DNA of 64,000 bases from Gammaproteobacteria bacterium. Lineage in GTDB: Bacteria; Pseudomonadota; Gammaproteobacteria; Ga0077554; Ga007554. Position 1 is the stretch's first letter. The number at the start of each line of letters is the position of its first letter. A model generated the notes under the pieces. It worked only from the letters and a program-made list of their open reading frames with translations, did not search any database and was not told the DNA's origin. The DNA is taken from contig JAMPIW010000001.1 of NCBI GenBank assembly GCA_040183005.1, forward strand, positions 124,001 to 188,000. The letters run 5' to 3'. Positions 1 through 64,000 of this stretch are shown here, one piece after another. The position numbers were made by a program, and so were the translations under genes.

Positions 1-1075
1 CCGCCGGATCGGCCTGTACGGTCATGGAGGTCACCGTGGTTGCGACAAATTCAATGGTCAGATCCGTTGAGGCAGAGCCGCCAGGTGTCGTGGCGGAAAT
101 CACCGCCGGGCCGGCACTGAGGGCGGAGATGCTGACCGCAGCATCGCCACTGCCATCGGTAACGGCCGTGGTGCTGCTGAGCGTGCCACGGCTGGCGCTG
201 AAGCCGATGGTTTGGCCCACCTGTGGCGTGCCACCAACCAGCCAGCGGACGGTGACGCTTTGTGCGGTACTCAGTGGCACCTCTGTGGCGCTGACCGGGC
301 TGGTGAAGGCAAAGCTCGACGAATCCACGGTCAAGGTGGATTGGCCGCTGGTTCCTGCGGCGGTGGCGGTAATGGTATCGGCGCCTGCCGCCACGGCGGT
401 TATATTCAGGGTTACTGCGCCATTGGCATCCGTCACCGGATTGTTGAGAATATCCGTCACGGTGCTGCTGAGGGCGAGGGTGTTGCCTTTGGCGGAGGTC
501 ACGGTCACGGGCGCGTTCGGTATGCCTTTTCCTGCCGAATCCTTCAGGAAGATGCTCCATTTTGCCGTTTTGCCCATCACCACCGATTTACTGCCGTTGA
601 AGGTAATCGCGGTGCCGGTCACCGAAACCTTGTTGGTGGCGACCAGTGTGCCGGTCGTTGCGGTCACGGTGATGGTTCGGTTGGTTGGATCACCGCCAAG
701 TGAGAGCTTGGCGGTGGCTGCTCCCGAGGCATCGGTGGTGCCCTGGGTTACCTGGATACCGCCTGACGAGGCGGCAAACGCTACGGGCGCCCCGGATACA
801 AAATTATTGCTGGCATCTTTGGTGAGCACCGTCAATGTCACATCCTGGGAGCCGGCGGAGAGCAGTTGCGGGCTGCTGACCAGAAACTGCAGGCTGGCGA
901 CGGGGGCGGAAGGCGTGACGGGTGTAGTCGTGCCTGTGCCTGTTGTGCCCGTGCCCGTGGTAGGGGTGGTTGTGGTGGATGAGGTGCTGCCTGTAAATGC
1001 GTCACTCCCCCCGCCGCATCCCGCCAGCGCGGCCATCATTAGTAAGGCAATAATTTTTCTTACGGTTTTATGCAT
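1..1075 (-). CDS. Ig-like (Big-type) domain lipoprotein, 3' end outside window
   Basis: The reading frame starts at ATG 1075 and stays open to the window edge, giving at least 358 residues. The N-terminus MHKTVRKIIALLMMAALAGC is a lipoprotein signal with lipobox LAGC, so the protein is probably anchored in the outer membrane. A Thr/Gly/Pro-rich linker follows (about residues 28-55). Then come repeated modules of roughly 100 residues with the pattern of bacterial Ig-like (Big_1/invasin-type) folds: phrases such as TDASGAATAKLSL, TDANGAVTLNITA and TDGSGDAAVSISA recur at domain ends. Such proteins usually act in adhesion or as surface stalks; the exact role is not visible. The opposite strand also carries a long open frame, but it has no signal peptide or domain pattern. 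Confidence 0.85.
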   Translation of the reverse strand, partial: MHKTVRKIIALLMMAALAGCGGGSDAFTGSTSSTTTTPTTGTGTTGTGTTTPVTPSAPVASLQFLVSSPQLLSAGSQDVTLTVLTKDASNNFVSGAPVAFAASSGGIQVTQGTTDASGAATAKLSLGGDPTNRTITVTATTGTLVATNKVSVTGTAITFNGSKSVVMGKTAKWSIFLKDSAGKGIPNAPVTVTSAKGNTLALSSTVTDILNNPVTDANGAVTLNITAVAAGADTITATAAGTSGQSTLTVDSSSFAFTSPVSATEVPLSTAQSVTVRWLVGGTPQVGQTIGFSASRGTLSSTTAVTDGSGDAAVSISALSAGPAVISATTPGGSASTDLTIEFVATTVTSMTVQADPA

Positions 1076-1225
1076 GTCTCAATCTCCACAAACGTTTGCG
1101 CTGGTCCTTTGCTTTCCGGGGGCAAAGGGCGCCCATCAAAATCCAGCTTCGCTCGAGAGGTATCGGCAGCGCGGCGCGCATCTTTAGCGTGCAATTCATC
1201 GGGATGCGCAGCGCCGTAAAACCAG

Positions 1226-1254
1226 TTGCGCTTACTAATGATAATCATTATCAT
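1226..1254 (+). promoter_or_regulatory. Putative sigma70 promoter of the iron uptake genes
   Basis: A TTGCGC hexamer (1226-1231) and TATCAT (1249-1254) are separated by 17 bases, an acceptable -35/-10 pair. The -10 box lies inside the Fur palindrome, so bound Fur would block RNA polymerase. The assignment is by eye. Confidence 0.5.
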
Positions 1255-1256
1255 TA
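1236..1256 (+). promoter_or_regulatory. Fur box
   Basis: A 21-bp palindrome with perfect 10-bp arms (taatgataat / attatcatta) around a central C. It is a close match to the classical ferric uptake regulator operator built of GATAAT hexamers. It lies 36 bases upstream of the start of a ferric iron binding protein gene, where iron-loaded Fur would repress transcription. Confidence 0.9.
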
Positions 1257-1291
1257 ACTGGAAATTACTGTGGATTTCCTGGAGAACAACA

Positions 1292-2308
1292 ATGCCTCAA
1301 ATTAAACGTAGCGCCTTTTTTGCCACCCTCGCAGTGAGCGCGTTGTTTGCCTTTCAGCCGACCGCCCACGCCGCAGAGGAGCTGGTGGTGTATTCCGCGC
1401 GTATTGAGAAATTGGTCAAGCCGCTGATAAATGCCTACGAAAAAGAAACCGGCACACACATCAAGCTGTTGACGGGCAAGGAGGGTCCGCTGCTGGAGCG
1501 TCTCAAGGCCGAAGGGGCAAAGACGCCTGCGGATCTGCTGATTACGGTGGATGCGGGCAATCTGTGGCAGGCGGAGCAAAGCGGGTTGCTGGCAAAGGTG
1601 GATTCGAAAGTTCTCAACGAGAATGTCCCGGCGCATCTGCGCGATCCGGACGGCCAGTGGTACGGCCTGTCGGTGCGCGCCCGCACGATTGTCTACAACA
1701 CCAAGAAGGTCAAGCCCGGCGATCTGTCCACTTACGAGGCGCTGGGCGATGCCAAATGGAAGGGCCGGCTGTGTCTGCGCAGCTCCAAAAAGGTTTATAA
1801 CCAGTCGCTGGTGGCAATGATGATCGCTGAGCTGGGTGAGGCGAAGAGCGAAGAGATCGTGAAATCGTGGGTGAAAAACCTGGCGACCCCGCCCTTTTCG
1901 GACGATGAGAACCTGCTGGATGCCATGGCGGCGGGACAGTGCGACGTGGGTATCGTCAACAGTTATTACTATGGCCGCCTCAAACGCAAGAATCCCAATG
2001 TGCCGATGGGCATTTTCTGGCCCAACCAGAATGACCGTGGCGTGCACGTCAACGTATCGGGCGCGGGCGTGACCAAGCATACCAAGCATCGCGAAGCCGC
2101 AGTGAAGTTCCTGGAGTGGCTATCTTCCACCGAGGCGCAGAACCTGTTCGCCGACGCCAACCTGGAGTTCCCGGTGAACCCCAAGGTCAAGCCTGATCCA
2201 CTCGTCGCGGCATGGGGCAGCTTCAAGCAGGACAGCATCAACGTCGCGGAAGCCGGCAAGTTGCAGGCCAAAGCAGTGATGTTGATGGACCGGGCCGGGT
2301 ATAAATGA
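1292..2308 (+). CDS. fbpA: Periplasmic ferric iron-binding protein of an ABC transporter
   Basis: Substrate-binding protein of the FbpA/FutA/AfuA family, 338 residues, which carries Fe(III) to an inner-membrane permease. ATG 1292 is preferred over upstream starts because GGAG lies at 1281-1284 and a clean signal peptide follows (cleavage near AHA-AEE, about residue 27). Earlier in-frame codons would overlap the Fur operator. The mature part begins LVVYSARIEKLVKPL and carries the C-terminal NSYYYGRL motif, whose adjacent tyrosines ligate iron in this family. The permease gene follows after 13 bases. Expression should rise in iron starvation through the Fur box. The symbol is by family; substrate specificity is inferred. 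Confidence 0.9.
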   Translation: MPQIKRSAFFATLAVSALFAFQPTAHAAEELVVYSARIEKLVKPLINAYEKETGTHIKLLTGKEGPLLERLKAEGAKTPADLLITVDAGNLWQAEQSGLLAKVDSKVLNENVPAHLRDPDGQWYGLSVRARTIVYNTKKVKPGDLSTYEALGDAKWKGRLCLRSSKKVYNQSLVAMMIAELGEAKSEEIVKSWVKNLATPPFSDDENLLDAMAAGQCDVGIVNSYYYGRLKRKNPNVPMGIFWPNQNDRGVHVNVSGAGVTKHTKHREAAVKFLEWLSSTEAQNLFADANLEFPVNPKVKPDPLVAAWGSFKQDSINVAEAGKLQAKAVMLMDRAGYK

Positions 2309-2321
2309 CAGCGGAGTACCC

Positions 2322-3938
2322 GTGAGCTTTGCCGCCAGCGGCGGTGGGTGGCGGCTGGCCAGCCTGGCCTTGGCGCTGCTGGTAACGATCCCCCTCCTGA
2401 CGTTGCTGCCGGCCTGGCTGGTGGCGGAAGGTGAGGTGTGGCGGCATCTGGCCGATACGGTGCTGGGTGAGCTGCTGCGCAACACCGCCGTACTGCTCAT
2501 CGGTGTCGGACTTGGTGTGCTGCTGCTCGGCGTGGGCTTGGCGTGGCTGACAGCCATGTGCGAGTTTCCGGGGCGCCGCGTCTTCGACTGGGCGCTGATG
2601 TTGCCGCTGGGTATCCCCACCTACGTGCTGGCGTTTGTCGCGGTGGGTCTGCTGGATTACAGCGGGCCGGTGCAGAGCGGCCTGCGAGAGCTGCTGGGGC
2701 CGGATAATGTCTGGTTTCCACCCATCCGCTCCGAGGGCGGGGTTATCGCCGTGCTGGCGCTGGCGCTCTATCCTTATGTGTATATGCTGGCACGCGCGGC
2801 CTTTCTCGGTCAGGGGCGCAACATGCTGGAGAGCGGGCGCATCCTCGGCCTTGCGCCGTGGCAGGTGTTTTTGCGCATCTGTCTGCCCATGGCGCGTCCG
2901 GCGATAGCCGCAGGCACAGCCTTGGCCTTGATGGAGACGCTGGCCGATTTCGGCGCGGTGGCAATCTTCAATTACGATACTTTCACCACTGCCATTTACA
3001 AGGCTTGGTTCGGTTTATTCAACATCCATGCTGCGGCGCAGCTTTCTACCCTGCTGCTGCTGTTTGTCGCCCTTGCGCTGTACGGCGAGCGACGCTGGCG
3101 GGGGCGGGCGCGCTTTTACAGCAGCGGCAGGCGTGCTTCCGAATTCCGCTATACGCTGAAAGGTTTGCGCGCGTGGTCTGCCACGGCGGCGGCTGCGCTG
3201 GTGCTGGCGCTGGCCTTTCTGATCCCGGTGGCGCAACTGGCGATCTGGGCGTCCGGCACGGCGCTAGCCGATCTGGATGAGCGTTACTGGGAGTTTGTAA
3301 CCCATACCGTGATGCTGGGTGTATTCGCCGCGCTACTCACGGCAAGCGGTGCGTTGCTGCTTGGCTATGTAAACAAGCTCTGGCCGGGCAAGATGACCGG
3401 CCTGGCGGTGCGCATGGCGACGCTCGGCTACGCCATGCCAGGCTCGGTGCTGGCGGTGGGCATCATGCTGTTTTTCACCTGGACGGATCAGGGTGTAGAT
3501 GTGCTGGCGCAGCGCTGGTTTGGCGTATCAACCGGGCTGCTGCTCAGCGGCAGCGTCATCGCCCTGCTGTTTGCTTATCTGGTGCGCTTTCTCGCCGTGG
3601 CGCATGGCCCGGTGGAGAGCGGGCTGGAGCGCATCACCCCCTCCATCCAGCAGGCCGCCCGCAGTCTGGGTGCGGGCAACCGCGAGATATTGTGGCGCAT
3701 CTACCTCCCCATGCTGCGCCCTGGCCTGCTTACCGCCGCGCTGCTGGTGTTCGTCGACGTAATGAAAGAGTTACCCGCTACTCTGCTGCTGCGCCCGTTC
3801 GACTGGGACACACTGGCGATCCGCATCTTCGAGATGACCTCGGAGGGCGAATGGGAAGCCGCCGCCTTGCCCGCGCTGACCCTGGTGCTGGTGGGGTTGA
3901 TCCCGGTGATTTTACTGGTGAGGCGTTCGGCGAAGTAA
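2322..3938 (+). CDS. fbpB: Iron ABC transporter permease, two fused permease domains
   Basis: Inner-membrane permease of the FbpB/SfuB type, 538 residues, made of two consecutive binding-protein-dependent permease modules with about twelve membrane segments. Each half has an EAA-type loop that docks the ATPase: GRILGLAPWQVFLRICLP in the first and ARSLGAGNREILWRIYLP in the second. The start is GTG 2322 with GGAG at 2313-2316. It forms an operon with the iron-binding protein gene just upstream. The ATP-binding subunit (FbpC), commonly the third gene, is absent here: a repeat array and then an opposite-strand signalling gene follow. The ATPase must be encoded elsewhere or shared. Confidence 0.9.
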   Translation: MSFAASGGGWRLASLALALLVTIPLLTLLPAWLVAEGEVWRHLADTVLGELLRNTAVLLIGVGLGVLLLGVGLAWLTAMCEFPGRRVFDWALMLPLGIPTYVLAFVAVGLLDYSGPVQSGLRELLGPDNVWFPPIRSEGGVIAVLALALYPYVYMLARAAFLGQGRNMLESGRILGLAPWQVFLRICLPMARPAIAAGTALALMETLADFGAVAIFNYDTFTTAIYKAWFGLFNIHAAAQLSTLLLLFVALALYGERRWRGRARFYSSGRRASEFRYTLKGLRAWSATAAAALVLALAFLIPVAQLAIWASGTALADLDERYWEFVTHTVMLGVFAALLTASGALLLGYVNKLWPGKMTGLAVRMATLGYAMPGSVLAVGIMLFFTWTDQGVDVLAQRWFGVSTGLLLSGSVIALLFAYLVRFLAVAHGPVESGLERITPSIQQAARSLGAGNREILWRIYLPMLRPGLLTAALLVFVDVMKELPATLLLRPFDWDTLAIRIFEMTSEGEWEAAALPALTLVLVGLIPVILLVRRSAK

Positions 3939-3950
3939 ACCTAAAAACGG

Positions 3951-4065
3951 CGATTCACCGCAGAGCGTGCAGAGCGTGCAGAGAATGCAGAGAATGCAGA
4001 GAATGCAGAGAATGCAGAGAATGCAGAGAATGCAGAGAATGCAGAGAATGCAGAGAATGCAGAGG
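3951..4065 (+). repeat. 9-bp tandem repeat array
   Basis: Two units of cagagcgtg (3961-3978) are followed by nine uninterrupted units of cagagaatg (3979-4059) and a partial unit. The head CGATTCACCGCAGAG is the inverse of the sequence at 4247-4274, so the array is the expanded left arm of a larger inverted repeat enclosing 4066-4246. It lies in the 343-base interval between convergent genes and encodes nothing convincing. Confidence 0.9.
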
Positions 4066-4150
4066 AAAAACAAGACATTGACAAGGTGTGCTGAGTCATC
4101 TACTGGGTAGATGTGCTTGTAACGCTAACCCCCTGGATTTCGCGGTTCCT

Positions 4151-4213
4151 GTGCATCCCTGCGACGTGCAGGGATGCACAAGTGTCGCGGGAGGCAGGAT
4201 GCCGGGAGCGACC
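4151..4213 (+). repeat. REP-like element copy 1 with hairpin
   Basis: A perfect 12-bp inverted repeat (GTGCATCCCTGC / GCAGGGATGCAC, 4151-4179) leads into a block (4169-4213) that matches two other places in the window, 8541-8585 and 55021-55065, with only a few differences over 45 bases. The shared end is GGATGCCGGGAGCGACC. It is a dispersed palindromic repeat of unknown family. Confidence 0.85.
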
Positions 4214-4246
4214 ATCCACCGCATTTGGGCGTCCTGCCCGGCATTT

Positions 4247-4274
4247 GCGTCCTCTGCGTTCTCTGCGGTTCAAT
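4247..4274 (-). repeat. Right arm of the large inverted repeat
   Basis: GCGTCCTCTGCGTTCTCTGC plus GGTTCA is the reverse complement of the CCGCAGAG-type repeat that begins at 3951. Together they bracket the REP-like copy at 4151-4213. Confidence 0.7.
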
Positions 4275-4281
4275 AGCTTTT

Positions 4282-5010
4282 TTAGGGTAAACGCCCGACA
4301 GGGTTCACAGCCATCCCAGCCGGATTCGACAGCAGCGCCAGTATTTCGTCGGCAGGCATCGGTTTGTTGAAGAAATACCCCTGCACGATATCACAGTGCT
4401 GCGCCCGCAAGAACGCGAGCTGCTCGGCGGTTTCCACGCCCTCGGCAATGACCTTCAATTTCAGACTGTGGGCCATGGCGATAATCGCGTTGGCGATGGC
4501 GGCATCATCTGCATCATGAGGGATATCCCGGACAAACGAACGGTCGATCTTGAGTGTGTCGATCGGCAGGTGTTTCAGGCGGCTCAGTGAGGAGTAGCCT
4601 GTGCCGAAATCGTCGATGGCGAGCGTCACGCCCAGTGATTTGAGACTTTTTAGCAAGTCGATGCTGTGCTCCGCGAGTTTAAGATCGCTCTCGGTAATTT
4701 CCAGTTCCAGTTGCAATTCGCCGGGATGCAGCCCAGCTTCCTGCTGAATGGTGTTCAGTGAGTTCAGGATGTTGCCGCGCAGGATTTGCCGCCCTGCGAT
4801 GTTGACTGCGATCCGTAACCACGGCAGGCCAGTCTCGCGCCATGCCTTGGCGTCATTGCAGGCGGTGCGCAGCACCCATTCGCCGATGGGTTCGATGAGC
4901 CCGGTTTCCTCGGCCACAGGCATGAATTTACTCGGCGGCACCAGGCCGAGTTTGGGATGTTGCCAGCGAATCAAGGCCTCTACGCCATAGAGGCTGTTGT
5001 CTTTGAGTGT
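4282..5010 (-). pseudogene. EAL phosphodiesterase domain cut off by an in-frame stop
   Basis: This is the C-terminal EAL domain of the PAS-GGDEF gene just upstream, in the same frame but separated by a TAA at 5013-5011. After the stop the frame reads TLKDNSLYGVEALIRW, the normal continuation of LHYQPQ in GGDEF-EAL proteins. All catalytic landmarks of a c-di-GMP phosphodiesterase survive: EAL, IAVN, ELEITE, DDFGTGYSS, LKIDRSF, IAEGVE and QGYFF. The only start codon near the beginning (TTG 4974) lies inside the EAL motif, so separate translation from it would lose the catalytic Glu. The domain is therefore either dead, made by readthrough, or the stop is a sequence error or a recent mutation. 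Confidence 0.8.
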
Positions 5011-6825
5011 TTACTGCGGCTGATAGTGCAGAATGAACTCATCCCGGGCCAGGGCTTGCCGTAAACCCTGCTCAAGGGATAGGTGTTCGAAGGCCTTTGT
5101 GGTCAGTTCCGCAGCGTAGAACTGATAATTGTGTCGACCATGTTCCTTGGCGCGATACATCGCCGCATCGGCCGCCTTGGCAAGGCCTTCGCTGTCTTCG
5201 GCATCGTCGGGATAAATGCTGATGCCCATGCTGGTGGACGTGGTGATTTCGTGTCCGTCGGTAGCGATGGGCTCAGCGACGGCGTCGATGAGTTTCTTGG
5301 CGAGTATCGCCGCGTCCTCGGGGTGGGCGATATCGGCCAGGATAATGGTGAACTCATCGCCGCCCAGCCGTGCCACCATGTCTTCGGCCCGCACCGCCTT
5401 CCGCAAGCGCAAGGCCGTCTCTTGCAACAGCCGGTCGCCGCAGGCGTGTCCCAATGTGTCGTTGATGATCTTGAATCGATCCAGGTCCAGGAACAGCAGC
5501 GCGACACGCTGCTTGTGCCGCTTGGCGCGGCGTAGTGCTTGATTGAGGTTTTCCTGGAACAGCAGGCGATTGGGAAGGCCGGTGAGCGCGTCGTGGTGGG
5601 CAAGGTAATGGAGTCGTTTTTCTGACTCTTTCATGGCGCTTATGTCCGAAAACACTCTCACGGTGTTGGTAACACGGCCCTGTTCACCCTTTATTTCCGT
5701 CACGCATTCCCAGGCAGGGTAGACGTCGCCGTTCTTGCGCCGGTTCCAGATTTCACCGCGCCACTGGCCGTGGGTTTCCAGCGAACTTTGCAGCTCGGTG
5801 AGCACGGTTTTGTTATGTCGGCCTGACTGATAGATGCGCGGGGCCTTGCCCAGCACCTCGGGCGACTCATAGCCGGTGATATCGCTGAACGCCCGGTTGA
5901 CGGCCACGATACTGTGTTCGGCATCGGTAATGACAATGGCTTCGCTGGTATTGTCGAAAACCGTGGCGGCTTGACGCAGTTTTTCTTCGGCTTTTTTTCG
6001 TTCCCGGATGTCTTGTGCGGCCACTACCCGGATCGTGCGGCCCTGGTATTCGACGCTTTTGGCGCGCACCTCCGCAGGTATGGTCGAGCCGTCGCTTCTC
6101 TGGACGATCACCTCATAGGGCCCTTCCTCCCCGGCCTGCATGTTGGCGATCACCTTTTTGAGAGACTCCGGCGCGACAAGCTCCAGGATATGCTTTCCGA
6201 TGATTTTTTCCGGAGGGGTGTCGAGGAGCTCGCTTATGGCAGGGTTAATGTCGATGATGACGCCATTGTCATGGAACAACAACCCCTCGTAAGAAGCCGT
6301 GAAAAAATGCGCCAGGCGTTCTTCGCTTGAAAACAAAGCCCGTTCGACCAAATTGCGCTCCGCGATTTCCGCCCGCAGCGCGGCATTGGCCTTTTCGAAC
6401 TCGATGGTACGCTCGTGTACCCTTTGTTCCAGCGCATCGTGTGTTTTGAGCAATTCATCTTCGGCGAGCTTTTGAGCGGTGAGGTCCTCGTGCATGATAA
6501 CCACCTCGGTGATCTGCGCGCCGTCCTTGATGGGATACATGAACGCGCGTACCCAACGTGGTGGTACGCAGTCAGGATCAACCCTCTCGGCGTCATACCA
6601 GATAGCGGGAACCACGGTAGCTTCTCCCGAAAAAGCCCTCTGGATGTAGGGCATTACCCCCTTTTCGATCAGCTGCGGGTCACGCAGGATGTTGTAACCC
6701 TTTATTCTTTCCAGTGAGATGCGCCATAGCTCCATCCAGGCGCGATTGGCGAGGATGGTCTCGCCATCCGGCGAGAACACCTGGATGCTGAACGGGGCGT
6801 GCTCGAATATAGTGTCAAAGCGCAT
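5011..6825 (-). CDS. PAS-PAS-PAS-GGDEF diguanylate cyclase, truncated before its EAL domain
   Basis: Cytoplasmic c-di-GMP signalling protein, 604 residues to the stop. Order: PAS (about 1-115, beginning [19 protein letters not shown]), a coiled-coil linker (about 120-165, MRV-type heptads around [19 protein letters not shown]), PAS (about 165-285), PAS/PAC (about 290-400) and GGDEF (about 405-570). The active site is intact (RLGGDEF), and the inhibitory I-site RxxD (RAED) lies five residues before it. No membrane segment is seen. The frame ends at LHYQPQ followed by TAA, exactly where an EAL domain should continue. As written it could still make c-di-GMP but not degrade it. Confidence 0.85.
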
Positions 6826-6965
6826 TCGGGTAACCTTGGCGGTCTGTTTGATAGGTGTTGTGTAGTAGTGGTTATAGCATATTTAATGCTACTTATGTTC
6901 TGGCCCCAAATGTTGCGTCGCTCTGGTGTCGCTGGTGCAGGCATAGTATATTATTACTTCAACAT

Positions 6966-7142
6966 CCCTCCCCTGGAAGAGATCCCGCGCTCGTTTTGAG
7001 ATGCGGGACGCCGAAGGCGCAAACCGCCCGGAATCGCTCAGGCAAAAGGACCGGGGGAGAGGGTTGACTCTGGAGAGTGGTCGCCGGTACGCCCGGACAG
7101 GCCCGCCGAAGGGGCTCAAGCTCTCAGGTACACAGGACAGAG
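6966..7142 (+). promoter_or_regulatory. Tandem glycine riboswitch (gcvT element)
   Basis: Two glycine aptamers sit in series. Aptamer I (about 6966-7062) has P1 strands CCCTCCCCTGG / CCGGGGGAGAGGG and the core phrases GCCGAAGGCGCAAA and GCTCAGGCAAAAGGACCG. Aptamer II (about 7066-7142) opens CTCTGGAGAG and contains CCGCCGAAGGGGC, CTCTCAGGTA and GGACAGAG. The short linker is typical of cooperative tandem glycine switches. A terminator follows at once and the downstream genes are lipA and the glycine cleavage genes, so the switch should let transcription proceed when glycine is high. Confidence 0.95.
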
Positions 7143-7184
7143 GGGCGGCAGATAAGCGCGTAGTTTATCTGCCGCCCTTTTTTT
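7143..7184 (+). terminator. Riboswitch expression platform (intrinsic terminator)
   Basis: A perfect 13-bp stem, GGGCGGCAGATAA (7143-7155) with TTATCTGCCGCCC (7165-7177), has a 9-base loop and is followed by seven T residues. It abuts the closing strand of aptamer II and precedes the lipA ribosome-binding region. Confidence 0.93.
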
Positions 7185-7206
7185 GTTTTGCAGTTCCAGG
7201 AAACCC

Positions 7207-8130
7207 ATGCCGCTAGCCATAAAACCTGTTTTTGATCAGCCCAATGTAGGGCGTATGCCGCATTGGATACGCCAGCATCTCGGCGATCATTCCCAATACG
7301 CGCTAACCGCAGATGCCGTGCGCGGCAATGCCTTGCACACGGTGTGCGAGGAGGCGCGCTGCCCGAACCGGGGCGAATGCTGGAGCCGTGGCACGGCCAC
7401 CTTCATGCTGCTTGGCGACACCTGTACCCGCGCCTGTGGCTTCTGCGCGGTAAAGACCGGCCGCCCCGAGTCATACGATCTCAACGAGCCACGCCGCGTG
7501 GCGGATGCTGTCATCAGCATGGGCTTGGGGTATGTGGTGCTGACCTCGGTGAATCGCGACGATCTGCCGGACGGCGGGGCAAAAGTATTCGCAGATACGG
7601 TCCGCGAGCTGCGCCGCCGCAAGCCCGGCATTGGCCTGGAGCTGTTGACGCCGGATTTTCAGCAGTGCCAGGAGCAGGCGATAAAGACCATTACCGCTGC
7701 GCTGGACGGGGCAGGTTCGCTGGTATGGGGGCACAACGTCGAGACCGTGCCCGGTTTATACAAGACCGTGCGCAAAGGTTCCCGCTATGAGCGCTCGTTG
7801 AGCCTGCTGGAGCGGGCCGCCAGCCGGCCGGGCGTGGCAGCCAAGTCGTCGTTGATGCTGGGCCTGGGCGAGCGCCGCGAGGAGGTGACGCAGGTGCTGT
7901 GTGATCTGCGCGCCATAGGTGTGAGCCGCGTATCGCTGGGTCAATATCTGCGGCCGACGCGTCATCATCTACCCGTCAAAGAGTACATAACCCCTGAGGC
8001 CTTCGCCGATTACGAGCAAGAGGCGCGCGCGCTGGGGTTTGCGTGGGTGAAGGCGGGACCGCTGGTGCGCTCTTCGTACCACGCGGAAGAAAAACAGGGG
8101 CCGGTATCGCCCTCTGTGGCAAAAATATAA
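7207..8130 (+). CDS. lipA: Lipoyl synthase
   Basis: Radical SAM enzyme that inserts two sulfurs into protein-bound octanoyl groups to make lipoyl cofactor, here for GcvH. It has 307 residues, slightly shorter than the 321 of E. coli. Both iron-sulfur cluster motifs are visible: [13 protein letters not shown] (auxiliary cluster) and [10 protein letters not shown] (SAM cluster, CxxxCxxC). The family tail RSSYHA is present near the C-terminus. ATG 7207 follows an AGGA sequence; earlier in-frame starts would lie in the terminator. It is the first gene behind the glycine riboswitch, so lipoylation capacity rises together with the glycine cleavage proteins. No octanoyltransferase gene (lipB) is nearby. 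Confidence 0.93.
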
Positions 8131-8272
8131 TCCTACTGTGTCACAAAGTGATCAAGGGATGCAGTGCAAGGCAAAATCAGGCGAAAAAGCGGAGTTTACA
8201 CGGAGTAAATGAGCATTTGAGTCTGATTTTAACGCCGCAATGCGCCCTTCAGCGCTTTGTGACACAGTAGGA
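8131..8272. mobile_element. MITE-like element 1
   Basis: A 142-bp non-coding element between lipA and gcvT. Its 20-bp terminal inverted repeats (8131-8150 and 8253-8272, starting TCCTACTGTGTCACAAAG) match at 19 positions. The flanking 4-bp direct repeats ATAA (8127-8130, 8273-8276) look like a target-site duplication. An inner inverted repeat (CAAAATCAG / CTGATTTTAACG) gives further hairpin structure. It is too small to encode a transposase, so it would need one in trans. Confidence 0.85.
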
Positions 8273-8291
8273 ATAACTACCCGAGGTGAAT

Positions 8292-9434
8292 ATGGGCAAA
8301 AAAACACCGTTGTATGAAGCGCACCTCGCCATGGGGGCGAAAATCGTCGATTTCGGCGGCTGGGACATGCCGCTGCATTACGGCTCGCAGATCGAGGAGC
8401 ATCACAGCGTGCGCCGTGCGGCGGGCATGTTCGACGTGTCGCACATGACCATCGTTGATATCGAAGGCGAGCGGGTGCGCGAGTTTTTGCGTTATCTGCT
8501 GGCGAATAATGTCGACCGCCTGACGCAGCCGGGCAACGCACATGGATGCGCTAGTGTCGCAGGAGGCGGGATGCCGGGAGCGACCAAGGCGTTATACACC
8601 TGCATGCTGAATGAAAAAGGCGGCGTCATTGATGACCTGATCGTCTATTTCGTAAACGATCAGTGGTTCCGGCTGGTAGTCAACGCCGCCACCCGCGACA
8701 AAGATCTGGCGTGGATCACCCATCATGCCGCCGCATTTGCCGTACACGTGAAGGAGCGCGCTGATCTCGCCATGATTGCTGTGCAAGGTCCCCAAGCGCG
8801 TGAGGCCGTTCATAAGCTGATCGGCCCGCAGGCCGCCGCGCTGGGGTCGTTCTATGCACTGCAAGCGGGCGAGATGTTCATTGCACGCACCGGCTATACC
8901 GGTGAGGATGGTTACGAGGTCATGCTGCCCGCCGCGCAGGCCGCCGGGTTCTGGCAGCGGCTGCACCAAGCCGACGTAAAGCCCATCGGCCTGGGTGCGC
9001 GTGATACGCTGCGCCTGGAGGCGGGGATGAATCTGTATGGCGCGGATATGGATGAGAGCATCACCCCGCTGGAGTCTGGATTAAGCTGGACCGTGGCATG
9101 GGAACCCGCCGGGCGCGATTTTATCGGGCGCACTGCGCTGGAGGCGCAACGTCGTGTAGGGGCCAAATTCAAGCTGGTGGGCCTGGTGCTCGACGACAAG
9201 GGCGTACTGCGCAATCACCAAAAAGTCATCATCGACGGCCGCGAGGCTGGCGAAATCACCAGTGGCAGCTTTTCGCCGACACTGGGCAAGGCCATCGCAT
9301 TCGCGCGCGTGCTGCGAGAGGCCGGCGAGCAGGCCGAAGTGGATGTGCGTGGCAAATTGCTGGCCGTGAGAATAGTCAAGCCGCCGTTTGTGCGCTATGG
9401 CGCATCATGTATTGAACCTAGAAACGGTAGTTGA
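8292..9434 (+). CDS. gcvT: Glycine cleavage system T protein (aminomethyltransferase) with in-frame repeat insertion
   Basis: Transfers the aminomethyl carbon from lipoylated H protein to tetrahydrofolate, releasing ammonia. It has 380 residues from ATG 8292 (GAGGTG at 8283-8288). The family sequence is clear: [51 protein letters not shown] and the end VKPPFVRYG. Two oddities are directly visible. First, 17 residues ([17 protein letters not shown]) interrupt the normally continuous [11 protein letters not shown] motif and are encoded by a repeat at 8537-8587. Second, the last codons and the stop come from MITE-like element 2. The frame stays open throughout, so the protein may still be functional. 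Confidence 0.93.
8537..8587 (+). repeat. REP-like element copy 2, inserted in frame in gcvT
   Basis: A 51-base insertion (17 codons). The block 8541-8585 matches the repeat copies at 4169-4213 and 55021-55065. Removing it restores the usual PGKALYTC reading of GcvT. The trinucleotide CAA occurs at both junctions and could be a short target duplication. Confidence 0.9.
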
Positions 9435-9650
9435 CCGCTTCTGTGGACGTTTAGCAATATATTTTAAAGGTTTAATCTTGCCCTGCGTGCTCACCTGTTT
9501 GGTGAACACGCTACGGGGTAGATCGCACGGTTTTCAGTGCGCATGGCAGCGTTGCAACTCCTTGGAACGGAACAACCATTCCGCGTCGTTGCGCCTTGCC
9601 CTGCACCCCGAAAACCGCACACTCCACCCCGTCCAACTGCCGTTTCTAGG
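9417..9650. mobile_element. MITE-like element 2
   Basis: A 234-bp element between gcvT and gcvH. Terminal inverted repeats of 17 bp (9417-9433 and 9634-9650, CCTAGAAACGG followed by T or C and AGTTG) differ at one position. A 5-bp direct repeat TTGAA flanks it (9412-9416, 9651-9655), a target duplication. The left end runs into the gcvT reading frame and supplies its TGA. No transposase is encoded. Confidence 0.9.
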
Positions 9651-9673
9651 TTGAACAAAATGAGGATCATGAA

Positions 9674-10069
9674 ATGAGCAAAACCCCCGCCAATTTGAAA
9701 TACACCAAGAGCCACGAATGGGTTGAGTTGCTGGCTGACGGAACGCTGCGTGTTGGCATCACCGACCACGCCCAGGATTTGCTGGGCGACATGGTATTTG
9801 TTGAGCTACCGGAGCCGGGCCGTAGCGTCACGGTAGGCCAGGAGTGCGCCGTGGTGGAATCGGTGAAGGCCGCCTCGGATGTCTATAGTCCCGTCACTGG
9901 TGAGGTCGTCGCCGTCAACGAGGCACTGGGGGGCAGCCCCGACCTGGTTAACAAAGACGCCTATGGTGAAGGTTGGATGATGCACATCAAGCCCGCCAGC
10001 CTCGCAGAGCTGGACAGCCTGCTGGATGCGAACGCCTATGCCGAGCTGGTTGCCGCCGAGGCGCATTGA
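9674..10069 (+). CDS. gcvH: Glycine cleavage system H protein
   Basis: Small lipoyl carrier protein of 131 residues that shuttles the aminomethyl group between the P, T and L proteins. The lipoylation motif VESVKAASD is present with the modified lysine at residue 65, and the N-terminus [11 protein letters not shown] is typical of the family. The SD AGGATC lies just upstream of ATG 9674. It is separated from gcvT by MITE-like element 2 and followed after 31 bases by the first glycine decarboxylase subunit. Confidence 0.96.
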
Positions 10070-10100
10070 TTTGGCTAATAAATATAAAAAGAGATAATCC

Positions 10101-11468
10101 ATGCCTTTTATTCCACACACAGAAGATGATATCCAACACATGCTCGCCGCCATCGGCGCGACGGGTATTGAGGATCTCTTTGACGAAATCCCCGAGGAGT
10201 TACGCGCCACCGCAGCGCTGAAGTCTATCCCTCCCGGCATGAGTGAGATGGATGTCACGCGCCTGATGATGCAGCGCGCCGAGCAGGATGGCCGCCCGCT
10301 GTGCTTTGCCGGTGCGGGCGCCTATGACCACCACATTCCTGCCGCCGTGTGGGAGATCGCCACGCGTGGGGAGTTTTACAGCGCATACACCCCCTATCAG
10401 GCCGAGGCCAGCCAGGGTACGTTGCAACTGCTTTACGAATACCAGACCATGATGGCCAGCCTCACCGGCATGGATGTCTCCAATGCCTCCCTATACGATG
10501 GCGCATCGGCGCTGGCCGAGGCGGTGTTGATGGCGGTGCGCGCCAACCGCAAGTCACAATCCAGACGCGTGCTGATGCCTAGCACGGTGCATCCGGCCTA
10601 TCGCAAGGTGGTGCGCGCCATAGTCACCATGCAGAATATCGAGTTGATCGAGCTACCTTTCTGCATGGAGTGCGGGCATACCGTGCCAGAATCGCTGGAA
10701 AAATACAGCGGCGACGACATCGCCGCACTGGTGATCCCGCAGCCCAATTTCTTCGGCGTGCTGGAAGAAGTGGACGCCCTCACCGACTGGGCGCACCGCC
10801 ACGGCGCGCTGGTGATCGGCGTGGTCAACCCCGTCTCGCTGGCGTTGCTCACCCCGCCGGGTGAATGGGGAGAAAACGGAGCCGATATCGTGTGTGGCGA
10901 GGGTCAACCCTTGGGTGCCCCACTGTCCTCCGGCGGACCGTACTTCGGCTTCATGTGCTGCAAAATGGAGCATGTACGCCAGATGCCGGGGCGCATCGTG
11001 GGACGCACCGTCGATCTCGACGGCAAACCAGGGTTTACACTCACGCTACAGGCACGCGAACAGCATATCCGCCGCTCAAAGGCCACTTCCAACATCTGCA
11101 CCAATCAGGGCCTGATAGTCACCGCCGCCACTATCCATATGGCGCTGCTCGGCCCCGATGGTCTGGAACGTGTGGCGGCCGCATGCCACGCCAACACCCT
11201 GGCCCTTGTCGAGGCGCTCACCGCTATCGACGGCGTTACCAAGCTATTCGACCGGCCCCTGTTCCACGAGGCCGTGTTGCAGCTACCGCGCCCGGTGGAC
11301 GAGGTGCTGGATGAGCTTGCGAAGCGTGGGCTGCTGGGTGGCTATAAGCTGGGCGGCGATTATCCCGAATTGAGCAACGCGCTGCTGGTGTGCGCTACCG
11401 AAACCAAAAATGCGGCTGATATTGAAATGTTTGCCAAGCATTTGCGCGATATACTAAAACCGCAGTAA
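10101..11468 (+). CDS. gcvPA: Glycine dehydrogenase (decarboxylating) subunit 1
   Basis: N-terminal-half subunit of the two-subunit P protein, 455 residues. Characteristic family segments are [20 protein letters not shown], the [15 protein letters not shown] loop, [20 protein letters not shown] and [20 protein letters not shown]. With subunit 2 it decarboxylates glycine on PLP and passes the aminomethyl group to GcvH. The initiating ATG follows AGAGAT. The second subunit is not adjacent: a thiol peroxidase gene lies between them. Confidence 0.95.
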
Positions 11469-11499
11469 TTCACCCGGGTTTAACTAAAGGAGATAGGTT

Positions 11500-12000
11500 A
11501 TGGCAACGATCACACTGAAGGGCAATCCCATACACACCAATGGCGATCTGCCGAAAACCGGCAGCAGAGCCCCGTACCTGAAATTGGTGGCAGAGGACTT
11601 GAGCGACAAGGAACTTGCCGATTTCAAAGGAAAGAAAAAGCTGCTCAACATTGTCCCCAGCCTTGACACCTCGGTGTGCGCCATCTCCACCAAGAAGTTC
11701 AACGATTTCGCCAAAACCCGCGATGACATGGTGATATTGATCATTTCCGCCGATCTGCCGTTCGCCATGAAGCGCTTTTGTGGTAACGAGGGGCTGAGCA
11801 ACGTCATTCCGCTGTCGATGATGCGCGGCCGTAATTTCGCCAAGGAATACGGTGTGCTGATTCAGGACGGCCCGCTTGCCGGCCTCACCGCCCGTGCCGT
11901 GGTAGTTCTGGACGAGAGTGATAGCGTGATCTACACCGAACTCGTGCCGGAAATCGGTCAGGAGCCGGATTATGAGAAGGCGCTGGCGGCACTGAAGTAA
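11500..12000 (+). CDS. tpx: Thiol peroxidase (atypical 2-Cys peroxiredoxin)
   Basis: Reduces hydrogen peroxide and alkyl hydroperoxides with thioredoxin. It has 166 residues, the normal size. The peroxidatic cysteine is in [11 protein letters not shown] and the resolving cysteine in [12 protein letters not shown] strong SD (AAAGGAG) precedes ATG 11500. It is embedded between the two glycine decarboxylase subunit genes, so it is probably co-transcribed with them. One possible benefit, by inference, is protection of lipoamide or iron-sulfur enzymes. Confidence 0.94.
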
Positions 12001-12005
12001 GTTGC

Positions 12006-12026
12006 AGGGTGCGCCGTGCGCACCCT
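12006..12026. repeat. Short palindrome AGGGTGCGC / GCGCACCCT
   Basis: Nine-base perfect arms with a three-base loop lie just after tpx. It is related in sequence to the longer palindrome at 33908-33968, so it is probably a copy of a dispersed palindromic repeat. It lacks a T-run, and gcvPB follows in the same direction. Confidence 0.7.
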
Positions 12027-12074
12027 ACATATGCGATCGAATTTAGTACGAAAAACTAGAAAGGCAGTCATGTC

Positions 12075-13526
12075 ATGTTGATCTTCGAACACTCCCACCC
12101 CGCTCGCCGTAATCCTTCGCAGGCTCCGCAAGACAAGGCAAATGTAATAGCCATCCCCGAAAAATTCCGGCGCAAAATACGTCCACTGCTGCCTGAGGTC
12201 TCCGAGCTTCAGGCGGTGCGGCATTACACGCGGCTGTCACAGAAGAACTTCTCCATCGACACGCATTTTTATCCGCTGGGCTCATGCACCATGAAGTACA
12301 ACCCGCGTGCCTGCAACAAGCTGGCGATGCTGCCGGGCTTTCTGGCGCGCCATCCTTATGCACCGGAATCCCTGAGCCAGGGATTCCTTGCCTGCATGTA
12401 CGAACTGCAGGAAATGCTCAAGGAAGTGACGGGGATGAAGGGCGTATCGCTCACGCCGATGGCGGGCGCGCAAGGCGAGTTCGCAGGCGTGGCGATGATC
12501 CGCGCCTATCACGACGCGCGCAATGATGTGCAGCGCACCGAAATTCTGGTACCCAGCGCGGCGCATGGCACCAATCCGGCCACGGCGGTGATGTGCGGCT
12601 ACACGGTGCGCGAGATCCCCACCGATGCACAGGGGGACGTGGATATCGGAGCGCTGAAGGCTGCGGTCGGTCCGCACACGGCGGGGATCATGCTCACCAA
12701 CCCCTCGACGCTGGGGGTGTTTGAGCGCCGCATCAAGGAGATTGCGCAGATTGTGCATGAGGCCGGTGGACTGCTGTATTACGACGGCGCCAACCTCAAT
12801 GCAATTCTCGGCAAGGTCAAGCCCGGCGACATGGGTTTCGATGTCATCCACATGAATCTGCACAAAACCTTTTCCACCCCGCATGGCGGCGGCGGCCCCG
12901 GTGCCGGGCCGGTGGGCGTAAGTGAAAGACTGTTGCCCTTCATGCCGGTACCCATTGTCGACTACGACGGCAAGGCCTACCGCCTCCTCACCGAATCGGC
13001 CCGGCCGCAAACCATTGGTCGTCTCTCGGCCTTTGCGGGCAATGCGGGCGTGTTGCTGCGCGCCTATATCTATGCGCGCCTGCTGGGATCGGAAGGCATG
13101 CATCGCGTCGCCGAATTCGCCACACTCAACGCCAATTACCTGATGGCGCGTCTGGCGCACAGCGGCTATGACCTGGCCTTTCCAGAGCGCCGCGCCACGC
13201 ATGAATTTATCGTCACCCTCAAGCGTCAGGCCAAGGAGCTGGGCATCACCGCCATGGATGTCGCCAAGCGCCTGCTCGACTTGGGCTATCACGCGCCCAC
13301 CACCTATTTCCCGCTGTTGGTGCCGGAGTGTCTACTGATCGAGCCGAGCGAAACCGAGGCCAAAGAAGAGCTGGACCGCTTCATCACCGCCATGCAACAG
13401 ATTCTCACTGAGGCTCAAACCACGCCCGAGATCGTCAAAGGCGCCCCCCACACCTTGCCCGTGCGGCGGTTGGATGATGTTAAGGCCGCCCGCGAACTGG
13501 ATCTTGCCTGGAAGCCGTCAAGGTGA
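12075..13526 (+). CDS. gcvPB: Glycine dehydrogenase (decarboxylating) subunit 2
   Basis: C-terminal-half, PLP-carrying subunit of the two-subunit P protein, 483 residues. The PLP lysine lies in [19 protein letters not shown] (Lys264). Other family blocks are [33 protein letters not shown] and [10 protein letters not shown]. It works with GcvPA, GcvH and GcvT; the L protein (dihydrolipoamide dehydrogenase) is not in the window. dgkA starts four bases after its stop codon. Confidence 0.95.
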
Positions 13527-13529
13527 TTC

Positions 13530-13889
13530 ATGGCGAGCCAGGATAAACCACTCGTCCATATCGTCCGGGCGATGGGTTATTCGCTCAAAGGACTCAAAGC
13601 CGCGCTGGCCCTGGAGCCAGCCTTTCGCATCGAGATCGCGCTGTTCGTGATCCTTGCCCCGCTCGGCATCTGGCTGGGCAATAGCGGCATGGAACGGGCG
13701 CTGTTAATTGGTTGCCTGATGCTCGTCCTGGTAATTGAACTGCTCAATTCCGCGCTGGAAGCGGCCGTGGATCGCGTCGGCACGGAGTTCAATACCTTGG
13801 CTGGACGCGCGAAAGACTTGGGTTCAGCGGCTGTGATGGTTGCTCACGTCAACGTACTGGTGGTGTGGGGGCTGGTGCTGCTGGGCTAG
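13530..13889 (+). CDS. dgkA: Diacylglycerol kinase
   Basis: Small inner-membrane kinase, 119 residues, close to the 122 of E. coli. It phosphorylates diacylglycerol to phosphatidate and recycles lipid from envelope glycan synthesis. Three membrane segments are visible, and the active-site region ELLNSALEAAVDRVGTE is followed by GRAKDLGSAAV. It starts four bases after gcvPB, so it is the last gene of the riboswitch transcript. The next genes are convergent. Confidence 0.93.
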   Translation: MASQDKPLVHIVRAMGYSLKGLKAALALEPAFRIEIALFVILAPLGIWLGNSGMERALLIGCLMLVLVIELLNSALEAAVDRVGTEFNTLAGRAKDLGSAAVMVAHVNVLVVWGLVLLG

Positions 13890-13901
13890 CATAGGCGTGG
13901 T

Positions 13902-14924
13902 CTATGACGATGGTAAAAAGTCGATGGGAAGCTTGGTCACGGTAGTGGCGACTTCTTTGGCTCCGAAGTCGAAAAGCAACACCCGCGCCACGATCTTTTG
14001 TATCAACTCGGGTGCCTCCATCGCGCTGGACACCACCTCGCAAGCGCTGACCTTGCCGGAGGGTTCTATGGTTAGTTTGAGCACCACCTTGCCCTGCAGG
14101 GATGGATCTTGCCGAAGCGCGCGGTTATAAAGCGAATACAGTGCTCCCTTGTTCTTATCGAACACCAACTGAATTTCATCGTCGGTGCGCGAACCGCCGG
14201 TTTTTTGCTTGGTCGATTTAGGCGCCTCGGTTTCACCAGGGTGAGCCGTGGGCTGCGGATTGTTGACACGCGTGGTCGTCCGTTCCGCCAGTTGCGTACC
14301 GCTGACGTTGCGGCTGGCGCTGGCGGTCTTTACCCCCTCGTTCCCGCGAGCCGTACCGGATGTAATCATCGAGCGCTGCACAAAGGGTTCGATCTTGCTG
14401 GGCTGGATAAGCTTCTCGTCCGTTTGCGCACTGGTTACGACGGGCTTGTCACGCAATGCCGCCAGATCGTTGCTTAACGCCAGCAGACCCGAGCTGGCCG
14501 CCTTCTTGCGCGCGGCCTCGATATTGACCTTGGGCGGTTCTACGGGCAGCGGCTCAGGCGTAGGCTCTTGCTTGGTCACTTGCACAGGCTCGATTTTCTT
14601 CTCGGGCTGGGGCTTGATTCTCAGCTCCGCCTTTGGCGCGGGCTGTGGCTTGGGAGCTTGCTCCGGCTTTGTGGCCAATGGTTTGACGGGCGAGGGTTTC
14701 GCAACCGGTGGGGGCAATTGCTTGCGTTCAAGCACCAGTCTGGCCAGCCGTGGCGGCACTTCCTCGGCTTGTTCCCGGGTGATTTTTGGAACCTGGATAA
14801 AAGTGATGATGCTCGAAATCACCAGAAAGCCTATCAGCACCGATGCCAGGATTACCCGGAAACGGTGTTCGTCCTGGGTGGTCATGGCCCATGGCAGGTC
14901 GGGGGAGTGATAATGAACCGCCAC
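13902..14924 (-). CDS. TonB-like / AgmX-PglI C-terminal domain protein of the motor operon
   Basis: A 340-residue single-pass protein. The membrane segment (about residues 24-43) is followed by a Pro/Lys/Glu-rich periplasmic spacer (about 70-135), a low-complexity region, and a C-terminal domain from about 245 (DDEIQLVFDKNKGALYSLYNRAL ... LTIEPSGKVSACEVVSS). This is the pattern of the AgmX/PglI C-terminal and TonB-C families. Such proteins transmit proton-motor force across the periplasm. The start chosen is GTG 14924, three bases after the previous stop; ATG 14885 is the alternative. It is the last gene of the motor operon and converges on dgkA. Confidence 0.8.
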   Translation of the reverse strand: MAVHYHSPDLPWAMTTQDEHRFRVILASVLIGFLVISSIITFIQVPKITREQAEEVPPRLARLVLERKQLPPPVAKPSPVKPLATKPEQAPKPQPAPKAELRIKPQPEKKIEPVQVTKQEPTPEPLPVEPPKVNIEAARKKAASSGLLALSNDLAALRDKPVVTSAQTDEKLIQPSKIEPFVQRSMITSGTARGNEGVKTASASRNVSGTQLAERTTTRVNNPQPTAHPGETEAPKSTKQKTGGSRTDDEIQLVFDKNKGALYSLYNRALRQDPSLQGKVVLKLTIEPSGKVSACEVVSSAMEAPELIQKIVARVLLFDFGAKEVATTVTKLPIDFLPSS

Positions 14925-14927
14925 GGC

Positions 14928-15419
14928 CTATTGCCCCGCCGCTCTTGGTTTTTGCAGCACAGCGAGAAAAATGTTGCTGTAATTGGCTTGTGTACACGTA
15001 ACCATGATTTTCTTCAAAAGCTTGTAGGGAATTTGCCGGTCACCCATGATGGTAATGTCGCTGTTGGCTTTGCTGCCTTGCCGCCCGGCTTGATGCTCAA
15101 GCTCGTTTTTCAATGGCGCGATGACATCTTCAGGGGCGTCCAGCACGTCTTTTACGGAGGCTATTTTGCGGCCCTGCATGATAATGTCGGTTCCACTCAC
15201 CATGATCAGTATGGTTTGCTTGGGTTGTTTTTCAACGATGGATTCGGGAAGTTTTACCACCTTGGTGTTGGGCAGAATTTCCACCTCGGAGGCACCTACC
15301 ACAAGAAAAAACACCAGGATGGTGAAGATATCCACCAGGGCAATCAGGTTGAGTTTGCCACCCCGCGTTGTTCGAGCGTGGTGCCGCTCCATGCGTCTGG
15401 CGCGCCGTGACATTTTCAT
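14928..15419 (-). CDS. ExbD/TolR family biopolymer transport protein (with catalytic Asp)
   Basis: A 163-residue protein with a basic N-terminus, one membrane helix (about 24-42, LIALVDIFTILVFFLVVG) and a periplasmic domain. The helix carries the conserved proton-accepting aspartate (Asp30) of ExbD/TolR/AglR-type stators. It lies between a second ExbD-like gene and the TonB-like gene, so it is a stator subunit of the same motor. Confidence 0.88.
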   Translation of the reverse strand: MKMSRRARRMERHHARTTRGGKLNLIALVDIFTILVFFLVVGASEVEILPNTKVVKLPESIVEKQPKQTILIMVSGTDIIMQGRKIASVKDVLDAPEDVIAPLKNELEHQAGRQGSKANSDITIMGDRQIPYKLLKKIMVTCTQANYSNIFLAVLQKPRAAGQ

Positions 15420-15440
15420 ATCGACTATCCGTATCCCTTG

Positions 15441-15944
15441 TTATTTTATTTTCTTGCCGGCCGGGGCGTCGCCAATGGATATATCAGGGAAAAGCTCGGC
15501 GGATCCCATCGCCCCGCTTCTTTCCTCGCGCAACGCATCCATCACCTGCACCAGGAGGTCATAAGGAGTGTCATCTTCCAGCAGGATCGACGCATCCCGT
15601 TTTTCCGGGAAGCGAGCTTTTAATTGATGAAGATTCTGCGCCAGGGATTTGATGTCATAACTGCCGGATGTATTATTTATCCGCTCAAAAAAGCTGCCGT
15701 TTCTGTCATTTATTTCAATAGCATCCTTGCGCAGAATCACCTCCAGCAGAAATTCCTTTTTCGGTTGTGGGGCGCTACTGGATGATGCCTGAGCGGCCGG
15801 GGGCATATTCAGCTCAAGCACCGTGATGCGCGAAAATACCGCCGAGGTCAACAGGAAGCACACCAGAATCACCATCATGTTGATCATGGCGGTGAGGTCC
15901 AGCTCGTCACCTTCGTTCCGCGCGAGTAGGGTGCGGCGTTTCAT
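15441..15944 (-). CDS. ExbD/TolR family protein lacking the catalytic Asp
   Basis: A 167-residue ExbD-like protein. Its N-terminus RNEGDELDLTAMINMMVILVCFLLTSAVF aligns with the membrane helix of the neighbouring ExbD, but asparagine (Asn22) stands where the proton-binding aspartate should be. Its ATG overlaps the stop codon of the ExbB-like gene by one base (TGATG), so the two are translationally coupled. The two ExbD proteins probably form an asymmetric pair inside one ExbB/TolQ pore. Confidence 0.85.
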   Translation of the reverse strand: MKRRTLLARNEGDELDLTAMINMMVILVCFLLTSAVFSRITVLELNMPPAAQASSSSAPQPKKEFLLEVILRKDAIEINDRNGSFFERINNTSGSYDIKSLAQNLHQLKARFPEKRDASILLEDDTPYDLLVQVMDALREERSGAMGSAELFPDISIGDAPAGKKIK

Positions 15945-16594
15945 TAGGGTGAGCCTTGCTTGTCGGAGTGTTCCTTGATGATGTTCAATACTTTTACGGA
16001 GGCCATCTCCAGGCTGTCCACCAGCTCAACGGTTTTGGACTGAAGCACGCTATAGATCAGCAGCAGCGGTATCGCCACCATCAATCCGAATGCCGTTGAG
16101 TTCATACCCACGGAAATACTGGCGGAAAGCAGCGCAGCTTTCTCGGAGGGGTTGGCGCTGGAGACGGCGGTAAACGCATCAATCAGGCCGATAACCGTGC
16201 CGAGCAACCCCAACAGTGTGGAAACATTGGCGAAGGTGGTGAGGTAGTGTGTGCGTTTTTCAAGGCGCGGGACGGTTTCCAGGAGTCCTTCCTCCATGGC
16301 GGTTTCAACATCGTCATGCCGTCGGCTTGTAACAATCCGGGACAACCCATAAGACAAAATGTTGCTGATGGCGGCATTGGACTGCGACATCATGTCTTGT
16401 GCGGCTTTGTACTCGCCACGCTTGAGCACCGGCAGCAGCTTGTCCCACATTTCCCGGTTCTTGTTGCGGGCGGCTGTCAGGAAGACATAGCGCTCGATGG
16501 CGATGGCGAGTCCCAGGGCGAAGATCCCGAGGATGAGGTACATAATAAAACCGCCGTCTTGAAAGAAGCGGATTGAGGAACTAAAAAAATCCAT
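15944..16594 (-). CDS. MotA/TolQ/ExbB proton channel family protein
   Basis: A 216-residue inner-membrane protein with three membrane segments: about 15-38, then two after residue 115. The family signature STLLGLLGTVIGLIDAF and the last segment with STAFGLMVAIPLLLIYS are present. The pentameric pore formed by such proteins surrounds an ExbD/TolR dimer and drives movement with the proton motive force. The two ExbD-like genes and the TonB-like gene follow directly, so it is the motor core of this operon. Confidence 0.9.
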   Translation of the reverse strand: MDFFSSSIRFFQDGGFIMYLILGIFALGLAIAIERYVFLTAARNKNREMWDKLLPVLKRGEYKAAQDMMSQSNAAISNILSYGLSRIVTSRRHDDVETAMEEGLLETVPRLEKRTHYLTTFANVSTLLGLLGTVIGLIDAFTAVSSANPSEKAALLSASISVGMNSTAFGLMVAIPLLLIYSVLQSKTVELVDSLEMASVKVLNIIKEHSDKQGSP

Positions 16595-16680
16595 GCTGAT
16601 CTCCTATGCTGCGTCATGCCCTGCCTTGTATTCGGCATTTCAGACAAAAATCTTGATGGTTAATGAGAAGAAATGCTGCT

Positions 16681-16950
16681 CTATCTGGAATTAAAAATTG
16701 CGTGGTATTGCATCTGGCGTAACAGGGTGTCCCTGTCCAGCGGCGCAAGGGCGGCGTTGGCGAACTCACCCATTGACCGGGCTGGCAGTGGGGCAGTTTC
16801 CGGTTTCTTCCACGGAACGATGTAGAGCGTTTTTGGCATGTCAGAATCACCTATGATTTTCGTGCCAGATGATTCAATAGTATCTTCTGCCTCCGAAACG
16901 CCAGTGAATAAACATAAAACGCCCATGATCAAAAGCGCTGATGGTTTCAT
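16681..16950 (-). CDS. Small secreted protein of the motor operon
   Basis: An 89-residue protein with a signal peptide (about 1-21, ending GVSEA). No family is recognised. The mature part contains TLYIVPWKKPETAPLPAR and ends FNSR. Its ATG overlaps the stop of the large TPR gene by four bases (ATGA), which strongly supports translation and coupling. It lies between the TPR lipoprotein and the proton-channel genes, so it is probably a periplasmic accessory part of the same complex. Confidence 0.75.
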   Translation of the reverse strand: MKPSALLIMGVLCLFTGVSEAEDTIESSGTKIIGDSDMPKTLYIVPWKKPETAPLPARSMGEFANAALAPLDRDTLLRQMQYHAIFNSR

Positions 16951-19900
16951 TTATCCGTCACCCCCGCGGTTTTCTCTGCACCATTATGGCGTTTTTCGAG
17001 ATCTGCGATCCACATTCCCACTTGCTTGTCAGCGGTGGGCAACAGGCCTTGATATAGCCGGTACTGCTCCAATGCCTTGCCGGTGTCGCGCAGATAAAGA
17101 TCGTAAAGAATGCCAAGGTTGAGGTGGATTGATGAATGATTCGGGTCGATAACCAGGGCTTTTTCGTAGGCGTTGCGTGCGTCATCGAAGCGTCCGTTGT
17201 CGCGATAATGAATCCCGAGGTGGTTGTATGCCTCAACGTTCGGCGGGACTTGTGCGGTGGCGTTTATCAATATCTTTTCGTCTTCATCCTTGCCGTCGTT
17301 TTTCAACGTAATGCCGGTCAAGGGTTCGCTTTTCTCGTGCTTTGCATATTTGACCGGCAATAGTTTACCCAGTTCGGAAAAGCTTTTCCTGACGGATTCG
17401 TCATAGATGCCGGCGGACACGCGCCGGATATTCGATTCATATATCTGGATTGCCTTCTCTTCAAACGGAAAGGCTTGCTCTTCCAGGAGTACATCATATT
17501 GTTCCCGCTCCTCGGGGGTGAGTCCTTCGGGGCGTTGGGATTCAAGCAGATCACGGCTGAGGTCGCTGTATATCTTTGCCATCTGGTACGTCGCGGCAGT
17601 CGTTACATCCGCCACGCCAAACTCCGCAGCAGTGCCATAGGCCCGCAAGGCCGCTTCCATTTTTTCCTTTTTGATTTTCAGGTTCTGTTGCAGCGGTTCA
17701 ACCAGTCGCGCCTGGGTGAATGCCTGATATCCGAGATCGGCCAAGGTGATTGCAGCATGGGCAGCAGTTTGGCGGGTGCGCGGCGTGCGCTCCGCGCCAC
17801 CTTCCCGGTCTGCCTTGATGATGTCCTTCAGCCAATAATTTTGCATGCTCGCGTCATTGCCTTGCTTATAGGCTTCCGCGAGGCGGTTGCGCGCCTCGAT
17901 GGCCTGCTCCAGCGGACTGGGGAACTGCTCGACGTACAGCCCATAGACCTTGGCGGCGTTCTTGGTGTCTTTGGCTTTTTCATAAAGCTCCGCAGCTTGC
18001 CACGTGGCGTCTTGGCGAACCGAGGCATCCTTGTTGCTGGCAATCGTTTTTTCAAGTTCGGCGGCGGCCTTTGCGGGCTGATCCAGCTGAAGGTAGGCCG
18101 TTACCATTTGCCGTGATACATCGGTCTGGAAGGCGTTGTCAGGGTAGGTTTTCTGGAGTTGGCTAAAGATGCGCAGTGCGTTACCCCAGTCGTTCAGCGA
18201 CATATAGCCGACGGCAGCATCATATTCCGCCGAGAGGCGGATGGGTGATGCAGGCGCCGCCGCGCCGACCCGAAGGAAGTGCTGGATCGCCGCTGGCATA
18301 TCGCCTGCGGTACGGGATTGTTCACCTTGCCGATATATTGCCGATGCCAGATTCTCCATGATTTCCACCCTGCCTGGATCACCTGCGGGAAGGAGATTCA
18401 GTGCCTCGCGATAGCTTGCCTCCGCACGATCAAAATTATCCCGTTCAAATTCAGTGTGCGCGATGATGGTTGTCGCCAAGCTGCGTTGCTTGATGTCAGC
18501 GGGGGGCTCCATTTTCAGAATTCGCCGCGCGGCGAATTCAGCCTTGTCATACTGCTTTAGAGAGAACAGCTCTTCCATCGCGGAGACCAGAATGGCGGGC
18601 ACCCGTTTGTCCTTGGGATACTTTTCGGAGAACCGCATCGCGCTCACCACAGCATTACGCCGCCACAGATTTTTTTCATAGCCCGAGAGTTTTTCTCCAT
18701 GTTTCTGATAGGCGAGCAGGGCCGCATAGCCTGCTTCGGCACCATTTTGATTGGCGGGAATATCATAGGCGACGTTTTCATAACGTGTGACTGCATCGGC
18801 ATAACGCCCATTCTCGTACAAGCTTTCAGCGAGCAGGAAGGTGATGCCTGGGGCATCGTTATCCTCGGGGAAATTTTTCAGAAATTTCGTATACCAATCC
18901 ATGGCCTCCTTGTATGCCGCGCGCGCCTTGCTCTTTTGCGCTTCAGCATGATAATGGCGCGCCAAGTCCTCAAGGATGACCCTTAAGTAGGAGGTAATCT
19001 TGTCTTGGGCGATTTTGTCGCCGTATATCAGGTGTTCGGTATACGTTTTTGTGGAATTGCTGATGCGACGTTGATTGTAGTCATCATAGACGCGGACAAA
19101 TTCCCGTTTTTCAGGCAGGAGCAGGGATACGAACTCAGGCCTTTTGTAGGCATCGATGATTCGCTGCTGCATGAGCACGCTGTAGGGATGGCCCGGATGC
19201 GCCTTGATGAATGCCCTGTAGCTGTTTACGGCGTCGCTGACACGGTCTTTCTCAAGAGCAAGTTCACCGAGGGATTTATACAGAAGGTGTTCATACGGGC
19301 GATAACCTTTGGCGGAAAGATACGAGTCGATCGATTCCGCGCCATTAAGATGATAAAAGCTGAGGCTGGTAACGTGCAGTGTATCTTTTACAAATTCCTG
19401 TTCGCCGCGCGGCAAGACAAAGTCATCGGCTACGGCTTTGTTCACAGGAAACTTTTTGTCCAAAATCGCAAAGAAAGAACCAAGGGCGGGCAAATACTGC
19501 TCCTGCTTGTAAAGGCTCCAGCCGTGTTTATACAGCGCCATCTCGTAAAATTGGGACTTTTTCAGGGGAAACAGGGAGGCATAGGCCTTCTCGGCCTGAG
19601 CATAATCCTTTAACGTAAACAGAATTTCCCCGCGCCGGAACTGGACCTCATCCATATAGCCTATCTTTGGATAGGCATTCGCCAAGCGAGTCAGCGTTTG
19701 CAACGTGTTTTGATAATCACCGCTTTGCTCATATGCTTTTGCCAGTTGATACAGTGTGTTTTCAGCGTCGGATTTTGGGGCTTGTTCCTGTAACAGCTCC
19801 TGATACAGATTGATCGCATTGCGGTTATCCGCAGGGGGTGGCGGTGCGCTGGTTTGGGCGTCTTGTTGGGATTTCTTGATCTTGCCCAGGAAAATGGACT

Positions 19901-20150
19901 CCGCATTATCCACCTCTAAATCGGCGATCTTGCGTTTTGCCTCGCGCTGGACTGATTTATCATTTGCCGTGCCCGCGATGGATTGGTACTGTTCGATGGC
20001 CTTGCTGCGGCTGTCCGGGATGGTGGTATCCTTTTCGACGGAAATGTTACGACGCTCCAGACTTTTGAGGGTTGGGCTATCGTCTTTTACCTGTGCGCAG
20101 CCAGCAAAGACGAGCAAGAGTAGTGGGGTCAGGCGACTGTAGTGTTTCAA
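16947..20150 (-). CDS. Large TPR-repeat lipoprotein of the motor operon
   Basis: A 1067-residue protein. TTG 20150 is preferred: it lies one base after the upstream stop, has GGGGAG before it, and gives MKHYSRLTPLLLLVFAGC, a lipoprotein signal with lipobox VFAGC. The remainder is mostly tetratricopeptide-like helical repeats (for example ENTLYQLAKAYEQSGDYQNTL near 140). A canonical TPR pair lies near the C-terminus (YNHLGIHYRDNGRFDDARNAY). Length, TPR content and motor neighbours resemble the TPR lipoproteins of the myxobacterial Agl/Glt gliding machine. It probably sits at the outer membrane as a scaffold; the function is inferred. Confidence 0.82.
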   Translation of the reverse strand: MKHYSRLTPLLLLVFAGCAQVKDDSPTLKSLERRNISVEKDTTIPDSRSKAIEQYQSIAGTANDKSVQREAKRKIADLEVDNAESIFLGKIKKSQQDAQTSAPPPPADNRNAINLYQELLQEQAPKSDAENTLYQLAKAYEQSGDYQNTLQTLTRLANAYPKIGYMDEVQFRRGEILFTLKDYAQAEKAYASLFPLKKSQFYEMALYKHGWSLYKQEQYLPALGSFFAILDKKFPVNKAVADDFVLPRGEQEFVKDTLHVTSLSFYHLNGAESIDSYLSAKGYRPYEHLLYKSLGELALEKDRVSDAVNSYRAFIKAHPGHPYSVLMQQRIIDAYKRPEFVSLLLPEKREFVRVYDDYNQRRISNSTKTYTEHLIYGDKIAQDKITSYLRVILEDLARHYHAEAQKSKARAAYKEAMDWYTKFLKNFPEDNDAPGITFLLAESLYENGRYADAVTRYENVAYDIPANQNGAEAGYAALLAYQKHGEKLSGYEKNLWRRNAVVSAMRFSEKYPKDKRVPAILVSAMEELFSLKQYDKAEFAARRILKMEPPADIKQRSLATTIIAHTEFERDNFDRAEASYREALNLLPAGDPGRVEIMENLASAIYRQGEQSRTAGDMPAAIQHFLRVGAAAPASPIRLSAEYDAAVGYMSLNDWGNALRIFSQLQKTYPDNAFQTDVSRQMVTAYLQLDQPAKAAAELEKTIASNKDASVRQDATWQAAELYEKAKDTKNAAKVYGLYVEQFPSPLEQAIEARNRLAEAYKQGNDASMQNYWLKDIIKADREGGAERTPRTRQTAAHAAITLADLGYQAFTQARLVEPLQQNLKIKKEKMEAALRAYGTAAEFGVADVTTAATYQMAKIYSDLSRDLLESQRPEGLTPEEREQYDVLLEEQAFPFEEKAIQIYESNIRRVSAGIYDESVRKSFSELGKLLPVKYAKHEKSEPLTGITLKNDGKDEDEKILINATAQVPPNVEAYNHLGIHYRDNGRFDDARNAYEKALVIDPNHSSIHLNLGILYDLYLRDTGKALEQYRLYQGLLPTADKQVGMWIADLEKRHNGAEKTAGVTDK

Positions 20151-20151
20151 C

Positions 20152-21576
20152 TTACTCGTCTCCCCGTGCCGCAGCGTGATTATAAAGCTCCGCCATGCCA
20201 AGTTTCGCTTGCGTAAGATAGTTGTCCAACCGTTGCTCACGTAGCGATAGTTCGGAAATCATGGTTTTCTGTATATAGGCATCCAGCTTTTTCATCAGGC
20301 CTTGCGCTTCCACCAAGGCCTGATCGATGTGCGTGTTGGCTGCGGATGTGCGGCGTGCTCGCTGCTGCTCCAGAATATTCTGCAGGGCGAGAGATTTACG
20401 ATAAAGTAAAACAGCCTCCTGTATCTGCGAATTTTCCATTAGCCACGGAAAATAGTGATTCTCCGGTGCATCCGGCAGCTTTCTTAGCGTGTTTTGCCAT
20501 TGCGTATCATCACCCGCATCAAGGCGCAGAACATTATTCTCCAGTTTTCCTGCACGAATCGCGTCTATCGACTGTTTGACACGCAATGCTTCAGCAGCAT
20601 AGTGAGAAATGGCGTTCTGATAGTGTTTCTGCGCCTCTTTGTAAGATTCAAGCTTGAATAAAGTGTCAGGTACGGTCAGCAAAGCCTCTTGCGTTTCTAC
20701 ATCCCTTATCTCTCGCTGCGCCAACTCCATCCACGGTATTAGCGCGCGTTTATGCTGATTTTGCGCTGACTCCGCAAACCCTGATCCTAACAATGCCTTC
20801 GGGGAGAAATAGCTGTTCAACCTGATTTTCTGGAAATACACCTTGGCTAAAGCAGGTTCTTTTTTTTGAAGGTAATGGTACCCAAGGGCAAGATTGGCCT
20901 TGTCCTGTAACATCTTCAATTCGGCATCAGAAAAAATTTCTTTGCTGATGCCATCAAGCAATCCCGCACCTTGCAATGATATGCCATCCTTGAGCATATT
21001 CACGGCGAGATTATGGCGGCTGAAATAGCCTGGCTTGGTATCGCTGTCCAAGCGAGGCAGCCGTGTTCCTGCTTGCTGAAATTGTTTTTTTGCTATTAAG
21101 AGATTTATCAGGAGCAAATCCTGCTGGATGCGCAGTTTTCCCGGCAGATCTTCAATCGTTGAAAGAAGTTTCTCTGCCGCCGGGTATGAACCTTGGCCGT
21201 AAAGTATTTTTGCGGAATAAAGGCTGGCAATGTCGCCAATAGATGAGGAGGAGCTGTTACTTATAAGGCGTGAAAAAACCTTTTGCGCCTCGTTGGGCAT
21301 GTCACTGGCAAGGTAAAGCATGCCCAATAGAAGATCGCCCTCTTGTTCCTGGCTCACCAAGACGCGGGTTTCTTGCGCGACGGTTAGCCGTGTTATGGCA
21401 GAGAAGTTATCGCCCCGGTAGAAGTCGAATAACGCCGCTCCGAAATGCGGGTCTTTTACCTTCCATGATAGATCGCCGCGAAGGTCGTCCGCCGCATTAG
21501 CTGCCGGTAGCAACAGGCCTGCGATAAGGAAGATGATCCAGCGTGCTAGAAAATACTTTATGGCTGAGCATCCCAT
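20152..21576 (-). CDS. Periplasmic TPR-like protein of the motor operon
   Basis: A 474-residue protein with a signal peptide (about 1-28, LLPAANA-A). It is rich in helical hairpin repeats of TPR/Sel1 character (SLYSAKILYGQGSYPAAEKLL, YHYLQKKEPALAKVYFQKI, FKLESYKEAQKHYQNAISHY). A coiled-coil-prone C-terminal third covers about 390-470. It lies 12 bases after the previous gene and its stop is one base before the start of the large TPR lipoprotein, so they are translated together. It is probably a partner scaffold; no enzyme motif is seen. Confidence 0.78.
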   Translation of the reverse strand: MGCSAIKYFLARWIIFLIAGLLLPAANAADDLRGDLSWKVKDPHFGAALFDFYRGDNFSAITRLTVAQETRVLVSQEQEGDLLLGMLYLASDMPNEAQKVFSRLISNSSSSSIGDIASLYSAKILYGQGSYPAAEKLLSTIEDLPGKLRIQQDLLLINLLIAKKQFQQAGTRLPRLDSDTKPGYFSRHNLAVNMLKDGISLQGAGLLDGISKEIFSDAELKMLQDKANLALGYHYLQKKEPALAKVYFQKIRLNSYFSPKALLGSGFAESAQNQHKRALIPWMELAQREIRDVETQEALLTVPDTLFKLESYKEAQKHYQNAISHYAAEALRVKQSIDAIRAGKLENNVLRLDAGDDTQWQNTLRKLPDAPENHYFPWLMENSQIQEAVLLYRKSLALQNILEQQRARRTSAANTHIDQALVEAQGLMKKLDAYIQKTMISELSLREQRLDNYLTQAKLGMAELYNHAAARGDE

Positions 21577-21588
21577 TGAATTTTACGC

Positions 21589-22152
21589 CTACTGCGCCTC
21601 CCTCACGGTCATTGCTGGCGTGTTGTCTTGGAGAAGATCACTAATGCTCAGCGCAATAAACTTTGGTTTTTGTCCTTTCTTGAAATTAAGGGATGCGCTG
21701 CTGCGGTAGAGTGGGTTGGCCGGAGTTTTTCCCTTGAAAATGGCGGATAGAAACTGTTCACCATCATTCAGGCTGCCGATATAGAGCCGATGTATGCCGC
21801 CAAGTTGCAGCGCCGCCGTCTCTTCAGGTGTGTACGTATGAGTTGTCACAATTTTGCCATTCACACTTAATTCAACAGAGTCCAGATCAAAGTGCAGCAT
21901 CTGACCCATACTCAGAAAGACGGCGATCCGAGACCTTTCGGGGAACTGTGCCTCTTCCTCAAGAATCGTGAGGTCGCGGTTTATGTCCGCTGCTGTTTTT
22001 TGGAGGGCCTGCACCTGGTTGTCCAGGGCAAGAAGCTCGCTCCGCAAGATTTTTGCCGTAGTGCCAGAGGGAGTTTCCTGGGCATAAGCAACCCCCGCCA
22101 CCATGAGTGGACATAAAAACAAGAGCGTGATTATTCCGGCAATTCTTGTCAT
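21589..22152 (-). CDS. Periplasmic coiled-coil protein, first gene of the motor operon
   Basis: A 187-residue protein with a signal peptide (about 1-24, GVAYA-Q) and a coiled coil at about 35-70 (KILRSELLALDNQVQALQKTA). A beta-rich domain follows with SVELSVNGKIVTTHTYTPEE and GGIHRLYIGSLNDGEQFLSAIF. AAGGA precedes ATG 22152. I do not recognise the family. As the promoter-proximal gene of the eight-gene operon it is probably a structural part of the envelope complex. Confidence 0.75.
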   Translation of the reverse strand: MTRIAGIITLLFLCPLMVAGVAYAQETPSGTTAKILRSELLALDNQVQALQKTAADINRDLTILEEEAQFPERSRIAVFLSMGQMLHFDLDSVELSVNGKIVTTHTYTPEETAALQLGGIHRLYIGSLNDGEQFLSAIFKGKTPANPLYRSSASLNFKKGQKPKFIALSISDLLQDNTPAMTVREAQ

Positions 22153-22405
22153 TTCTGGCGCGTCCTTAACACCTGCCGTAGCTCACTAGTGCGGCGCATA
22201 TTGTGCGCATCGAGATTCGGTGGCATGGTGTTTATCGGCTAAATCGAGGACTTTCTTGACAGCGGCGTTGCTGTCAGAATCCGTGGAACTATCAGTCAAG
22301 CGGAAATCTGTCTGGGCTTGCACTAATCCATCCACACTCGAAAACCGGTGCGGGAACCCCGTATAATCCCTGTTCTCATCTTTACAACCAAAACGGAAAA
22401 TACCT

Positions 22406-23338
22406 ATGTCAGCCCTGATCTGTGGATCCATTGCCTATGATACCATCATGTTGTTTCATGACAAATTCAAGAATCACATCCTGCCTGACAAGGTGCATAT
22501 CCTGAATGTCTCCTTTCTGGTGGCAAACATGCGCCGCGAATTCGGCGGCTGCGCGGGCAATATTGCCTACAACCTCAAGCTGCTGGGCGGCGAACCCACG
22601 TTGATGGGCACGGTGGGCGCGGACTTCGGTCCTTATGCCGAATGGCTGGGACGTTGTGGCGTCGGTCTTGAGCATGTCAAGGTGATCAACAACACCTACA
22701 CCGCTCAGGCCTTCATCACCACCGACATGGACGACAACCAGATTACCGCCTTTCATCCCGGCGCCATGAATTTTTCCCATGAAAATCAGATTGAAAACGC
22801 CGCAGGCATCACTCTTGGCATAGTTTCGCCCGATGGCCGCGAAGGCATGCTACAGCACGCTACCCAGTTTGCCGAGGCGGGCACCCCCTTCATCTTTGAT
22901 CCCGGTCAGGGTATGCCTATGTTCGACGGCGATGACCTGATAAAGTTCATCGAACAGGCCACCTGGGTAACGCTCAATGACTACGAAGCGCAGCTCATGC
23001 AAGAGCGTACCGGCAAATCGCCGCACGAACTGGCCGAGCATGTCGAGGCGCTGATCATCACGCTTGGCGGCGAGGGCTCGCACATCTATACCGCAAACAA
23101 GCGCATCGACATCCCCTGCGCCGTACCCAAAGCGGTGGTAGATCCCACGGGCTGTGGCGATGCCTACCGCGCCGGCCTGCTATATGGTTTGATGAACGAC
23201 ATGGATTGGGAAACCACCGGCCGTGTCGCTTCGCTCATGGGTGCCATCAAGATCGAGCATCACGGCACCCAGAACCACCACTTCGAGCGCGAGGAATTTT
23301 ACGCCCGCTTCAAGGATAGTTTTGGGTATCACCTGTAA
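22406..23338 (+). CDS. PfkB-family carbohydrate/nucleoside kinase
   Basis: A ribokinase-fold kinase of 310 residues. The N-terminal glycine pair FGGCAGNIAYNLKLLGG binds substrate, and the C-terminal signature DPTGCGDAYRAGLLYGL contains the catalytic base Asp of the GxGD motif. The overall sequence is closest to the adenosine kinase/sugar kinase branch common in Proteobacteria, but the substrate cannot be read from the sequence. It stands alone on the plus strand, divergent from the motor operon. A hairpin (CACTGGCA / TGCCAGTG, 23357-23384) follows the stop. Confidence 0.85.
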   Translation: MSALICGSIAYDTIMLFHDKFKNHILPDKVHILNVSFLVANMRREFGGCAGNIAYNLKLLGGEPTLMGTVGADFGPYAEWLGRCGVGLEHVKVINNTYTAQAFITTDMDDNQITAFHPGAMNFSHENQIENAAGITLGIVSPDGREGMLQHATQFAEAGTPFIFDPGQGMPMFDGDDLIKFIEQATWVTLNDYEAQLMQERTGKSPHELAEHVEALIITLGGEGSHIYTANKRIDIPCAVPKAVVDPTGCGDAYRAGLLYGLMNDMDWETTGRVASLMGAIKIEHHGTQNHHFEREEFYARFKDSFGYHL

Positions 23339-23440
23339 TTTATATTGTTGCCATGGCACTGGCAAAGTAGCGTAGCTGCCAGTGTGCTTGCTAACATGGA
23401 CGATTGCCCATCGCCGTTTCACTAAAGACGCCAGAAAAAT

Positions 23441-23998
23441 ATGGTTCGCCGAAGAATTTTCATCATCATTGCCTTTATGGTTGCCGCGCTGATTATTCTG
23501 TTGGTGGCGGGCGGTGACAGGAACACCCCCCTGATGGAAAAGGTAATGGACGGCGACGTGGCGGAAGTCAAGCAGATTCTGGCGCAAGGGGTTGATGTTA
23601 ATGCCAAAAATAAATACGATTGGACAGCGTTAACGCATGCGGCGAGAGCGGGAAATCTGCACATGGTCAAACTGCTGCTTGCCAGCGGCGCGCAGGTTAA
23701 CGGCAAGGATCACATGGGCTGGACTCCCGTGGTGCGGGCTGCCCAGAAAGGGCATGCCGACATTGTGGAAATGCTGCTTGCCCATGGCGCCGACATCAAT
23801 GCCCAGGAAGACAGCGGCGGGACGGCGCTGCATTGGGCGGCGTTCGAGGGTTATATCGAGATCGTGAAGCTGCTGCTCGCCAAAGGCGCCGATCCGAACA
23901 TCAAAAACCGGGAGGGTTGGACGGCAATGATGATGGCGGTCAAGGAGGATCATGCTGACATTGCGAATCTGCTTAATAAGGCGCAGAGAAAGGAGTAA
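23441..23998 (+). CDS. Membrane-anchored ankyrin repeat protein
   Basis: A 185-residue protein with an N-terminal membrane segment (about 6-25) followed by about four ankyrin repeats. Repeat signatures are DWTALTHAARAGNLHMVKLL, GWTPVVRAAQKGHADIVEML, GGTALHWAAFEGYIEIVKLL and GWTAMMMAVKEDHADIANLL. Ankyrin repeats bind other proteins, and this one would present them on the periplasmic side. The partner is unknown. No SD is obvious; ATG 23441 is the first that keeps the membrane anchor. Confidence 0.82.
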   Translation: MVRRRIFIIIAFMVAALIILLVAGGDRNTPLMEKVMDGDVAEVKQILAQGVDVNAKNKYDWTALTHAARAGNLHMVKLLLASGAQVNGKDHMGWTPVVRAAQKGHADIVEMLLAHGADINAQEDSGGTALHWAAFEGYIEIVKLLLAKGADPNIKNREGWTAMMMAVKEDHADIANLLNKAQRKE

Positions 23999-24064
23999 AT
24001 GGTTTATTTTATTCGGAACCACATATGATCTTTATTTTTGGCTACAGTCTCGAGTCCGTTCGTT

Positions 24065-24490
24065 ATGATTACATTTGATAGATTTTCCGGATTGGCGTGT
24101 GCTGCGGCGTTAATGATGAGTATCTCGGCATGTGATATGGCGGGGTCCCCGAAAACGGCCGCTCCCATCGGCGATAAAGCAGCGCTGGAAGTGCTCGCCA
24201 AGGCATATCAGAGCGTGCAAGAGAAGCAGCAACTCTCCCTGTCCCCGTTGAGCCTGCCCGCGGACGCGCGCAAAAAGTTTGTTGAAATGGTGTTTGCGGA
24301 AGGTGGCTATAATTATTCCGTCACCCTCCACAAAATGGCCGCGAGCACACTGAACGCGTCGGATCAAAACACCAAGGATCTGGCCGAATTGCTGCTGATG
24401 CCGCACCGCGGTTTGAGTGTGGCGATGGAGGAAGTTTACTCCGCCGATGAGCTGCGGGATGTGCGGGCACTGGAGGGTAAGATGAAGTAA
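24065..24490 (+). CDS. Small lipoprotein of unknown function
   Basis: A 141-residue protein from ATG 24065. The N-terminal hydrophobic stretch ends in SISAC, an acceptable lipobox. The mature part is helical (LEVLAKAYQSVQEKQQL, FVEMVFAEGGYNYSVTLHKMAA). No family is recognised. A TTG at 24038 would lengthen it but lacks a ribosome site. It may share a transcript with the ankyrin gene 66 bases upstream. The hairpin at 24491-24521 ends the unit. Confidence 0.65.
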   Translation: MITFDRFSGLACAAALMMSISACDMAGSPKTAAPIGDKAALEVLAKAYQSVQEKQQLSLSPLSLPADARKKFVEMVFAEGGYNYSVTLHKMAASTLNASDQNTKDLAELLLMPHRGLSVAMEEVYSADELRDVRALEGKMK

Positions 24491-24521
24491 TGTAAGGGCG
24501 AGCTTGAAGCCCGCCCTTACA
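24491..24521. terminator. Bidirectional hairpin between convergent genes
   Basis: TGTAAGGGCG (24491-24500) pairs perfectly with CGCCCTTACA (24512-24521). It sits between the lipoprotein gene and the convergent sat gene. There is no long T-run, so it may be a palindromic repeat used as a terminator. Confidence 0.6.
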
Positions 24522-24526
24522 TTCGA

Positions 24527-25744
24527 TTACTTTGCCGAATGCCCGGTTAACTTCACCTCCACCTTATCTTCATCCTTGATGGTGGCGTAGTAGTCACGCA
24601 GGATCGCCAGCACTTCGGAGCGGCTGAACTCGGCGGGGACTTCGCCGCCTTCGGACAGCGCCTTGCGCAGCTTGCTGCCGGACAGCAGCAGGCGGTCTTG
24701 CGCCTCGTGCGGACAGGTTTTCATCGAGGCCATGCCGCCGCACTTGTAGCACCAGAAGGTCCAGTCGATCTTCAGCGGTTTGGTTTCCAGCGCCCCGGCG
24801 GGGATTTCATCGAAGATGTGCTGGGCGTCGAACGGGCCGTAGTAGTCGCCCACGCCGGCGTGATCGCGGCCCACGATCAGGTGCGAGCAGCCGTAGTTCT
24901 GGCGGAACAGCGCGTGCAGCAGCGCCTCGCGCGGCCCGGCGTAGCGCATATCGAGCGGATAACCGGCCTGGATCACGGTGTCCTTCACGAAATACTTGTC
25001 GATCAGCGTGCTGATCGCGTTGCTGCGTACCTCAGCAGGGATGTCGCCGGGCTTGAGCTTGCCCAGCAGCGAGTGGACCAGCACACCGTCGCAGATCTCC
25101 ACCGCGATTTTCACCAGATACTCATGCGAGCGATGCATCGGGTTGCGTGTCTGGAATGCGGCTACCGTTGACCAGCCCTTGGCCTCGAACAGCGCGCGGG
25201 TTTGGGCGGGGGTGAGGTAGGTGTCGGCAAAGCGGGTCGGGAAATCGCCCTCGGACAAGACCTTCACCGGCCCGGCGAGATTGATGTCGCCCTGCGCCAT
25301 AACCATCTGCACGCCGGGGTGCTCGGCGTCGGTGGTCTTGAACACCATGACGCACTCGTGCTCCTTGTCGATGGTGTATTTCTCGGTGACGCGCATGGTC
25401 GCCATGATCTCGTCGGTCTCGTCGCTCACCAGGGCGATTTCGGCGCCGGTTTTGATAGCGTCGACGGTGGCCTTGTCGGTGGACAGAGTGATCGGGATCG
25501 GCCAGAACAGCCCGTTGGCCATGCGGTAACCATCGCACACGCCCTCCCAGTCGGCGCGGGTCATGAAACCTTCCAGCGGGGTGAAACCGCCGATGCCCAT
25601 CATGATCAGGTCGCCAGCCTCGCGCGAGCTGATGCGCACCTTGGGCAAGCCCTGAGCCCGAGCAAGTTCAGTGGCGCGTTCCGCGCCTTGCAGCAGCAGC
25701 GGCTTGAGCCCCCCGCCGCCATGAGGTTTAACGAGTTTGGACAT
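24527..25744 (-). CDS. sat: Sulfate adenylyltransferase (ATP sulfurylase)
   Basis: Homo-oligomeric Sat, 405 residues, interconverting APS plus pyrophosphate and sulfate plus ATP. The active-site motif [11 protein letters not shown] (about 198-208) and the [15 protein letters not shown] block are intact. A zinc-type motif CYKCGG ... C ... H near residues 331-344 is typical of the dissimilatory/archaeal-type enzyme. AAGGA lies before ATG 25744. In sulfur oxidisers this enzyme runs in the direction of ATP formation after APS reductase. No apr genes are adjacent here, so the direction of use is inferred. Confidence 0.94.
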
Positions 25745-25859
25745 GGATTTTCCTTACTAAAGTGACATTATTTTGAAATATTGTACCCGATTGTGTTGTG
25801 GACAGAAGAGTGAGATTATTATCCGGCAAGAATTACCTTTCTTCCTGTAAGAGGATGTG

Positions 25860-26384
25860 ATGAAAAAATATCGGCTGTACTCGTCCGGTGTCGCGGCTGC
25901 GCTGGTTGCAACGGCCATTTCCGGCTGTGCGATGACCGGGCTCGACATGACCAGGGTCGTATCGAATCACCCGTTGCTCGAGCAGGGCGCGGGCCAGTAT
26001 GCCACGGTCTATTTCATCCGCCCAAACACCGAGCGCGCCATGGGGTTTCCCGATAACCCGCTGACCATCGAGATGGATCGGAAAAGGTTGCTGACGCTGG
26101 GCAAGGGCGAGTACACCATGCTACGCCTGAAGCCCCGTGTCACCACTACGATGACCTTGAAATCAAAGACCGCTGTCGGCCCGAACTGGACCATCAAGGA
26201 AATGTCAAAAGACAAGAATTGGTCTTTCGCGGGCGGCCAGACCTATTTCCTGGTTTTCAAGCCGGTGGATGGCGAGTTCCGTGGCGTGTATTTTATCGCG
26301 GAAAGCGTTGACTTGTTCAGCGCCAAGGAGGCCGCCCCGAAACTCCATGCGGTCGGTGTTGCAAAACCGATTTCGGCGCTATAG
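25860..26384 (+). CDS. DUF2846-like lipoprotein
   Basis: A 174-residue protein from ATG 25860 with GAGG at 25851-25854. The signal ends in AISGC, a lipobox. The mature part contains ATVYFIRPNTERAMGF and FAGGQTYFLVFKP, which resembles the DUF2846 family of short beta-rich lipoproteins of unknown function. It stands between divergent sat and the downstream protease gene. Confidence 0.7.
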   Translation: MKKYRLYSSGVAAALVATAISGCAMTGLDMTRVVSNHPLLEQGAGQYATVYFIRPNTERAMGFPDNPLTIEMDRKRLLTLGKGEYTMLRLKPRVTTTMTLKSKTAVGPNWTIKEMSKDKNWSFAGGQTYFLVFKPVDGEFRGVYFIAESVDLFSAKEAAPKLHAVGVAKPISAL

Positions 26385-26453
26385 GCTGAAACAGCTTCCC
26401 CTGGCAGCTTGTCGGACGTAGGTCGAATTTGCTGCAAAAGTGGGGCTGTATCT

Positions 26454-27137
26454 ATGTATATCGTTCTTATCCTGCTTGGCATCCTCCTCGTTTTTGGCCC
26501 GCAACTCTGGGCGCGGCACGTTCTCAAGCGTTACAGTAAAACCCAGGATGACTTGCCGGGCACTGGCGGCCAATTGGCGCGGCACCTGCTGGACAAACAC
26601 GGACTGTTGGACGTGGGTGTGGAGCAGACCGAGAGCGGCGATCATTACGATCCTCTCGCCAAGCGCGTGCGGCTGAGCCCCGCCAATCTCAATGGCAAGT
26701 CGCTCACGGCCATGGCGGTGGCGGCGCACGAGGTGGGGCATGCCTTGCAGGATCAGGCCGGATATGGCCCCCTGAAGATGCGCAGCAATCTGGTGCAGAT
26801 CGCCCAGCGCACAGAAAAGCTGGCGTCCATGGCGATGCTGCTGATGCCCGTGGCGGCAGCGCTGGCGCGCTCCCCATCGGCAGGTTTTGCGCTATTTCTC
26901 GTGGGTGTTGCCGGTTTTGCCATGTCTACGCTTGTTCATCTCGTTACCCTGCCCGTGGAATGGGACGCCAGTTTTGGCCGGGCGTTGCCGGTGTTGCGCG
27001 ACGGGGGCTACATCTCGGCGCAGGAGGAACGCGCCGCGCGCCGGATCCTGCGGGCGTGCGCCTTCACCTACGTGGCCGGTTCGCTGGCCAGTTTGTTCAA
27101 TCTATGGCGCTGGATAGCGATATTGCGGCGCAGATAG
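26454..27137 (+). CDS. YugP-family zinc membrane protease
   Basis: A 227-residue integral membrane protein. Membrane helix about 2-18, zinc protease motif HEVGH (about residue 93-97, in AMAVAAHEVGHALQDQAGY), then two or three further helices. This is the layout of the YugP family of neutral zinc metallopeptidases. The start is ATG 26454 (MYIVLILLG). Substrate unknown. metH follows after 87 bases. Confidence 0.88.
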   Translation: MYIVLILLGILLVFGPQLWARHVLKRYSKTQDDLPGTGGQLARHLLDKHGLLDVGVEQTESGDHYDPLAKRVRLSPANLNGKSLTAMAVAAHEVGHALQDQAGYGPLKMRSNLVQIAQRTEKLASMAMLLMPVAAALARSPSAGFALFLVGVAGFAMSTLVHLVTLPVEWDASFGRALPVLRDGGYISAQEERAARRILRACAFTYVAGSLASLFNLWRWIAILRRR

Positions 27138-27224
27138 GCGATAATACCCTGTTATGTCTGTCCATCCGTCCTTTGAGATTTTGCTGGGTGCGGAACGTGC
27201 GTTCCTTGACCCAAACTACACTGA

Positions 27225-30200
27225 ATGCTTATGAAAAATAACTGCACTACCACCCTCGAACAGCTCCTGAAACAGCGCATCCTCATTCTGGACGGCGCGA
27301 TGGGGACGATGATCCAGACCTACAAGCTGGATGAAAAAGATTATCGCGGCACGCGCTTTGCCGATTTTGCGCATGATCTGAAGGGCAACAACGATCTGCT
27401 GACCCTCACCCAGCCACACATCATCCGCGCCATTCATACCGCCTATCTTGAGGCTGGGGCGGATATTCTTGAGACCAACACCTTCAATTCCACCTCGATC
27501 TCCATGGCCGACTACCACATGGAGGACCTGGTATACGAGTTGAATCTGGAAGCTGCGAAGCTCGCGCGCGCGGCGGCGGATGAGGTGCAGGCCAAAACGC
27601 CCGGCAAGCCGCGCTTCGTGGCGGGTGTGCTGGGGCCCACCAGCCGCACCGCCTCGATCTCACCCGATGTCAACGACCCCGGCTTTCGCAACGTCACCTT
27701 CGATCAACTGGTAGAGGCTTATACCGAGGCGATGCGTGGGCTGCTCGATGGCGGTGCGGATATCCTGATGGTCGAAACTATTTTCGACACGCTCAACGCC
27801 AAGGCGGCGCTGTTCGCTATTGATCAGTACTTTGAAGATCACCATGTGCGCGTGCCGGTCATGATCTCCGGCACGATTACCGACGCCAGCGGACGCACCC
27901 TGTCCGGGCAGACCACGGAGGCGTTCTGGAATTCCGTGTCGCACGTGCGGCCCTTGAGCATCGGCCTGAACTGCGCGCTTGGCGCCAAGGAACTGCGCCC
28001 CTACGTGCAGGAATTGTCCAGGATCGCCGACACCCATGTGAGCGCGCATCCCAACGCAGGCCTGCCCAACGCCTTTGGCGAGTATGACGAGACGCCGGAG
28101 ACGATGGCGGGCATCATCCGCGAATTCGCGGAAAGCGGCTTTCTCAATATCGTCGGCGGCTGCTGTGGCACCAGCCCCGCACACATCAAGGCGATTGCCG
28201 ATGCGGTAAGCCAAATCCCGCCGCGCATTGTGCCGGTGATCGAAAAGAAGTGCCGACTCTCAGGCCTGGAACCCTTCAATATTGGCGAGGACACGTTGTT
28301 CGTCAACGTCGGCGAGCGCACCAACGTGACCGGCTCGAAGGCCTTCGCGCGGCTCATCATTGGCGGTGAATTCGACAAGGCGCTCGACGTAGCACGCAAC
28401 CAGGTCGAAAGCGGCGCGCAGATTATCGACATCAATATGGACGAAGGCATGCTCGATTCGGAAAAGGCGATGGTGACCTTTCTGAAGCTGATCGCCTCCG
28501 AGCCCGACATCAGCCGCGTGCCGATCATGATCGACTCCTCCAAGTGGTCGGTGATCGAGGCGGGATTGAAGTGCGTGCAGGGCAAGCCTATCGTCAACTC
28601 CATCAGCATGAAGGAAGGCAAGGCGGAGTTTGTTGAGCGGGCCAAACTGGTGCGGCGTTATGGTGCGGCGGTGATCGTGATGGCGTTCGACGAACAGGGC
28701 CAGGCCGACACCCAGGCGCGCAAGGTGGAAATCTGCACCGAGTCCTACAATATTCTGGTCAATGAGGTCGGCTTTCCGCCCGAAGACATCATCTTCGACC
28801 CCAACATCTTCGCCGTCGCCACCGGCATCGAGGAACACAATAACTACGGCGTGGATTTCATCGAAGCCACGCGCATCATTAAGAAAGCCCTGCCCTATGC
28901 CAAGATCAGTGGAGGCGTGAGCAACGTCTCGTTCTCCTTCCGTGGCAATGAGCCAGTGCGCGAGGCCATCCACACTGTGTTCCTCTATCACGCTATCCAG
29001 GCGGGTCTGACGATGGGCATCGTCAATGCCGGGCAGTTGGGCGTGTATGCAGAGATCCCCAAGGATGTTCTGGAGCGCGTGGAGGACGTGATTCTCAATC
29101 GCCGCCCCGACGCCACCGAACGCCTGGTGGAGTTCGCCGAATCGGTCAAGGGCAGCGACAAGGCCAAGATCGAAGACCTCGCCTGGCGCAACGGCACGGT
29201 GACGGAGCGCCTTACGCATGCTCTGGTGAAGGGCATCACTACCCATGTCATCGAGGATACCGAAGAGGCGCGGCAGCAGGCGGTGCGTCCCATCCATGTG
29301 ATCGAAGGGCCGCTGATGGACGGCATGAACGTGGTCGGCGACCTGTTCGGCTCGGGCAAAATGTTCTTGCCGCAGGTGGTGAAAAGTGCGCGCGTCATGA
29401 AGCAGGCGGTGGCGCATCTCATACCGTATATTGAAGCGGAAAAAGAAGCCGGTGGCGGCGCACAAAAGGCCAAGGGCAAGATCCTCATGGCGACGGTGAA
29501 GGGCGATGTACACGACATTGGCAAGAACATCGTCGGCGTGGTGTTGCAGTGCAACAATTTCGACGTGGTCGATCTGGGCGTGATGGTGTCGTGCGCCAAA
29601 ATCCTGCAAACCGCGCGTGATGAAAAGGTCGATATCATCGGCCTGTCGGGCCTGATCACGCCGTCGCTGGAAGAGATGGCCTATGTCGCCAAAGAAATGG
29701 AGCGTGAAGGCTTCACCCTGCCGCTGCTGATCGGCGGCGCCACCACCTCGCGCGTGCACACCGCCGTAAAGATCGAGCCCGGCTATAGCGGCCCCACCGT
29801 TTATGTGACGGACGCCTCGCGTAGCGTGGGTGTGTGTACCTCACTGGTGAGCGATGACCTTAAAGATCCGTATGTAAGGGACATCAAGGCCGAATACGAA
29901 AAGATCCGCATCGAGCATAAGGGCAAAAAGGCATCGAGCAAGCGCTATACGCTGCTTGAGGCGCGCGAGCACGGCCTGAAAACCGACTGGGCCACCTATA
30001 CGCCGCCGCACCCCGCCTTCCTTGGCCTGAAGGCGCTTACCGATTACCCATTGCAGGACATCAGCGCACGCATCGACTGGACGCCGTTCTTCCAGACCTG
30101 GGAACTCTCTGGGCGTTATCCCAAAATTCTCAGTGACGCGAAGGTGGGCGAGGCCGCCACCCATTTGTTCAGTGATGCCCAGGCGATGCTCAAGCGCATC

Positions 30201-30923
30201 ATCGAGGAACGCTGGCTGCAAGCCAATGCCGTGATTGGCCTGTTCCCCGCCAATAGCGTGAACGAAGACATCGAAATCTATACCGATGAATCGCGCACCA
30301 ATGTGGCGATGACCTTTCACGCCCTGCGCCAGCAGATGATCAAGCCACCGGGCCGCCCCAATCTGTGCCTGGCTGATTTGATCGCGCCTAAGAGCAGCGG
30401 TGTGAAAGACTACATTGGTGCCTTCGCCGTTACCACTGGCATCGGTATCGACGCGCGTGTCGCCGAGTACGAGAAGAACCACGACGACTACAACAGCATC
30501 ATGTTAAAAGCCCTCGCCGACCGCCTTGCCGAAGCCTTTGCCGAATTCCTGCACGAACGCGTGCGCAAGGAATTTTGGGGTTACGCTAAAGATGAATGCT
30601 TAAGCAACGAAGAGCTGATTGAAGAAAAGTACCGCGGCATCCGCCCCGCCCCCGGCTATGCCGCCTGCCCCGATCACACCGAAAAAGGCCCGCTGTTCGA
30701 GTTGCTCCATGCGCCAGAAAATGCCGGGATCATCCTAACTGAAAGCTATGCCATGCTGCCCACCGCAGCGGTAAGCGGGTTTTATTTCGCGCATCCCGAA
30801 TCGAGCTATTTTTCCGTCGGCAAGATCGAGAAAGATCAGGTCGAGGACTATGCGCGGCGTAAGGGCATGACGGTCGAAGAGGCAGAGCGTTGGCTGGCGC
30901 CGGTGCTGGCGTATGACGCTTGA
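27225..30923 (+). CDS. metH: Cobalamin-dependent methionine synthase
   Basis: Transfers methyl from 5-methyltetrahydrofolate through B12 to homocysteine. It has 1232 residues, close to the 1227 of E. coli. The homocysteine domain has zinc cysteines C250, C313 and C314 ([12 protein letters not shown]). A pterin-binding domain follows ([15 protein letters not shown] onward). The B12 cap and Rossmann domain have DVHDIGKN with the cobalt-ligating His763, and the C-terminal SAM-dependent reactivation domain is complete ([12 protein letters not shown]). ATG 27225 and ATG 27231 are equally possible. No cobalamin or SAM riboswitch was recognised in the 87-base leader. Confidence 0.96.
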
Positions 30924-30939
30924 ACCTTAAAACCGCTTT

Positions 30940-31075
30940 TTGTCCACGAAAAACACGAAATTCACGAAATAAAACAAAAACATGGATTGCTTCATCAATT
31001 CACCGGATGGGTGGCAAGTAAAATCGCTATATGTATTTGAGTATTTTCGTGTTTTTTCGTGACTTTCGTGGATAA
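30940..31075. repeat. Imperfect inverted repeat of CACGAAA units
   Basis: The left arm (30940-30970, TGTCCACGAAAAACACGAAA then TTCACGAAAT) is answered by a right arm (31042-31075) with TTTTCGTG, TTTTTTCGTG and CTTTCGTGGATAA. It fills the 167-base space between convergent metH and spoVR and may act as a two-way terminator or be a mobile repeat remnant. Confidence 0.7.
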
Positions 31076-31090
31076 CTGAGTGTTTCAGGT

Positions 31091-32590
31091 TCAGCTCTCC
31101 TTCCGGCACTCGTGCGTCACTTCCACCTCGCCATCCTCATGCACGGTTTCCATGCGCACGGTGAATCCCCATAACCGGGTGAGGTGTTTGAGCACTTCGT
31201 CCGCGTCGTCGTTCAATGGGCGCCGGTTGTGCTGGATGTGGCGCAGGGTCAGCGAGCGATCACCACGGCGATTAACGTTGTAGACCTGGATGTTGGGTTC
31301 GCGGTTACCCAGGTTGTAATTCTCTGCGAGCGCCTGGCGGATGTCGCGGTAGCCGCGTTCGTCATGTATTGCCGAGATTTCCAATTGATTGTCCATGTCG
31401 TCGTCGAGCACGGCGAACAGTTTCAGGTCACGGATCAGTTTGGGCGACAGGTATTGCGCGATAAAACTCTCGTCCTTGAAGTTACGCATGGCGAAATCCA
31501 ATGACTTGATCCAATCGCTACCGGCAAGATCCGGGAACCAGTGCCTGTCCTCATCGGTGGGGTGCTCGCAGATGCGGCGGATGTCGCTCATCATGGCGAA
31601 ACCCAGCGCATAGGGATTGATGCCGCTGTAGTACTTGCTGTCATACGGCGGCTGATAGACCACATTGGTGTGGGACTGCAGGAATTCGATCATGAAGCCG
31701 TCGCTGAGCAGGCCTTCGTCATACAGGGTATTGAGGATGGTATAGTGCCAGAAGGTCGCCCAGCCTTCGTTCATCACCTGGGTCTGGCGTTGCGGATAGA
31801 AATATTGCGCCATTTTTCTGACGATACGCACGACCTCGCGTTGCCACGGCTCCAGTAACGGGGCATTTTTCTCGATGAAATAGAGGAGATTTTCCTGCGG
31901 TTCCGGCGGGAAATGCTCTTCCTCCTGCACATTGGTACGCTTGTCAGTCACCGGCACGGTGCGCCACAGGTCGTTGATGCGCGATTGCAGATACTCTTCC
32001 CGCTCCTTGTGCCGTTGCTGCTCCTCTTGCAGAGAGAGGCGGGCGGGCCGTTTGTAGCGGTCTACGCCGTAATTCATCAGGGCGTGACAAGAATCCAGCA
32101 CCGCCTCGACCTCATCGGCACCATAGCGCTGTTCACACTCGGCGATGTAGTTTCGTGCGAATAGCAGATAGTCGACGATGGATTCCGCATCTGTCCAGGC
32201 GCGGAACAGATAATTGCCCTTGAAAAAGGAGTTGTGGCCATAAGCGGCGTGGGCGATAACCAGGGCCTGCATCATCATGGTGTTTTCTTCCATGAGGTAA
32301 GCGATGCACGGACTGGAGTTGATGACGATCTCATACGCCAGGCCCATCTGGCCGCGCCGGTATCGCTGCTCGACGCCGAGGAACTGCTTGCCGAACGACC
32401 AATGTGCATAGCCCACCGGCATGCCCACATAGGAATAGGCGTCCATCATCTGTTCTGCGGTGATGATTTCTATCTGGTTAGGATAGGTGTCGAGCTTGTA
32501 ATGTGCGGCAACACGGGCAATCTCATTGTGATATGTGTCGAGCAGATCAAACGTCCACTCGGATGTTTCGGATAACACGCGATTTTCCAT
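31091..32590 (-). CDS. spoVR: SpoVR/YcgB family protein
   Basis: A 499-residue protein. ATG 32590 is chosen because it lies one base after the stop of the upstream yeaH-like gene. The family sequence is clear: LDTYPNQIEIITAEQMMDAY, MPVGYAHWSFGKQF, the acidic/His-rich MNEGWATFWHYTI and PYALGFAMM. In non-spore-forming Proteobacteria SpoVR homologues are co-expressed with PrkA/YeaG and YeaH in stationary phase and stress; the biochemical role is unknown. It is the third and last gene of that cassette. Confidence 0.93.
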   Translation of the reverse strand: MENRVLSETSEWTFDLLDTYHNEIARVAAHYKLDTYPNQIEIITAEQMMDAYSYVGMPVGYAHWSFGKQFLGVEQRYRRGQMGLAYEIVINSSPCIAYLMEENTMMMQALVIAHAAYGHNSFFKGNYLFRAWTDAESIVDYLLFARNYIAECEQRYGADEVEAVLDSCHALMNYGVDRYKRPARLSLQEEQQRHKEREEYLQSRINDLWRTVPVTDKRTNVQEEEHFPPEPQENLLYFIEKNAPLLEPWQREVVRIVRKMAQYFYPQRQTQVMNEGWATFWHYTILNTLYDEGLLSDGFMIEFLQSHTNVVYQPPYDSKYYSGINPYALGFAMMSDIRRICEHPTDEDRHWFPDLAGSDWIKSLDFAMRNFKDESFIAQYLSPKLIRDLKLFAVLDDDMDNQLEISAIHDERGYRDIRQALAENYNLGNREPNIQVYNVNRRGDRSLTLRHIQHNRRPLNDDADEVLKHLTRLWGFTVRMETVHEDGEVEVTHECRKES

Positions 32591-32591
32591 G

Positions 32592-33854
32592 TCACACCAG
32601 CTTTTTCTGGAAGAGTTTGCGAAACACGGGATAGATATCCGCAGGTTCGGTAATATGCTGCATGGCAAAATTCGAGCAGGACCGCTTCACTGTCAGATAT
32701 TCGCGCCACAGCCCCTGGTGATTCTCTTCGGTGATCTCGATGTAGGCGTAATACTGTACGTTCGGCATGATGGCGTTGATCAGAATGTCGCGGCAGATCG
32801 GTGAATCGTCGGTCCAGTTATCGCCGTCGGAGGCCTGCGCACCGTAGATGTTCCATTCCGACGAGGGGTAGCGCTCCTTGATAATGTCATGCATCATTTC
32901 CAGCGCGCTCGACACCACCGTGCCGCCGGTCTCGCGCGAATAGAAAAATTCCTGTTCGTCGACTTCCTTGGCGACGGTGTGATGGCGGATGAACACCAGC
33001 TCGATCCGCTCATAGCTGCGTGTCAGGAACAGATACAGCAGCGTGAAGAAGCGTTTGGCCATATCCTTTTTGCCCTCATCCATTGAGCCGGACACATCCA
33101 TCAGGCAAAACATCACCGCCTGCGTCGTGGGCTGCGGTTGTTTGATGCGGTTGTTGTATTTCAGGTCAAAGGTGTCGATAAACGGAATCGCACGGATTTT
33201 GGCCTTAAGCCGGAGGATCTCCTCTTGCAGCGCCATGACCAGCGCGCCACCCTCGCCCTCCGTGACCAACAGTAGTTCCAGCTCCTGTTCGGCCTCACGC
33301 AGACGACGGGAGTACGGATTGCGTGTGGCGATGCGCCGGCTCAGCGAGCTCTTCATCGAGCGCACCACATTCAAGTTGCTGGGCACGCCGTCGGAGGTAT
33401 AACCGGCGCGCACCGATTTATACAGCACCTGTTTGGCCAGTTGCGTCTTGATCAGGTCGGGCAACTCCAAGTCTTCGAAAAACAGATCGAGGAATTCCTC
33501 GCGCGACAACTCGAAGCTGAACTCGTCTTCACCCTCGCCGCTGTTGCTGGCTTTGCCTTTGCCGCCACCTCCCCCGCCGGAGGGACGTGATACACGGTCG
33601 CCCGTGACGAAATCGCTGTTGCCGGGATGGATGCCCTCGCGTTTGCCGCCGGGGCCATGGCCAAACACTGGCTCCGAGATGTCCCGGGCCGGAATGTTGA
33701 TCTTCTCGCCACGCTCCAGGTCTGTGATGGAACGGCCAGACATGGCGTCGCCCACGGCCTTTTTTATCTGGCCCTTGAAGCGCCGGATAAATTTCTGGCG
33801 ATTGACCGCGCTCTTGTTCTTGCCGTTCAATCGTCTGTCGATAAATTGCGCCAC
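32592..33854 (-). CDS. yeaH: YeaH-type DUF444 protein with VWA-like domain
   Basis: A 420-residue cytoplasmic protein of the DUF444 family. The N-terminus [20 protein letters not shown] is typical. A glycine-rich, charged linker lies near 85-110. The von Willebrand-like metal site [12 protein letters not shown] follows at about residue 253. It is the partner of PrkA/YeaG in many Proteobacteria and probably mediates its interactions. It lies between prkA and spoVR, in the same direction. Confidence 0.93.
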
Positions 33855-33907
33855 GGATCGATCCTATTTTAGGTAGGGACGGCTGTCCCTCTCGCCCATT
33901 TAGTAGA

Positions 33908-33968
33908 TGTAGGGTGCGCCGCGCGCACCACAGAAAACGAGCAATTGGTGCGCGCGGCGCACCCTACA
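33908..33968. repeat. Perfect 23-bp palindrome with GCGC-rich arms
   Basis: TGTAGGGTGCGCCGCGCGCA plus CCA (33908-33930) pairs perfectly with 33946-33968 across a 15-base loop. It lies between prkA and yeaH, where it could lower readthrough or stabilise the upstream mRNA. The short palindrome at 12006-12026 shares its AGGGTGCGC arm. Confidence 0.85.
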
Positions 33969-33979
33969 CCTGCGTCACA

Positions 33980-35902
33980 TCACGACGACTTGCGGGTGCG
34001 CAGATGCCATTCACACAGCAGCCGTACCTGCTTTGACGTATAGCCCTTATGCACCATGCGCGCTACGAAGTCTTCGTGCTTCTTCTTGTCATCGGTGGAG
34101 GACTTGGTGTTGAAGGAGATCACCGGCAGCAGGTCTTCCGTGCTGGAGAACATCTTTTTCTCGATCACCACGCGCAGTTTTTCGTAGCTGGTCCACGCCG
34201 GGTTCTTGCCGCCGAGGGCGGCACGTGCGCGCAGCGTGAAGTTGACGATTTCGTTGCGGAAATCCTTGGGATTGCTGATGCCCGCAGGCTTTTCGATTTT
34301 TTCCAGCTCCCCGTTCAGCGCGGCCCGGTCGAAGATCTCGCCAGTGTCTTGGTCACGGTATTCCGAATCCTGGATCCAGTAATCAGCATAGGTGACGTAG
34401 CGGTCGAAGATGTTCTGGCCGAACTCGGAGTATGACTCCAAGTACGCCGTCTGTATCTCCTTGCCGATGAATTCGGCGTAACGCGGTGCGAGATAGCCTT
34501 TGAGGTACGCAAGATAGCGCTCCATGATGTCGGGTGGGAATTGCTCCTGTTCGATCTGCTGCTCGATAATGTACAGCAGATGCACCGGATTGGCCGCAAC
34601 CTCGACAGTGTCGTGATTGAAGACGCGGGAAAGAATCTTGAACGCAAAGCGCGTCGATAAACCGTTCATGCCCTCGTCCACCCCGGCGTAATCGCGGTAT
34701 TCCTGATAGGATTTCGCCTTTGGGTCAACATCCTTCAGATTCTCACCGTCGTAGACACGCATCTTGGAGTAGATATTCGAATTCTCCGGCTCCTTGAGGC
34801 GCGACAACACCGCGAACTGCGCCATCATCTCCAGCGTGCCCGGCGCGCAAGGGGCCTGCGACAGCGAGCTATTCTTGAGCAGCTTCTGATAGATCTTCAC
34901 CTCGTCGGAGGCGCGCAGGCAATACGGCACCTTGACGATATAGATACGGTCGAGGAAGGCCTCGTTATTTTTGTTGTTCTTGAAGGAGGTCCACTCGGAC
35001 TCGTTGGAGTGCGCGAGCACGATGCCGTTGAAGGGGATCGCGGCAAAGCCTTCCGTACCCTTATAGTTGCCTTCCTGAGTAGCCGTGAGCAGAGGGTGTA
35101 GTACCTTGATCGGCGCCTTGAACATCTCGACGAATTCCAGCAGACCCTGGTTGGCCAGGCACAGGCCGCCGGAATAGCTGTAGGCGTCCGGGTCGTCCTG
35201 GGAGTACTGCTCCAGCTTGCGGATGTCCACCTTGCCGACCAGCGAGGAGATATCCTGATTGTTCTCGTCGCCGGGTTCGGTTTTGGCAATGCCGGTTTGC
35301 TCCAGCACCGATGGATGCAGCTTCACCACCCTGAACTTGGTGATGTCGCCATTGAATTCGTGCAAGCGCTTCACCGCCCACGGCGACATGATGCCGGGTA
35401 GGTAGCGGCGTGGCACGCCGTAGTCCTCCTCAAGGATCTGACCATCTTCCGCCGGCGAAAACAGCCCCAGCGGCGATTCGTTGACGGGCGAATCCTTGAT
35501 GGCGTAGAACGGCATCTTCTCCATCAGCGACTTGAGCTTTTCGGCCAGCGACGATTTGCCGCCACCGGGTGGGCCGAGCAGGTAGATGATCTGCTTTCTC
35601 TCTTCCAGCCCCTGGGCCGCATGGCGGAAGTAGGATACGATCTGCTCGATGGTTTCCTCCATGCCGTAAAATTCGCGGAAGGCCGGGTAGATCTTGATCA
35701 CCTTGTTGGAAAAGAGCCGGCTCAGGCGCGGGTCGGTCTGGGTGTCCAGCGTTTCCGGTTCGCCTATGGCCATCAACATCCGCTCTGCCGCGCTGGCGTA
35801 GGCGGAAGGATCCTTCTTGCAGAGTTCCAGGTACTCCTGCAAGGACATCTCCTCCTGCTTGCTTTCTTCGTAGCGGGATATGTAGCTGTTGAAAATATTC
35901 AT
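33980..35902 (-). CDS. prkA: PrkA/YeaG family serine protein kinase
   Basis: A 640-residue AAA-type kinase from ATG 35902 (GAGGTGATC before it). The Walker A motif GPPGGGKS is at residues 110-117 and the C-terminal kinase-like domain is present (VISFNTKSSTDDKKKHEDFV). In E. coli YeaG acts with YeaH in nitrogen-starvation and stationary-phase adaptation. Here it leads the cassette followed by yeaH and spoVR. A 494-base gene-free stretch lies upstream and would hold its promoter. Confidence 0.94.
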   Translation of the reverse strand: MNIFNSYISRYEESKQEEMSLQEYLELCKKDPSAYASAAERMLMAIGEPETLDTQTDPRLSRLFSNKVIKIYPAFREFYGMEETIEQIVSYFRHAAQGLEERKQIIYLLGPPGGGKSSLAEKLKSLMEKMPFYAIKDSPVNESPLGLFSPAEDGQILEEDYGVPRRYLPGIMSPWAVKRLHEFNGDITKFRVVKLHPSVLEQTGIAKTEPGDENNQDISSLVGKVDIRKLEQYSQDDPDAYSYSGGLCLANQGLLEFVEMFKAPIKVLHPLLTATQEGNYKGTEGFAAIPFNGIVLAHSNESEWTSFKNNKNNEAFLDRIYIVKVPYCLRASDEVKIYQKLLKNSSLSQAPCAPGTLEMMAQFAVLSRLKEPENSNIYSKMRVYDGENLKDVDPKAKSYQEYRDYAGVDEGMNGLSTRFAFKILSRVFNHDTVEVAANPVHLLYIIEQQIEQEQFPPDIMERYLAYLKGYLAPRYAEFIGKEIQTAYLESYSEFGQNIFDRYVTYADYWIQDSEYRDQDTGEIFDRAALNGELEKIEKPAGISNPKDFRNEIVNFTLRARAALGGKNPAWTSYEKLRVVIEKKMFSSTEDLLPVISFNTKSSTDDKKKHEDFVARMVHKGYTSKQVRLLCEWHLRTRKSS

Positions 35903-36396
35903 ACTGATCACCTCGTTGCGATATGCCGCCTGACGCGCAGGTTACCCACAGGCTTATTTAAGCGCGGGCACCATTCCCTTGTCTATTTTCAAGCAAAACG
36001 TGGGCCAACATTTAGCTGCTGGGAATGCCTTCATCAATATATGCAACAGCCTAAGCCCGCACTTTCCATGTCCAGTAAACCACGGTCCGTATCCATATTG
36101 CCGGACGGATGCATGTCCGCTTCGCCTCAGCGTCATTATGACAACAGCCGGTTACCATTTTTTGACGCCGCGCCGGAATCGTGTCTCTCGCAGTCCACCC
36201 GGTAAAATTTGACCGGAAACCTGTGCGATTGTTCCAAGCATGAAACACTGTGAAACGATACGTCCAGAAAATCAAGCGCGGGTAACAAGCGTGTCCGGCG
36301 TGCCTCAAGAATCGCCGTCTGATGCCGATAGCTCAAACACGATACCGGCACAAGGGTTGTGCCGATGCTTTAGCGAGGCCTCCCGGGGGGTGTTTC
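35903..36396. other. Gene-free region between divergent prkA and chemoreceptor gene
   Basis: No convincing open frame is seen on either strand. A perfect small hairpin CGGCACAA-ggg-TTGTGCCG lies at about 36345-36363, shortly before the chemoreceptor start. Promoters for both flanking genes must lie here, but no clear -35/-10 or sigma54 site was identified. Confidence 0.5.
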
Positions 36397-38028
36397 ATGA
36401 GTTTTCTGGAAAAAATGACTATCAAGGCGCGTTTGACGATTTTGGTGGGGTTCATGGCGGTGTTGATGGTGGTCCTCGGTGCAATGGGGTTGCACGCCAC
36501 CAAGGCATCGAATGAGAGTTTGCGCACGGTATATGTCGACCGCATGGTGCCAGTGGAACAGATTTCTTCTATCTTGAATAATAACATGTCCAGCCGTCTC
36601 CATATCCTGAAGGCATTGGAAAGCCCCACGCCGGAGCAGATCCAGGCCACGATTGACCAGGTGCGGCAGAACCGCGAACAAATCAATCAAAAGTGGAAGG
36701 AGTACATGGCCACCTCTCTGACACCGGAAGAAAAGCAACTGGCGGACAAGCTCGCCGCTGACCGGAAACGGTTTGTCGAGGATGGGTTAGTGCCGGTAAT
36801 AGCCCTGTTGCGTGACGGCAAGCTGGATGCGGCCCGTAACATCACCCATCAATTTCTCGAGCCTGCCTATGGCCCCGTCCAAGAGGGTGCCAAGGCGCTC
36901 CTGAAGCTGCAAATGGATGTCGCCAAAGAGGAATACGAGAAGGCCCAGCACACCTATGAAATCACCCGCAACATCACTATCGCAGGTATGGTGGTGTGCA
37001 TTGCCCTGGCCGTGCTGCTCGCCTTTTTCACTGTGCGCGGCATCACCCGTGGCGTTGCGGAATTGGAACGCGCTACGGCGCGGCTGGCAGACGGGGATTT
37101 GAATGCCCGGGTCAACAATCACAGCGCTGACGAGTTGGGCCGGGTGGCCAAAGCCTTCAATCACATGGCGGACAGATTCAAGAATACCATCGGAGAAGTG
37201 TCGGGTTCTACATCCCAGTTGGCCGCTGCGGCAGAGCAACTTTCTGCAGTGAGCATGCAGACCAGCCATGGTATTGCCCAGCAGCAATCGGAAACCGATC
37301 AGGTTGCCACCGCCATGAACGAGATGTCCGCCACGGTGCAGGATGTGGCGCGCAATGCGGAGCAGGCGGCAAGCGCGGCGCGCAATGCGGATGCAGAGGC
37401 GCAAAAGGGTAAACGGGTGGTGGGTGACAACATCGACGCCATTGACGCACTGGCCGCCGAGGTGGAAAGGGCCGCCCAGGTGATTCAAAAACTGGAGGCG
37501 GAGAGCGGCAGTATCGGCACGGTGGTGGATGTCATCAAGAGCATCGCCGAGCAGACCAATCTTCTGGCATTGAATGCCGCTATCGAGGCCGCACGCGCCG
37601 GTGAGCAGGGGCGAGGATTCGCCGTGGTGGCCGACGAGGTGCGTACCCTCGCCAGCCGCACCCAGCAATCCACGCAAGAGATCCAGCAAATGATCCAGCG
37701 CCTGCAAGTGGGCGCCAGCGAGGCGGTAAAGGTAATGGTACAGGGGCGCAGTCAGGCACAGGACGCCGTGAAACAGGCGGCCCAGGCCGGCGAGTCGCTA
37801 GAAGCTATCACCCGCGCCGTGGCCAATATCACCGACATGAACACGCAGATCGCCAGCGCGGCGGAAGAGCAAAGCGCGGTGAGCGAGGAGATCAACCGCA
37901 ACATCGTCACCATCAGCCAAGTCGGCAGCCAGACCGCTGCAGGCGCGCAGCAGACCTCCTCCGCCAGCGAGGAACTGGCGCGGCTGGCGGCACAGTTACA
38001 GACGCTGGTGGGGCGGTTCAGGGTCTGA
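36397..38028 (+). CDS. Methyl-accepting chemotaxis protein with four-helix-bundle sensor
   Basis: A 543-residue transmembrane chemoreceptor from ATG 36397 (G-rich SD at 36384-36390). Order: membrane helix (about 11-31), periplasmic four-helix-bundle ligand domain (about 35-190), second membrane helix (about 195-217, [19 protein letters not shown]), HAMP, then the cytoplasmic signalling domain with the hairpin tip [20 protein letters not shown] that docks CheA/CheW. The last part is almost identical in DNA to the next gene. No che genes are nearby. The ligand is unknown. Confidence 0.93.
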
Positions 38029-38063
38029 TTTGTGGACGTGGCTTTTACATCCAGGAGGAATCA

Positions 38064-39623
38064 ATGAAAATCAATTTGCCTGTCACTGGCCGGGAAGTGA
38101 TGTTGCGCGATGATACAACGCTGATCAGCACGACCGATTTGAAAGGGATGATCACGGACATGAATCTGGAGTTTGTTAAGGTCAGCGGCTTTAGCAGAGA
38201 GGAACTGCTAAACAAAAGTCATAATGTCGTGCGTCATCCTGATATGCCTACTGCGGCATTCGCCGATTTGTGGAATACCCTTAAAACGGGAAAACCCTGG
38301 ATGGGCATCGTCAAGAACCGCTGCAAGAACGGCGACCACTACTGGGTCGATGCCTATGTCACGCCACTCTATGAGGGGAATCGCATCGCCGGCTATCAGT
38401 CGGTGCGCACCATGGCCTCCCGGCAACGGATCGAGCGCGCCGAGGCCCTCTACCGGCAGATTAGCGCTGGCAAAATGCCCAAGACCGGTGGGATCAAAGG
38501 CAGCATCGCCGCGCGGCTTGGCGTGGGTTTTCTGGTCATCCTGGGGGCGCTGTTCACGTTCACCGCGTTCGCTGGCGATATCCCGCTCTGGGCCAGCGCG
38601 CTGGCATGGCTGATGGCGGCGGGTGTTGCGCTGGGCGCCAGCCGCTTTGCCATCGCCCCCCTGCTCGCAGCTCAGACCGATGCGCGGGCGGTGGTCGACA
38701 ATCGCCTGATGCAACACATCTATATCGGGAATACGCACGAGGCGGGGCGGTTGCAACTGGCGATCACGATGCTGCAGGCGCGGCTGCGCACGGCGATGGG
38801 ACGGATCACGGACCCTGCTGCCCAGATTGCTGCTGCCGCCGAACAACTCGCAGTGGTGACCCAAGGCAGCCGGCAGCAGCAATCGGAAATCGATCAGGTC
38901 GCCACCGCCATGAACGAGATGTCCGCCACGGTGCAGGATGTGGCGCGCAATGCGGAGCAGGCGGCAAGCGCGGCGCGCAATGCGGATGCAGAGGCGCAAA
39001 AGGGTAAACGGGTGGTGGGTGACAACATCGACGCCATTGACGCACTGGCCGCCGAGGTGGAAAGGGCCGCCCAGGTTATCCAAAAACTGGAGGCGGAAAG
39101 CGGCAGTATCGGCACGGTGGTGGATGTCATCAAGAGCATCGCCGAGCAGACCAATCTTCTGGCATTGAATGCCGCTATCGAGGCCGCACGCGCCGGTGAG
39201 CAGGGGCGAGGATTCGCCGTGGTGGCCGACGAGGTGCGTACCCTGGCCAGCCGCACCCAGCAATCCACGCAAGAGATCCAGCAAATGATCCAGCGCCTGC
39301 AAGCGGGCGCCAGCGAGGCGGTAAAGGTAATGGTACAGGGGCGCAGTCAGGCACAGGACGCCGTGAAACAGGCGGCCCAGGCCGGCGAGTCGCTGGAGTC
39401 AATCACCCGCGCCGTGGCCAATATCACTGACATGAACACGCAGATCGCCAGCGCGGCAGAAGAGCAAAGCGCGGTGAGCGAGGAGATCAACCGCAGCATC
39501 GTCAACATCAGCCAGATGGGCAACCAGGCCGAGGCGAGAGCGCAGCAGACCTCCTTCGCCAGCGACGAACTGGCGCGGCTGGCCGCAGAGCTGCAGTGTT
39601 TGGTGATACAGTTCAAGGCTTAG
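38064..39623 (+). CDS. Aer-like PAS-containing methyl-accepting chemotaxis protein
   Basis: A 519-residue energy or redox taxis receptor. An N-terminal PAS domain (about 10-115, [20 protein letters not shown] ... [17 protein letters not shown]) resembles FAD-binding Aer. Two closely spaced membrane helices follow (about 150-195), then a short HAMP-like linker and a cytoplasmic signalling domain. AGGAGG lies before ATG 38064. The signalling half shares long near-identical DNA with the preceding receptor gene, 35 bases upstream; the two are probably co-transcribed. Confidence 0.93.
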
Positions 39624-39644
39624 GGTGGTACTGTTTTCCCTGGC

Positions 39645-39686
39645 GGATTAATGTAGGAGCGGGCTTGCCCGCTCCTACATTAATCC
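39645..39686. terminator. Perfect 20-bp palindrome, probable terminator
   Basis: GGATTAATGTAGGAGCGGGC (39645-39664) pairs perfectly with 39667-39686 around a TT loop. It lies after the chemoreceptor pair and before the convergent SDR gene. It has no T-run, so it may be a dispersed palindrome acting as a terminator. Confidence 0.7.
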
Positions 39687-39745
39687 AGCACGTTATTGTA
39701 TAACGTCAGCTTCCATTCTGAGTCGGGCATCATCTCAAGAGGGCT

Positions 39746-40468
39746 TTACCAAGGTATAGGCTGCATATCCCGGAAAAATCCGCCGCTTGGCCCATCCTCT
39801 GGCAAGGTGGCGAGCCACACAATGGTTTCCGCCCCTTTTTCGACGGGCCTTTCCGCATAGGCTCCACCCATGTCAGTTTTCACCCAGCCGGGGCAGACCG
39901 AATTCACTTTTATTCGGCTACCGGCAAGCTCGCTGGCCAGAATGCGGGTGACTGCATTCAGCGCGGTCTTGGAGAGACGATAACCCGGCCAGCCGCCGTC
40001 CATCTCCGCAAGTTGTCCCATACCGGATGAGACGTTGACGATACACCCTGCGCTCTTCATCAGCGGGACGAGCGCTTGGGCGAGCATCAGCGGCCCCAAG
40101 GTGTTGGTCTCGAAGGTCTTGCGCACGATGCCGATATCAGCTTGCAGCGCGCTCGCCTCCGCCATGTCAGAAGCATTGTTCACATCCAGAAGCACACCGG
40201 CGTTATTCACTAAAACATCAAGATGACCGAATTCCCTTTCAATAAACTGGGCAAACTGGCGTATGCTGCCGGGGTCTGTCACATCCAGCTGATGATAGAC
40301 GGCATCCAATCCTTTCGCGTTTAATCGCTCTGTTGCAGCCCGTCCTTTTGCGGCATCACGGCTGGTCAATACCACCTGGTAGCCTTGTTGCGCCAACTGC
40401 CGGCAAGTTTCATAACCCAGGCCTCGGTTGGCTCCGGTGACGACAGCGATTTTTTGATGTGTACTCAT
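39746..40468 (-). CDS. Short-chain dehydrogenase/reductase
   Basis: A 240-residue classical SDR from ATG 40468 (GGAGATACAC before it). NAD(P)-binding motif TGANRGLG (11-18), NNAG (88-91), catalytic Ser147/148, and Tyr163 with Lys167 (YRLSK). The N-terminal half resembles carbonyl-reductase-like SDRs of plants and bacteria. Substrate unknown. Confidence 0.9.
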   Translation of the reverse strand: MSTHQKIAVVTGANRGLGYETCRQLAQQGYQVVLTSRDAAKGRAATERLNAKGLDAVYHQLDVTDPGSIRQFAQFIEREFGHLDVLVNNAGVLLDVNNASDMAEASALQADIGIVRKTFETNTLGPLMLAQALVPLMKSAGCIVNVSSGMGQLAEMDGGWPGYRLSKTALNAVTRILASELAGSRIKVNSVCPGWVKTDMGGAYAERPVEKGAETIVWLATLPEDGPSGGFFRDMQPIPW

Positions 40469-40636
40469 GTGTATCTCCATAGTTTGCCGGGATATTGCAG
40501 TGGCGGTGATAAAAACCTTAGCACAAGGCGGCATGCTGTCAACGGCAAAGGCTAACAAAAAATCCGTAAATCTTATGCGTCGTGGAGGAGATTCAGTACA
40601 CTATCCGCATTCAGATAGAATCTTGCGGGCAATACT

Positions 40637-40960
40637 ATGATTTCGATTTACGACAGAAAAGGTTTCGATGTGCTGCTGACACTCGATGCCGATACATTGC
40701 GCGGTGCGGATTTGGCCGGAATGAACCTGCAAAATGCGAATATGGTGCAGTTCGATTTAAGCGGGGCAAACATGAGCGACGCCAACTTGTCGCACGCCGA
40801 TCTGCGTCTGGCCACGCTACGCGGCGCCAAGCTTACCAATGCCAATCTCACCGGCGCGGATTTGGCTGGGGCCGATCTGGAAGGGGCCGATGTGACAGGT
40901 ACCGTGCTGGCCGCTGATAGCCTCAGGGCGGTTATTGATGAGATTACGCGGGAGCAGTAG
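40637..40960 (+). CDS. Pentapeptide repeat protein
   Basis: A 107-residue protein dominated by A(D/N)Lxx repeats from about residue 19 to 90 (LRGADLAGMNLQNANMVQFD, ANLSHADLRLATLRGAKLTN). These fold as a right-handed quadrilateral beta-helix. Such short proteins may bind partners or mimic DNA; no specific role is visible. It lies between the divergent SDR gene and the convergent diguanylate cyclase gene. Confidence 0.85.
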   Translation: MISIYDRKGFDVLLTLDADTLRGADLAGMNLQNANMVQFDLSGANMSDANLSHADLRLATLRGAKLTNANLTGADLAGADLEGADVTGTVLAADSLRAVIDEITREQ

Positions 40961-40972
40961 CTTCAGCGTCGA

Positions 40973-42133
40973 TCACCACGCCTCCGGTTCAGCCGCCGAT
41001 ACATCACCTGCGCTTATTACCTGGTTTCTGCCTGCGGCCTTGGCATCGTAAAGAGCACGATCGGAGTGGCCGATGAGGATGTCGCCGTTCATTTTGGCGG
41101 CGCTGGAGTCGTGTTCCGGGTTGTAGGTGGCAATACCGATGGAGATGGTTACACCGAACTGTTCGCCGCCGGGTAAGGTGAAGCGGTGTTCCGCCACGTT
41201 TTTTCGCACGCGTTCAGCAACCTCGGCTGCTCCTTCGGCGCCGGTCTGTGCCAGCAGCGCGGAAAATTCTTCGCCGCCATAGCGTGACAGTACATCGCCG
41301 CCGCGCAATTGCGAGCGGATCACGGCGGCGACCTCGCGCAGCACCTGGTCACCGATCTGATGGCCGTAGCTGTCGTTGACCTTTTTGAAATGATCGACGT
41401 CGAGCAGCATGCAGGAAAGCAGCCATTGGTTACGCAGCGCCGCCGCAGTTTCTTCGTTCAGGCGCTGGTCGAAGAAACGCCGGTTGTTGATCGCGGTCAG
41501 CGTGTCCGTCAACCCTTGGCGCTTGAGTCGTTCCAGATTCGCGGCGTTTTCCAGGCAGATCGCCACGACTGCAGCGAAGTGCTCCAAAATATCGGTTCTT
41601 ACGCCTTTGACGAAGCGTTCCCGCGTGAAACTGCCGATGTTCAGGCTGCCGATCAGCTTGCCGTTGCGTACCATCGGCAACAAGGCCACGCTCGCGGGAC
41701 GGCGCGGCAGGGGAAACAGCGCGGCGTGGCGATTGGGCTGATAGGGGCCGAGCATGGGAAATAATGAATAGGGGTGCAAGGCGTCCAGCCCGTCGCCGCT
41801 ACTGGCGAAAATCAGCGCGGGGTGGTCAGGCAGTTTGACGTCTTCCTCTTCAAGAATGCGCTGTATTTCGTATTCGGGGTCGATCAGCAGCAAGGTGACC
41901 ACGTCCCAATGAGACGTGGCGGCGTCGGGGTAGATGACCGCCTGAATGAGCTCAAACAGCGAGCCCAGGCTGATCAGTTGCAGTTCCAGCGACTGAAAAC
42001 GCCGCAGTTTGCGTTCATTGTGGCGTGCCTCGGCCATGACCTCTTCAAGCCGTTGGCGCAAAGCCTTGTCCGGGCCATGCTCCATGGGCATGGCTGTTTC
42101 GCTGATATGACTGCTGGCACGGCTATTTTCCAC
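40973..42133 (-). CDS. Diguanylate cyclase with DUF484/GAF-like sensor
   Basis: A 386-residue protein. GTG 42133 is chosen because GGAGGTG stands just before it. The N-terminal part (coiled coil about 20-45, then a GAF-like domain to about 200 with VALLPMVRNGKLIGSLNIGS) resembles DUF484. The C-terminal GGDEF domain reads SRYGGEEF, with an RxxD inhibitory site (RGGD) five residues before. It should make c-di-GMP and be product-inhibited. It is divergent from the GT39 gene. Confidence 0.88.
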   Translation of the reverse strand: MENSRASSHISETAMPMEHGPDKALRQRLEEVMAEARHNERKLRRFQSLELQLISLGSLFELIQAVIYPDAATSHWDVVTLLLIDPEYEIQRILEEEDVKLPDHPALIFASSGDGLDALHPYSLFPMLGPYQPNRHAALFPLPRRPASVALLPMVRNGKLIGSLNIGSFTRERFVKGVRTDILEHFAAVVAICLENAANLERLKRQGLTDTLTAINNRRFFDQRLNEETAAALRNQWLLSCMLLDVDHFKKVNDSYGHQIGDQVLREVAAVIRSQLRGGDVLSRYGGEEFSALLAQTGAEGAAEVAERVRKNVAEHRFTLPGGEQFGVTISIGIATYNPEHDSSAAKMNGDILIGHSDRALYDAKAAGRNQVISAGDVSAAEPEAW

Positions 42134-42242
42134 AACCCACCTCCGTGAACGGGGCAATGCCACACTATGGCTGTATAATACTGGCAGGTTGATTGCGGAC
42201 AAGCAAGCCGTGCCCGGCATCCAATTTGTTAACGATACTCCC

Positions 42243-43784
42243 ATGAAAGCCGATACGCGCTATAACACACTCCTGCTTTATTTGCTGCTGGCCGCAGTAG
42301 CACTGAGCTTTTTTTACAACATTCATATGGCGCCGCTGTTCGATCTTGATGAAGGGGCTTTCAGCGAGGCTACCCGCGAGATGTTTTTGCGCGGCGATTT
42401 CATCTCCACTTATCTCAACGGCGAGCCGCGCTACGACAAACCGATCCTGATCTACTGGCTGCAGGCGGCCAGTGTCGCGCTGTTTGGCATTAACGAGTTT
42501 GCCTTTCGCCTGCCCTCGGCGCTGGCCGCCACGGCGTGGGTGACGACGGTGTTTTTGTTTGTAAAAGCCGTAAGAAATACCCAGACCGCGTTTTTTGCCG
42601 CCATCATAATGGCCACCACGCTGGAGATATCGGTGATGGGCAAGGCGGCCACGGCGGATGCGCTGCTGAACCTGTTTATCACTGCGGCGATGCTCTCAGG
42701 CTATCTTTTTTTTCAACAGAAACGCCGCAAGCATCTGTACCTGATGTTTTTATTCATGGCCTTGGGATTTCTGACCAAGGGTCCAGTGGCGGTGATGATA
42801 CCGCTGGTAGTGAGTTTCATGTTTTATGCGATCAAAGGCGACCTCAAATCCTGGCTCAAGGCCATTTTCAACCCGGCAGGAATCACCCTCTTTATCGCGG
42901 TCGCCATGCCGTGGTATGTGGCACAATACCTGAAGGAAGGGGATGCCTTCATCCAGGGCTTCTTTTTCAAACACAACCTCAGCCGGTTTCAGGAGGGCAT
43001 GGAAGGGCATACCGGGAATCTGCTGTATTACCTGCCGGTTATCCTGCTCGGCGTGTTGCCTTATACCACCGTGCTGATCGGCAGCCTGGCGCGGGTACGG
43101 GACATCATCAAGGACGATCTGCGTCTGTTCCTCGCGCTGTGGTTTGCGTTTGTGTTCATCTTTTTCTCGCTCTCCAGCACCAAACTGCCGCATTACGTGG
43201 TGTACGGTTATCCGCCGCTATTTATCTTGATGGCCCTGCACTTGCCGAATCTGCGCTCAAAATTCCTGCTATTTCTGCCACCGCTACTGCTTTTTTTGAC
43301 CCTGCTGTTTTTGCCTGAAATGATTGGTTATGCACTGCCAAACATTAAGGACACCTTCGCCCAATCGGCACTGGCGGGATACCAGGAGTATTTCACGGCG
43401 GGTTACCGGCTGTTCTTCGCGCTTGCGGCGCTGCTTACGCTGTATTTCATGATCGAGAAACGGTTCACTAACATTAATAAAATCTTTGCCTGCGGACTGT
43501 TCACAATCTTTGCCCTGTCCCACTTTGTGATACCGCTTGCTGGGCGCCTCCAGCAGGAGCCCATCAAAGAGGCTGCGCTAATCGCCAAACAGCACAATTA
43601 CGCTGTGGTGATGTGGCAGTTAAACACGCCCAGTTTTAATGTGTACAGCGAGCGTCTGGTGGAGAAACGCGAACCGCGCGTCGGAGATGTGGTTTTGACC
43701 AAATCCATCTTTTTGCCAAAATTGAATCGTTTTGAGATTCTCTATCAAAAAAATGGCATCGCGCTGGTGAAGGTGCTCTCTTGA
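42243..43784 (+). CDS. GT39/ArnT-like membrane glycosyltransferase
   Basis: A 513-residue protein with about eleven membrane helices. The signature first loop DLDEGAFSEATREMFLRGDF, with its acidic active-site residues, and the GEPRYDKPILIYWLQ segment are those of the dolichyl-phosphate-mannosyltransferase-like (GT39) family that includes ArnT. It uses a polyprenyl-phosphate sugar donor on the periplasmic face. Whether lipid A or another acceptor is used is not clear. Start ATG 42243. The next gene is 17 bases downstream. Confidence 0.88.
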   Translation: MKADTRYNTLLLYLLLAAVALSFFYNIHMAPLFDLDEGAFSEATREMFLRGDFISTYLNGEPRYDKPILIYWLQAASVALFGINEFAFRLPSALAATAWVTTVFLFVKAVRNTQTAFFAAIIMATTLEISVMGKAATADALLNLFITAAMLSGYLFFQQKRRKHLYLMFLFMALGFLTKGPVAVMIPLVVSFMFYAIKGDLKSWLKAIFNPAGITLFIAVAMPWYVAQYLKEGDAFIQGFFFKHNLSRFQEGMEGHTGNLLYYLPVILLGVLPYTTVLIGSLARVRDIIKDDLRLFLALWFAFVFIFFSLSSTKLPHYVVYGYPPLFILMALHLPNLRSKFLLFLPPLLLFLTLLFLPEMIGYALPNIKDTFAQSALAGYQEYFTAGYRLFFALAALLTLYFMIEKRFTNINKIFACGLFTIFALSHFVIPLAGRLQQEPIKEAALIAKQHNYAVVMWQLNTPSFNVYSERLVEKREPRVGDVVLTKSIFLPKLNRFEILYQKNGIALVKVLS

Positions 43785-43801
43785 TTCGACGAGGGAAAAA
43801 C

Positions 43802-44773
43802 ATGTCAAGGCACGTATTAATCAGGATTCTCAGCGCTCTGGCCTTGGCCATGCTGCTCGCCTCTTGTGCAAGCACCCGCACCATTACAGAGCAGCCGCCA
43901 GTAGCCTATGTGGCAAAAGATGACGGCAGCCTGTTCGCGCGACACGCCCCGGTCTTTGTGCCGGAGCAACATTACAAAACCTACAATAAGATCGGCCGTC
44001 CCTCCGCCCACTATGATGCACAGGGCCGCGAACAGATCTATGTCGACCCTGCGGTGCCTGTGATGTATGCCCAGCAGCAGATGTTCCAGACCAGCAAAGG
44101 CAACTACACCAATCTGATTTACCGTGTGCATTTTCAGGGTGTGCCGTATTTTCACCTGACCGCCGGGAAAAATTCCGGGCTGTTTGTCGTCGTCACCCTA
44201 AATGAAAAAGAACAGCCAGTGCTGATAACCACCGTCCATAGCTGCGGCTGCTATCTCGCCATCATCCCCACCCGTTATTTGCCGGACGACGCCTATCCCC
44301 AGGAATGGAATTTTGCACAGCCCCAGTCTATCTATGGTGAACAACTGCCCGCGATGCTCGATTATCCGGCGTCTTCCGGCGTGGATAAGCGGCCTGTCGT
44401 GTTCCTGAAGGACGCCACCCACCGCGTGATGGACGTGAAGATGGGAGTGCAGGGCAACACCTACAACATCATTCCAATCCCCATCGAGCCAATGGCATCA
44501 TTGAAAAAGCTGCCGCTGGATAGCCGCACCACAACATCGTTTTATGAAACGCAAGGCTTCCGCAAAGGCTACGTTAAAGGGGCTGTCAAGCCGCTTGAAG
44601 TGCTGCTGATGAGTTGGTGGGCGCTGGATCCCCACATCGGTTCGGATAAAGAGCTTGGCGATAGCCGTGAGACCGGCACAGTGTTTTACACCAGCCTGAA
44701 ACCGTGGAACCGCACGGCTTCGGATATGTGGGAATTTGCGCGGTTTCTTGAGTTTTGGGGATGGCGGTTATAA
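43802..44773 (+). CDS. Lipoprotein of unknown function
   Basis: A 323-residue protein from ATG 43802 (GAGGGAAAAAC before it). The signal ends in LLASC, a lipobox. The mature part contains VMYAQQQMFQTSKGNYTNL, TTVHSCGCYLAIIPTRYLP and a C-terminal YTSLKPWNRTASDMWEFARF. I do not recognise the family. The preceding GT39 gene in the same direction suggests an envelope role. Confidence 0.75.
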   Translation: MSRHVLIRILSALALAMLLASCASTRTITEQPPVAYVAKDDGSLFARHAPVFVPEQHYKTYNKIGRPSAHYDAQGREQIYVDPAVPVMYAQQQMFQTSKGNYTNLIYRVHFQGVPYFHLTAGKNSGLFVVVTLNEKEQPVLITTVHSCGCYLAIIPTRYLPDDAYPQEWNFAQPQSIYGEQLPAMLDYPASSGVDKRPVVFLKDATHRVMDVKMGVQGNTYNIIPIPIEPMASLKKLPLDSRTTTSFYETQGFRKGYVKGAVKPLEVLLMSWWALDPHIGSDKELGDSRETGTVFYTSLKPWNRTASDMWEFARFLEFWGWRL

Positions 44774-44786
44774 GCCTGTTTTTGGG

Positions 44787-45443
44787 TTATTCGCTCGACA
44801 TGAATATATTGCCGTAGTAGGCGGTGGTGCTTTGGCCGGAGTTGTCCGTGTCAGACATTACGGCTATGGCGTCGACATGTTTAACGTCCTTCCCGAGTTG
44901 GCGCTTCAAGTCTTCGCGCAGGTTGCGCTTATGCGTTACCCAGGTGCCAGCCTTGCTGTTTCCTGAATCTACAGCAAGCATGACAACGCTTGATGTGTAG
45001 GCGTTCGGCCAGGAGGCGTCCGCAGGCCGTTCGGTGCTGGACCAGACGTAATTCAATGCCTGGGTCTTCCAGAAAAGCAGGCCACCGGAGAGAATCACAT
45101 AAATCCGCGCCGGATAGTCGTCGCCTTTTTTGGTGGTTTCGTCGACACCCTTGAGGGTATTGGTAACCCGCCATGTCCAGTTGATATAGGGCGTTTTCTC
45201 CAGATCCACGGAGACTTTCTTGTGCAGGCCGGAGGCGGCGTCTGAGCTGCGCGCTTCCAGCGCGTGCGCGCCATTGCCTACTTTCACAATCGAATAATTC
45301 ACCTTTCCCTTGAATTCCTGCTCCTCCCAGCCGGACTTGTCGCCCGACGCAAAATTACCCACCGTCACTGTCAATGGCGCGGCGCCTGCCGCAACAGAGG
45401 TAAACAACGCGCCGAGCGCTACCGGCCAACGCAACTTCATCAT
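44787..45443 (-). CDS. DUF3047 family secreted protein
   Basis: A 218-residue protein from ATG 45443 (AAGGTG before it). Signal peptide about 1-22. The mature sequence INWTWRVTNTLKGVDETTKK, GDDYPARIYVILSGG and ALNYVWSS matches DUF3047, a beta-sandwich family of unknown function. It converges with the preceding lipoprotein gene. Confidence 0.82.
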   Translation of the reverse strand: MMKLRWPVALGALFTSVAAGAAPLTVTVGNFASGDKSGWEEQEFKGKVNYSIVKVGNGAHALEARSSDAASGLHKKVSVDLEKTPYINWTWRVTNTLKGVDETTKKGDDYPARIYVILSGGLLFWKTQALNYVWSSTERPADASWPNAYTSSVVMLAVDSGNSKAGTWVTHKRNLREDLKRQLGKDVKHVDAIAVMSDTDNSGQSTTAYYGNIFMSSE

Positions 45444-45474
45444 GCAAAACACCTTGTTATATGTGAACCCGAAT

Positions 45475-46089
45475 TCACGAAACATTCGGGTTGATGGGAA
45501 TTTCCCAGCCACCATCAAAAAAACATTTGCCCAATGGGCTACGCACCCGTTCGCCGATCTCGCTCGCTCGAAGCTCGCCGTCTAATACGCCAGGCGTAGA
45601 CGGATGGCCCACCGCTATCATTGCCATACATTCATATTGTAACGGAATACCGAATGCTTTTCGTACCTTGTCGGCATCAAAGCCGCCCATCTGGTGCGCC
45701 ATCAGACCCAGAGCCGCCGCTTGCAGGCACAGATTTTCACTGGCCGCGCCAGTGTCGTACTGGCCCCAGCGGTTTGGTTTGCCGTTTTTATGGAATACGC
45801 TGCCGGCGGTAGCCAGCAGTAATACGGGGGCATTTTTTACCCACTGCTGGTTGAACTCGACCAGGCAATCAAAGGCCTTCTGCCACGCGACGGCATCGCT
45901 GTTTTTATCCCAGACGATAAAGCGCCATGGCTCATCGCCATAGCAGGAAGGCGCCCAGCGCGCGGCTTCAAGCAGGGCGACAATGCCCTCGCGAGTGACT
46001 GGCTTGCTGGCGTCAAAGGCGCGCCCGCTCCAGCGCATGGCGATAAGCTCGTGGATGGGCACGTGGGTTTTTGCGATTTTGTTGTGCAT
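45475..46089 (-). CDS. Nitroreductase family protein
   Basis: A 204-residue flavoprotein. The FMN-binding N-terminal segment AMRWSGRAFDASKPV and the EAARWAPSCYGDEPWRFIVW block are typical. The C-terminal half carries AAALGLMAHQMGGFD and MAMIAVGHP. It likely reduces quinones or nitro compounds with NAD(P)H. It is the middle member of a run of small same-strand genes (pirin, azoreductase, nitroreductase), which suggests an electrophile or redox stress cluster. Confidence 0.88.
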   Translation of the reverse strand: MHNKIAKTHVPIHELIAMRWSGRAFDASKPVTREGIVALLEAARWAPSCYGDEPWRFIVWDKNSDAVAWQKAFDCLVEFNQQWVKNAPVLLLATAGSVFHKNGKPNRWGQYDTGAASENLCLQAAALGLMAHQMGGFDADKVRKAFGIPLQYECMAMIAVGHPSTPGVLDGELRASEIGERVRSPLGKCFFDGGWEIPINPNVS

Positions 46090-46099
46090 GATTACTCTT

Positions 46100-46729
46100 T
46101 CAAAAATGTGTTGCTATGGTCGTGGCCATTTCTTTGGCGATAGTCTTGGCGCTCGCCACCACCTCGGGGGCATAGAGCATCGGCTCGACGAGGATGGAGC
46201 GGATGCTGGTGAAGCCGATGAACGCTAGCCACAGCTCCATATAACGCTTCTGCAGGTCATAGGCGGCCGCGCCGGAACCATCATGATATTCGCCGCCGCG
46301 CGCATAAATGACGGTTATTGGTTTGCCCGTCACCAGCCCCTTGTACCCTTCCGTAGGCGAAAAACTAAAGGCCAGCCCCGGTTGGCTAATTACGTCGATG
46401 TAGTGTTTGAGCTTATAGGGAATGCCGAAGTTCCACATCGGCAGGCTGATCAGATATTTATCGGCAGATCTAAATTGCTCGAACATGTTGACCACGTCGC
46501 TCCATGCCTCGGCCTGCTCTGGCGTGTGCGATTCGCCATGCAGCACGGCGTATTTTGCATCGAGCACCGCGCCGTTGAACTCTGGCAATGCCATATTCCA
46601 TAGATCAAGCTTTTTTATCTGGTCGTCAGGGTGTGATTCCGTGTAAGCATCCAAAAATACTTTGCTGACTTCGATGGAGGCAGAACGTTCTTTTCTGGGT
46701 GAGGCTTCGATATACAACAGTTTGGCCAT
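46100..46729 (-). CDS. azoR: FMN-dependent NADH-azoreductase
   Basis: A 209-residue flavodoxin-like quinone/azo reductase from ATG 46729 (AGGAG before it). FMN-binding motifs are EASPRKERSASIEVS near the N-terminus and the PMWNFGIPYKLKHYIDV loop, followed by GLAFSFSPTEGYKGL. It lies 11 bases before the nitroreductase gene, so they are probably co-transcribed. Confidence 0.9.
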   Translation of the reverse strand: MAKLLYIEASPRKERSASIEVSKVFLDAYTESHPDDQIKKLDLWNMALPEFNGAVLDAKYAVLHGESHTPEQAEAWSDVVNMFEQFRSADKYLISLPMWNFGIPYKLKHYIDVISQPGLAFSFSPTEGYKGLVTGKPITVIYARGGEYHDGSGAAAYDLQKRYMELWLAFIGFTSIRSILVEPMLYAPEVVASAKTIAKEMATTIATHF

Positions 46730-46756
46730 ATCCAATGCTCCTTGTGTATTGGGTTG

Positions 46757-47455
46757 TCAATCAAGATCAAACAGCAATATCTCAGCCTTGCTGCTGGTGG
46801 TAAAGCTTATGCTGCGCTCATCAATCACGCGGGCACCGTCGCCGTCGGCCAGTGGCTGGCCGTTGAGCTGCGCCTCGCCACGCGCAACATGCACATACGC
46901 TTTTCGGCCCGCCATCAAGGCATGACTGACGGATTCGCCAGCATAGAGTACGGTTGCGTAAACAGAGGCGTCTTGATGTATCTTGACTGAGCCGTCGCGC
47001 CCGTCCGGCGATGCAATCAGGCGTAACCGCCCGCGTTTGTCAGCCTCGCTAAAGTGCGTCTGTTCGTAACTGGGTGTAACGCCGGTCTGATTCGGGAGAA
47101 TCCAGATTTGTAGAAAATGCCCAGGCTCGGTTTTTGATGCATTATATTCGCTGTGGGTGATCCCGGTACCGGCGCTCATACGCTGCACGTCGCCGGGAAC
47201 GATCACCGAGCCATTGCCCATGCTGTCCTTGTGCTCCAATGCGCCGTCCAGCACATAGGTGATGATTTCCATGTCGTTGTGGCCATGCGTACCGAAACCC
47301 GCACCGGGGGTGATGCGGTCGTCGTTGATCACGCGCAGGCTGGAAAATCCCATATGTGCGGGATCGTAATAACCAGCGAAGGAAAAGGTGTGATAGCTGT
47401 CGAGCCAGCCATGATTGGCGTGGCCTCGCGCCTGGCTTTTACGCATAATAATCAT
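46757..47455 (-). CDS. Pirin family protein
   Basis: A 232-residue bicupin. The N-terminal cupin has the metal site [17 protein letters not shown] and the block [16 protein letters not shown] typical of pirins and quercetin dioxygenase-like YhhW. GGAGAT precedes ATG 47455. It may be a redox sensor or dioxygenase. It leads the pirin-azoreductase-nitroreductase run. Confidence 0.9.
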
Positions 47456-47564
47456 GTGCGGTATCTCCTGTGCATCAAAATACCATCGTAAGCCAGTCTC
47501 TTTGCGGTTGATAGCAAATAACTTTGTGCTACTTGTTCAGTTTTTATGAATCCGCAATCACCTG

Positions 47565-50500
47565 TTATCCAGGGTAGTCCGTGGATGCCGCCGTTGCATC
47601 AGTAGTGACGGCACGCTGTTTACCCCAACCTCTTAGCAGCACATAAAACACTGGCGTCAGCAACAGGCCGAAGAAGGTCACGCCCAGCATGCCGGCGAAT
47701 ACCGCAATACCCATCGCCTGGCGAATTTCCGCGCCCGCGCCGCTTGAGATCACCAGCGGAAATACGCCCATAATGAAGGCCAGCGAGGTCATCAGGATAG
47801 GACGCAGACGCAGGCGGCAGGCTTCACGGGCGGCGGTCATGGCATCTCTGCCCTGGTCTTCGAGCACCTTGGCGAACTCGACAATCAGGATGGCATTTTT
47901 GCACGCCAAGCCCACCAGCACCACAAAGCCCATTTGCGTAAAGATGTTGTTGTCCTTACCCATCAGCCACACACCCACGATAGCCGACAACAGGCCCATC
48001 GGAACAATCAGAATCACCGCCAGGGGCAGCTTCAGGCTTTCATACAGCGCGGCGAGCACCAGAAATACCAGTAGCACGCAGAGCGGAAAGACCAGCATGG
48101 TGGTATTGCCGGCCAGGATTTCCTGGTAGGTAAGATCCGTCCACTCAAAACTGATGCCGTTTGGCAGGTTTTCCCTGGCGAGTTTTTCCATCATGGCCTG
48201 CGCCTGCCCGGAGCTGACGCCAGGCGCGGGGCCACCGTTGATATCCGCCGAGGTATAGCCGTTGTAGCGCGACACCCGGTCCGGCCCATAGCCTTCATTT
48301 ATCTTCAATACCGCGCCGAGTGGCACCATCTCGCCCGCCGCATTGCGCGTCTTCAGTTGAGTGATATCTTCGGCGTGCGAGCGGAAGGGGCCATCCGCCT
48401 GGGCGATGACCTGATAGGTGCGGCCAAAGCGGTTGAAATCGTTCACATACAACGATCCAAGGTAAATCTGCATGGTGTCAAAAACGTCGGTGACCGCCAC
48501 GCCCTGGCGCTTGGCTTTGACGCGGTCGATGTCCGCATCGATCTGCGGCACGTTGATCTGGAAGCTTGAAAAAAGACCTGCCAAACCCGGCGTTTGATAG
48601 GCTTTCATCAGCAATCCCTGCGTGGCGCCATAAAGCTCCTCATAGCCCAGGTTGGCACGGTCTTCGATTTGCATCTTGAAGCCGCCGATCGAACCCAAAC
48701 CCATCACCGGCGGGGGTGGAAACGCTGCGATGAAGGCACCCTGGATGCTGGAGAGTTTCTGGTTCAAGGCACCAGCAATGGCGAACCCTGACAGGTCGGG
48801 TGTTTGACGCTCGCTAAAATCCTTGAGACCGAAAAACACCACTCCCGCGCTGGGGCTGTTGGTAAAGCCGATGATCGACAATCCCGGAAAGGCAACAGAG
48901 TCCCGTACTCCGGGTTGCGCAAGGCCTATGTCAGACATTTTGCGAATCACTTCCTCGGTACGCTCCAGCGAAGCCCCATCGGGAAGTTGCGCGAATCCCA
49001 CCAGATATTGTTTGTCCTGGCTGGGCACAAAACCTGCGGGCACCTTGTTAAAGACCACATAGGCTGCGCCGATCAGAATCAGGTACACCAGCATGGCGAT
49101 GGTCTTGTGCTGGAGAACGCCGCCCACAGTGCGCACGTAGCCGTTCGATGCGCTGGAGAAAGTCCGGTTGAACAGTCTGAACAGCCAGCCGAATAAAAAA
49201 TCAAGCAGCCGTGATGGGCGATCCTTGGGCGCCTTGTGCGATTTCAGCAAGAGCGCGCACAATGCCGGGCTGAGGGTGAGCGAGTTAAAGGCGGAGATAA
49301 CCGTTGCAATGGCAATGGTCAGGGAAAACTGTTTGTAGAACTGCCCCGTCAACCCGCTGACAAAGGCCAGCGGAACAAACACTGCGCACAAGGTCAGCGA
49401 GATGGCGATGATCGGGCCGCTTACCTCCTGCATGGCCTTGTAGGTTGCATCGCGCGGGTTCAATCCCAGCCCGATATTGCGCTCGACGTTCTCTACCACC
49501 ACGATGGCGTCATCCACCACGATGCCGATGGCAAGCACCAGCCCAAACAGGGTCAGGGTGTTGATCGAAAAGCCAAACACCCACAGCAGCGCAAACGTGC
49601 CGATAATCGATACCGGCACAGCGATCAGCGGGATCACCGAGGCGCGCCACGTCTGCAAAAACAGGATCACCACCAGCACCACCAGCGCCACGGCTTCCAG
49701 CAGTGTTTTCACCACCGCCTTGATCGAGTCGCGTACGAACACGGTGGGGTCGTAAACGATCTTGTAATCGATCCCCTGTGGAAATCCGTGCTTGAGTTCC
49801 GCCATCGTTTTACGCACATTATCGGACAGCTCCAGCGCATTCGATCCTGGTGCCTGGAAAATGGGGATGGCCACGGCGGATTTATTGTTGAGAAGGCTGC
49901 GCAAGGCATAGCCGCTGGCACCCAGCTCGATGCGTGCCACATCACGCAAGCGGGTGGTGGCGCCATCAGGCGTTGCCTTGATGATGATGTCACCGAACTG
50001 TTCTTCGGTAACGAGTCTGCCTGCGGCGTTGACGCTCAGCTGAAAATCCACGCCCGGAGGGGTGGGCGGGGCGCCGATTACACCGGCAGCCACTTGCAGG
50101 TTTTGCTCGCGGATAGCGGCCACCACGTCGCTGGCGGTGAGATTACGCGCCGCCACTTTTTGTGGGTCGAGCCATACTCGCATCGAATAATCGCCCGCGC
50201 CAAATATAAGCACTTGGCCCACACCCGATACCCGTGCCAGCGCGTCCTTCACGTTGAGCAGCGCATAATTGCGCAAGTAGACCGCATCATAGCGCTCATC
50301 CGGCGAGAGCAGATGCACCACCATGGTGAGATCAGGCGAACTTTTGACGGTCGTCACACCAAATTGCCGCACTTCCGCAGGCAGCCTGGGGAGTGCTTGT
50401 GCAACACGATTTTGCACCTGCACCTGCGCGGTGTCGATGTCTGTGCCGAGTTTGAATGTTACCGTCAACATCATCACGCCATCGGCGTTGGCCTGGGATG

Positions 50501-50741
50501 ACATATACAGCATGTTTTCCACGCCGTTGATCTGCTCCTCCAAAGGCGAAGCCACAGTCTCGGCGAGCACCTTGGGGTTCGCGCCGGGGTAGGTGGCGCG
50601 CACCACCACCGAGGGCGGAACAACCTCGGGATATTCGCTCAACGGCAGTTGCGGAATCGCCAACGCACCCGCCATGAAAATCAGGATGGACAGCACCGCC
50701 GCGAATATCGGGCGGTCGATAAAGAACCGGGAGAAGTTCAT
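47565..50741 (-). CDS. RND multidrug efflux transporter (AcrB/HAE-1 type)
   Basis: A 1058-residue inner-membrane pump with two repeated halves and twelve membrane helices. It begins MNFSRFFIDRPIFAAVLSIL, as AcrB-like pumps do. The proton-relay aspartate pair is present in IGIVVDDAIVVVENVERN. Large periplasmic domains lie between helices 1-2 and 7-8. Its adaptor gene lies just upstream in the same transcript; no outer-membrane channel gene is adjacent, so it probably uses a TolC made elsewhere. Confidence 0.94.
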   Translation of the reverse strand: MNFSRFFIDRPIFAAVLSILIFMAGALAIPQLPLSEYPEVVPPSVVVRATYPGANPKVLAETVASPLEEQINGVENMLYMSSQANADGVMMLTVTFKLGTDIDTAQVQVQNRVAQALPRLPAEVRQFGVTTVKSSPDLTMVVHLLSPDERYDAVYLRNYALLNVKDALARVSGVGQVLIFGAGDYSMRVWLDPQKVAARNLTASDVVAAIREQNLQVAAGVIGAPPTPPGVDFQLSVNAAGRLVTEEQFGDIIIKATPDGATTRLRDVARIELGASGYALRSLLNNKSAVAIPIFQAPGSNALELSDNVRKTMAELKHGFPQGIDYKIVYDPTVFVRDSIKAVVKTLLEAVALVVLVVILFLQTWRASVIPLIAVPVSIIGTFALLWVFGFSINTLTLFGLVLAIGIVVDDAIVVVENVERNIGLGLNPRDATYKAMQEVSGPIIAISLTLCAVFVPLAFVSGLTGQFYKQFSLTIAIATVISAFNSLTLSPALCALLLKSHKAPKDRPSRLLDFLFGWLFRLFNRTFSSASNGYVRTVGGVLQHKTIAMLVYLILIGAAYVVFNKVPAGFVPSQDKQYLVGFAQLPDGASLERTEEVIRKMSDIGLAQPGVRDSVAFPGLSIIGFTNSPSAGVVFFGLKDFSERQTPDLSGFAIAGALNQKLSSIQGAFIAAFPPPPVMGLGSIGGFKMQIEDRANLGYEELYGATQGLLMKAYQTPGLAGLFSSFQINVPQIDADIDRVKAKRQGVAVTDVFDTMQIYLGSLYVNDFNRFGRTYQVIAQADGPFRSHAEDITQLKTRNAAGEMVPLGAVLKINEGYGPDRVSRYNGYTSADINGGPAPGVSSGQAQAMMEKLARENLPNGISFEWTDLTYQEILAGNTTMLVFPLCVLLVFLVLAALYESLKLPLAVILIVPMGLLSAIVGVWLMGKDNNIFTQMGFVVLVGLACKNAILIVEFAKVLEDQGRDAMTAAREACRLRLRPILMTSLAFIMGVFPLVISSGAGAEIRQAMGIAVFAGMLGVTFFGLLLTPVFYVLLRGWGKQRAVTTDATAASTDYPG

Positions 50742-50756
50742 GGACGTAGCCTCGCG

Positions 50757-51977
50757 CTAGTTATGCTGTGGCTGCGCGGAGCTTGCCTGACTGTTCTCAG
50801 GCTGCTTCTCCATCGGCACCTTCTGTGGCGATACGACGGCCCCGGGACGCACCCTCTGCAACCCATCCACGACGATCACTTCACCCGCCTTGAGTCCTTC
50901 TCTCACGACTCTCAGGCCATCGGCCATTGGCCCCAGCGTCACCGGGCGGTAGTTCGCCTTGTTATCCGGCCCGAGCACCATCACAAACTTTTTGCTTTGA
51001 TCCGTACCTACCGCGCGATCATCAATCAATACCGCGTTGTAGCTGCCGCCACCCAGTTTAATGCGGGCAAACAGTCCCGGCGTGAACAGTCCCTGCTTGT
51101 TGTCGAAAACCGCCCTGATACGAATCGTGCCTGTTGCAGGATCAAGCCGGTTGTCGATGAAGTCCAGATGCCCTTGGTGCGGATAGCCTTGCTCGTTGCT
51201 CAGCCCCATGGATACTGGGCTGCGGGCCGTCTTTTTCGCTGCTGCGGCGTATTTAAGGTAGGCACGTTCATCGCCTTCAAAGTAGGCATATATGGGATCA
51301 TGCGATACCACCGTGGTCAGTACTGTCGCGCCCGCATCGCCACCCGTGACAAGATTGCCGGTAGTCACCTCGGCGCGGCCGGCGCGGCCACTGATGGGGG
51401 ACGTGACGCGGGTATAGCCGAGATTCAGGCGCGCCAGATCAACTGCCGCCTTTGCTGCGCGCACGCTCGCTTCCGATTGGTGCTGGGCGCTGGCGCGATC
51501 GTCATATTCCTGTTGCGCGATCATCCGCGCCTGAAGTAATTTTTCCGCGCGCGCAAGCTGGCTCTTATCAAGCTCCGCTTGGGCAAGGGAGCGCGCCAGA
51601 TCCGCTTCGGCGCGGTTCAACTCGGCGCGATAGGGGCCGGGGTCGATAACGAACAGCACCTCGCCCCTTTTCACATCCTTGCCCTGCTGGAAAGCGATGC
51701 TGTCGATATACCCCGTCACCCGCGAACGTACCTGCACGCTTTCCACCGCCTCCAGCCGGCCAGAAAATTCATCCGAGTCGGCCACTTGCCGCTCGATCAC
51801 GCTGGCAACACTGACTTGTGGCGGCGGAGGAGGCGGTGGCGTCTGGGTTTCAGGATTGCGGCAAGCCGATGCAAGCAAGGTTATCGGCAGGATAAGTAAT
51901 GTGCCGACCCAGCGCCTGCTGCGCGCAACCATCAAGACGGGGGAAAAATGAAAGCTGGGCTTCCTTGGCAGGGTCAT
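50757..51977 (-). CDS. RND efflux periplasmic adaptor lipoprotein (AcrA type)
   Basis: A 406-residue membrane fusion protein. The signal ends in LLASAC, so it is lipid-anchored. A proline run follows, then a lipoyl/barrel-sandwich domain split by a long alpha-hairpin (AELNRAEADLARSLAQAELDKSQ) and beta-barrel domains. It links the pump to an outer-membrane channel. It is divergent from the LysR gene. Confidence 0.93.
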   Translation of the reverse strand: MTLPRKPSFHFSPVLMVARSRRWVGTLLILPITLLASACRNPETQTPPPPPPPQVSVASVIERQVADSDEFSGRLEAVESVQVRSRVTGYIDSIAFQQGKDVKRGEVLFVIDPGPYRAELNRAEADLARSLAQAELDKSQLARAEKLLQARMIAQQEYDDRASAQHQSEASVRAAKAAVDLARLNLGYTRVTSPISGRAGRAEVTTGNLVTGGDAGATVLTTVVSHDPIYAYFEGDERAYLKYAAAAKKTARSPVSMGLSNEQGYPHQGHLDFIDNRLDPATGTIRIRAVFDNKQGLFTPGLFARIKLGGGSYNAVLIDDRAVGTDQSKKFVMVLGPDNKANYRPVTLGPMADGLRVVREGLKAGEVIVVDGLQRVRPGAVVSPQKVPMEKQPENSQASSAQPQHN

Positions 51978-52148
51978 CCCTTAATCCTCGTAGTTAAACC
52001 TCCGAACACTCTCGGAGAAAAGCTGTGCAGCGGCTGATCCTGCTTTCGCGAAACCTTAAAAAGGCTCTACGGAAAACACGCCGCTATTACGCTGGCAAGA
52101 TTGGTATTAGACTACATCCATCTTATCATCTCTTCGTAAACATTGAAT
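51978..52148. promoter_or_regulatory. Divergent promoter region of efflux genes and LysR gene
   Basis: A 171-base intergenic space between divergent acrA-like and lysR-like genes, the usual location of LysR operators. A small inverted repeat CTCCGA / TCGGAG lies at about 52002-52017. No exact operator can be defined by eye. Confidence 0.5.
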
Positions 52149-53054
52149 ATGCGCCTGACCCTCGATGCCCTTTATGTGCTGGACGCCATTGCGCGCAAGG
52201 GCAGCTTTGCCGCCGCAGCCGAAGAACTGCACCGCGTACCTTCGGCAATCACCTATACCGTGCAAAAGCTGGAGCAGGACCTCGATATTGCGCTGTTCGA
52301 CCGTAGCGGCCACCGCGCCAAATTGACCTCGGCGGGAGAAAAGCTGCTGCAAGATGGCCGCCATTTGCTGCGTGCCGCAGCCGAGCTTGAACGCAGCGTC
52401 AAGCGTGTGGCGACGGGCTGGGAAGTCGAGCTGACCATCGCCGTCGACGACCTGATACCAATCGCCAGAATCTACCCCTTGATTGCCGCATTTTACGCAG
52501 AAAACCACGGCACCCGGCTGCGCATTATCACGGAGGTATTCGGTGGCACCTGGGACGCGCTGGCGGCAGGGCGCGCCGACCTTGCCATTGGAGCGAGCGG
52601 CGAAGGCCCGGCGGGCGGTGGTTATGCCACTCGCGTCCTGGGCGAGATGGCATTCGTGTTTGTCGTCACGCCCGACCATTCACTAGCCGGCACGTCCACG
52701 CCGCTGACCAGTGACGATATTCAACAGTATCGCGCCATCGCCGCCGCCGACAGCTCGCGCAACATCCCCCCGCGCACCTCGTACCTGCTATCCGGCCAGG
52801 ATGTCCTCACTGTGCCGGACATGCGCGCCAAACTGGAGGCGCACCGCATGGGTCTGGGTGTCGGCTTTGTGCCGCGCGCGATGATCAAGGACGATCTCGC
52901 GGCGGGGCGCCTGATCATCAAGGAAGTAGCCTGCCCGGTGCCCGAGCCACGGTTGTTTATCGCCTGGCGCACCATTCTGGCGGGGAATGCACTGGCGTGG
53001 TTTTTGGAAAAGATGGAAGATCCAGAGTTACTGGCCGGATTCCTCAGCGAGTAA
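52149..53054 (+). CDS. LysR family transcriptional regulator
   Basis: A 301-residue regulator from ATG 52149. The N-terminal winged helix-turn-helix MRLTLDALYVLDAIARKGSF ... AAEELHRVPSAITYTVQKLE is followed by a type 2 periplasmic-binding-like effector domain (ELTIAVDDLIPIARIYPLI). It lies divergent from an AcrAB-like pump and probably controls it; this is inference from position. Confidence 0.92.
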   Translation: MRLTLDALYVLDAIARKGSFAAAAEELHRVPSAITYTVQKLEQDLDIALFDRSGHRAKLTSAGEKLLQDGRHLLRAAAELERSVKRVATGWEVELTIAVDDLIPIARIYPLIAAFYAENHGTRLRIITEVFGGTWDALAAGRADLAIGASGEGPAGGGYATRVLGEMAFVFVVTPDHSLAGTSTPLTSDDIQQYRAIAAADSSRNIPPRTSYLLSGQDVLTVPDMRAKLEAHRMGLGVGFVPRAMIKDDLAAGRLIIKEVACPVPEPRLFIAWRTILAGNALAWFLEKMEDPELLAGFLSE

Positions 53055-53184
53055 CGCCACCCCTGCCCAGGCTGGAATTGATATGATATATCCGATCAAG
53101 TAAAAATCATTGGCACCAGACAGATAGAGCAACATGCCGAAAAAATCCATCCATGGCCGGTATTGCACCTGCACGCTCGGCCGC

Positions 53185-54156
53185 ATGAATCCGTTTTCCT
53201 CCATGCGCAACATAGCGCTTCTGGCATCCCTGGTTATTCACCCAGCGGTAGCATGGACGGCGCAAGACAGTAAGAGTACGCCACAGCCCTCCACCCAGGA
53301 TATGGTGCTCATCCCGGCCGGTCCATTCATCATGGGCAGCAACAAAACCGACACTGGCGGAAAAGCCAAAGAGTTTGGCTCCGCAAAACCCTGGTATCTC
53401 GACGAGCATTCCCAACGCACGCTGCGGCTCCCTGTCTTTCTGATCGACAAGCACGAAGTCACCAATGCGCACTACCGCACGTTTGTCATTCAAAACAACT
53501 ATTGGCTACCGGCGCAGTGGGAAAAAAACGGTTATCTGCTGACACGGGAGATTCTGGATAGCGCGGACGTAAATAAGCTGAGAAAATTTGTGGCGGAGAC
53601 GTTGCGACTGGATATGGATACGCGGACGATGACCAAAGAAGCGCTGCTGGCGGCCATCGAAAAGCATCAAAAGGCCTTGGATAACCTGCCTGTCACCAGC
53701 GTAACCTGGCCCAATGCGCGCGACTACTGCAAATGGGCGGGCAAACGGCTGCCCACCGAGGCCGAATGGGAAAAGGCAGCGCGCGGCGCGGACGGACAGG
53801 AATATCCCTGGGGAAACCAATGGGATCCCTCTAAACTTAATGCCGGGAGCGCCGATAACTGGGAAACGGGGGTCGCTCCCGTGGGCTCGTATCCATCAGG
53901 AAAATCGGTATACGGCGTCCATGATATGGCGGGCAATGTCATGGAATGGGTAGATGACTGGTATCAGCCCTATCCCGGCTCCCGTTATCAAAGCACCGCG
54001 TTCGGCAACAAGAACAAGGTCGTCAGAGGCGGCGGCTGGGGAGGGGTTGGCCACTACGTCGTCAGCCATTTTTACCGGGGAGCGTACAGGTTTTATTTGG
54101 CGCCGCACTCGGCATTCGGCGATCTTGGCTTTCGTTGCGCCAAGGATATGCGCTAA
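53185..54156 (+). CDS. Formylglycine-generating-enzyme-like (SUMF1) protein
   Basis: About 323 residues from ATG 53185; ATG 53203 or 53134 are alternatives because no SD is clear. A signal peptide (ALLASLVIHPAVAWTA) is followed by an FGE-sulfatase domain: MVLIPAGPFIMGSN, HEVTNAHYRTFV, SVTWPNARDYCKWAGKRLPT, EAEWEKAARG, YPWGN, GVHDMAGNVMEWVDDWY and RGGGW. The catalytic cysteines of true FGE near the C-terminus are absent (RGGGWGGVGHYVVSHF), so it is probably a C-type-lectin-fold relative with another role. The next gene starts directly after its stop. Confidence 0.85.
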   Translation: MNPFSSMRNIALLASLVIHPAVAWTAQDSKSTPQPSTQDMVLIPAGPFIMGSNKTDTGGKAKEFGSAKPWYLDEHSQRTLRLPVFLIDKHEVTNAHYRTFVIQNNYWLPAQWEKNGYLLTREILDSADVNKLRKFVAETLRLDMDTRTMTKEALLAAIEKHQKALDNLPVTSVTWPNARDYCKWAGKRLPTEAEWEKAARGADGQEYPWGNQWDPSKLNAGSADNWETGVAPVGSYPSGKSVYGVHDMAGNVMEWVDDWYQPYPGSRYQSTAFGNKNKVVRGGGWGGVGHYVVSHFYRGAYRFYLAPHSAFGDLGFRCAKDMR

Positions 54157-54963
54157 ATGCAGCGGCCGACACTCTTTGCAGGCAAAATCACTGTCAGGGT
54201 GCGCGCCCTGTGTGTGGGTGAGCGTATCGACCTGCGTGCGCTAGAGGCTGCGCAGCGCCTGGCGGTCGCCCCACTGGCAGTAATCGCGGGCGCGCAAGGT
54301 TGCGCGGTGCTGTTCCGGTACGGTGTGGTGGTCTTGTTTGACCTCGACGCCATGGAAGAGGCCTCGTTTTTGTCTCTTTTGAAGCCTCTGATCAGCGAGC
54401 CCTTTCCCAGGCCGGAGACAGAAGAAGCAGAAATGAGCATCAATCCGCAGCGCGATGAACGCGTGGAAGGCGGCGTGGTCTCACTTCATGCGTTCAGTGT
54501 CGAGCGCCTGCAAACCGTGGCGGATATCCTCGCCAAAAGCGTGGTGCTTGCCCACTACGAGGCCAGCGTCGCCGGTGTTTTCGACCGCATTGAACCTTTG
54601 GCGGCCAGTTTGCAGCGCGATGGCAGCGGAGGACACCAGAGCAAGGAGTTGTTGCGCCATATCGGCGGCACATTACTGATCCAGCACAAAATGGTGGGCC
54701 GTGTCGAGATGGGGGAGAAGCCGGAGATACTGTGGGATCGACCGGATCTCGACCGGTTATATCTGCGGCTGGTGGATGAATACGAACTCCGCGAACGCCA
54801 TCTGGCGCTGGAACGCAAACTGGAGCTGATCTCGCGCACGGTGGAGACGCTGCTGGATCTGTTGCAGCACAACCGCAGTCTGCGCGTGGAATGGTACATC
54901 GTCATTCTGATCGTAGTGGAAATACTGTTGACGCTGTATACGATGTTCTCAGGTGGGGGGTAA
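54157..54963 (+). CDS. RMD1/YagE (DUF155) family membrane protein
   Basis: A 268-residue protein. The N-terminal DUF155 domain has RYGVVVLFDLDAMEE and a central helical region. The C-terminus ends in a membrane helix with the family pattern VEWYIVILIVVEILLTLYTMF. Yeast Rmd1/Rmd8 and related proteins are mitochondrial or membrane-linked; the bacterial function is unknown. It starts immediately after the FGE-like gene, so they are translationally coupled or nearly so. Confidence 0.85.
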   Translation: MQRPTLFAGKITVRVRALCVGERIDLRALEAAQRLAVAPLAVIAGAQGCAVLFRYGVVVLFDLDAMEEASFLSLLKPLISEPFPRPETEEAEMSINPQRDERVEGGVVSLHAFSVERLQTVADILAKSVVLAHYEASVAGVFDRIEPLAASLQRDGSGGHQSKELLRHIGGTLLIQHKMVGRVEMGEKPEILWDRPDLDRLYLRLVDEYELRERHLALERKLELISRTVETLLDLLQHNRSLRVEWYIVILIVVEILLTLYTMFSGGG

Positions 54964-54987
54964 CAACCGTTGCGGATATGTGACGGT

Positions 54988-55065
54988 GGCCGTTCCCGGC
55001 ATCCTACCTCCTGCGATGTGCATGGATGCACGAGTGTCGCAAGAGGTAGGATGCCGGGAGCGACC
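54988..55065. repeat. REP-like element copy 3, full hairpin
   Basis: A 29-base arm (54988-55016) pairs with 55037-55065 at 26 positions. The 20-base centre holds a second palindrome GTGCAT-gg-ATGCAC. The right half matches the copies at 4169-4213 and 8541-8585. This is the most complete copy and shows that the family is a long imperfect palindrome. Confidence 0.9.
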
Positions 55066-55153
55066 GGCACTAGCACATCCATGTGCGTCGTAGTTTGGTA
55101 GTATATGGCCATCGTGTTATACATCCGAATGCGTCCGACCAGTTAGGAGAATT

Positions 55154-56326
55154 ATGATGAAAGCCAAAGACCGTCGCCTGGCCGAGCTGAAAGCCGCCAT
55201 TCCCGAAATCACGCCCGAAGAGGCGTTGGCCCTGCAAAGCAAGGGTGCCGTCTTGATCGACGTGCGCGAGGCTGACGAAATCGCGCAGGGCAGCCCCAAG
55301 GGGGCGTTGCGCCTGGGGCGCGGCTTTCTGGAGTTGCGCGTGGAAGAGGCCGTGCCCGATGCCGCCCATACCGTCCTGACGATGTGCGCTGGCGGCGTGC
55401 GCTCGCTGTTTGCTGCCGAGACGTTGCAGCGCATGGGCTACAATGACGTGCGCTCGGTGGCTGGCGGCTTCAACCGCTGGAAGAATAACGGCCTGCCCTT
55501 CGAGACACCCCGTGCGCTGGATGCGGATGCACGTGAACGCTATTCGCGCCACCTGTTGCTCCCCGAAGTGGGCGAGACCGGCCAGCTCAAGCTGATGGAC
55601 AGCAAGGTACTGCTGATCGGTGCCGGCGGACTGGGCTCGCCCGCCGCGCTGTATCTGGCGGCGGCGGGGGTCGGCACGCTGGGTATCGTCGACCATGATG
55701 TGGTAGACCGCAGCAATTTGCAGCGGCAGATCCTGCACACCGAAGCCCGCGTAGACATCCCCAAGGTCGATTCAGCACGCGAGACGCTCGAAGCCCTCAA
55801 CCCCAAGATCAAAGTCGTTGGTTATCAGACCCACCTGAGCAGCCACAACGTGGAAGAAATCCTCACCGGATACGACGTGGTGGTGGACGGCACGGACAAT
55901 CTGCCCACCCGTTATCTGATCAACGATGCCTGCGTCAAACTTGGCATTCCCAATGTGCATGGCGCGGTATACCGCTTCGAGGGCCAAGTGACGGTGTTCT
56001 GGCCGGGCTATGAAAAACAGCGCGGTGGGTGCTACCGCTGCATGTTCCCCGAACCGCCGCCCGCCGAAATGGCGCCGTCCTGCTCCGAGATTGGCGTGTT
56101 GGGGGTAATGCCGGGCGTGATCGGCGTGCTGCAGGCGGTCGAGGCGCTCAAGATTCTGCTCAGCATCGGCGAGCCGCTGGTGGGCCGGATGCTGTATTAC
56201 GACGCGTTGGGCGCGCGTTTCAACGAATTCAAGGTCAAACGCGACCCAAACTGCCGCCATTGCGGCGACGAGGCGAGCATCACTGGTTACACTGACTACG
56301 CCCAGGTCTGCGCCACCGCATCCTGA
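55154..56326 (+). CDS. moeB: Rhodanese-ThiF/MoeB fusion, sulfur-carrier adenylyltransferase
   Basis: A 390-residue protein. A rhodanese domain comes first (about 20-120, active-site loop CAGGVRS), then an E1-like adenylyltransferase (about 125-390) with nucleotide motif GAGGLGSPAALYL, DRSNLQRQ, the catalytic cysteine in APSCSEIG, and zinc pairs CYRC and CRHC. It activates a ubiquitin-like sulfur carrier (MoaD or ThiS) and may supply persulfide itself. AGGAG precedes ATG 55154; ATG 55157 is equally possible. Human MOCS3 has the domains in the reverse order. Confidence 0.92.
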   Translation: MMKAKDRRLAELKAAIPEITPEEALALQSKGAVLIDVREADEIAQGSPKGALRLGRGFLELRVEEAVPDAAHTVLTMCAGGVRSLFAAETLQRMGYNDVRSVAGGFNRWKNNGLPFETPRALDADARERYSRHLLLPEVGETGQLKLMDSKVLLIGAGGLGSPAALYLAAAGVGTLGIVDHDVVDRSNLQRQILHTEARVDIPKVDSARETLEALNPKIKVVGYQTHLSSHNVEEILTGYDVVVDGTDNLPTRYLINDACVKLGIPNVHGAVYRFEGQVTVFWPGYEKQRGGCYRCMFPEPPPAEMAPSCSEIGVLGVMPGVIGVLQAVEALKILLSIGEPLVGRMLYYDALGARFNEFKVKRDPNCRHCGDEASITGYTDYAQVCATAS

Positions 56327-56352
56327 TTCCCCACGTAAGAAAAGGCACTCGC

Positions 56353-57750
56353 ATGGCTATCGCATACACGATAAAGCAATATCTGGATAACAACCGGATT
56401 GTATACACCGTGCTGGACCTGCCCGAGATCGCCTCTCTTGCGGAGGCCGCCACCGCCGCCCGAATATCTCCCCGTTCCCTGGCGCGCACCGTGCTTCTGA
56501 AAGACCAGATCGGGCTGGTGATGGCCGTCATGCCGATCACGCATGAACTGGACATCGACGCCCTTTGCAAGATGCTGCACCGCAAACTGGAGCCTGCTCA
56601 GGACATGCAAATCACCGCCATTTTCCGGGACTGCAAGCCCGGCTTTATCCCCCCGCTGGGAGAGGCTTACGGTGTGCGGGCCATCATTGACGACAGTCTG
56701 ATTCAGTCAGGAGACATCTGCTTCACCTCGGGCAGCCCCGCGCATCTTGTCAAAGTGACCAGCAAAAGTTTTCATATCATGCAGCGCAATGCCTGGCTGG
56801 GCGGTAGCTTCGCACGCCCCGTGGCAGCGCTTGATGACGGCTCAGTGGCGTCCGTCGGCGCTCAAGAGGGTGCACAGAAGGAAAGTGACCGCACCCTGGA
56901 CATCAAGCACCGCATCGAGCGCATGGGGGCGCTCCCCGCGCTGCCGGAGATGGCGCTGAAAATCATTCAACTGAGCGCAAGCCCGAATGCGCGCGCGGAT
57001 GATCTCGCCAAGCTTGTCGAAATGGACCCCGCGCTGGCCGCCCAGGTCATGCGCTACGCCAGCTCGTCATTCTTTGGCTACCAGGGGCGCGTCGATTCGG
57101 TGCGCGTCGCCATAGCCCGCGTACTGGGCTATGAAATGGTCATGAATCTCGCCCTGGGGCTGGCCGCGGCAAAGCCATTCAAGATCCCTCAACACGGCCC
57201 CCTGGGTTTGAGCGCTTTCTGGCGCCACGCCACCTACAGCGCAGCGTTGACGCAGGCCTTGGGCAAGGCCATGCCCGAACCCATCCGCCCACGCGCCGGG
57301 TTAAGCTACCTGGCAGGTTTGCTGCACAACATCGGGCACCTTCTGATGGGGGGGATGTTCAAGCAGGAGTTTTTACAATTAAACGATCTGGTGGGTAAAA
57401 ACCCCGAAAAATCCATCATTACATTGGAAACCGAGACCTTGGGCATAACCCACGGCCAAATGGGCGCCTGGCTGACCGAGGCGTGGCGCCTGCCCGAAGA
57501 GCTCACTGTCACGGTACGTGAGCACCATAACGAAGCGTATGTCGGCCCGCACGCGACCTATGCCAACCTGGCGCTGATCGCCGACCGTATGCTCAAAACC
57601 CACGGCATCGGCGAGGGCGAAGGCCATGATCTGCCGCCCGCCATCTTGCAAGCGCTGCAATTGGATGAGGTGCAGGTAGTCATGGTAATGAACCGCGTCC
57701 TGGAAGGCTGCGAAGGGCTTGATGCAATGGCGCAGCAAATGGTGGTCTGA
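56353..57750 (+). CDS. YbaK/aminoacyl-tRNA-deacylase-like domain fused to HDOD domain
   Basis: A 465-residue protein. The N-terminal domain (about 1-150, IKQYLDNNRIVYTVLDLPE ... LARTVLLKDQIGLVMAVMP ... GDICFTSGSPAHLVKVTSK) has the YbaK/EbsC fold. The C-terminal HDOD domain (about 185-390) has ERMGALPALPEMALKIIQLS, the SSFFGY block, AGLLHNIGHLLMG and EHHNEAYVGPHA. HDOD proteins are signalling hubs often linked to c-di-GMP. It follows the moeB-like gene by 26 bases. Confidence 0.85.
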   Translation: MAIAYTIKQYLDNNRIVYTVLDLPEIASLAEAATAARISPRSLARTVLLKDQIGLVMAVMPITHELDIDALCKMLHRKLEPAQDMQITAIFRDCKPGFIPPLGEAYGVRAIIDDSLIQSGDICFTSGSPAHLVKVTSKSFHIMQRNAWLGGSFARPVAALDDGSVASVGAQEGAQKESDRTLDIKHRIERMGALPALPEMALKIIQLSASPNARADDLAKLVEMDPALAAQVMRYASSSFFGYQGRVDSVRVAIARVLGYEMVMNLALGLAAAKPFKIPQHGPLGLSAFWRHATYSAALTQALGKAMPEPIRPRAGLSYLAGLLHNIGHLLMGGMFKQEFLQLNDLVGKNPEKSIITLETETLGITHGQMGAWLTEAWRLPEELTVTVREHHNEAYVGPHATYANLALIADRMLKTHGIGEGEGHDLPPAILQALQLDEVQVVMVMNRVLEGCEGLDAMAQQMVV

Positions 57751-57800
57751 GAGACCGTGAAAAAATCCCTCGCTACGGCGGGAATATTTTCACGGTCTCT
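57750..57800 (+). terminator. Hairpin terminator after the HDOD gene
   Basis: AGAGACCGTGAAAA (57750-57763) pairs with TTTTCACGGTCTCT (57787-57800). It lies between the convergent HDOD and alpha/beta hydrolase genes and can act in both directions. Confidence 0.75.
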
Positions 57801-57827
57801 GACCACAGAAGCATAGCTGGCAACCGA

Positions 57828-58559
57828 TCATGCAACCTTTGCATCCCCAGTTTTAGTGCCGCGAGGCGCAAGCGCCTGTTTGAGTCTATCGCGCAAATCG
57901 TTGAGATGACCGTGAAAAAAATGATCAACACCCTTCATGCAGATCACCCGCGGTGGACGAGCCAGGCTATCCACCCAATCCAGCACTTCATCGCAGGGAA
58001 CGATTTCATCCTGATCCCCTTGAATCAACAGCCACGGACATGACGGCAAAGGCGCCGCGTTAAGATCAAAAAGATTCGCTGGCGGCGCGACCGTAATAAG
58101 CCGTGCCACCGGCCTGCGGCCAGCACCGCATAGCGCAACGTAGGCCCCGAAAGAAAAGCCTGCCAGCCAGACAGCATGTCCTGGGTACTGCTCCTCCACC
58201 CAGTCCAGCACCGCCAGCAGGTCTTCTGTTTCACCGATGCCATGCGCATAACTACCCGCACTCGCCCCCACACCACGGAAATTAAAGCGCACCGTTCCCG
58301 CGCCCAATTCATTAAAAGTGCGCGACATGTAATGAACTACCTTGTTGGCCATGGTGCCGCCATAAAGCGGATGTGGATGACAGATCACCGCCACGGCACG
58401 CATTGCCCCAATCTCAAGCGGCAAAGAGACAATCGCCTCAAGATCACCCGCAGGGCCCGCTATAGTCAAGGGAGCACTGACGCAAGGGACATCAATTTCA
58501 CCATCGTAAAGATGGCTATCCAGGCTCAACGGCAAGATGACCTCCGGATATTTCTGCAT
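57828..58559 (-). CDS. Alpha/beta hydrolase
   Basis: About 243 residues from ATG 58559; the exact start is uncertain because no SD is visible. A TATAAT box at 58614-58619 on this strand makes longer versions unlikely. The catalytic triad is visible: nucleophile in GFSFGAY, acid in GDQDEIVP and histidine in GVDHFFHG. The oxyanion region CHPHPLYGGTMANKVV is typical of the dienelactone-hydrolase-like branch. Substrate unknown. Confidence 0.85.
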   Translation of the reverse strand: MQKYPEVILPLSLDSHLYDGEIDVPCVSAPLTIAGPAGDLEAIVSLPLEIGAMRAVAVICHPHPLYGGTMANKVVHYMSRTFNELGAGTVRFNFRGVGASAGSYAHGIGETEDLLAVLDWVEEQYPGHAVWLAGFSFGAYVALCGAGRRPVARLITVAPPANLFDLNAAPLPSCPWLLIQGDQDEIVPCDEVLDWVDSLARPPRVICMKGVDHFFHGHLNDLRDRLKQALAPRGTKTGDAKVA

Positions 58560-58818
58560 GACACTGGAAGATAAAAGCACACATGAAGACTTCCATCTGA
58601 TCAAACGTTAAATTATATCATTGGCGCGCGGGATTAACCGTATGAGCGCGAGCTATGGATCGCAAATTCTGGAGACGCTCTAAAAAATATTGCTAAACTA
58701 TTGGAAATTTTCTCAAATAGCACTAGAATATGGCGCTTGCTCGATACTTAACTGTTTTCAGTATCGGGAAATGGTGGATATTCGCGTTTATTTTTTTATT
58801 AGGATTATAGGAACTGAC

Positions 58819-59052
58819 ATGAAACACCCAATTCTCCTTGCTTCTTTATTGGCGCTGTCCTTGGCTGCTTGCGGCAAAAAGGAAGAAACAGCCGAAGTTC
58901 CCGCTCCTGAAGCAGCTCCTGCTGCCGAAGCTGCTCCTGCTGCTCCTCCTGCCGAAGCTGCTCCTGCCGCTCCTGCTGCCGAAGCTGCTCCTGCCGCTCC
59001 TGCTGCCGAAGCTGCTCCTGCTGCTCCTGCCGCTCCTGCCGCTGGTCAGTAA
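58819..59052 (+). CDS. Ala/Pro/Glu-repeat small lipoprotein
   Basis: A 77-residue protein from ATG 58819 (ATAGGAAC before it). The signal ends LSLAAC, a lipobox. After KKEETAEVPAPE the protein is a tandem repeat of the type AAPAAEAAPAAPAAE to the end. This is like an extended, flexible lipid-anchored linker. A strong terminator follows, supporting a real, separately transcribed gene. No family is assigned. Confidence 0.8.
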   Translation: MKHPILLASLLALSLAACGKKEETAEVPAPEAAPAAEAAPAAPPAEAAPAAPAAEAAPAAPAAEAAPAAPAAPAAGQ

Positions 59053-59090
59053 TAAGTTTGTAACTTATAACTTATAGCATTGCTGTTTTT

Positions 59091-59123
59091 AAAAGCCGGC
59101 CTTGGTGCCGGCTTTTATTTTTT
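59091..59123 (+). terminator. Intrinsic terminator
   Basis: AAAAGCCGGC (59091-59100) and GCCGGCTTTT (59107-59116) form a perfect stem, followed by ATTTTTT. It lies directly after the Ala/Pro lipoprotein gene and overlaps the 3' end of the convergent DUF1499 gene. Confidence 0.9.
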
Positions 59124-59615
59124 CACGCCCATGCTTTTCTCTGTTGCCTGGATCAAATCCAGAACATGCCGGGCATTCGCCCCCAAATCACCCTTTCCAA
59201 TACGTGATTCCGAACGCACATAGACTGCACTTCCTCCTTGCGGCGAAGACTGCAACCAGACTGTCACATCGTCCTTGAAGCGCCATACCGGCGTGGCTAC
59301 CACTGCGTGCAAGACCTTGTGCTCAGCGTCAATTCCTGTAATTTCCCACCCCAAACTTTGCGCGGCGTGGCTTACCGCCTCGAACAGGGGTTGCACTGCA
59401 ATATCGTAATGGCGCGGACGCAGCTCGGGGAAAATCGCGTCATCACGCACTTCCGCCACATGTGTCGTAAGATAGGTCTTGAGCCGGAAGGAAAAGCCTG
59501 GCGGCTCGCCCAAGGGCGGATGGTTCCACGCCAGCCCCAATGCCAGCAACACAGCAGGGATGAGCACCACAACCAATACTACTCGCAAGATCAACGATGT
59601 TGTCGAAACATCCAC
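59115..59615 (-). CDS. DUF1499 family protein
   Basis: A 166-residue protein with an N-terminal membrane helix (about 8-29). The DUF1499 domain follows (VWRFKDDVTVWLQSSPQGGS, YVRSESRIGKGDLGANARHV). The family is widespread and functionally uncharacterised. The C-terminal codons overlap the terminator of the convergent neighbour. Confidence 0.88.
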   Translation of the reverse strand: MDVSTTSLILRVVLVVVLIPAVLLALGLAWNHPPLGEPPGFSFRLKTYLTTHVAEVRDDAIFPELRPRHYDIAVQPLFEAVSHAAQSLGWEITGIDAEHKVLHAVVATPVWRFKDDVTVWLQSSPQGGSAVYVRSESRIGKGDLGANARHVLDLIQATEKSMGVKK

Positions 59616-60008
59616 TTTTCACCCTCCAAAACCAAGACAATCGCACAAGGCGTCGGTTGCCTGAGTCGTCACCGGCACCCAACCTTCGGCGCCGCTGATG
59701 ACCGGCAAGTTGCGGCCAACGGTAGTTCTTCCAACTTATGTTCGCATTCCCGTCCGCGTTCCGCAAACGCTTCCAGTAACGATGGCGCTACGCCTTGCAC
59801 TTCTCTTGTGCAAATGCCGGGGGTAAGCACCGTTCCGTCGGGGATGGAGCTGCGCTGACAACCCGTCATGGCGTCATCGCGTGCTATAATTATTCTGTGC
59901 ATCTATTTGATATCATTCGATGGGATACGCGCTTTAAAAACTGATGTACACTCAGGCACAGTGTTCACCTTCTGTTTTGTTCCGAGGCGTCCAGGCGATA
60001 CGCATACG
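59616..60008. other. Intergenic region upstream of the metal efflux operon
   Basis: No well-supported gene. A minus-strand frame (59669-59867, starting MTGCQRSSIPDGTVLT) is open for 65 codons with several cysteines but has no clear ribosome site or family. On the plus strand TATAAT at 59885-59890 is a possible -10 box for the efflux operon, but no good -35 is seen at the right distance. Confidence 0.4.
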
Positions 60009-60440
60009 ATGCTGAAACGCGGCAGCAATTTGTTTTTGGTATTTTTGATCGTGGTCATCCAGGCGATGTCCCCATTGGTCCATGCGCATGTGGGCGGCAA
60101 TGACGGTGATGGTCCGGCCGCCGCGATGGGGGTGCATATCCATGTGCTGCCCGCCTATCTAAACGCGGGTGGCGTCGGTAATGACTCGAGCGTTGGTACG
60201 GATGCTACAGCCATTGACACAGTGCCTGCCGCCGTCGGAATGCCCATCGGTATCGAAGGCGGTGTGGCTGAGGTTCCGCCTTTCAAGTCGAAGAAGAGCC
60301 CACCTACGGGTGTTTCTCCCTCTGTTCCGGTGTTTCCGGCCCCGATGGTGGTACAACACATTGCCCTGGACGACGCCCCTTCATTTCAACCCAGCCCTCA
60401 CACCGCCCCTTGCGCGCCGCGCGCTCCCCCGCTTATTTAA
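60009..60440 (+). CDS. Small secreted protein leading the metal efflux operon
   Basis: A 143-residue protein from ATG 60009. Signal peptide about 1-26 (LFLVFLIVVIQAMSPLVHA). Histidines follow at once (HAHVGG, GVHIHVLPAYLN) and the C-terminus is proline-rich. A small His-containing periplasmic protein in first position is common in Czc-like metal resistance operons, where it may sense or buffer metal. No family is assigned with confidence. Confidence 0.7.
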   Translation: MLKRGSNLFLVFLIVVIQAMSPLVHAHVGGNDGDGPAAAMGVHIHVLPAYLNAGGVGNDSSVGTDATAIDTVPAAVGMPIGIEGGVAEVPPFKSKKSPPTGVSPSVPVFPAPMVVQHIALDDAPSFQPSPHTAPCAPRAPPLI

Positions 60441-60537
60441 GCCTGCCTTAACCTCTGGCAGGATATCCTGCCAACGGTGTGTTGCCTTACCTTGCGGGTA
60501 CGGCGGTGATAATTCCTTTTATTAGTGTGGAGACTTT

Positions 60538-61809
60538 ATGCGATTGATGCCCTTGCGGGGTGCGATGTCGTATGCCCATATCTGGGGTCTGGTGCTTTGG
60601 ACCTGCCTGACGGGCTATGCCCTGGCAGCACCTCCTGCCGAAGACGCCATCCGTGTGACGGTAGACCCGCATCTAACGCTACATGACGTGACGCAACGGG
60701 CCTTTGAGCGTTACCCGCGCCAGCAGGTGATTGCGCCGCGTGGCGAGCAGGTGGATGCGCTGCGCCGTCAGGCGGGCAACCCGCTGGCAGGTCCCACAGC
60801 GTTGATATTGCGTCACCAGACCGACCGGATCGGTAGCCAGGACGGGTTGCGCGAGTGGGAGGGCGGTATCCAGATGCCGCTGTGGCTGCTTGGACAGAAG
60901 CAGGCGAGAAAGGCGGTCGCCGATCAAGCAGGGGTGGGGCTAAAGGCATTGGAAGGTGCCCTGCGGCTGGAGGTAGCCGGGCAGGTGCGTGAGCGCCTGT
61001 GGGATGTGGCATTGATGGAAAATGATCTGGCGTTGGCGGAGCAGCAATGGCGCGCCGCGCAGGCGCTGGAGCAGGATGTGCGCAAGCGCATGGCGGCAGG
61101 CGAACTGGCCAGGGTCGATCTGCTGCTGGCGCAGGATGAAACGCTACGCCGCCAGGCGCAATACCTGCGTGCCCACACCGAACTCAAGCACGCGCTGCAC
61201 CGTTATGAGATGTTGACAGGTATCGAAGCGTTGCCCGCAGTGCGCAACGAAGTCCCGTCAACGCAAACTGCCGTTGCCGACGACCACCCCCTGCTTGCCG
61301 ATGGTCAAAGCCGCGTGGCGCAGGCCGTCGCCGAGACACAACTGGCCAGGGAGGAGCGGCGCGGCAATCCCCTGCTTACCCTGGGCACCCGGAGTGAGCG
61401 GTCAACGCTCAGAAGCGCGGGTAACGACAGCGTCGGCATCGCCCTAACCCTGCCGCTGCACAGCGCGGCCCATGCCGGCCCCCGGCTGGCCGCCTCGGTG
61501 GTAGCTCAATCCGAAGCACAGAGTGTGCGCGATGCGCTCAAGCGCGAGCTGGATCTGGCATTGGATGAAGCAGAGCACGCCCTGGCGCTGGCGCGCGCCG
61601 AGTTCGATCTGGCCGTCGAGCAAAACCGTCTGGCACAGGAAAACCTGCGCCTGATGAAAAAGGCTTTTGCCATCGGCGAGATTGATCTGGTGGCTCTGCT
61701 GCGCGTACAGACCCTGACGTTTGCCGCAGAACGCGCCGAACAGCAGCTTGGACTGCAATTACAAAGAGATATCGCACGCTATAACCAGGCCGCTGGAGAA
61801 ATACCATGA
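60538..61809 (+). CDS. czcC: TolC-family outer-membrane efflux channel (CzcC type)
   Basis: A 423-residue protein with a signal peptide (about 1-31, GYALA-A) and two long helical hairpins typical of outer membrane efflux proteins (RVDLLLAQDETLRRQAQYLR, ERAEQQLGLQLQRDIARYNQ). Its stop overlaps the start of the adaptor gene by four bases. With the adaptor and pump it forms a tripartite metal exporter. The symbol is by family; the metal is not known. Confidence 0.88.
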   Translation: MRLMPLRGAMSYAHIWGLVLWTCLTGYALAAPPAEDAIRVTVDPHLTLHDVTQRAFERYPRQQVIAPRGEQVDALRRQAGNPLAGPTALILRHQTDRIGSQDGLREWEGGIQMPLWLLGQKQARKAVADQAGVGLKALEGALRLEVAGQVRERLWDVALMENDLALAEQQWRAAQALEQDVRKRMAAGELARVDLLLAQDETLRRQAQYLRAHTELKHALHRYEMLTGIEALPAVRNEVPSTQTAVADDHPLLADGQSRVAQAVAETQLAREERRGNPLLTLGTRSERSTLRSAGNDSVGIALTLPLHSAAHAGPRLAASVVAQSEAQSVRDALKRELDLALDEAEHALALARAEFDLAVEQNRLAQENLRLMKKAFAIGEIDLVALLRVQTLTFAAERAEQQLGLQLQRDIARYNQAAGEIP

Positions 61810-62930
61810 AAAAAATAAACATTTTGCGGGCCGTAATGGCGGCCTGTTTGCTGGCCATTACAGGGGCCTCCCCTGCGGCGCAGGCCGCTGACGATATCCA
61901 TTTCACTCCTGCTCAACTCAAGACGCTGGGCATCGTGGTTGCGCCGCTGGAACCGGCGCCGGTGGTATTGAGCAGCCGCTTCCCGGCGCGCGTGGTGATT
62001 CCGCCTGCACAGGAACGCGTGGTCAGCGCCTCCCAAAGCGGGCTGGTGGAGGCGCTGCTGGCCGCAGTGGGTGACAAGGTAAGCAAGGGACAACCCCTGG
62101 CCACCCTCCGCAGTACAGAGATTGTCACAGAACAAGGCAGCTATCTCCAGGCGTTGACCCAGGTGAGGCTGGCCAAGTCCGAGTTGACGCGCGACGAGCA
62201 GTTGTTCAAGGACGGCATCATCGCCGAGCGCCGTTACCTGACCACCAAAAGCCGCCACGAGGAGTTGGCGTCGGCGCTCAATGAGCACCGTCAAACCTTG
62301 CGCCTGGCAGGGATGGATGAAGCCGCGTTACGCCGCTTGGAGCAGACGCGGGCGCTGAGCGGTACGCTCACCATAACAGCGCCCATTGCCGGGATCGTGC
62401 TGGAGCAAAAGGTGGTGGCCGGGCAGCGCGTGGACCGCCTCGAAGCGCTCTACCGCATGGCACGGCTGGACACGCTGTGGTTGGAGCTGCGCGTGCCGCA
62501 GGAGCGGGTAAATGGCCTGGCAATCGGGCAGGGCGTGGAGGTGCCAACCGCATCGGCATCGGGCCGTCTGATCATGATCGGGCGTGACATGGACCCCGAA
62601 AACCAGACCGTGCTGCTGCGCGCCGAGATCACGCGTGGCACGGATAGTCTGCGGCCGGGCCAGTTCATCGAGGCGCAACTGGTGGCCTCGGTGGCGGGGC
62701 AGCGTTATAGCGTACCTGTCACTGCCGTGGCGCGTAGCGCGAAGCAGAGTGTGATTTTCGTTCAGACCGCACAGGGCTTCCGCGCCCTGCCAGTACAAAT
62801 CGTCAGCGAACAGAATGGCCGTAGCGTGATCGCGGGCGAGCTGCGTGGCGATGAGCGCATCGCGGTGCGCGGTGTGGCGGCGGTGAAAGGCGCGTGGATG
62901 GGATTGGGCGGTAGCGGAGGGCATGAGTGA
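61806..62930 (+). CDS. czcB: RND efflux periplasmic adaptor (CzcB type)
   Basis: A 374-residue membrane fusion protein with a signal peptide (about 1-27, AAQA-A). The barrel-sandwich halves are visible (VVSASQSGLVEALLAAVGDK and TITAPIAGIVLEQKVVAGQ) with an alpha-hairpin between them, then beta-barrel domains. It lacks the His-rich N-terminus seen in some CzcB proteins. Its stop overlaps the pump ATG by one base. Confidence 0.9.
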   Translation: MKKINILRAVMAACLLAITGASPAAQAADDIHFTPAQLKTLGIVVAPLEPAPVVLSSRFPARVVIPPAQERVVSASQSGLVEALLAAVGDKVSKGQPLATLRSTEIVTEQGSYLQALTQVRLAKSELTRDEQLFKDGIIAERRYLTTKSRHEELASALNEHRQTLRLAGMDEAALRRLEQTRALSGTLTITAPIAGIVLEQKVVAGQRVDRLEALYRMARLDTLWLELRVPQERVNGLAIGQGVEVPTASASGRLIMIGRDMDPENQTVLLRAEITRGTDSLRPGQFIEAQLVASVAGQRYSVPVTAVARSAKQSVIFVQTAQGFRALPVQIVSEQNGRSVIAGELRGDERIAVRGVAAVKGAWMGLGGSGGHE

Positions 62931-64000
62931 TGTTGTCACGCCTGATCCAATTCGCACTGACCCAGCGCCTGCTGATGATGCTGGTGGTGGCTCTGCTGGT
63001 GGGCGGCGGGACGCTGGCCTTCAAAAACCTGCCCATCGACGCCTTCCCGGACGTGTCGTCCACCCAGGTCAAGATCATCATCAAAGCCCCCGGCATGACG
63101 CCCGAGGAAGTGGAGGCGCGTATCACCGCGCCCATCGAGGTGGAGATGCTGGGCATTCCCAACCAGACCATGCTGCGCTCCGTGACCAAATACGCGCTCA
63201 CCGATGTCACCGTAGACTTCGCTGACGGCACGGACATCTATTGGGCACGCCAGCAAGTGACCGAGCGTCTCAACAGTGTGCGCGGCGATCTGCCGCCCGG
63301 CATCAGCGGCGGCATAGCGCCGTTGACCACACCGCTGGGCGAGATGTTCATGTTCACCATCGAGGGCGGCGGCCTGTCATTGATGGAGCGGCGCAGCCTG
63401 CTCGACTGGGTGATACGCCCGGCGTTGCGTACCGTGCCGGGCGTGGCCGATGTGAACGTACTGGGCGGGCTGGCGCGCGCCTTCGAGGTGGCGCCGGACA
63501 ACGTGCGCATGACTGCACGCGGCGTTACCCTGCAAATGCTGCAACAGGCGCTGGAGATGAACAACCGCAACGACGGCGCGGGACGCATAAATGACGGCGA
63601 AGAGGCATTGCTGGTGCGTGCCGAGGGCCGCATCAAAACCCTCGACGACGCGCGCGCCATCGTGGTCAAAAACGACCGTGGCGTGCCGGTGCGCGTTGCG
63701 GATGTCGCCGAGGTGCGCATCGGCGCGCTTACGCGCTATGGCGCGGTGACGCGCAACGGCCAGGGCGAGGCGGTGGAGGGGCTGGTGTTGGGGCTGCGTG
63801 GTGCCAACGCCCGGCAGGTGGTGGCGGGGGTGCGCGCCAAGCTCGACGAGATCAAGCCCAGCCTGCCGCCAGGCGTCAGCCTCCAGGTCTTTTATGATCG
63901 CGGTCACCTGGTGGAACGCGCCGTCACTACTGTAGCGGAAGCGCTGCTTGAGGCCATCGCGCTGGTGGTGATCCTGCTGGTGCTGTTTCTCGGCAACCTG
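62930..64000 (+). CDS. czcA: CzcA-family RND heavy-metal efflux pump, 3' end outside window
   Basis: An open frame from ATG 62930 to the window end, 357 residues seen of about 1000 expected. It opens MLSRLIQFALTQRLLMMLVV and has the heavy-metal RND signature region: FPDVSSTQVKIIIKAPGMTP, EEVEARITAPIE, GTDIYWARQQVTERL and LPPGVSLQVFYDRGHLVERA. The reading is coupled to the adaptor by a one-base overlap. The metal-specifying residues of helix 4 lie outside the window. Confidence 0.92.
   Translation, partial: MLSRLIQFALTQRLLMMLVVALLVGGGTLAFKNLPIDAFPDVSSTQVKIIIKAPGMTPEEVEARITAPIEVEMLGIPNQTMLRSVTKYALTDVTVDFADGTDIYWARQQVTERLNSVRGDLPPGISGGIAPLTTPLGEMFMFTIEGGGLSLMERRSLLDWVIRPALRTVPGVADVNVLGGLARAFEVAPDNVRMTARGVTLQMLQQALEMNNRNDGAGRINDGEEALLVRAEGRIKTLDDARAIVVKNDRGVPVRVADVAEVRIGALTRYGAVTRNGQGEAVEGLVLGLRGANARQVVAGVRAKLDEIKPSLPPGVSLQVFYDRGHLVERAVTTVAEALLEAIALVVILLVLFLGNL

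Follow-up and report, generated by a model that had tools for sequence, protein, structure and literature searches.

An eight-gene gammaproteobacterial operon very probably encodes a stand-alone Agl-Glt core complex

A run of eight minus-strand genes spanning positions 13902 to 22152 of the window, by which we mean the whole 64,000-nucleotide stretch of DNA that was analyzed, very probably encodes a stand-alone Agl-Glt “core complex.” Its product is most likely a machine that uses the PMF to move or assemble outer-membrane or surface cargo. Luciano et al. 2011 (PMC3169522) derived the core complex from the Agl-Glt system of Myxococcus as AglRQS together with GltC, D, E, and G (the Group B genes), and described these genes as lying together, with an additional gene, in a single region in Gammaproteobacteria, Betaproteobacteria, and Geobacter, their function being given as unknown. 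Wartel et al. 2013 described it as a stand-alone system in many Gammaproteobacteria, possibly a basal machinery for transport. The gene set of the operon matches that of Luciano et al., and the operon was therefore filed as a member of the Agl-Glt core complex, a family membership that is well supported. The resemblance to the Agl/Glt machine and the shared myxobacterial part types remarked on in a first-pass annotation proved to be real and match the published complex. The machine type is widespread and has been known since 2011, and the operon is a further copy of it. What is added here, at the level of sequence, are counts of gene order and markers, a GltD-GltE fusion, an Asn/Asp pair of ExbD-type subunits, and a barrel and redox neighborhood in many relatives.

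The same annotation had proposed an operon of eight genes, and the open reading frames, strand, and coordinates were all verified (Table 1). In the order of transcription, P8 and P7 are separated by 12 nt and P7 and P6 by 1 nt, P6 and P5 share a 4-nt ATGA overlap, 86 nt lie between P5 and P4, P4 and P3 overlap by 1 nt, and the P3-P2 and P2-P1 intervals are 21 nt and 3 nt, respectively. All junctions are thus overlapping or at most 21 nt long, except for the 86-nt gap upstream of P4, and the start/stop overlaps and one-base gaps noted earlier were recovered at P6/P5, P4/P3, and P7/P6. A scan for promoters and terminators returned sites no more numerous than in shuffled sequences. Elsewhere in the window, positions 9674 to 13526 appear to hold glycine-cleavage-type genes, with a GcvH-like gene at 9674, GcvP-like halves at 10101 and 12075, and a peroxiredoxin-like gene between the two halves.

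Table 1. Genes and features of the operon, listed in the order of transcription (window coordinates).
Feature	Coordinates	Strand	Description
P8, first gene	21589..22152	-	Conserved as first gene; secreted; N-terminal coiled coil and C-terminal beta-sandwich; family: none known
P7	20152..21576	-	GltC-position periplasmic TPR solenoid, 474 aa
P6	16947..20150	-	1067-aa TPR outer-membrane-type lipoprotein; GltD-like body and GltE-like TPR tail, fused
GltE-like tail of P6, residues 947-1063	16962..17312	-	In most relatives, a lipoprotein gene of its own (~200 aa)
P5	16681..16950	-	89-aa secreted protein; conserved motif PK-x-LYIVPWK; operon marker
P4	15944..16594	-	AglR-position ExbB/TolQ-type proton-channel subunit; two conserved TM threonines retained
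P3	15441..15944	-	ExbD-type subunit “a”; Asn22 replaces TM Asp
Codon of P3 Asn22	15879..15881	-	Asn in 99/113 homologues
P2	14928..15419	-	ExbD-type subunit “b”; proton-binding Asp30
Codon of P2 Asp30	15330..15332	-	Asp in 109/109 homologues
P1	13902..14924	-	GltG-like transducer with a TM helix, a linker rich in Pro and Lys, and a TonB-like AgmX/PglI domain at the C-terminus
AgmX/PglI C-terminal domain of P1, residues 247-336	13917..14186	-	NF033768 match

Pfam and NCBIfam models agree with the part types originally assigned, namely one ExbB, two ExbD, a TonB/AgmX-like protein, and TPR proteins. Profile searches matched P4 to MotA_ExbB (E 6e-28) and both P2 and P3 to ExbD (E 2.7e-17 and 1.2e-11), so that one AglR-type and two ExbD-type subunits are adjacent in the operon. 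The channel threonines of P4, which lie in the motifs LGT and MNxTAFG, are conserved among its homologues. The PDB relatives of P4 are TolQ/ExbB only, and none were found for P2. P1, the sole GltG match in the host genome, carries an AgmX/PglI C-terminal domain that scores 60 bits against a cut-off of 40 for NF033768. None of the NCBIfam GltG, GltE, and GltJ equivalogs exceeded its cut-off (GltG 39.4 of 650 bits, GltE 29.1 of 225, GltJ 23.1 of 450); the GltG and GltE models gave partial matches far under their cut-offs. An interaction between AglR and GltG has been published for Myxococcus. The assignments of P7 as GltC and of P2 and P3 as AglQ and AglS rest on gene position, size, and the published description, and the names GltC and GltD for P7 and P6 rest on position and size, with TPR proteins in the expected places.

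The operon shares with the core complex of Luciano et al. its one ExbB, two ExbD, and GltG types and its probable GltC, GltD, and GltE types in a single cluster with an extra gene, but it differs in that the gltD- and gltE-type genes are fused, with loss of the lipoprotein N-terminus of GltE, and in that there are two small extra genes (P5 and P8). P6 starts at a TTG codon (20150), carries the lipobox LVFA-GC, and is matched by many TPR models of Pfam and NCBIfam, whereas the TPR match of P7 is weak. Residues 11 to 947 of P6 align with the ~935-aa GltD-like gene of relatives, and residues 947 to 1063 align with the TPR part of their ~200-aa GltE-like lipoprotein gene, an identity also supported by a weak match to the GltE model. 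By these alignments, P6 is a fusion of GltD-like and GltE-like proteins. Fused forms were found in the three sampled members of the host's family and additionally in genome G017. Separately, P7 and the GltD-like protein seem to be fused in one ~1415-aa frame in L096 (G022) and G170. Loci of PVC bacteria (PMC12204202) similarly combine a TPR gene with one TolQ-like and two dissimilar TolR-like genes, but the transducer there ends in a vWA fold rather than in an AgmX/PglI domain.

Structure prediction rendered P7 as an all-helical TPR solenoid (pLDDT 88.7), 474 aa long here versus ~630 aa in most relatives, and P8 as a coiled coil followed by a beta-sandwich (pLDDT 85). Both sequence and structure model bear out the earlier description of a coiled-coil protein and a secreted protein in the operon. 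A fold search with P8 gave no convincing solved relative, the listed matches having a TM of at most 0.36 when normalized by query length, and neither P5 nor P8 has a convincing family match in Pfam or NCBIfam. At five loci (L066, L072, L073, L074, and L098), P8-P7 pairs were seen for which motor genes were not found nearby; these are possibly second, motor-less copies.

A homologue of P7 occurs in 83 of 369 sampled Gammaproteobacteria genomes. Among 60 loci fetched around P7 homologues, the order P8-P7-GltD-GltE-P5-ExbB-ExbD-ExbD-GltG is intact in 45, with occasional fusions, and the remaining 15 comprise contig-end cuts and partial or second copies. Because the order is preserved in these 45 loci of other Gammaproteobacteria, the operon is not a chance assembly; the linkage of its genes is conserved in relatives. 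The P5 motif PK-x-LYIVPWK was also run as a DNA pattern against about 85,000 species genomes. Among the matches listed (named genomes), core genes neighbor the motif in 80 of 80 cases, and these include Alcanivorax, Microbulbifer, Rhizobacter, Piscinibacter, Gallionella, Woeseiaceae, Steroidobacteraceae, Desulfobacterales, and a Nitrospirae MAG, with no myxobacteria among the matches listed. Clustering of the core genes in one region is conserved across unrelated Proteobacteria.

The two ExbD-type subunits differ at an equivalent position of the TM helix. This position is occupied by Asp in all 109 homologues of P2, whereas the 113 homologues of P3 have Asn in 99 cases, Asp in 12, and Ser in 2. 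A quick tree places the two ExbDs in separate clades and gathers those Asp-bearing P3 sequences it included into one nested group (Steroidobacteraceae, Nevskiales, and G017). Given this grouping, the Asn of P3 looks old. The juxtaposition of this Asn with the invariant Asp of P2 suggests, as judged from the residues, an asymmetric motor. Here the operon departs from Myxococcus, where both AglQ and AglS are described with Asp and their heterodimer pairing is left open (PMC9389320).

The homology of the motor subunits is also what would be expected if the operon encoded a TonB- or Tol-like energizer for uptake or outer-membrane stability. Tol-Pal (TolQRA-TolB-Pal) likewise joins an ExbB/ExbD-type motor to a TM transducer, and P1 gives a weak match to TonB_C in profile searches. 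However, P4, P2, P3, and P1 all score far under the Tol and Ton equivalog cut-offs of NCBIfam (for Tol, P4 reaches 63.9 of 221 bits and P2 28.8 of 127), such that the TolQ, TolR, ExbB, and ExbD cut-offs are not approached. The host genome has nine MotA_ExbB loci, one of which lies in a separate ybgC-tolQ-tolR-tolA-tolB set that exceeds the main equivalog cut-offs (TolQ 306, TolR 154, TolA 168, and TolB 541 bits), and another locus holds an ExbB-ExbD-TonB-type set beside a receptor-like gene. The operon itself contains neither a receptor nor pal. Moreover, no conserved His was found in the TM helix of the P1 family, a residue reported to be essential for the binding of TolA and TonB to their motors (PMC12204202). 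We consider an energizer of this kind very improbable. Tol-Pal membership was rejected on the sub-cut-off scores and the genuine Tol set at another locus, and TonB-ExbBD uptake was rejected because the ExbB, ExbD, and TonB cut-offs were not reached. The first-pass view that this is not ordinary TonB or Tol-Pal is therefore upheld by the scores and the separate Tol set, and no clear orthology to either system emerged.

The Agl-Glt gliding and Agl-Nfs spore-coat machines of Myxococcus xanthus have the same motor type and GltC/D/E/G-type parts, and a genuine motor for gliding across surfaces would account for the part types and core genes held in common. As far as tested, however, the host of the operon lacks MglA, GltJ, and OMP_myx_plus-type barrels. 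No Arf/MglA-type GTPase in the genome exceeds its cut-off (the best Arf match, 21.6 bits against 22.3, lies within an 863-aa frame), the GltJ and GltG equivalogs fall short of theirs, no OMP_myx_plus barrel over cut-off is present in the host genome, and the Group A gliding genes are undetectable as far as tested. P1 differs further from its M. xanthus counterpart in the absence of an FHA domain. In addition, Luciano et al. (PMC3169522) argued that the core alone is insufficient for motility and reported it in bacteria not known to glide. Thus, the Agl/Glt-like character of the motor stands, but gliding, which had been offered as one possible output, is not supported and is not likely in the host organism; we give little credence to a Myxococcus-like motor for surface movement.

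In many relatives, but not in the window, two outer-membrane barrels are encoded close to the core, as is a DUF3570/ApbE redox module. Many loci carry a co-oriented set upstream of the core that encodes an HZS_alpha-like propeller protein, a small lipoprotein, an SH3/beta-barrel protein, an OMP_myx_plus barrel (TIGR04565, two examples of which score 148-162 bits against a cut-off of 60), a ResA/TlpA-like thioredoxin, a DUF3570 protein, and, in some cases, ApbE. The module of HZS_alpha-like, SH3, OMP_myx_plus, thioredoxin, DUF3570, and ApbE genes was seen before the core at L048, L079, L081, L086, and L095, and another upstream type was seen at L061 and L070, where genes for a LamG/cytochrome-like protein, a Tat-type protein, and ApbE immediately precede the core.

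These neighbors raise a sharper version of the preferred explanation rather than its opposite, in which the core would cooperate with outer-membrane barrels and with a flavin/thiol redox module outside the cytosol to export, assemble, or position surface redox proteins, with a reduced form in the host. The marker P7 is present in 53 of the 55 genomes that have an OMP_myx_plus match over cut-off among the 369 sampled (Fisher p 8e-40, ignoring shared ancestry), with the barrel within 15 kb of the core in 39 of the 55, although barrels are absent from 30 of the 83 core genomes. P7 is likewise present in 69 of 94 DUF3570 genomes of the same sample, and the Fisher tests again ignore shared ancestry. 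The upstream genes are co-oriented in many loci and ApbE flavinylates DUF3570 (PMC8238504), but linkage is no proof of common function, and neither DUF3570 nor a barrel over cut-off was found in the host genome, for which reason we regard the host operon as a bare core. A role with surface redox proteins is possible but somewhat doubtful. Our literature search found no paper tying the core complex to DUF3570/ApbE, and “ExbD,” “TolQ,” and “gliding” are all absent from the main text of PMC8238504. In Myxococcus, GltC binds two paralogous outer-membrane barrels, GltB and GltA, whose genes immediately precede its own (PMC4488436), and the gammaproteobacterial barrel pair may therefore, by analogy, be their counterpart. 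We tentatively entertain the broader idea that the gammaproteobacterial core is a 5:2 motor with a natural asymmetry, in which one axle subunit binds protons and the other is proton-dead, and that most lineages use it not for motility but together with a pair of outer-membrane barrels and a flavin/thiol redox module.

For the stand-alone core complex that we favor, we infer a 5:2 stoichiometry in which P4 would form an ExbB-type ring around an ExbD-type heterodimer of P2 and P3. The conserved proton-path residues are present in P4 and P2, and the proton route would run via P2 Asp30 and the pair of threonines in the P4 channel, such that the dimer, asymmetric in sequence, is turned or bent. P1, by sequence a TM transducer with a TonB-like end, would act as the force carrier and pick up this work, with its AgmX/PglI domain reaching through the wall to contact a periplasmic and outer-membrane TPR scaffold made of the P6 fusion lipoprotein and the GltC-like P7, along with P8 and P5. 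These TPR partners are predicted to be exported, one of them with a lipid anchor signal. We infer the contacts and the direction of force from this arrangement, and the scaffold would move, load, or assemble an outer-membrane or surface cargo.

We found no report that demonstrates what a core complex does in any gammaproteobacterium. The myxobacterial gliding and spore-coat machines are supposed to descend from the core complex. The question of the ExbD heterodimer (PMC9389320) becomes testable because the proton-binding residue is mostly missing from one of the two subunits, and the question of the core's cargo becomes testable because many Gammaproteobacteria encode the core near two barrels and DUF3570/ApbE.

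Follow-up and report, generated by a model that had tools for sequence, protein, structure and literature searches.

Two adjacent ExbD-like proteins encoded in the window (the whole 64-kb stretch of DNA analysed here) differ at the residue that binds protons in ExbD/TolR stators. ExbD2 keeps the aspartate, while ExbD1 has asparagine in its place. In the alpha- and gammaproteobacterial genomes that we sampled, an Asn-type ExbD is found only beside an Asp-type ExbD. We consider it probable that ExbD1 and ExbD2 pair as a heterodimer inside one ExbB pentamer (5:1:1), with ExbD2 alone contributing a proton-binding Asp; the shared pore, this make-up, the proton count and the role of the Asn helix are what we infer from sequence comparisons. 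The broader proposal, that heterodimers of one active and one inert ExbD are a widespread second ExbB/ExbD design in Pseudomonadota that evolved at least twice and runs on five protons per turn, may go too far, and we advance it tentatively.

The two genes lie in an operon-like run of seven, all on the minus strand between window positions 13902 and 21576, in the order 474-residue protein, 1097-residue TPR protein, 89-residue protein, ExbB, ExbD1, ExbD2 and TonB-like protein. The features are as follows.

20152 to 21576, minus strand: 474-residue protein with weak TPR matches, one of them just above the cut-off (TPR_14)
16947 to 20240, minus strand: 1097-residue protein matching TPR families, by eye an apparent lipoprotein
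16681 to 16950, minus strand: small exported-looking protein of 89 residues, no family over the cut-off
15944 to 16594, minus strand: ExbB/TolQ-like ring protein, 216 residues (PF01618, 97.6 bits)
15441 to 15944, minus strand: ExbD1, 167 residues (PF02472, 63.5 bits, cut-off 25.4), a transmembrane helix followed by a TolR/ExbD-like periplasmic domain
15879 to 15881, minus strand: codon AAC for Asn22 of ExbD1, aligned with Asp25 of Escherichia coli ExbD
15462 to 15494, minus strand: C-terminal tail of ExbD1, residues 151-161 (LFPDISIGDAP), with no equivalent in ExbD2
14928 to 15419, minus strand: ExbD2, 163 residues (PF02472, 45.2 bits, cut-off 25.4), proton-binding Asp30 kept
15330 to 15332, minus strand: codon GAT for Asp30 of ExbD2
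13902 to 14924, minus strand: TonB-like transducer, 340 residues, with an AgmX/PglI (GltG-type) C-terminal domain (NF033768, 60.2 bits, cut-off 40)

The stop codon of ExbB and the start codon of ExbD1 overlap (TAATG). To follow the operon across relatives, we used a set of loci that all contain ExbD1, namely the best 80 of 305 relatives found with search patterns of which one, AMINMMVI, includes the Asn. Within these best 80, ExbB, both ExbD genes and the TonB-like gene occur together in 76 loci. The 89-residue protein is encoded in 71, the 1097-residue TPR protein in 67 (contig ends cut some loci) and the 474-residue protein in 51, and all seven genes are present in 49, many of the contigs being short. 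The same genome carries eight ExbD-family genes, among which ExbD1 and ExbD2 are the sole tandem pair, and nine MotA/ExbB-family matches. As a side observation, the 89-residue gene, conserved and without a family, sits between the TPR protein and ExbB. It may correspond to the additional gene without myxococcal homologues that belongs to the core cluster of Luciano et al. (2011, PMC3169522).

The earlier note on this DNA had read the Asn from an alignment of the two membrane helices (LIALVDIFTIL in ExbD2, LTAMINMMVIL in ExbD1), and both the AAC codon and our alignments agree with it. A phmmer search against PDB sequences placed Asn22 opposite Asp25 of E. coli ExbD (query 10-69, ExbD 13-68) with an ungapped helix, at a weak score (E 0.024). 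In multiple alignments, a single column contains Asn22 and Asp30 together with the Asp found in ordinary ExbD proteins; the control rows of one such alignment comprised 68 distinct sequences, with L166 unscorable at the site. All seven other members of the ExbD family in this genome have Asp here. The earlier note had named another acidic residue at the site as the observation that would overturn its reading, and none was present in the 96 orthologues lacking the Asp. Indeed, positions 17-38 of these 96 proteins hold no charged residue except one Arg at position 38.

Two ways in which an acidic group might nonetheless be supplied were considered and rejected. Asp16 lies at the helix end that faces the cytoplasm and is variable (Asn in 51, Asp in 12, Leu in 10 and Glu in 6 of 81 sequences), which argues against a substitute proton site. 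Deamidation of Asn22 to Asp was set aside on general knowledge. No Gly follows Asn22, and lineages in need of Asp have Asp codons at their disposal.

Apart from this residue, ExbD1 looks like a member of its family. The AlphaFold2 model, for which the folding alignment was given 37 of the 109 ExbD1 rows (L064 excluded), shows residues 12-44 as a helix and the periplasmic domain with a fold like that of TolR, at a mean pLDDT of 67.5. The periplasmic part superimposes on TolR (5by4) with Z 10.0 over 84 residues at an rmsd of 3.2, a comparison that barely tests the helix. Against ExbD (8vgc) the model scores Z 8.5, level with unrelated rows, and Foldseek returned ExbD (8pek) and otherwise mostly chance matches. 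Given the PF02472 score and the TolR/ExbD fold on one side and Asn22 on the other, ExbD1 belongs to the ExbD/TolR family without being a canonical proton carrier.

Two stretches of ExbD1 are under the strongest conservation. One is the helix, where L27, F30, L31, L32, A35, V36 and F37 are invariant in 37 sequences. The other is the tail at 151-161, the most conserved stretch besides the helix, which is nearly invariant, lies beyond the Pfam ExbD match (11-141) and is modelled in part as a strand (154-159); it may serve as a docking or dimer strand. A tail conserved above most of ExbD1 is what one might expect if ExbD1 stood outside the pore and had lost its motor role, being kept for its periplasmic domain and tail. 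We hold this to be very improbable, since the helix is itself strongly conserved and free of charge, as expected of a pore helix.

Conservation of Asn22 in orthologous operons, a check proposed in the earlier note, is extensive and falls short of complete. Across all 109 orthologous rows the ExbD1 site is Asn in 95, Asp in 13 and Ser in 1. Among the 101 distinct sequences, Asn is kept in 87 and Ser is found in 1; the other 13 have Asp in both subunits, so that Asn is common without being obligatory and is dispensable in some lineages. The partner ExbD2 keeps Asp in all of its 108 rows (108/108), one of the 80 loci having no ExbD2 row. Both Asn codons are in use (of 84 rows, 60 have AAC and 24 have AAT), and this, together with the 87 distinct Asn orthologues, argues that Asn22 is neither chance nor a sequencing error. 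The best 80 of 305 relatives gave Asn in 68 and Asp in 12, a ratio biased towards Asn because the search pattern includes that residue and only the best 80 were kept. Two samples were drawn without this bias. In a similarity search of 37 relatives, the ExbD1 family accounts for the 14 best matches, with Asn in 13 and Asp in 1, and in a search of 398 Pseudomonadota genomes with no selection for Asn, the 15 matches had Asn in 14, Ser in 1 and Asp in none. Plasmid searches returned nothing.

Some individual loci deserve mention in their own right. At L119, the ExbD1 site is Ser and the partner has the normal Asp. Two genomes each carry two diverged ExbD1-ExbD2 pairs (L118 and L123 in G207, L114 and L122 in G401), and all four of these ExbD1 proteins have Asn.

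In a tree of concatenated ExbB, ExbD1 and ExbD2 from 99 operons, the site requires at least two changes of state, one between Asn and Asp and one to Ser. With midpoint rooting, the Asp/Asp operons form a single group nested among Asn operons. When ExbD1 and ExbD2 were used to root each other, the Asp/Asp operons fell within a group supported at 96/91, and the Asn operons L098 and L112 branched outside it. By parsimony, Asn is thus probably older than the Asp/Asp clade, and that clade would represent a return to Asp. The existence and persistence of this clade could also be taken to mean that the Asn is neutral or decaying by drift. We give this hardly any credence: as few as two changes account for the tree, diverse as its 99 operons are, Asn is encoded by either of its synonymous codons, and drift would have to contend with the distribution of the residue in our census.

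This census covered all PF02472 matches at E 1e-5, of which 100 came from 55 alphaproteobacterial and 102 from 33 gammaproteobacterial genomes. The residue at the site was read in each of these 202 matches from the 88 genomes. Every solitary ExbD gene encoded Asp (138 of 138; alpha 64/64, gamma 74/74). Of 32 tandem pairs, 21 had exactly one Asn, 11 were Asp/Asp and none was Asn/Asn. The 18 alphaproteobacterial pairs divided into 12 Asp/Asn and 6 Asp/Asp. Among the 14 gammaproteobacterial pairs, 9 had one Asn (8 from the window family and 1 of a Ton-type family) and 5 were Asp/Asp (1 from the window family). Divergent Asn-type genes may escape a profile threshold of 1e-5 (one was found at E 2.1e-6), and genome counts overstate the independent evidence because the Asn pairs come from essentially two families. 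For the same reason we do not rely on Fisher's test (2.4e-12) or on the pairing probability (0.0066), both of which treat genes as independent. The rule of Asn solely in tandem pairs, and never in both members, makes such motors easy to recognise from sequence. In the texts that our literature searches on heterodimeric or Asp-less ExbD brought up, we found no description of the trait or of the pairing rule.

The two families are that of the window, in which the Asn gene comes first, and the Ton-type family, mainly alphaproteobacterial, in which it comes second. We first met the latter at locus L155 and searched for it across a single alphaproteobacterial order (61 genomes). The family includes L155 / L173 in G051 and the relatives L174-L203. 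In all 30 loci returned by the search, the first gene encodes Asp and the second Asn, and the flanking DNA retrieved for each pair contains exactly one ExbB gene. At L173, the tandem pair lies between ExbB and a TonB-like protein, next to genes that we take to encode a TonB-dependent receptor-like and a haem-binding-like protein. These ExbB-ExbD(Asp)-ExbD(Asn)-TonB loci thus resemble the window operon in having tandem ExbDs, one Asn and one ExbB gene. They differ from it in gene order and in forming a separate clade in our careful tree.

That tree (78 rows) kept the two Asn families separate and joined ExbD1 and ExbD2 of the window family at 98/95; forcing the Asn groups together lowered the likelihood by 11.5 log units, which the AU test did not reject (0.25). 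A quick tree of 177 rows likewise placed the families apart. However, a search of the same set with the Asn groups held together scored 40.7 log units better (AU 0.928), so the quick free tree was a poor one. Taken together, an independent origin of the two Asn families is favoured.

The simplest reading of the census is that the two ExbDs make up the inner pair of a single ring, which would ensure that one Asp is always present. The census rule and the presence of one ExbB gene per pair give strong indirect support to the proposed sharing of a ring, and a pairing of one active with one inactive subunit, kept in many bacteria, looks like design rather than accident. A lone ExbB gene beside the pair could, on the other hand, serve two complexes. 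The operon would then encode two homodimeric motors, an active ExbB5-ExbD2(2) and an inert ExbB5-ExbD1(2) acting as brake, decoy or anchor, and for AglQ and AglS of Myxococcus xanthus the choice between homo- and heterodimer is likewise undecided (review PMC9389320). We regard two motors as unlikely. A decoy could be encoded anywhere, and yet the census has no solitary Asn gene (0/138) and no Asn/Asn pair (0/32). In addition, the TAATG overlap suggests coupled synthesis, by which we would expect the inert complex to be abundant.

In the heterodimer that we prefer, protons would pass through the single active helix of ExbD2. The Asn helix would keep polar packing at the site and act as a passive partner, perhaps as a bearing, gate or anchor. 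In known structures, two inner helices are encircled by five ring subunits, and in the two-site model both Asp residues swap protonation state at every 36-degree step (PMC12905483), which amounts to 10 ions per turn (PMC9389320). If rotation brings each ring subunit past each active inner helix once per turn, each turn of a one-site motor would consume 5 protons and consist of 72-degree steps, as against 10 protons and 36-degree steps with two sites. The earlier note had argued, conditionally, that a shared pore would leave a single active protonation site. Of this reading, the absence of the Asp from ExbD1 and its conservation are established, and the shared pore is probable; the Asp/Asp operons lay outside what the note had seen. 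The motor would act across the periplasm by driving the GltG-like transducer. The Asn subunit might stay in the fixed position, use its conserved tail as a link to the periplasm, or do both. In recent work on TolQRA, the two TolR helices have unequal surroundings, one putative gate being open while the other is closed (PMC12965293), which suggests that the two inner positions need not be equivalent at any one time.

In E. coli, Asp25 of ExbD is essential and lies near Thr148 and Thr181 of ExbB (PMC6778125); here, the pore residues Thr133 and Thr167 are invariant in every ExbB row that covers them. Val162 stands where TolQ has its pore Glu, five residues ahead of the second pore Thr, and Met164-Asn165 beside this Thr is nearly invariant in Asn-type and Asp-type operons alike. 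We also compared ExbB positions 115-185 for a change tied to the Asn subunit. The differences, for example at 142 and 166, track the Asp/Asp clade and are inseparable from ancestry.

The Met-Asn pair, and the fact that the ExbD1 site is polar (Asn, Asp or Ser) in 109 of 109 rows, would fit a scheme in which the Asn site still contributes to ion transfer, for example by way of a water chain or ExbB side chains, with both subunits active. Three observations make this distinctly unlikely. Replacement of Asp by Asn at this site in M. xanthus (aglQ D28N) stopped the Agl motor (PMC3858216), so that Asn is no working proton carrier there. For ExbD, TolR and PomB, this Asp has been called an absolute requirement (PMC12905483). 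Finally, ExbB Asn165 is also present in 13 of 13 Asp/Asp operons and is thus unlinked to the Asn subunit.

Should the heterodimer and its single site prove true, natural half-wired motors of this kind can be used to discriminate between a one-site mechanism and an alternating two-site one. Given a ring shared by both subunits, nature would already provide a working one-site motor.

Among known systems, the window operon resembles in gene content the cluster of aglR, aglQ, aglS and gltC, gltD, gltE and gltG that is conserved with unknown function in Gammaproteobacteria (Luciano et al. 2011, PMC3169522). As in the "Group B core complex" of those authors, a ring protein, two ExbD-like proteins, a candidate GltG-type protein and TPR proteins are clustered. 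Just the AgmX/PglI domain and the ExbB/ExbD and TPR families score over their cut-offs. The TonB-like protein reaches only 39.4 bits against a cut-off of 650 with the GltG equivalog, in comparison with the AgmX/PglI domain score given above, and the GltE profile reaches 29.1 bits against 225 in the TPR region. No profile match in the window operon identified GltC or GltD. The portions of the Luciano et al. text available to us make no mention of an Asp/Asn difference for the core complex.

The E. coli complexes ExbB5-ExbD2 and TolQ5-TolR2 share with the window system a ring with pore threonines, inner subunits with a single helix and the TolR/ExbD periplasmic fold. Unlike the proposed window heterodimer, both contain homodimers with two aspartates, and the TolQ pore Glu is absent from the window ring protein (Val162 in the alignment).

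Another parallel is AglR/AglQ/AglS of M. xanthus, which acts in gliding and the spore coat and, as here, combines one ExbB/TolQ-like with two ExbD/TolR-like subunits. AglRQS is proton-driven and works with Glt/Nfs envelope proteins that include GltG (PMC3858216). In contrast to the window pair with its single Asn, AglQ and AglS both have the Asp according to a review (PMC9389320), so the best-studied relative is without the trait. Natural pairs in which one subunit has dispensed with the Asp bear both on proton counting and on the question of how AglQ and AglS pair.
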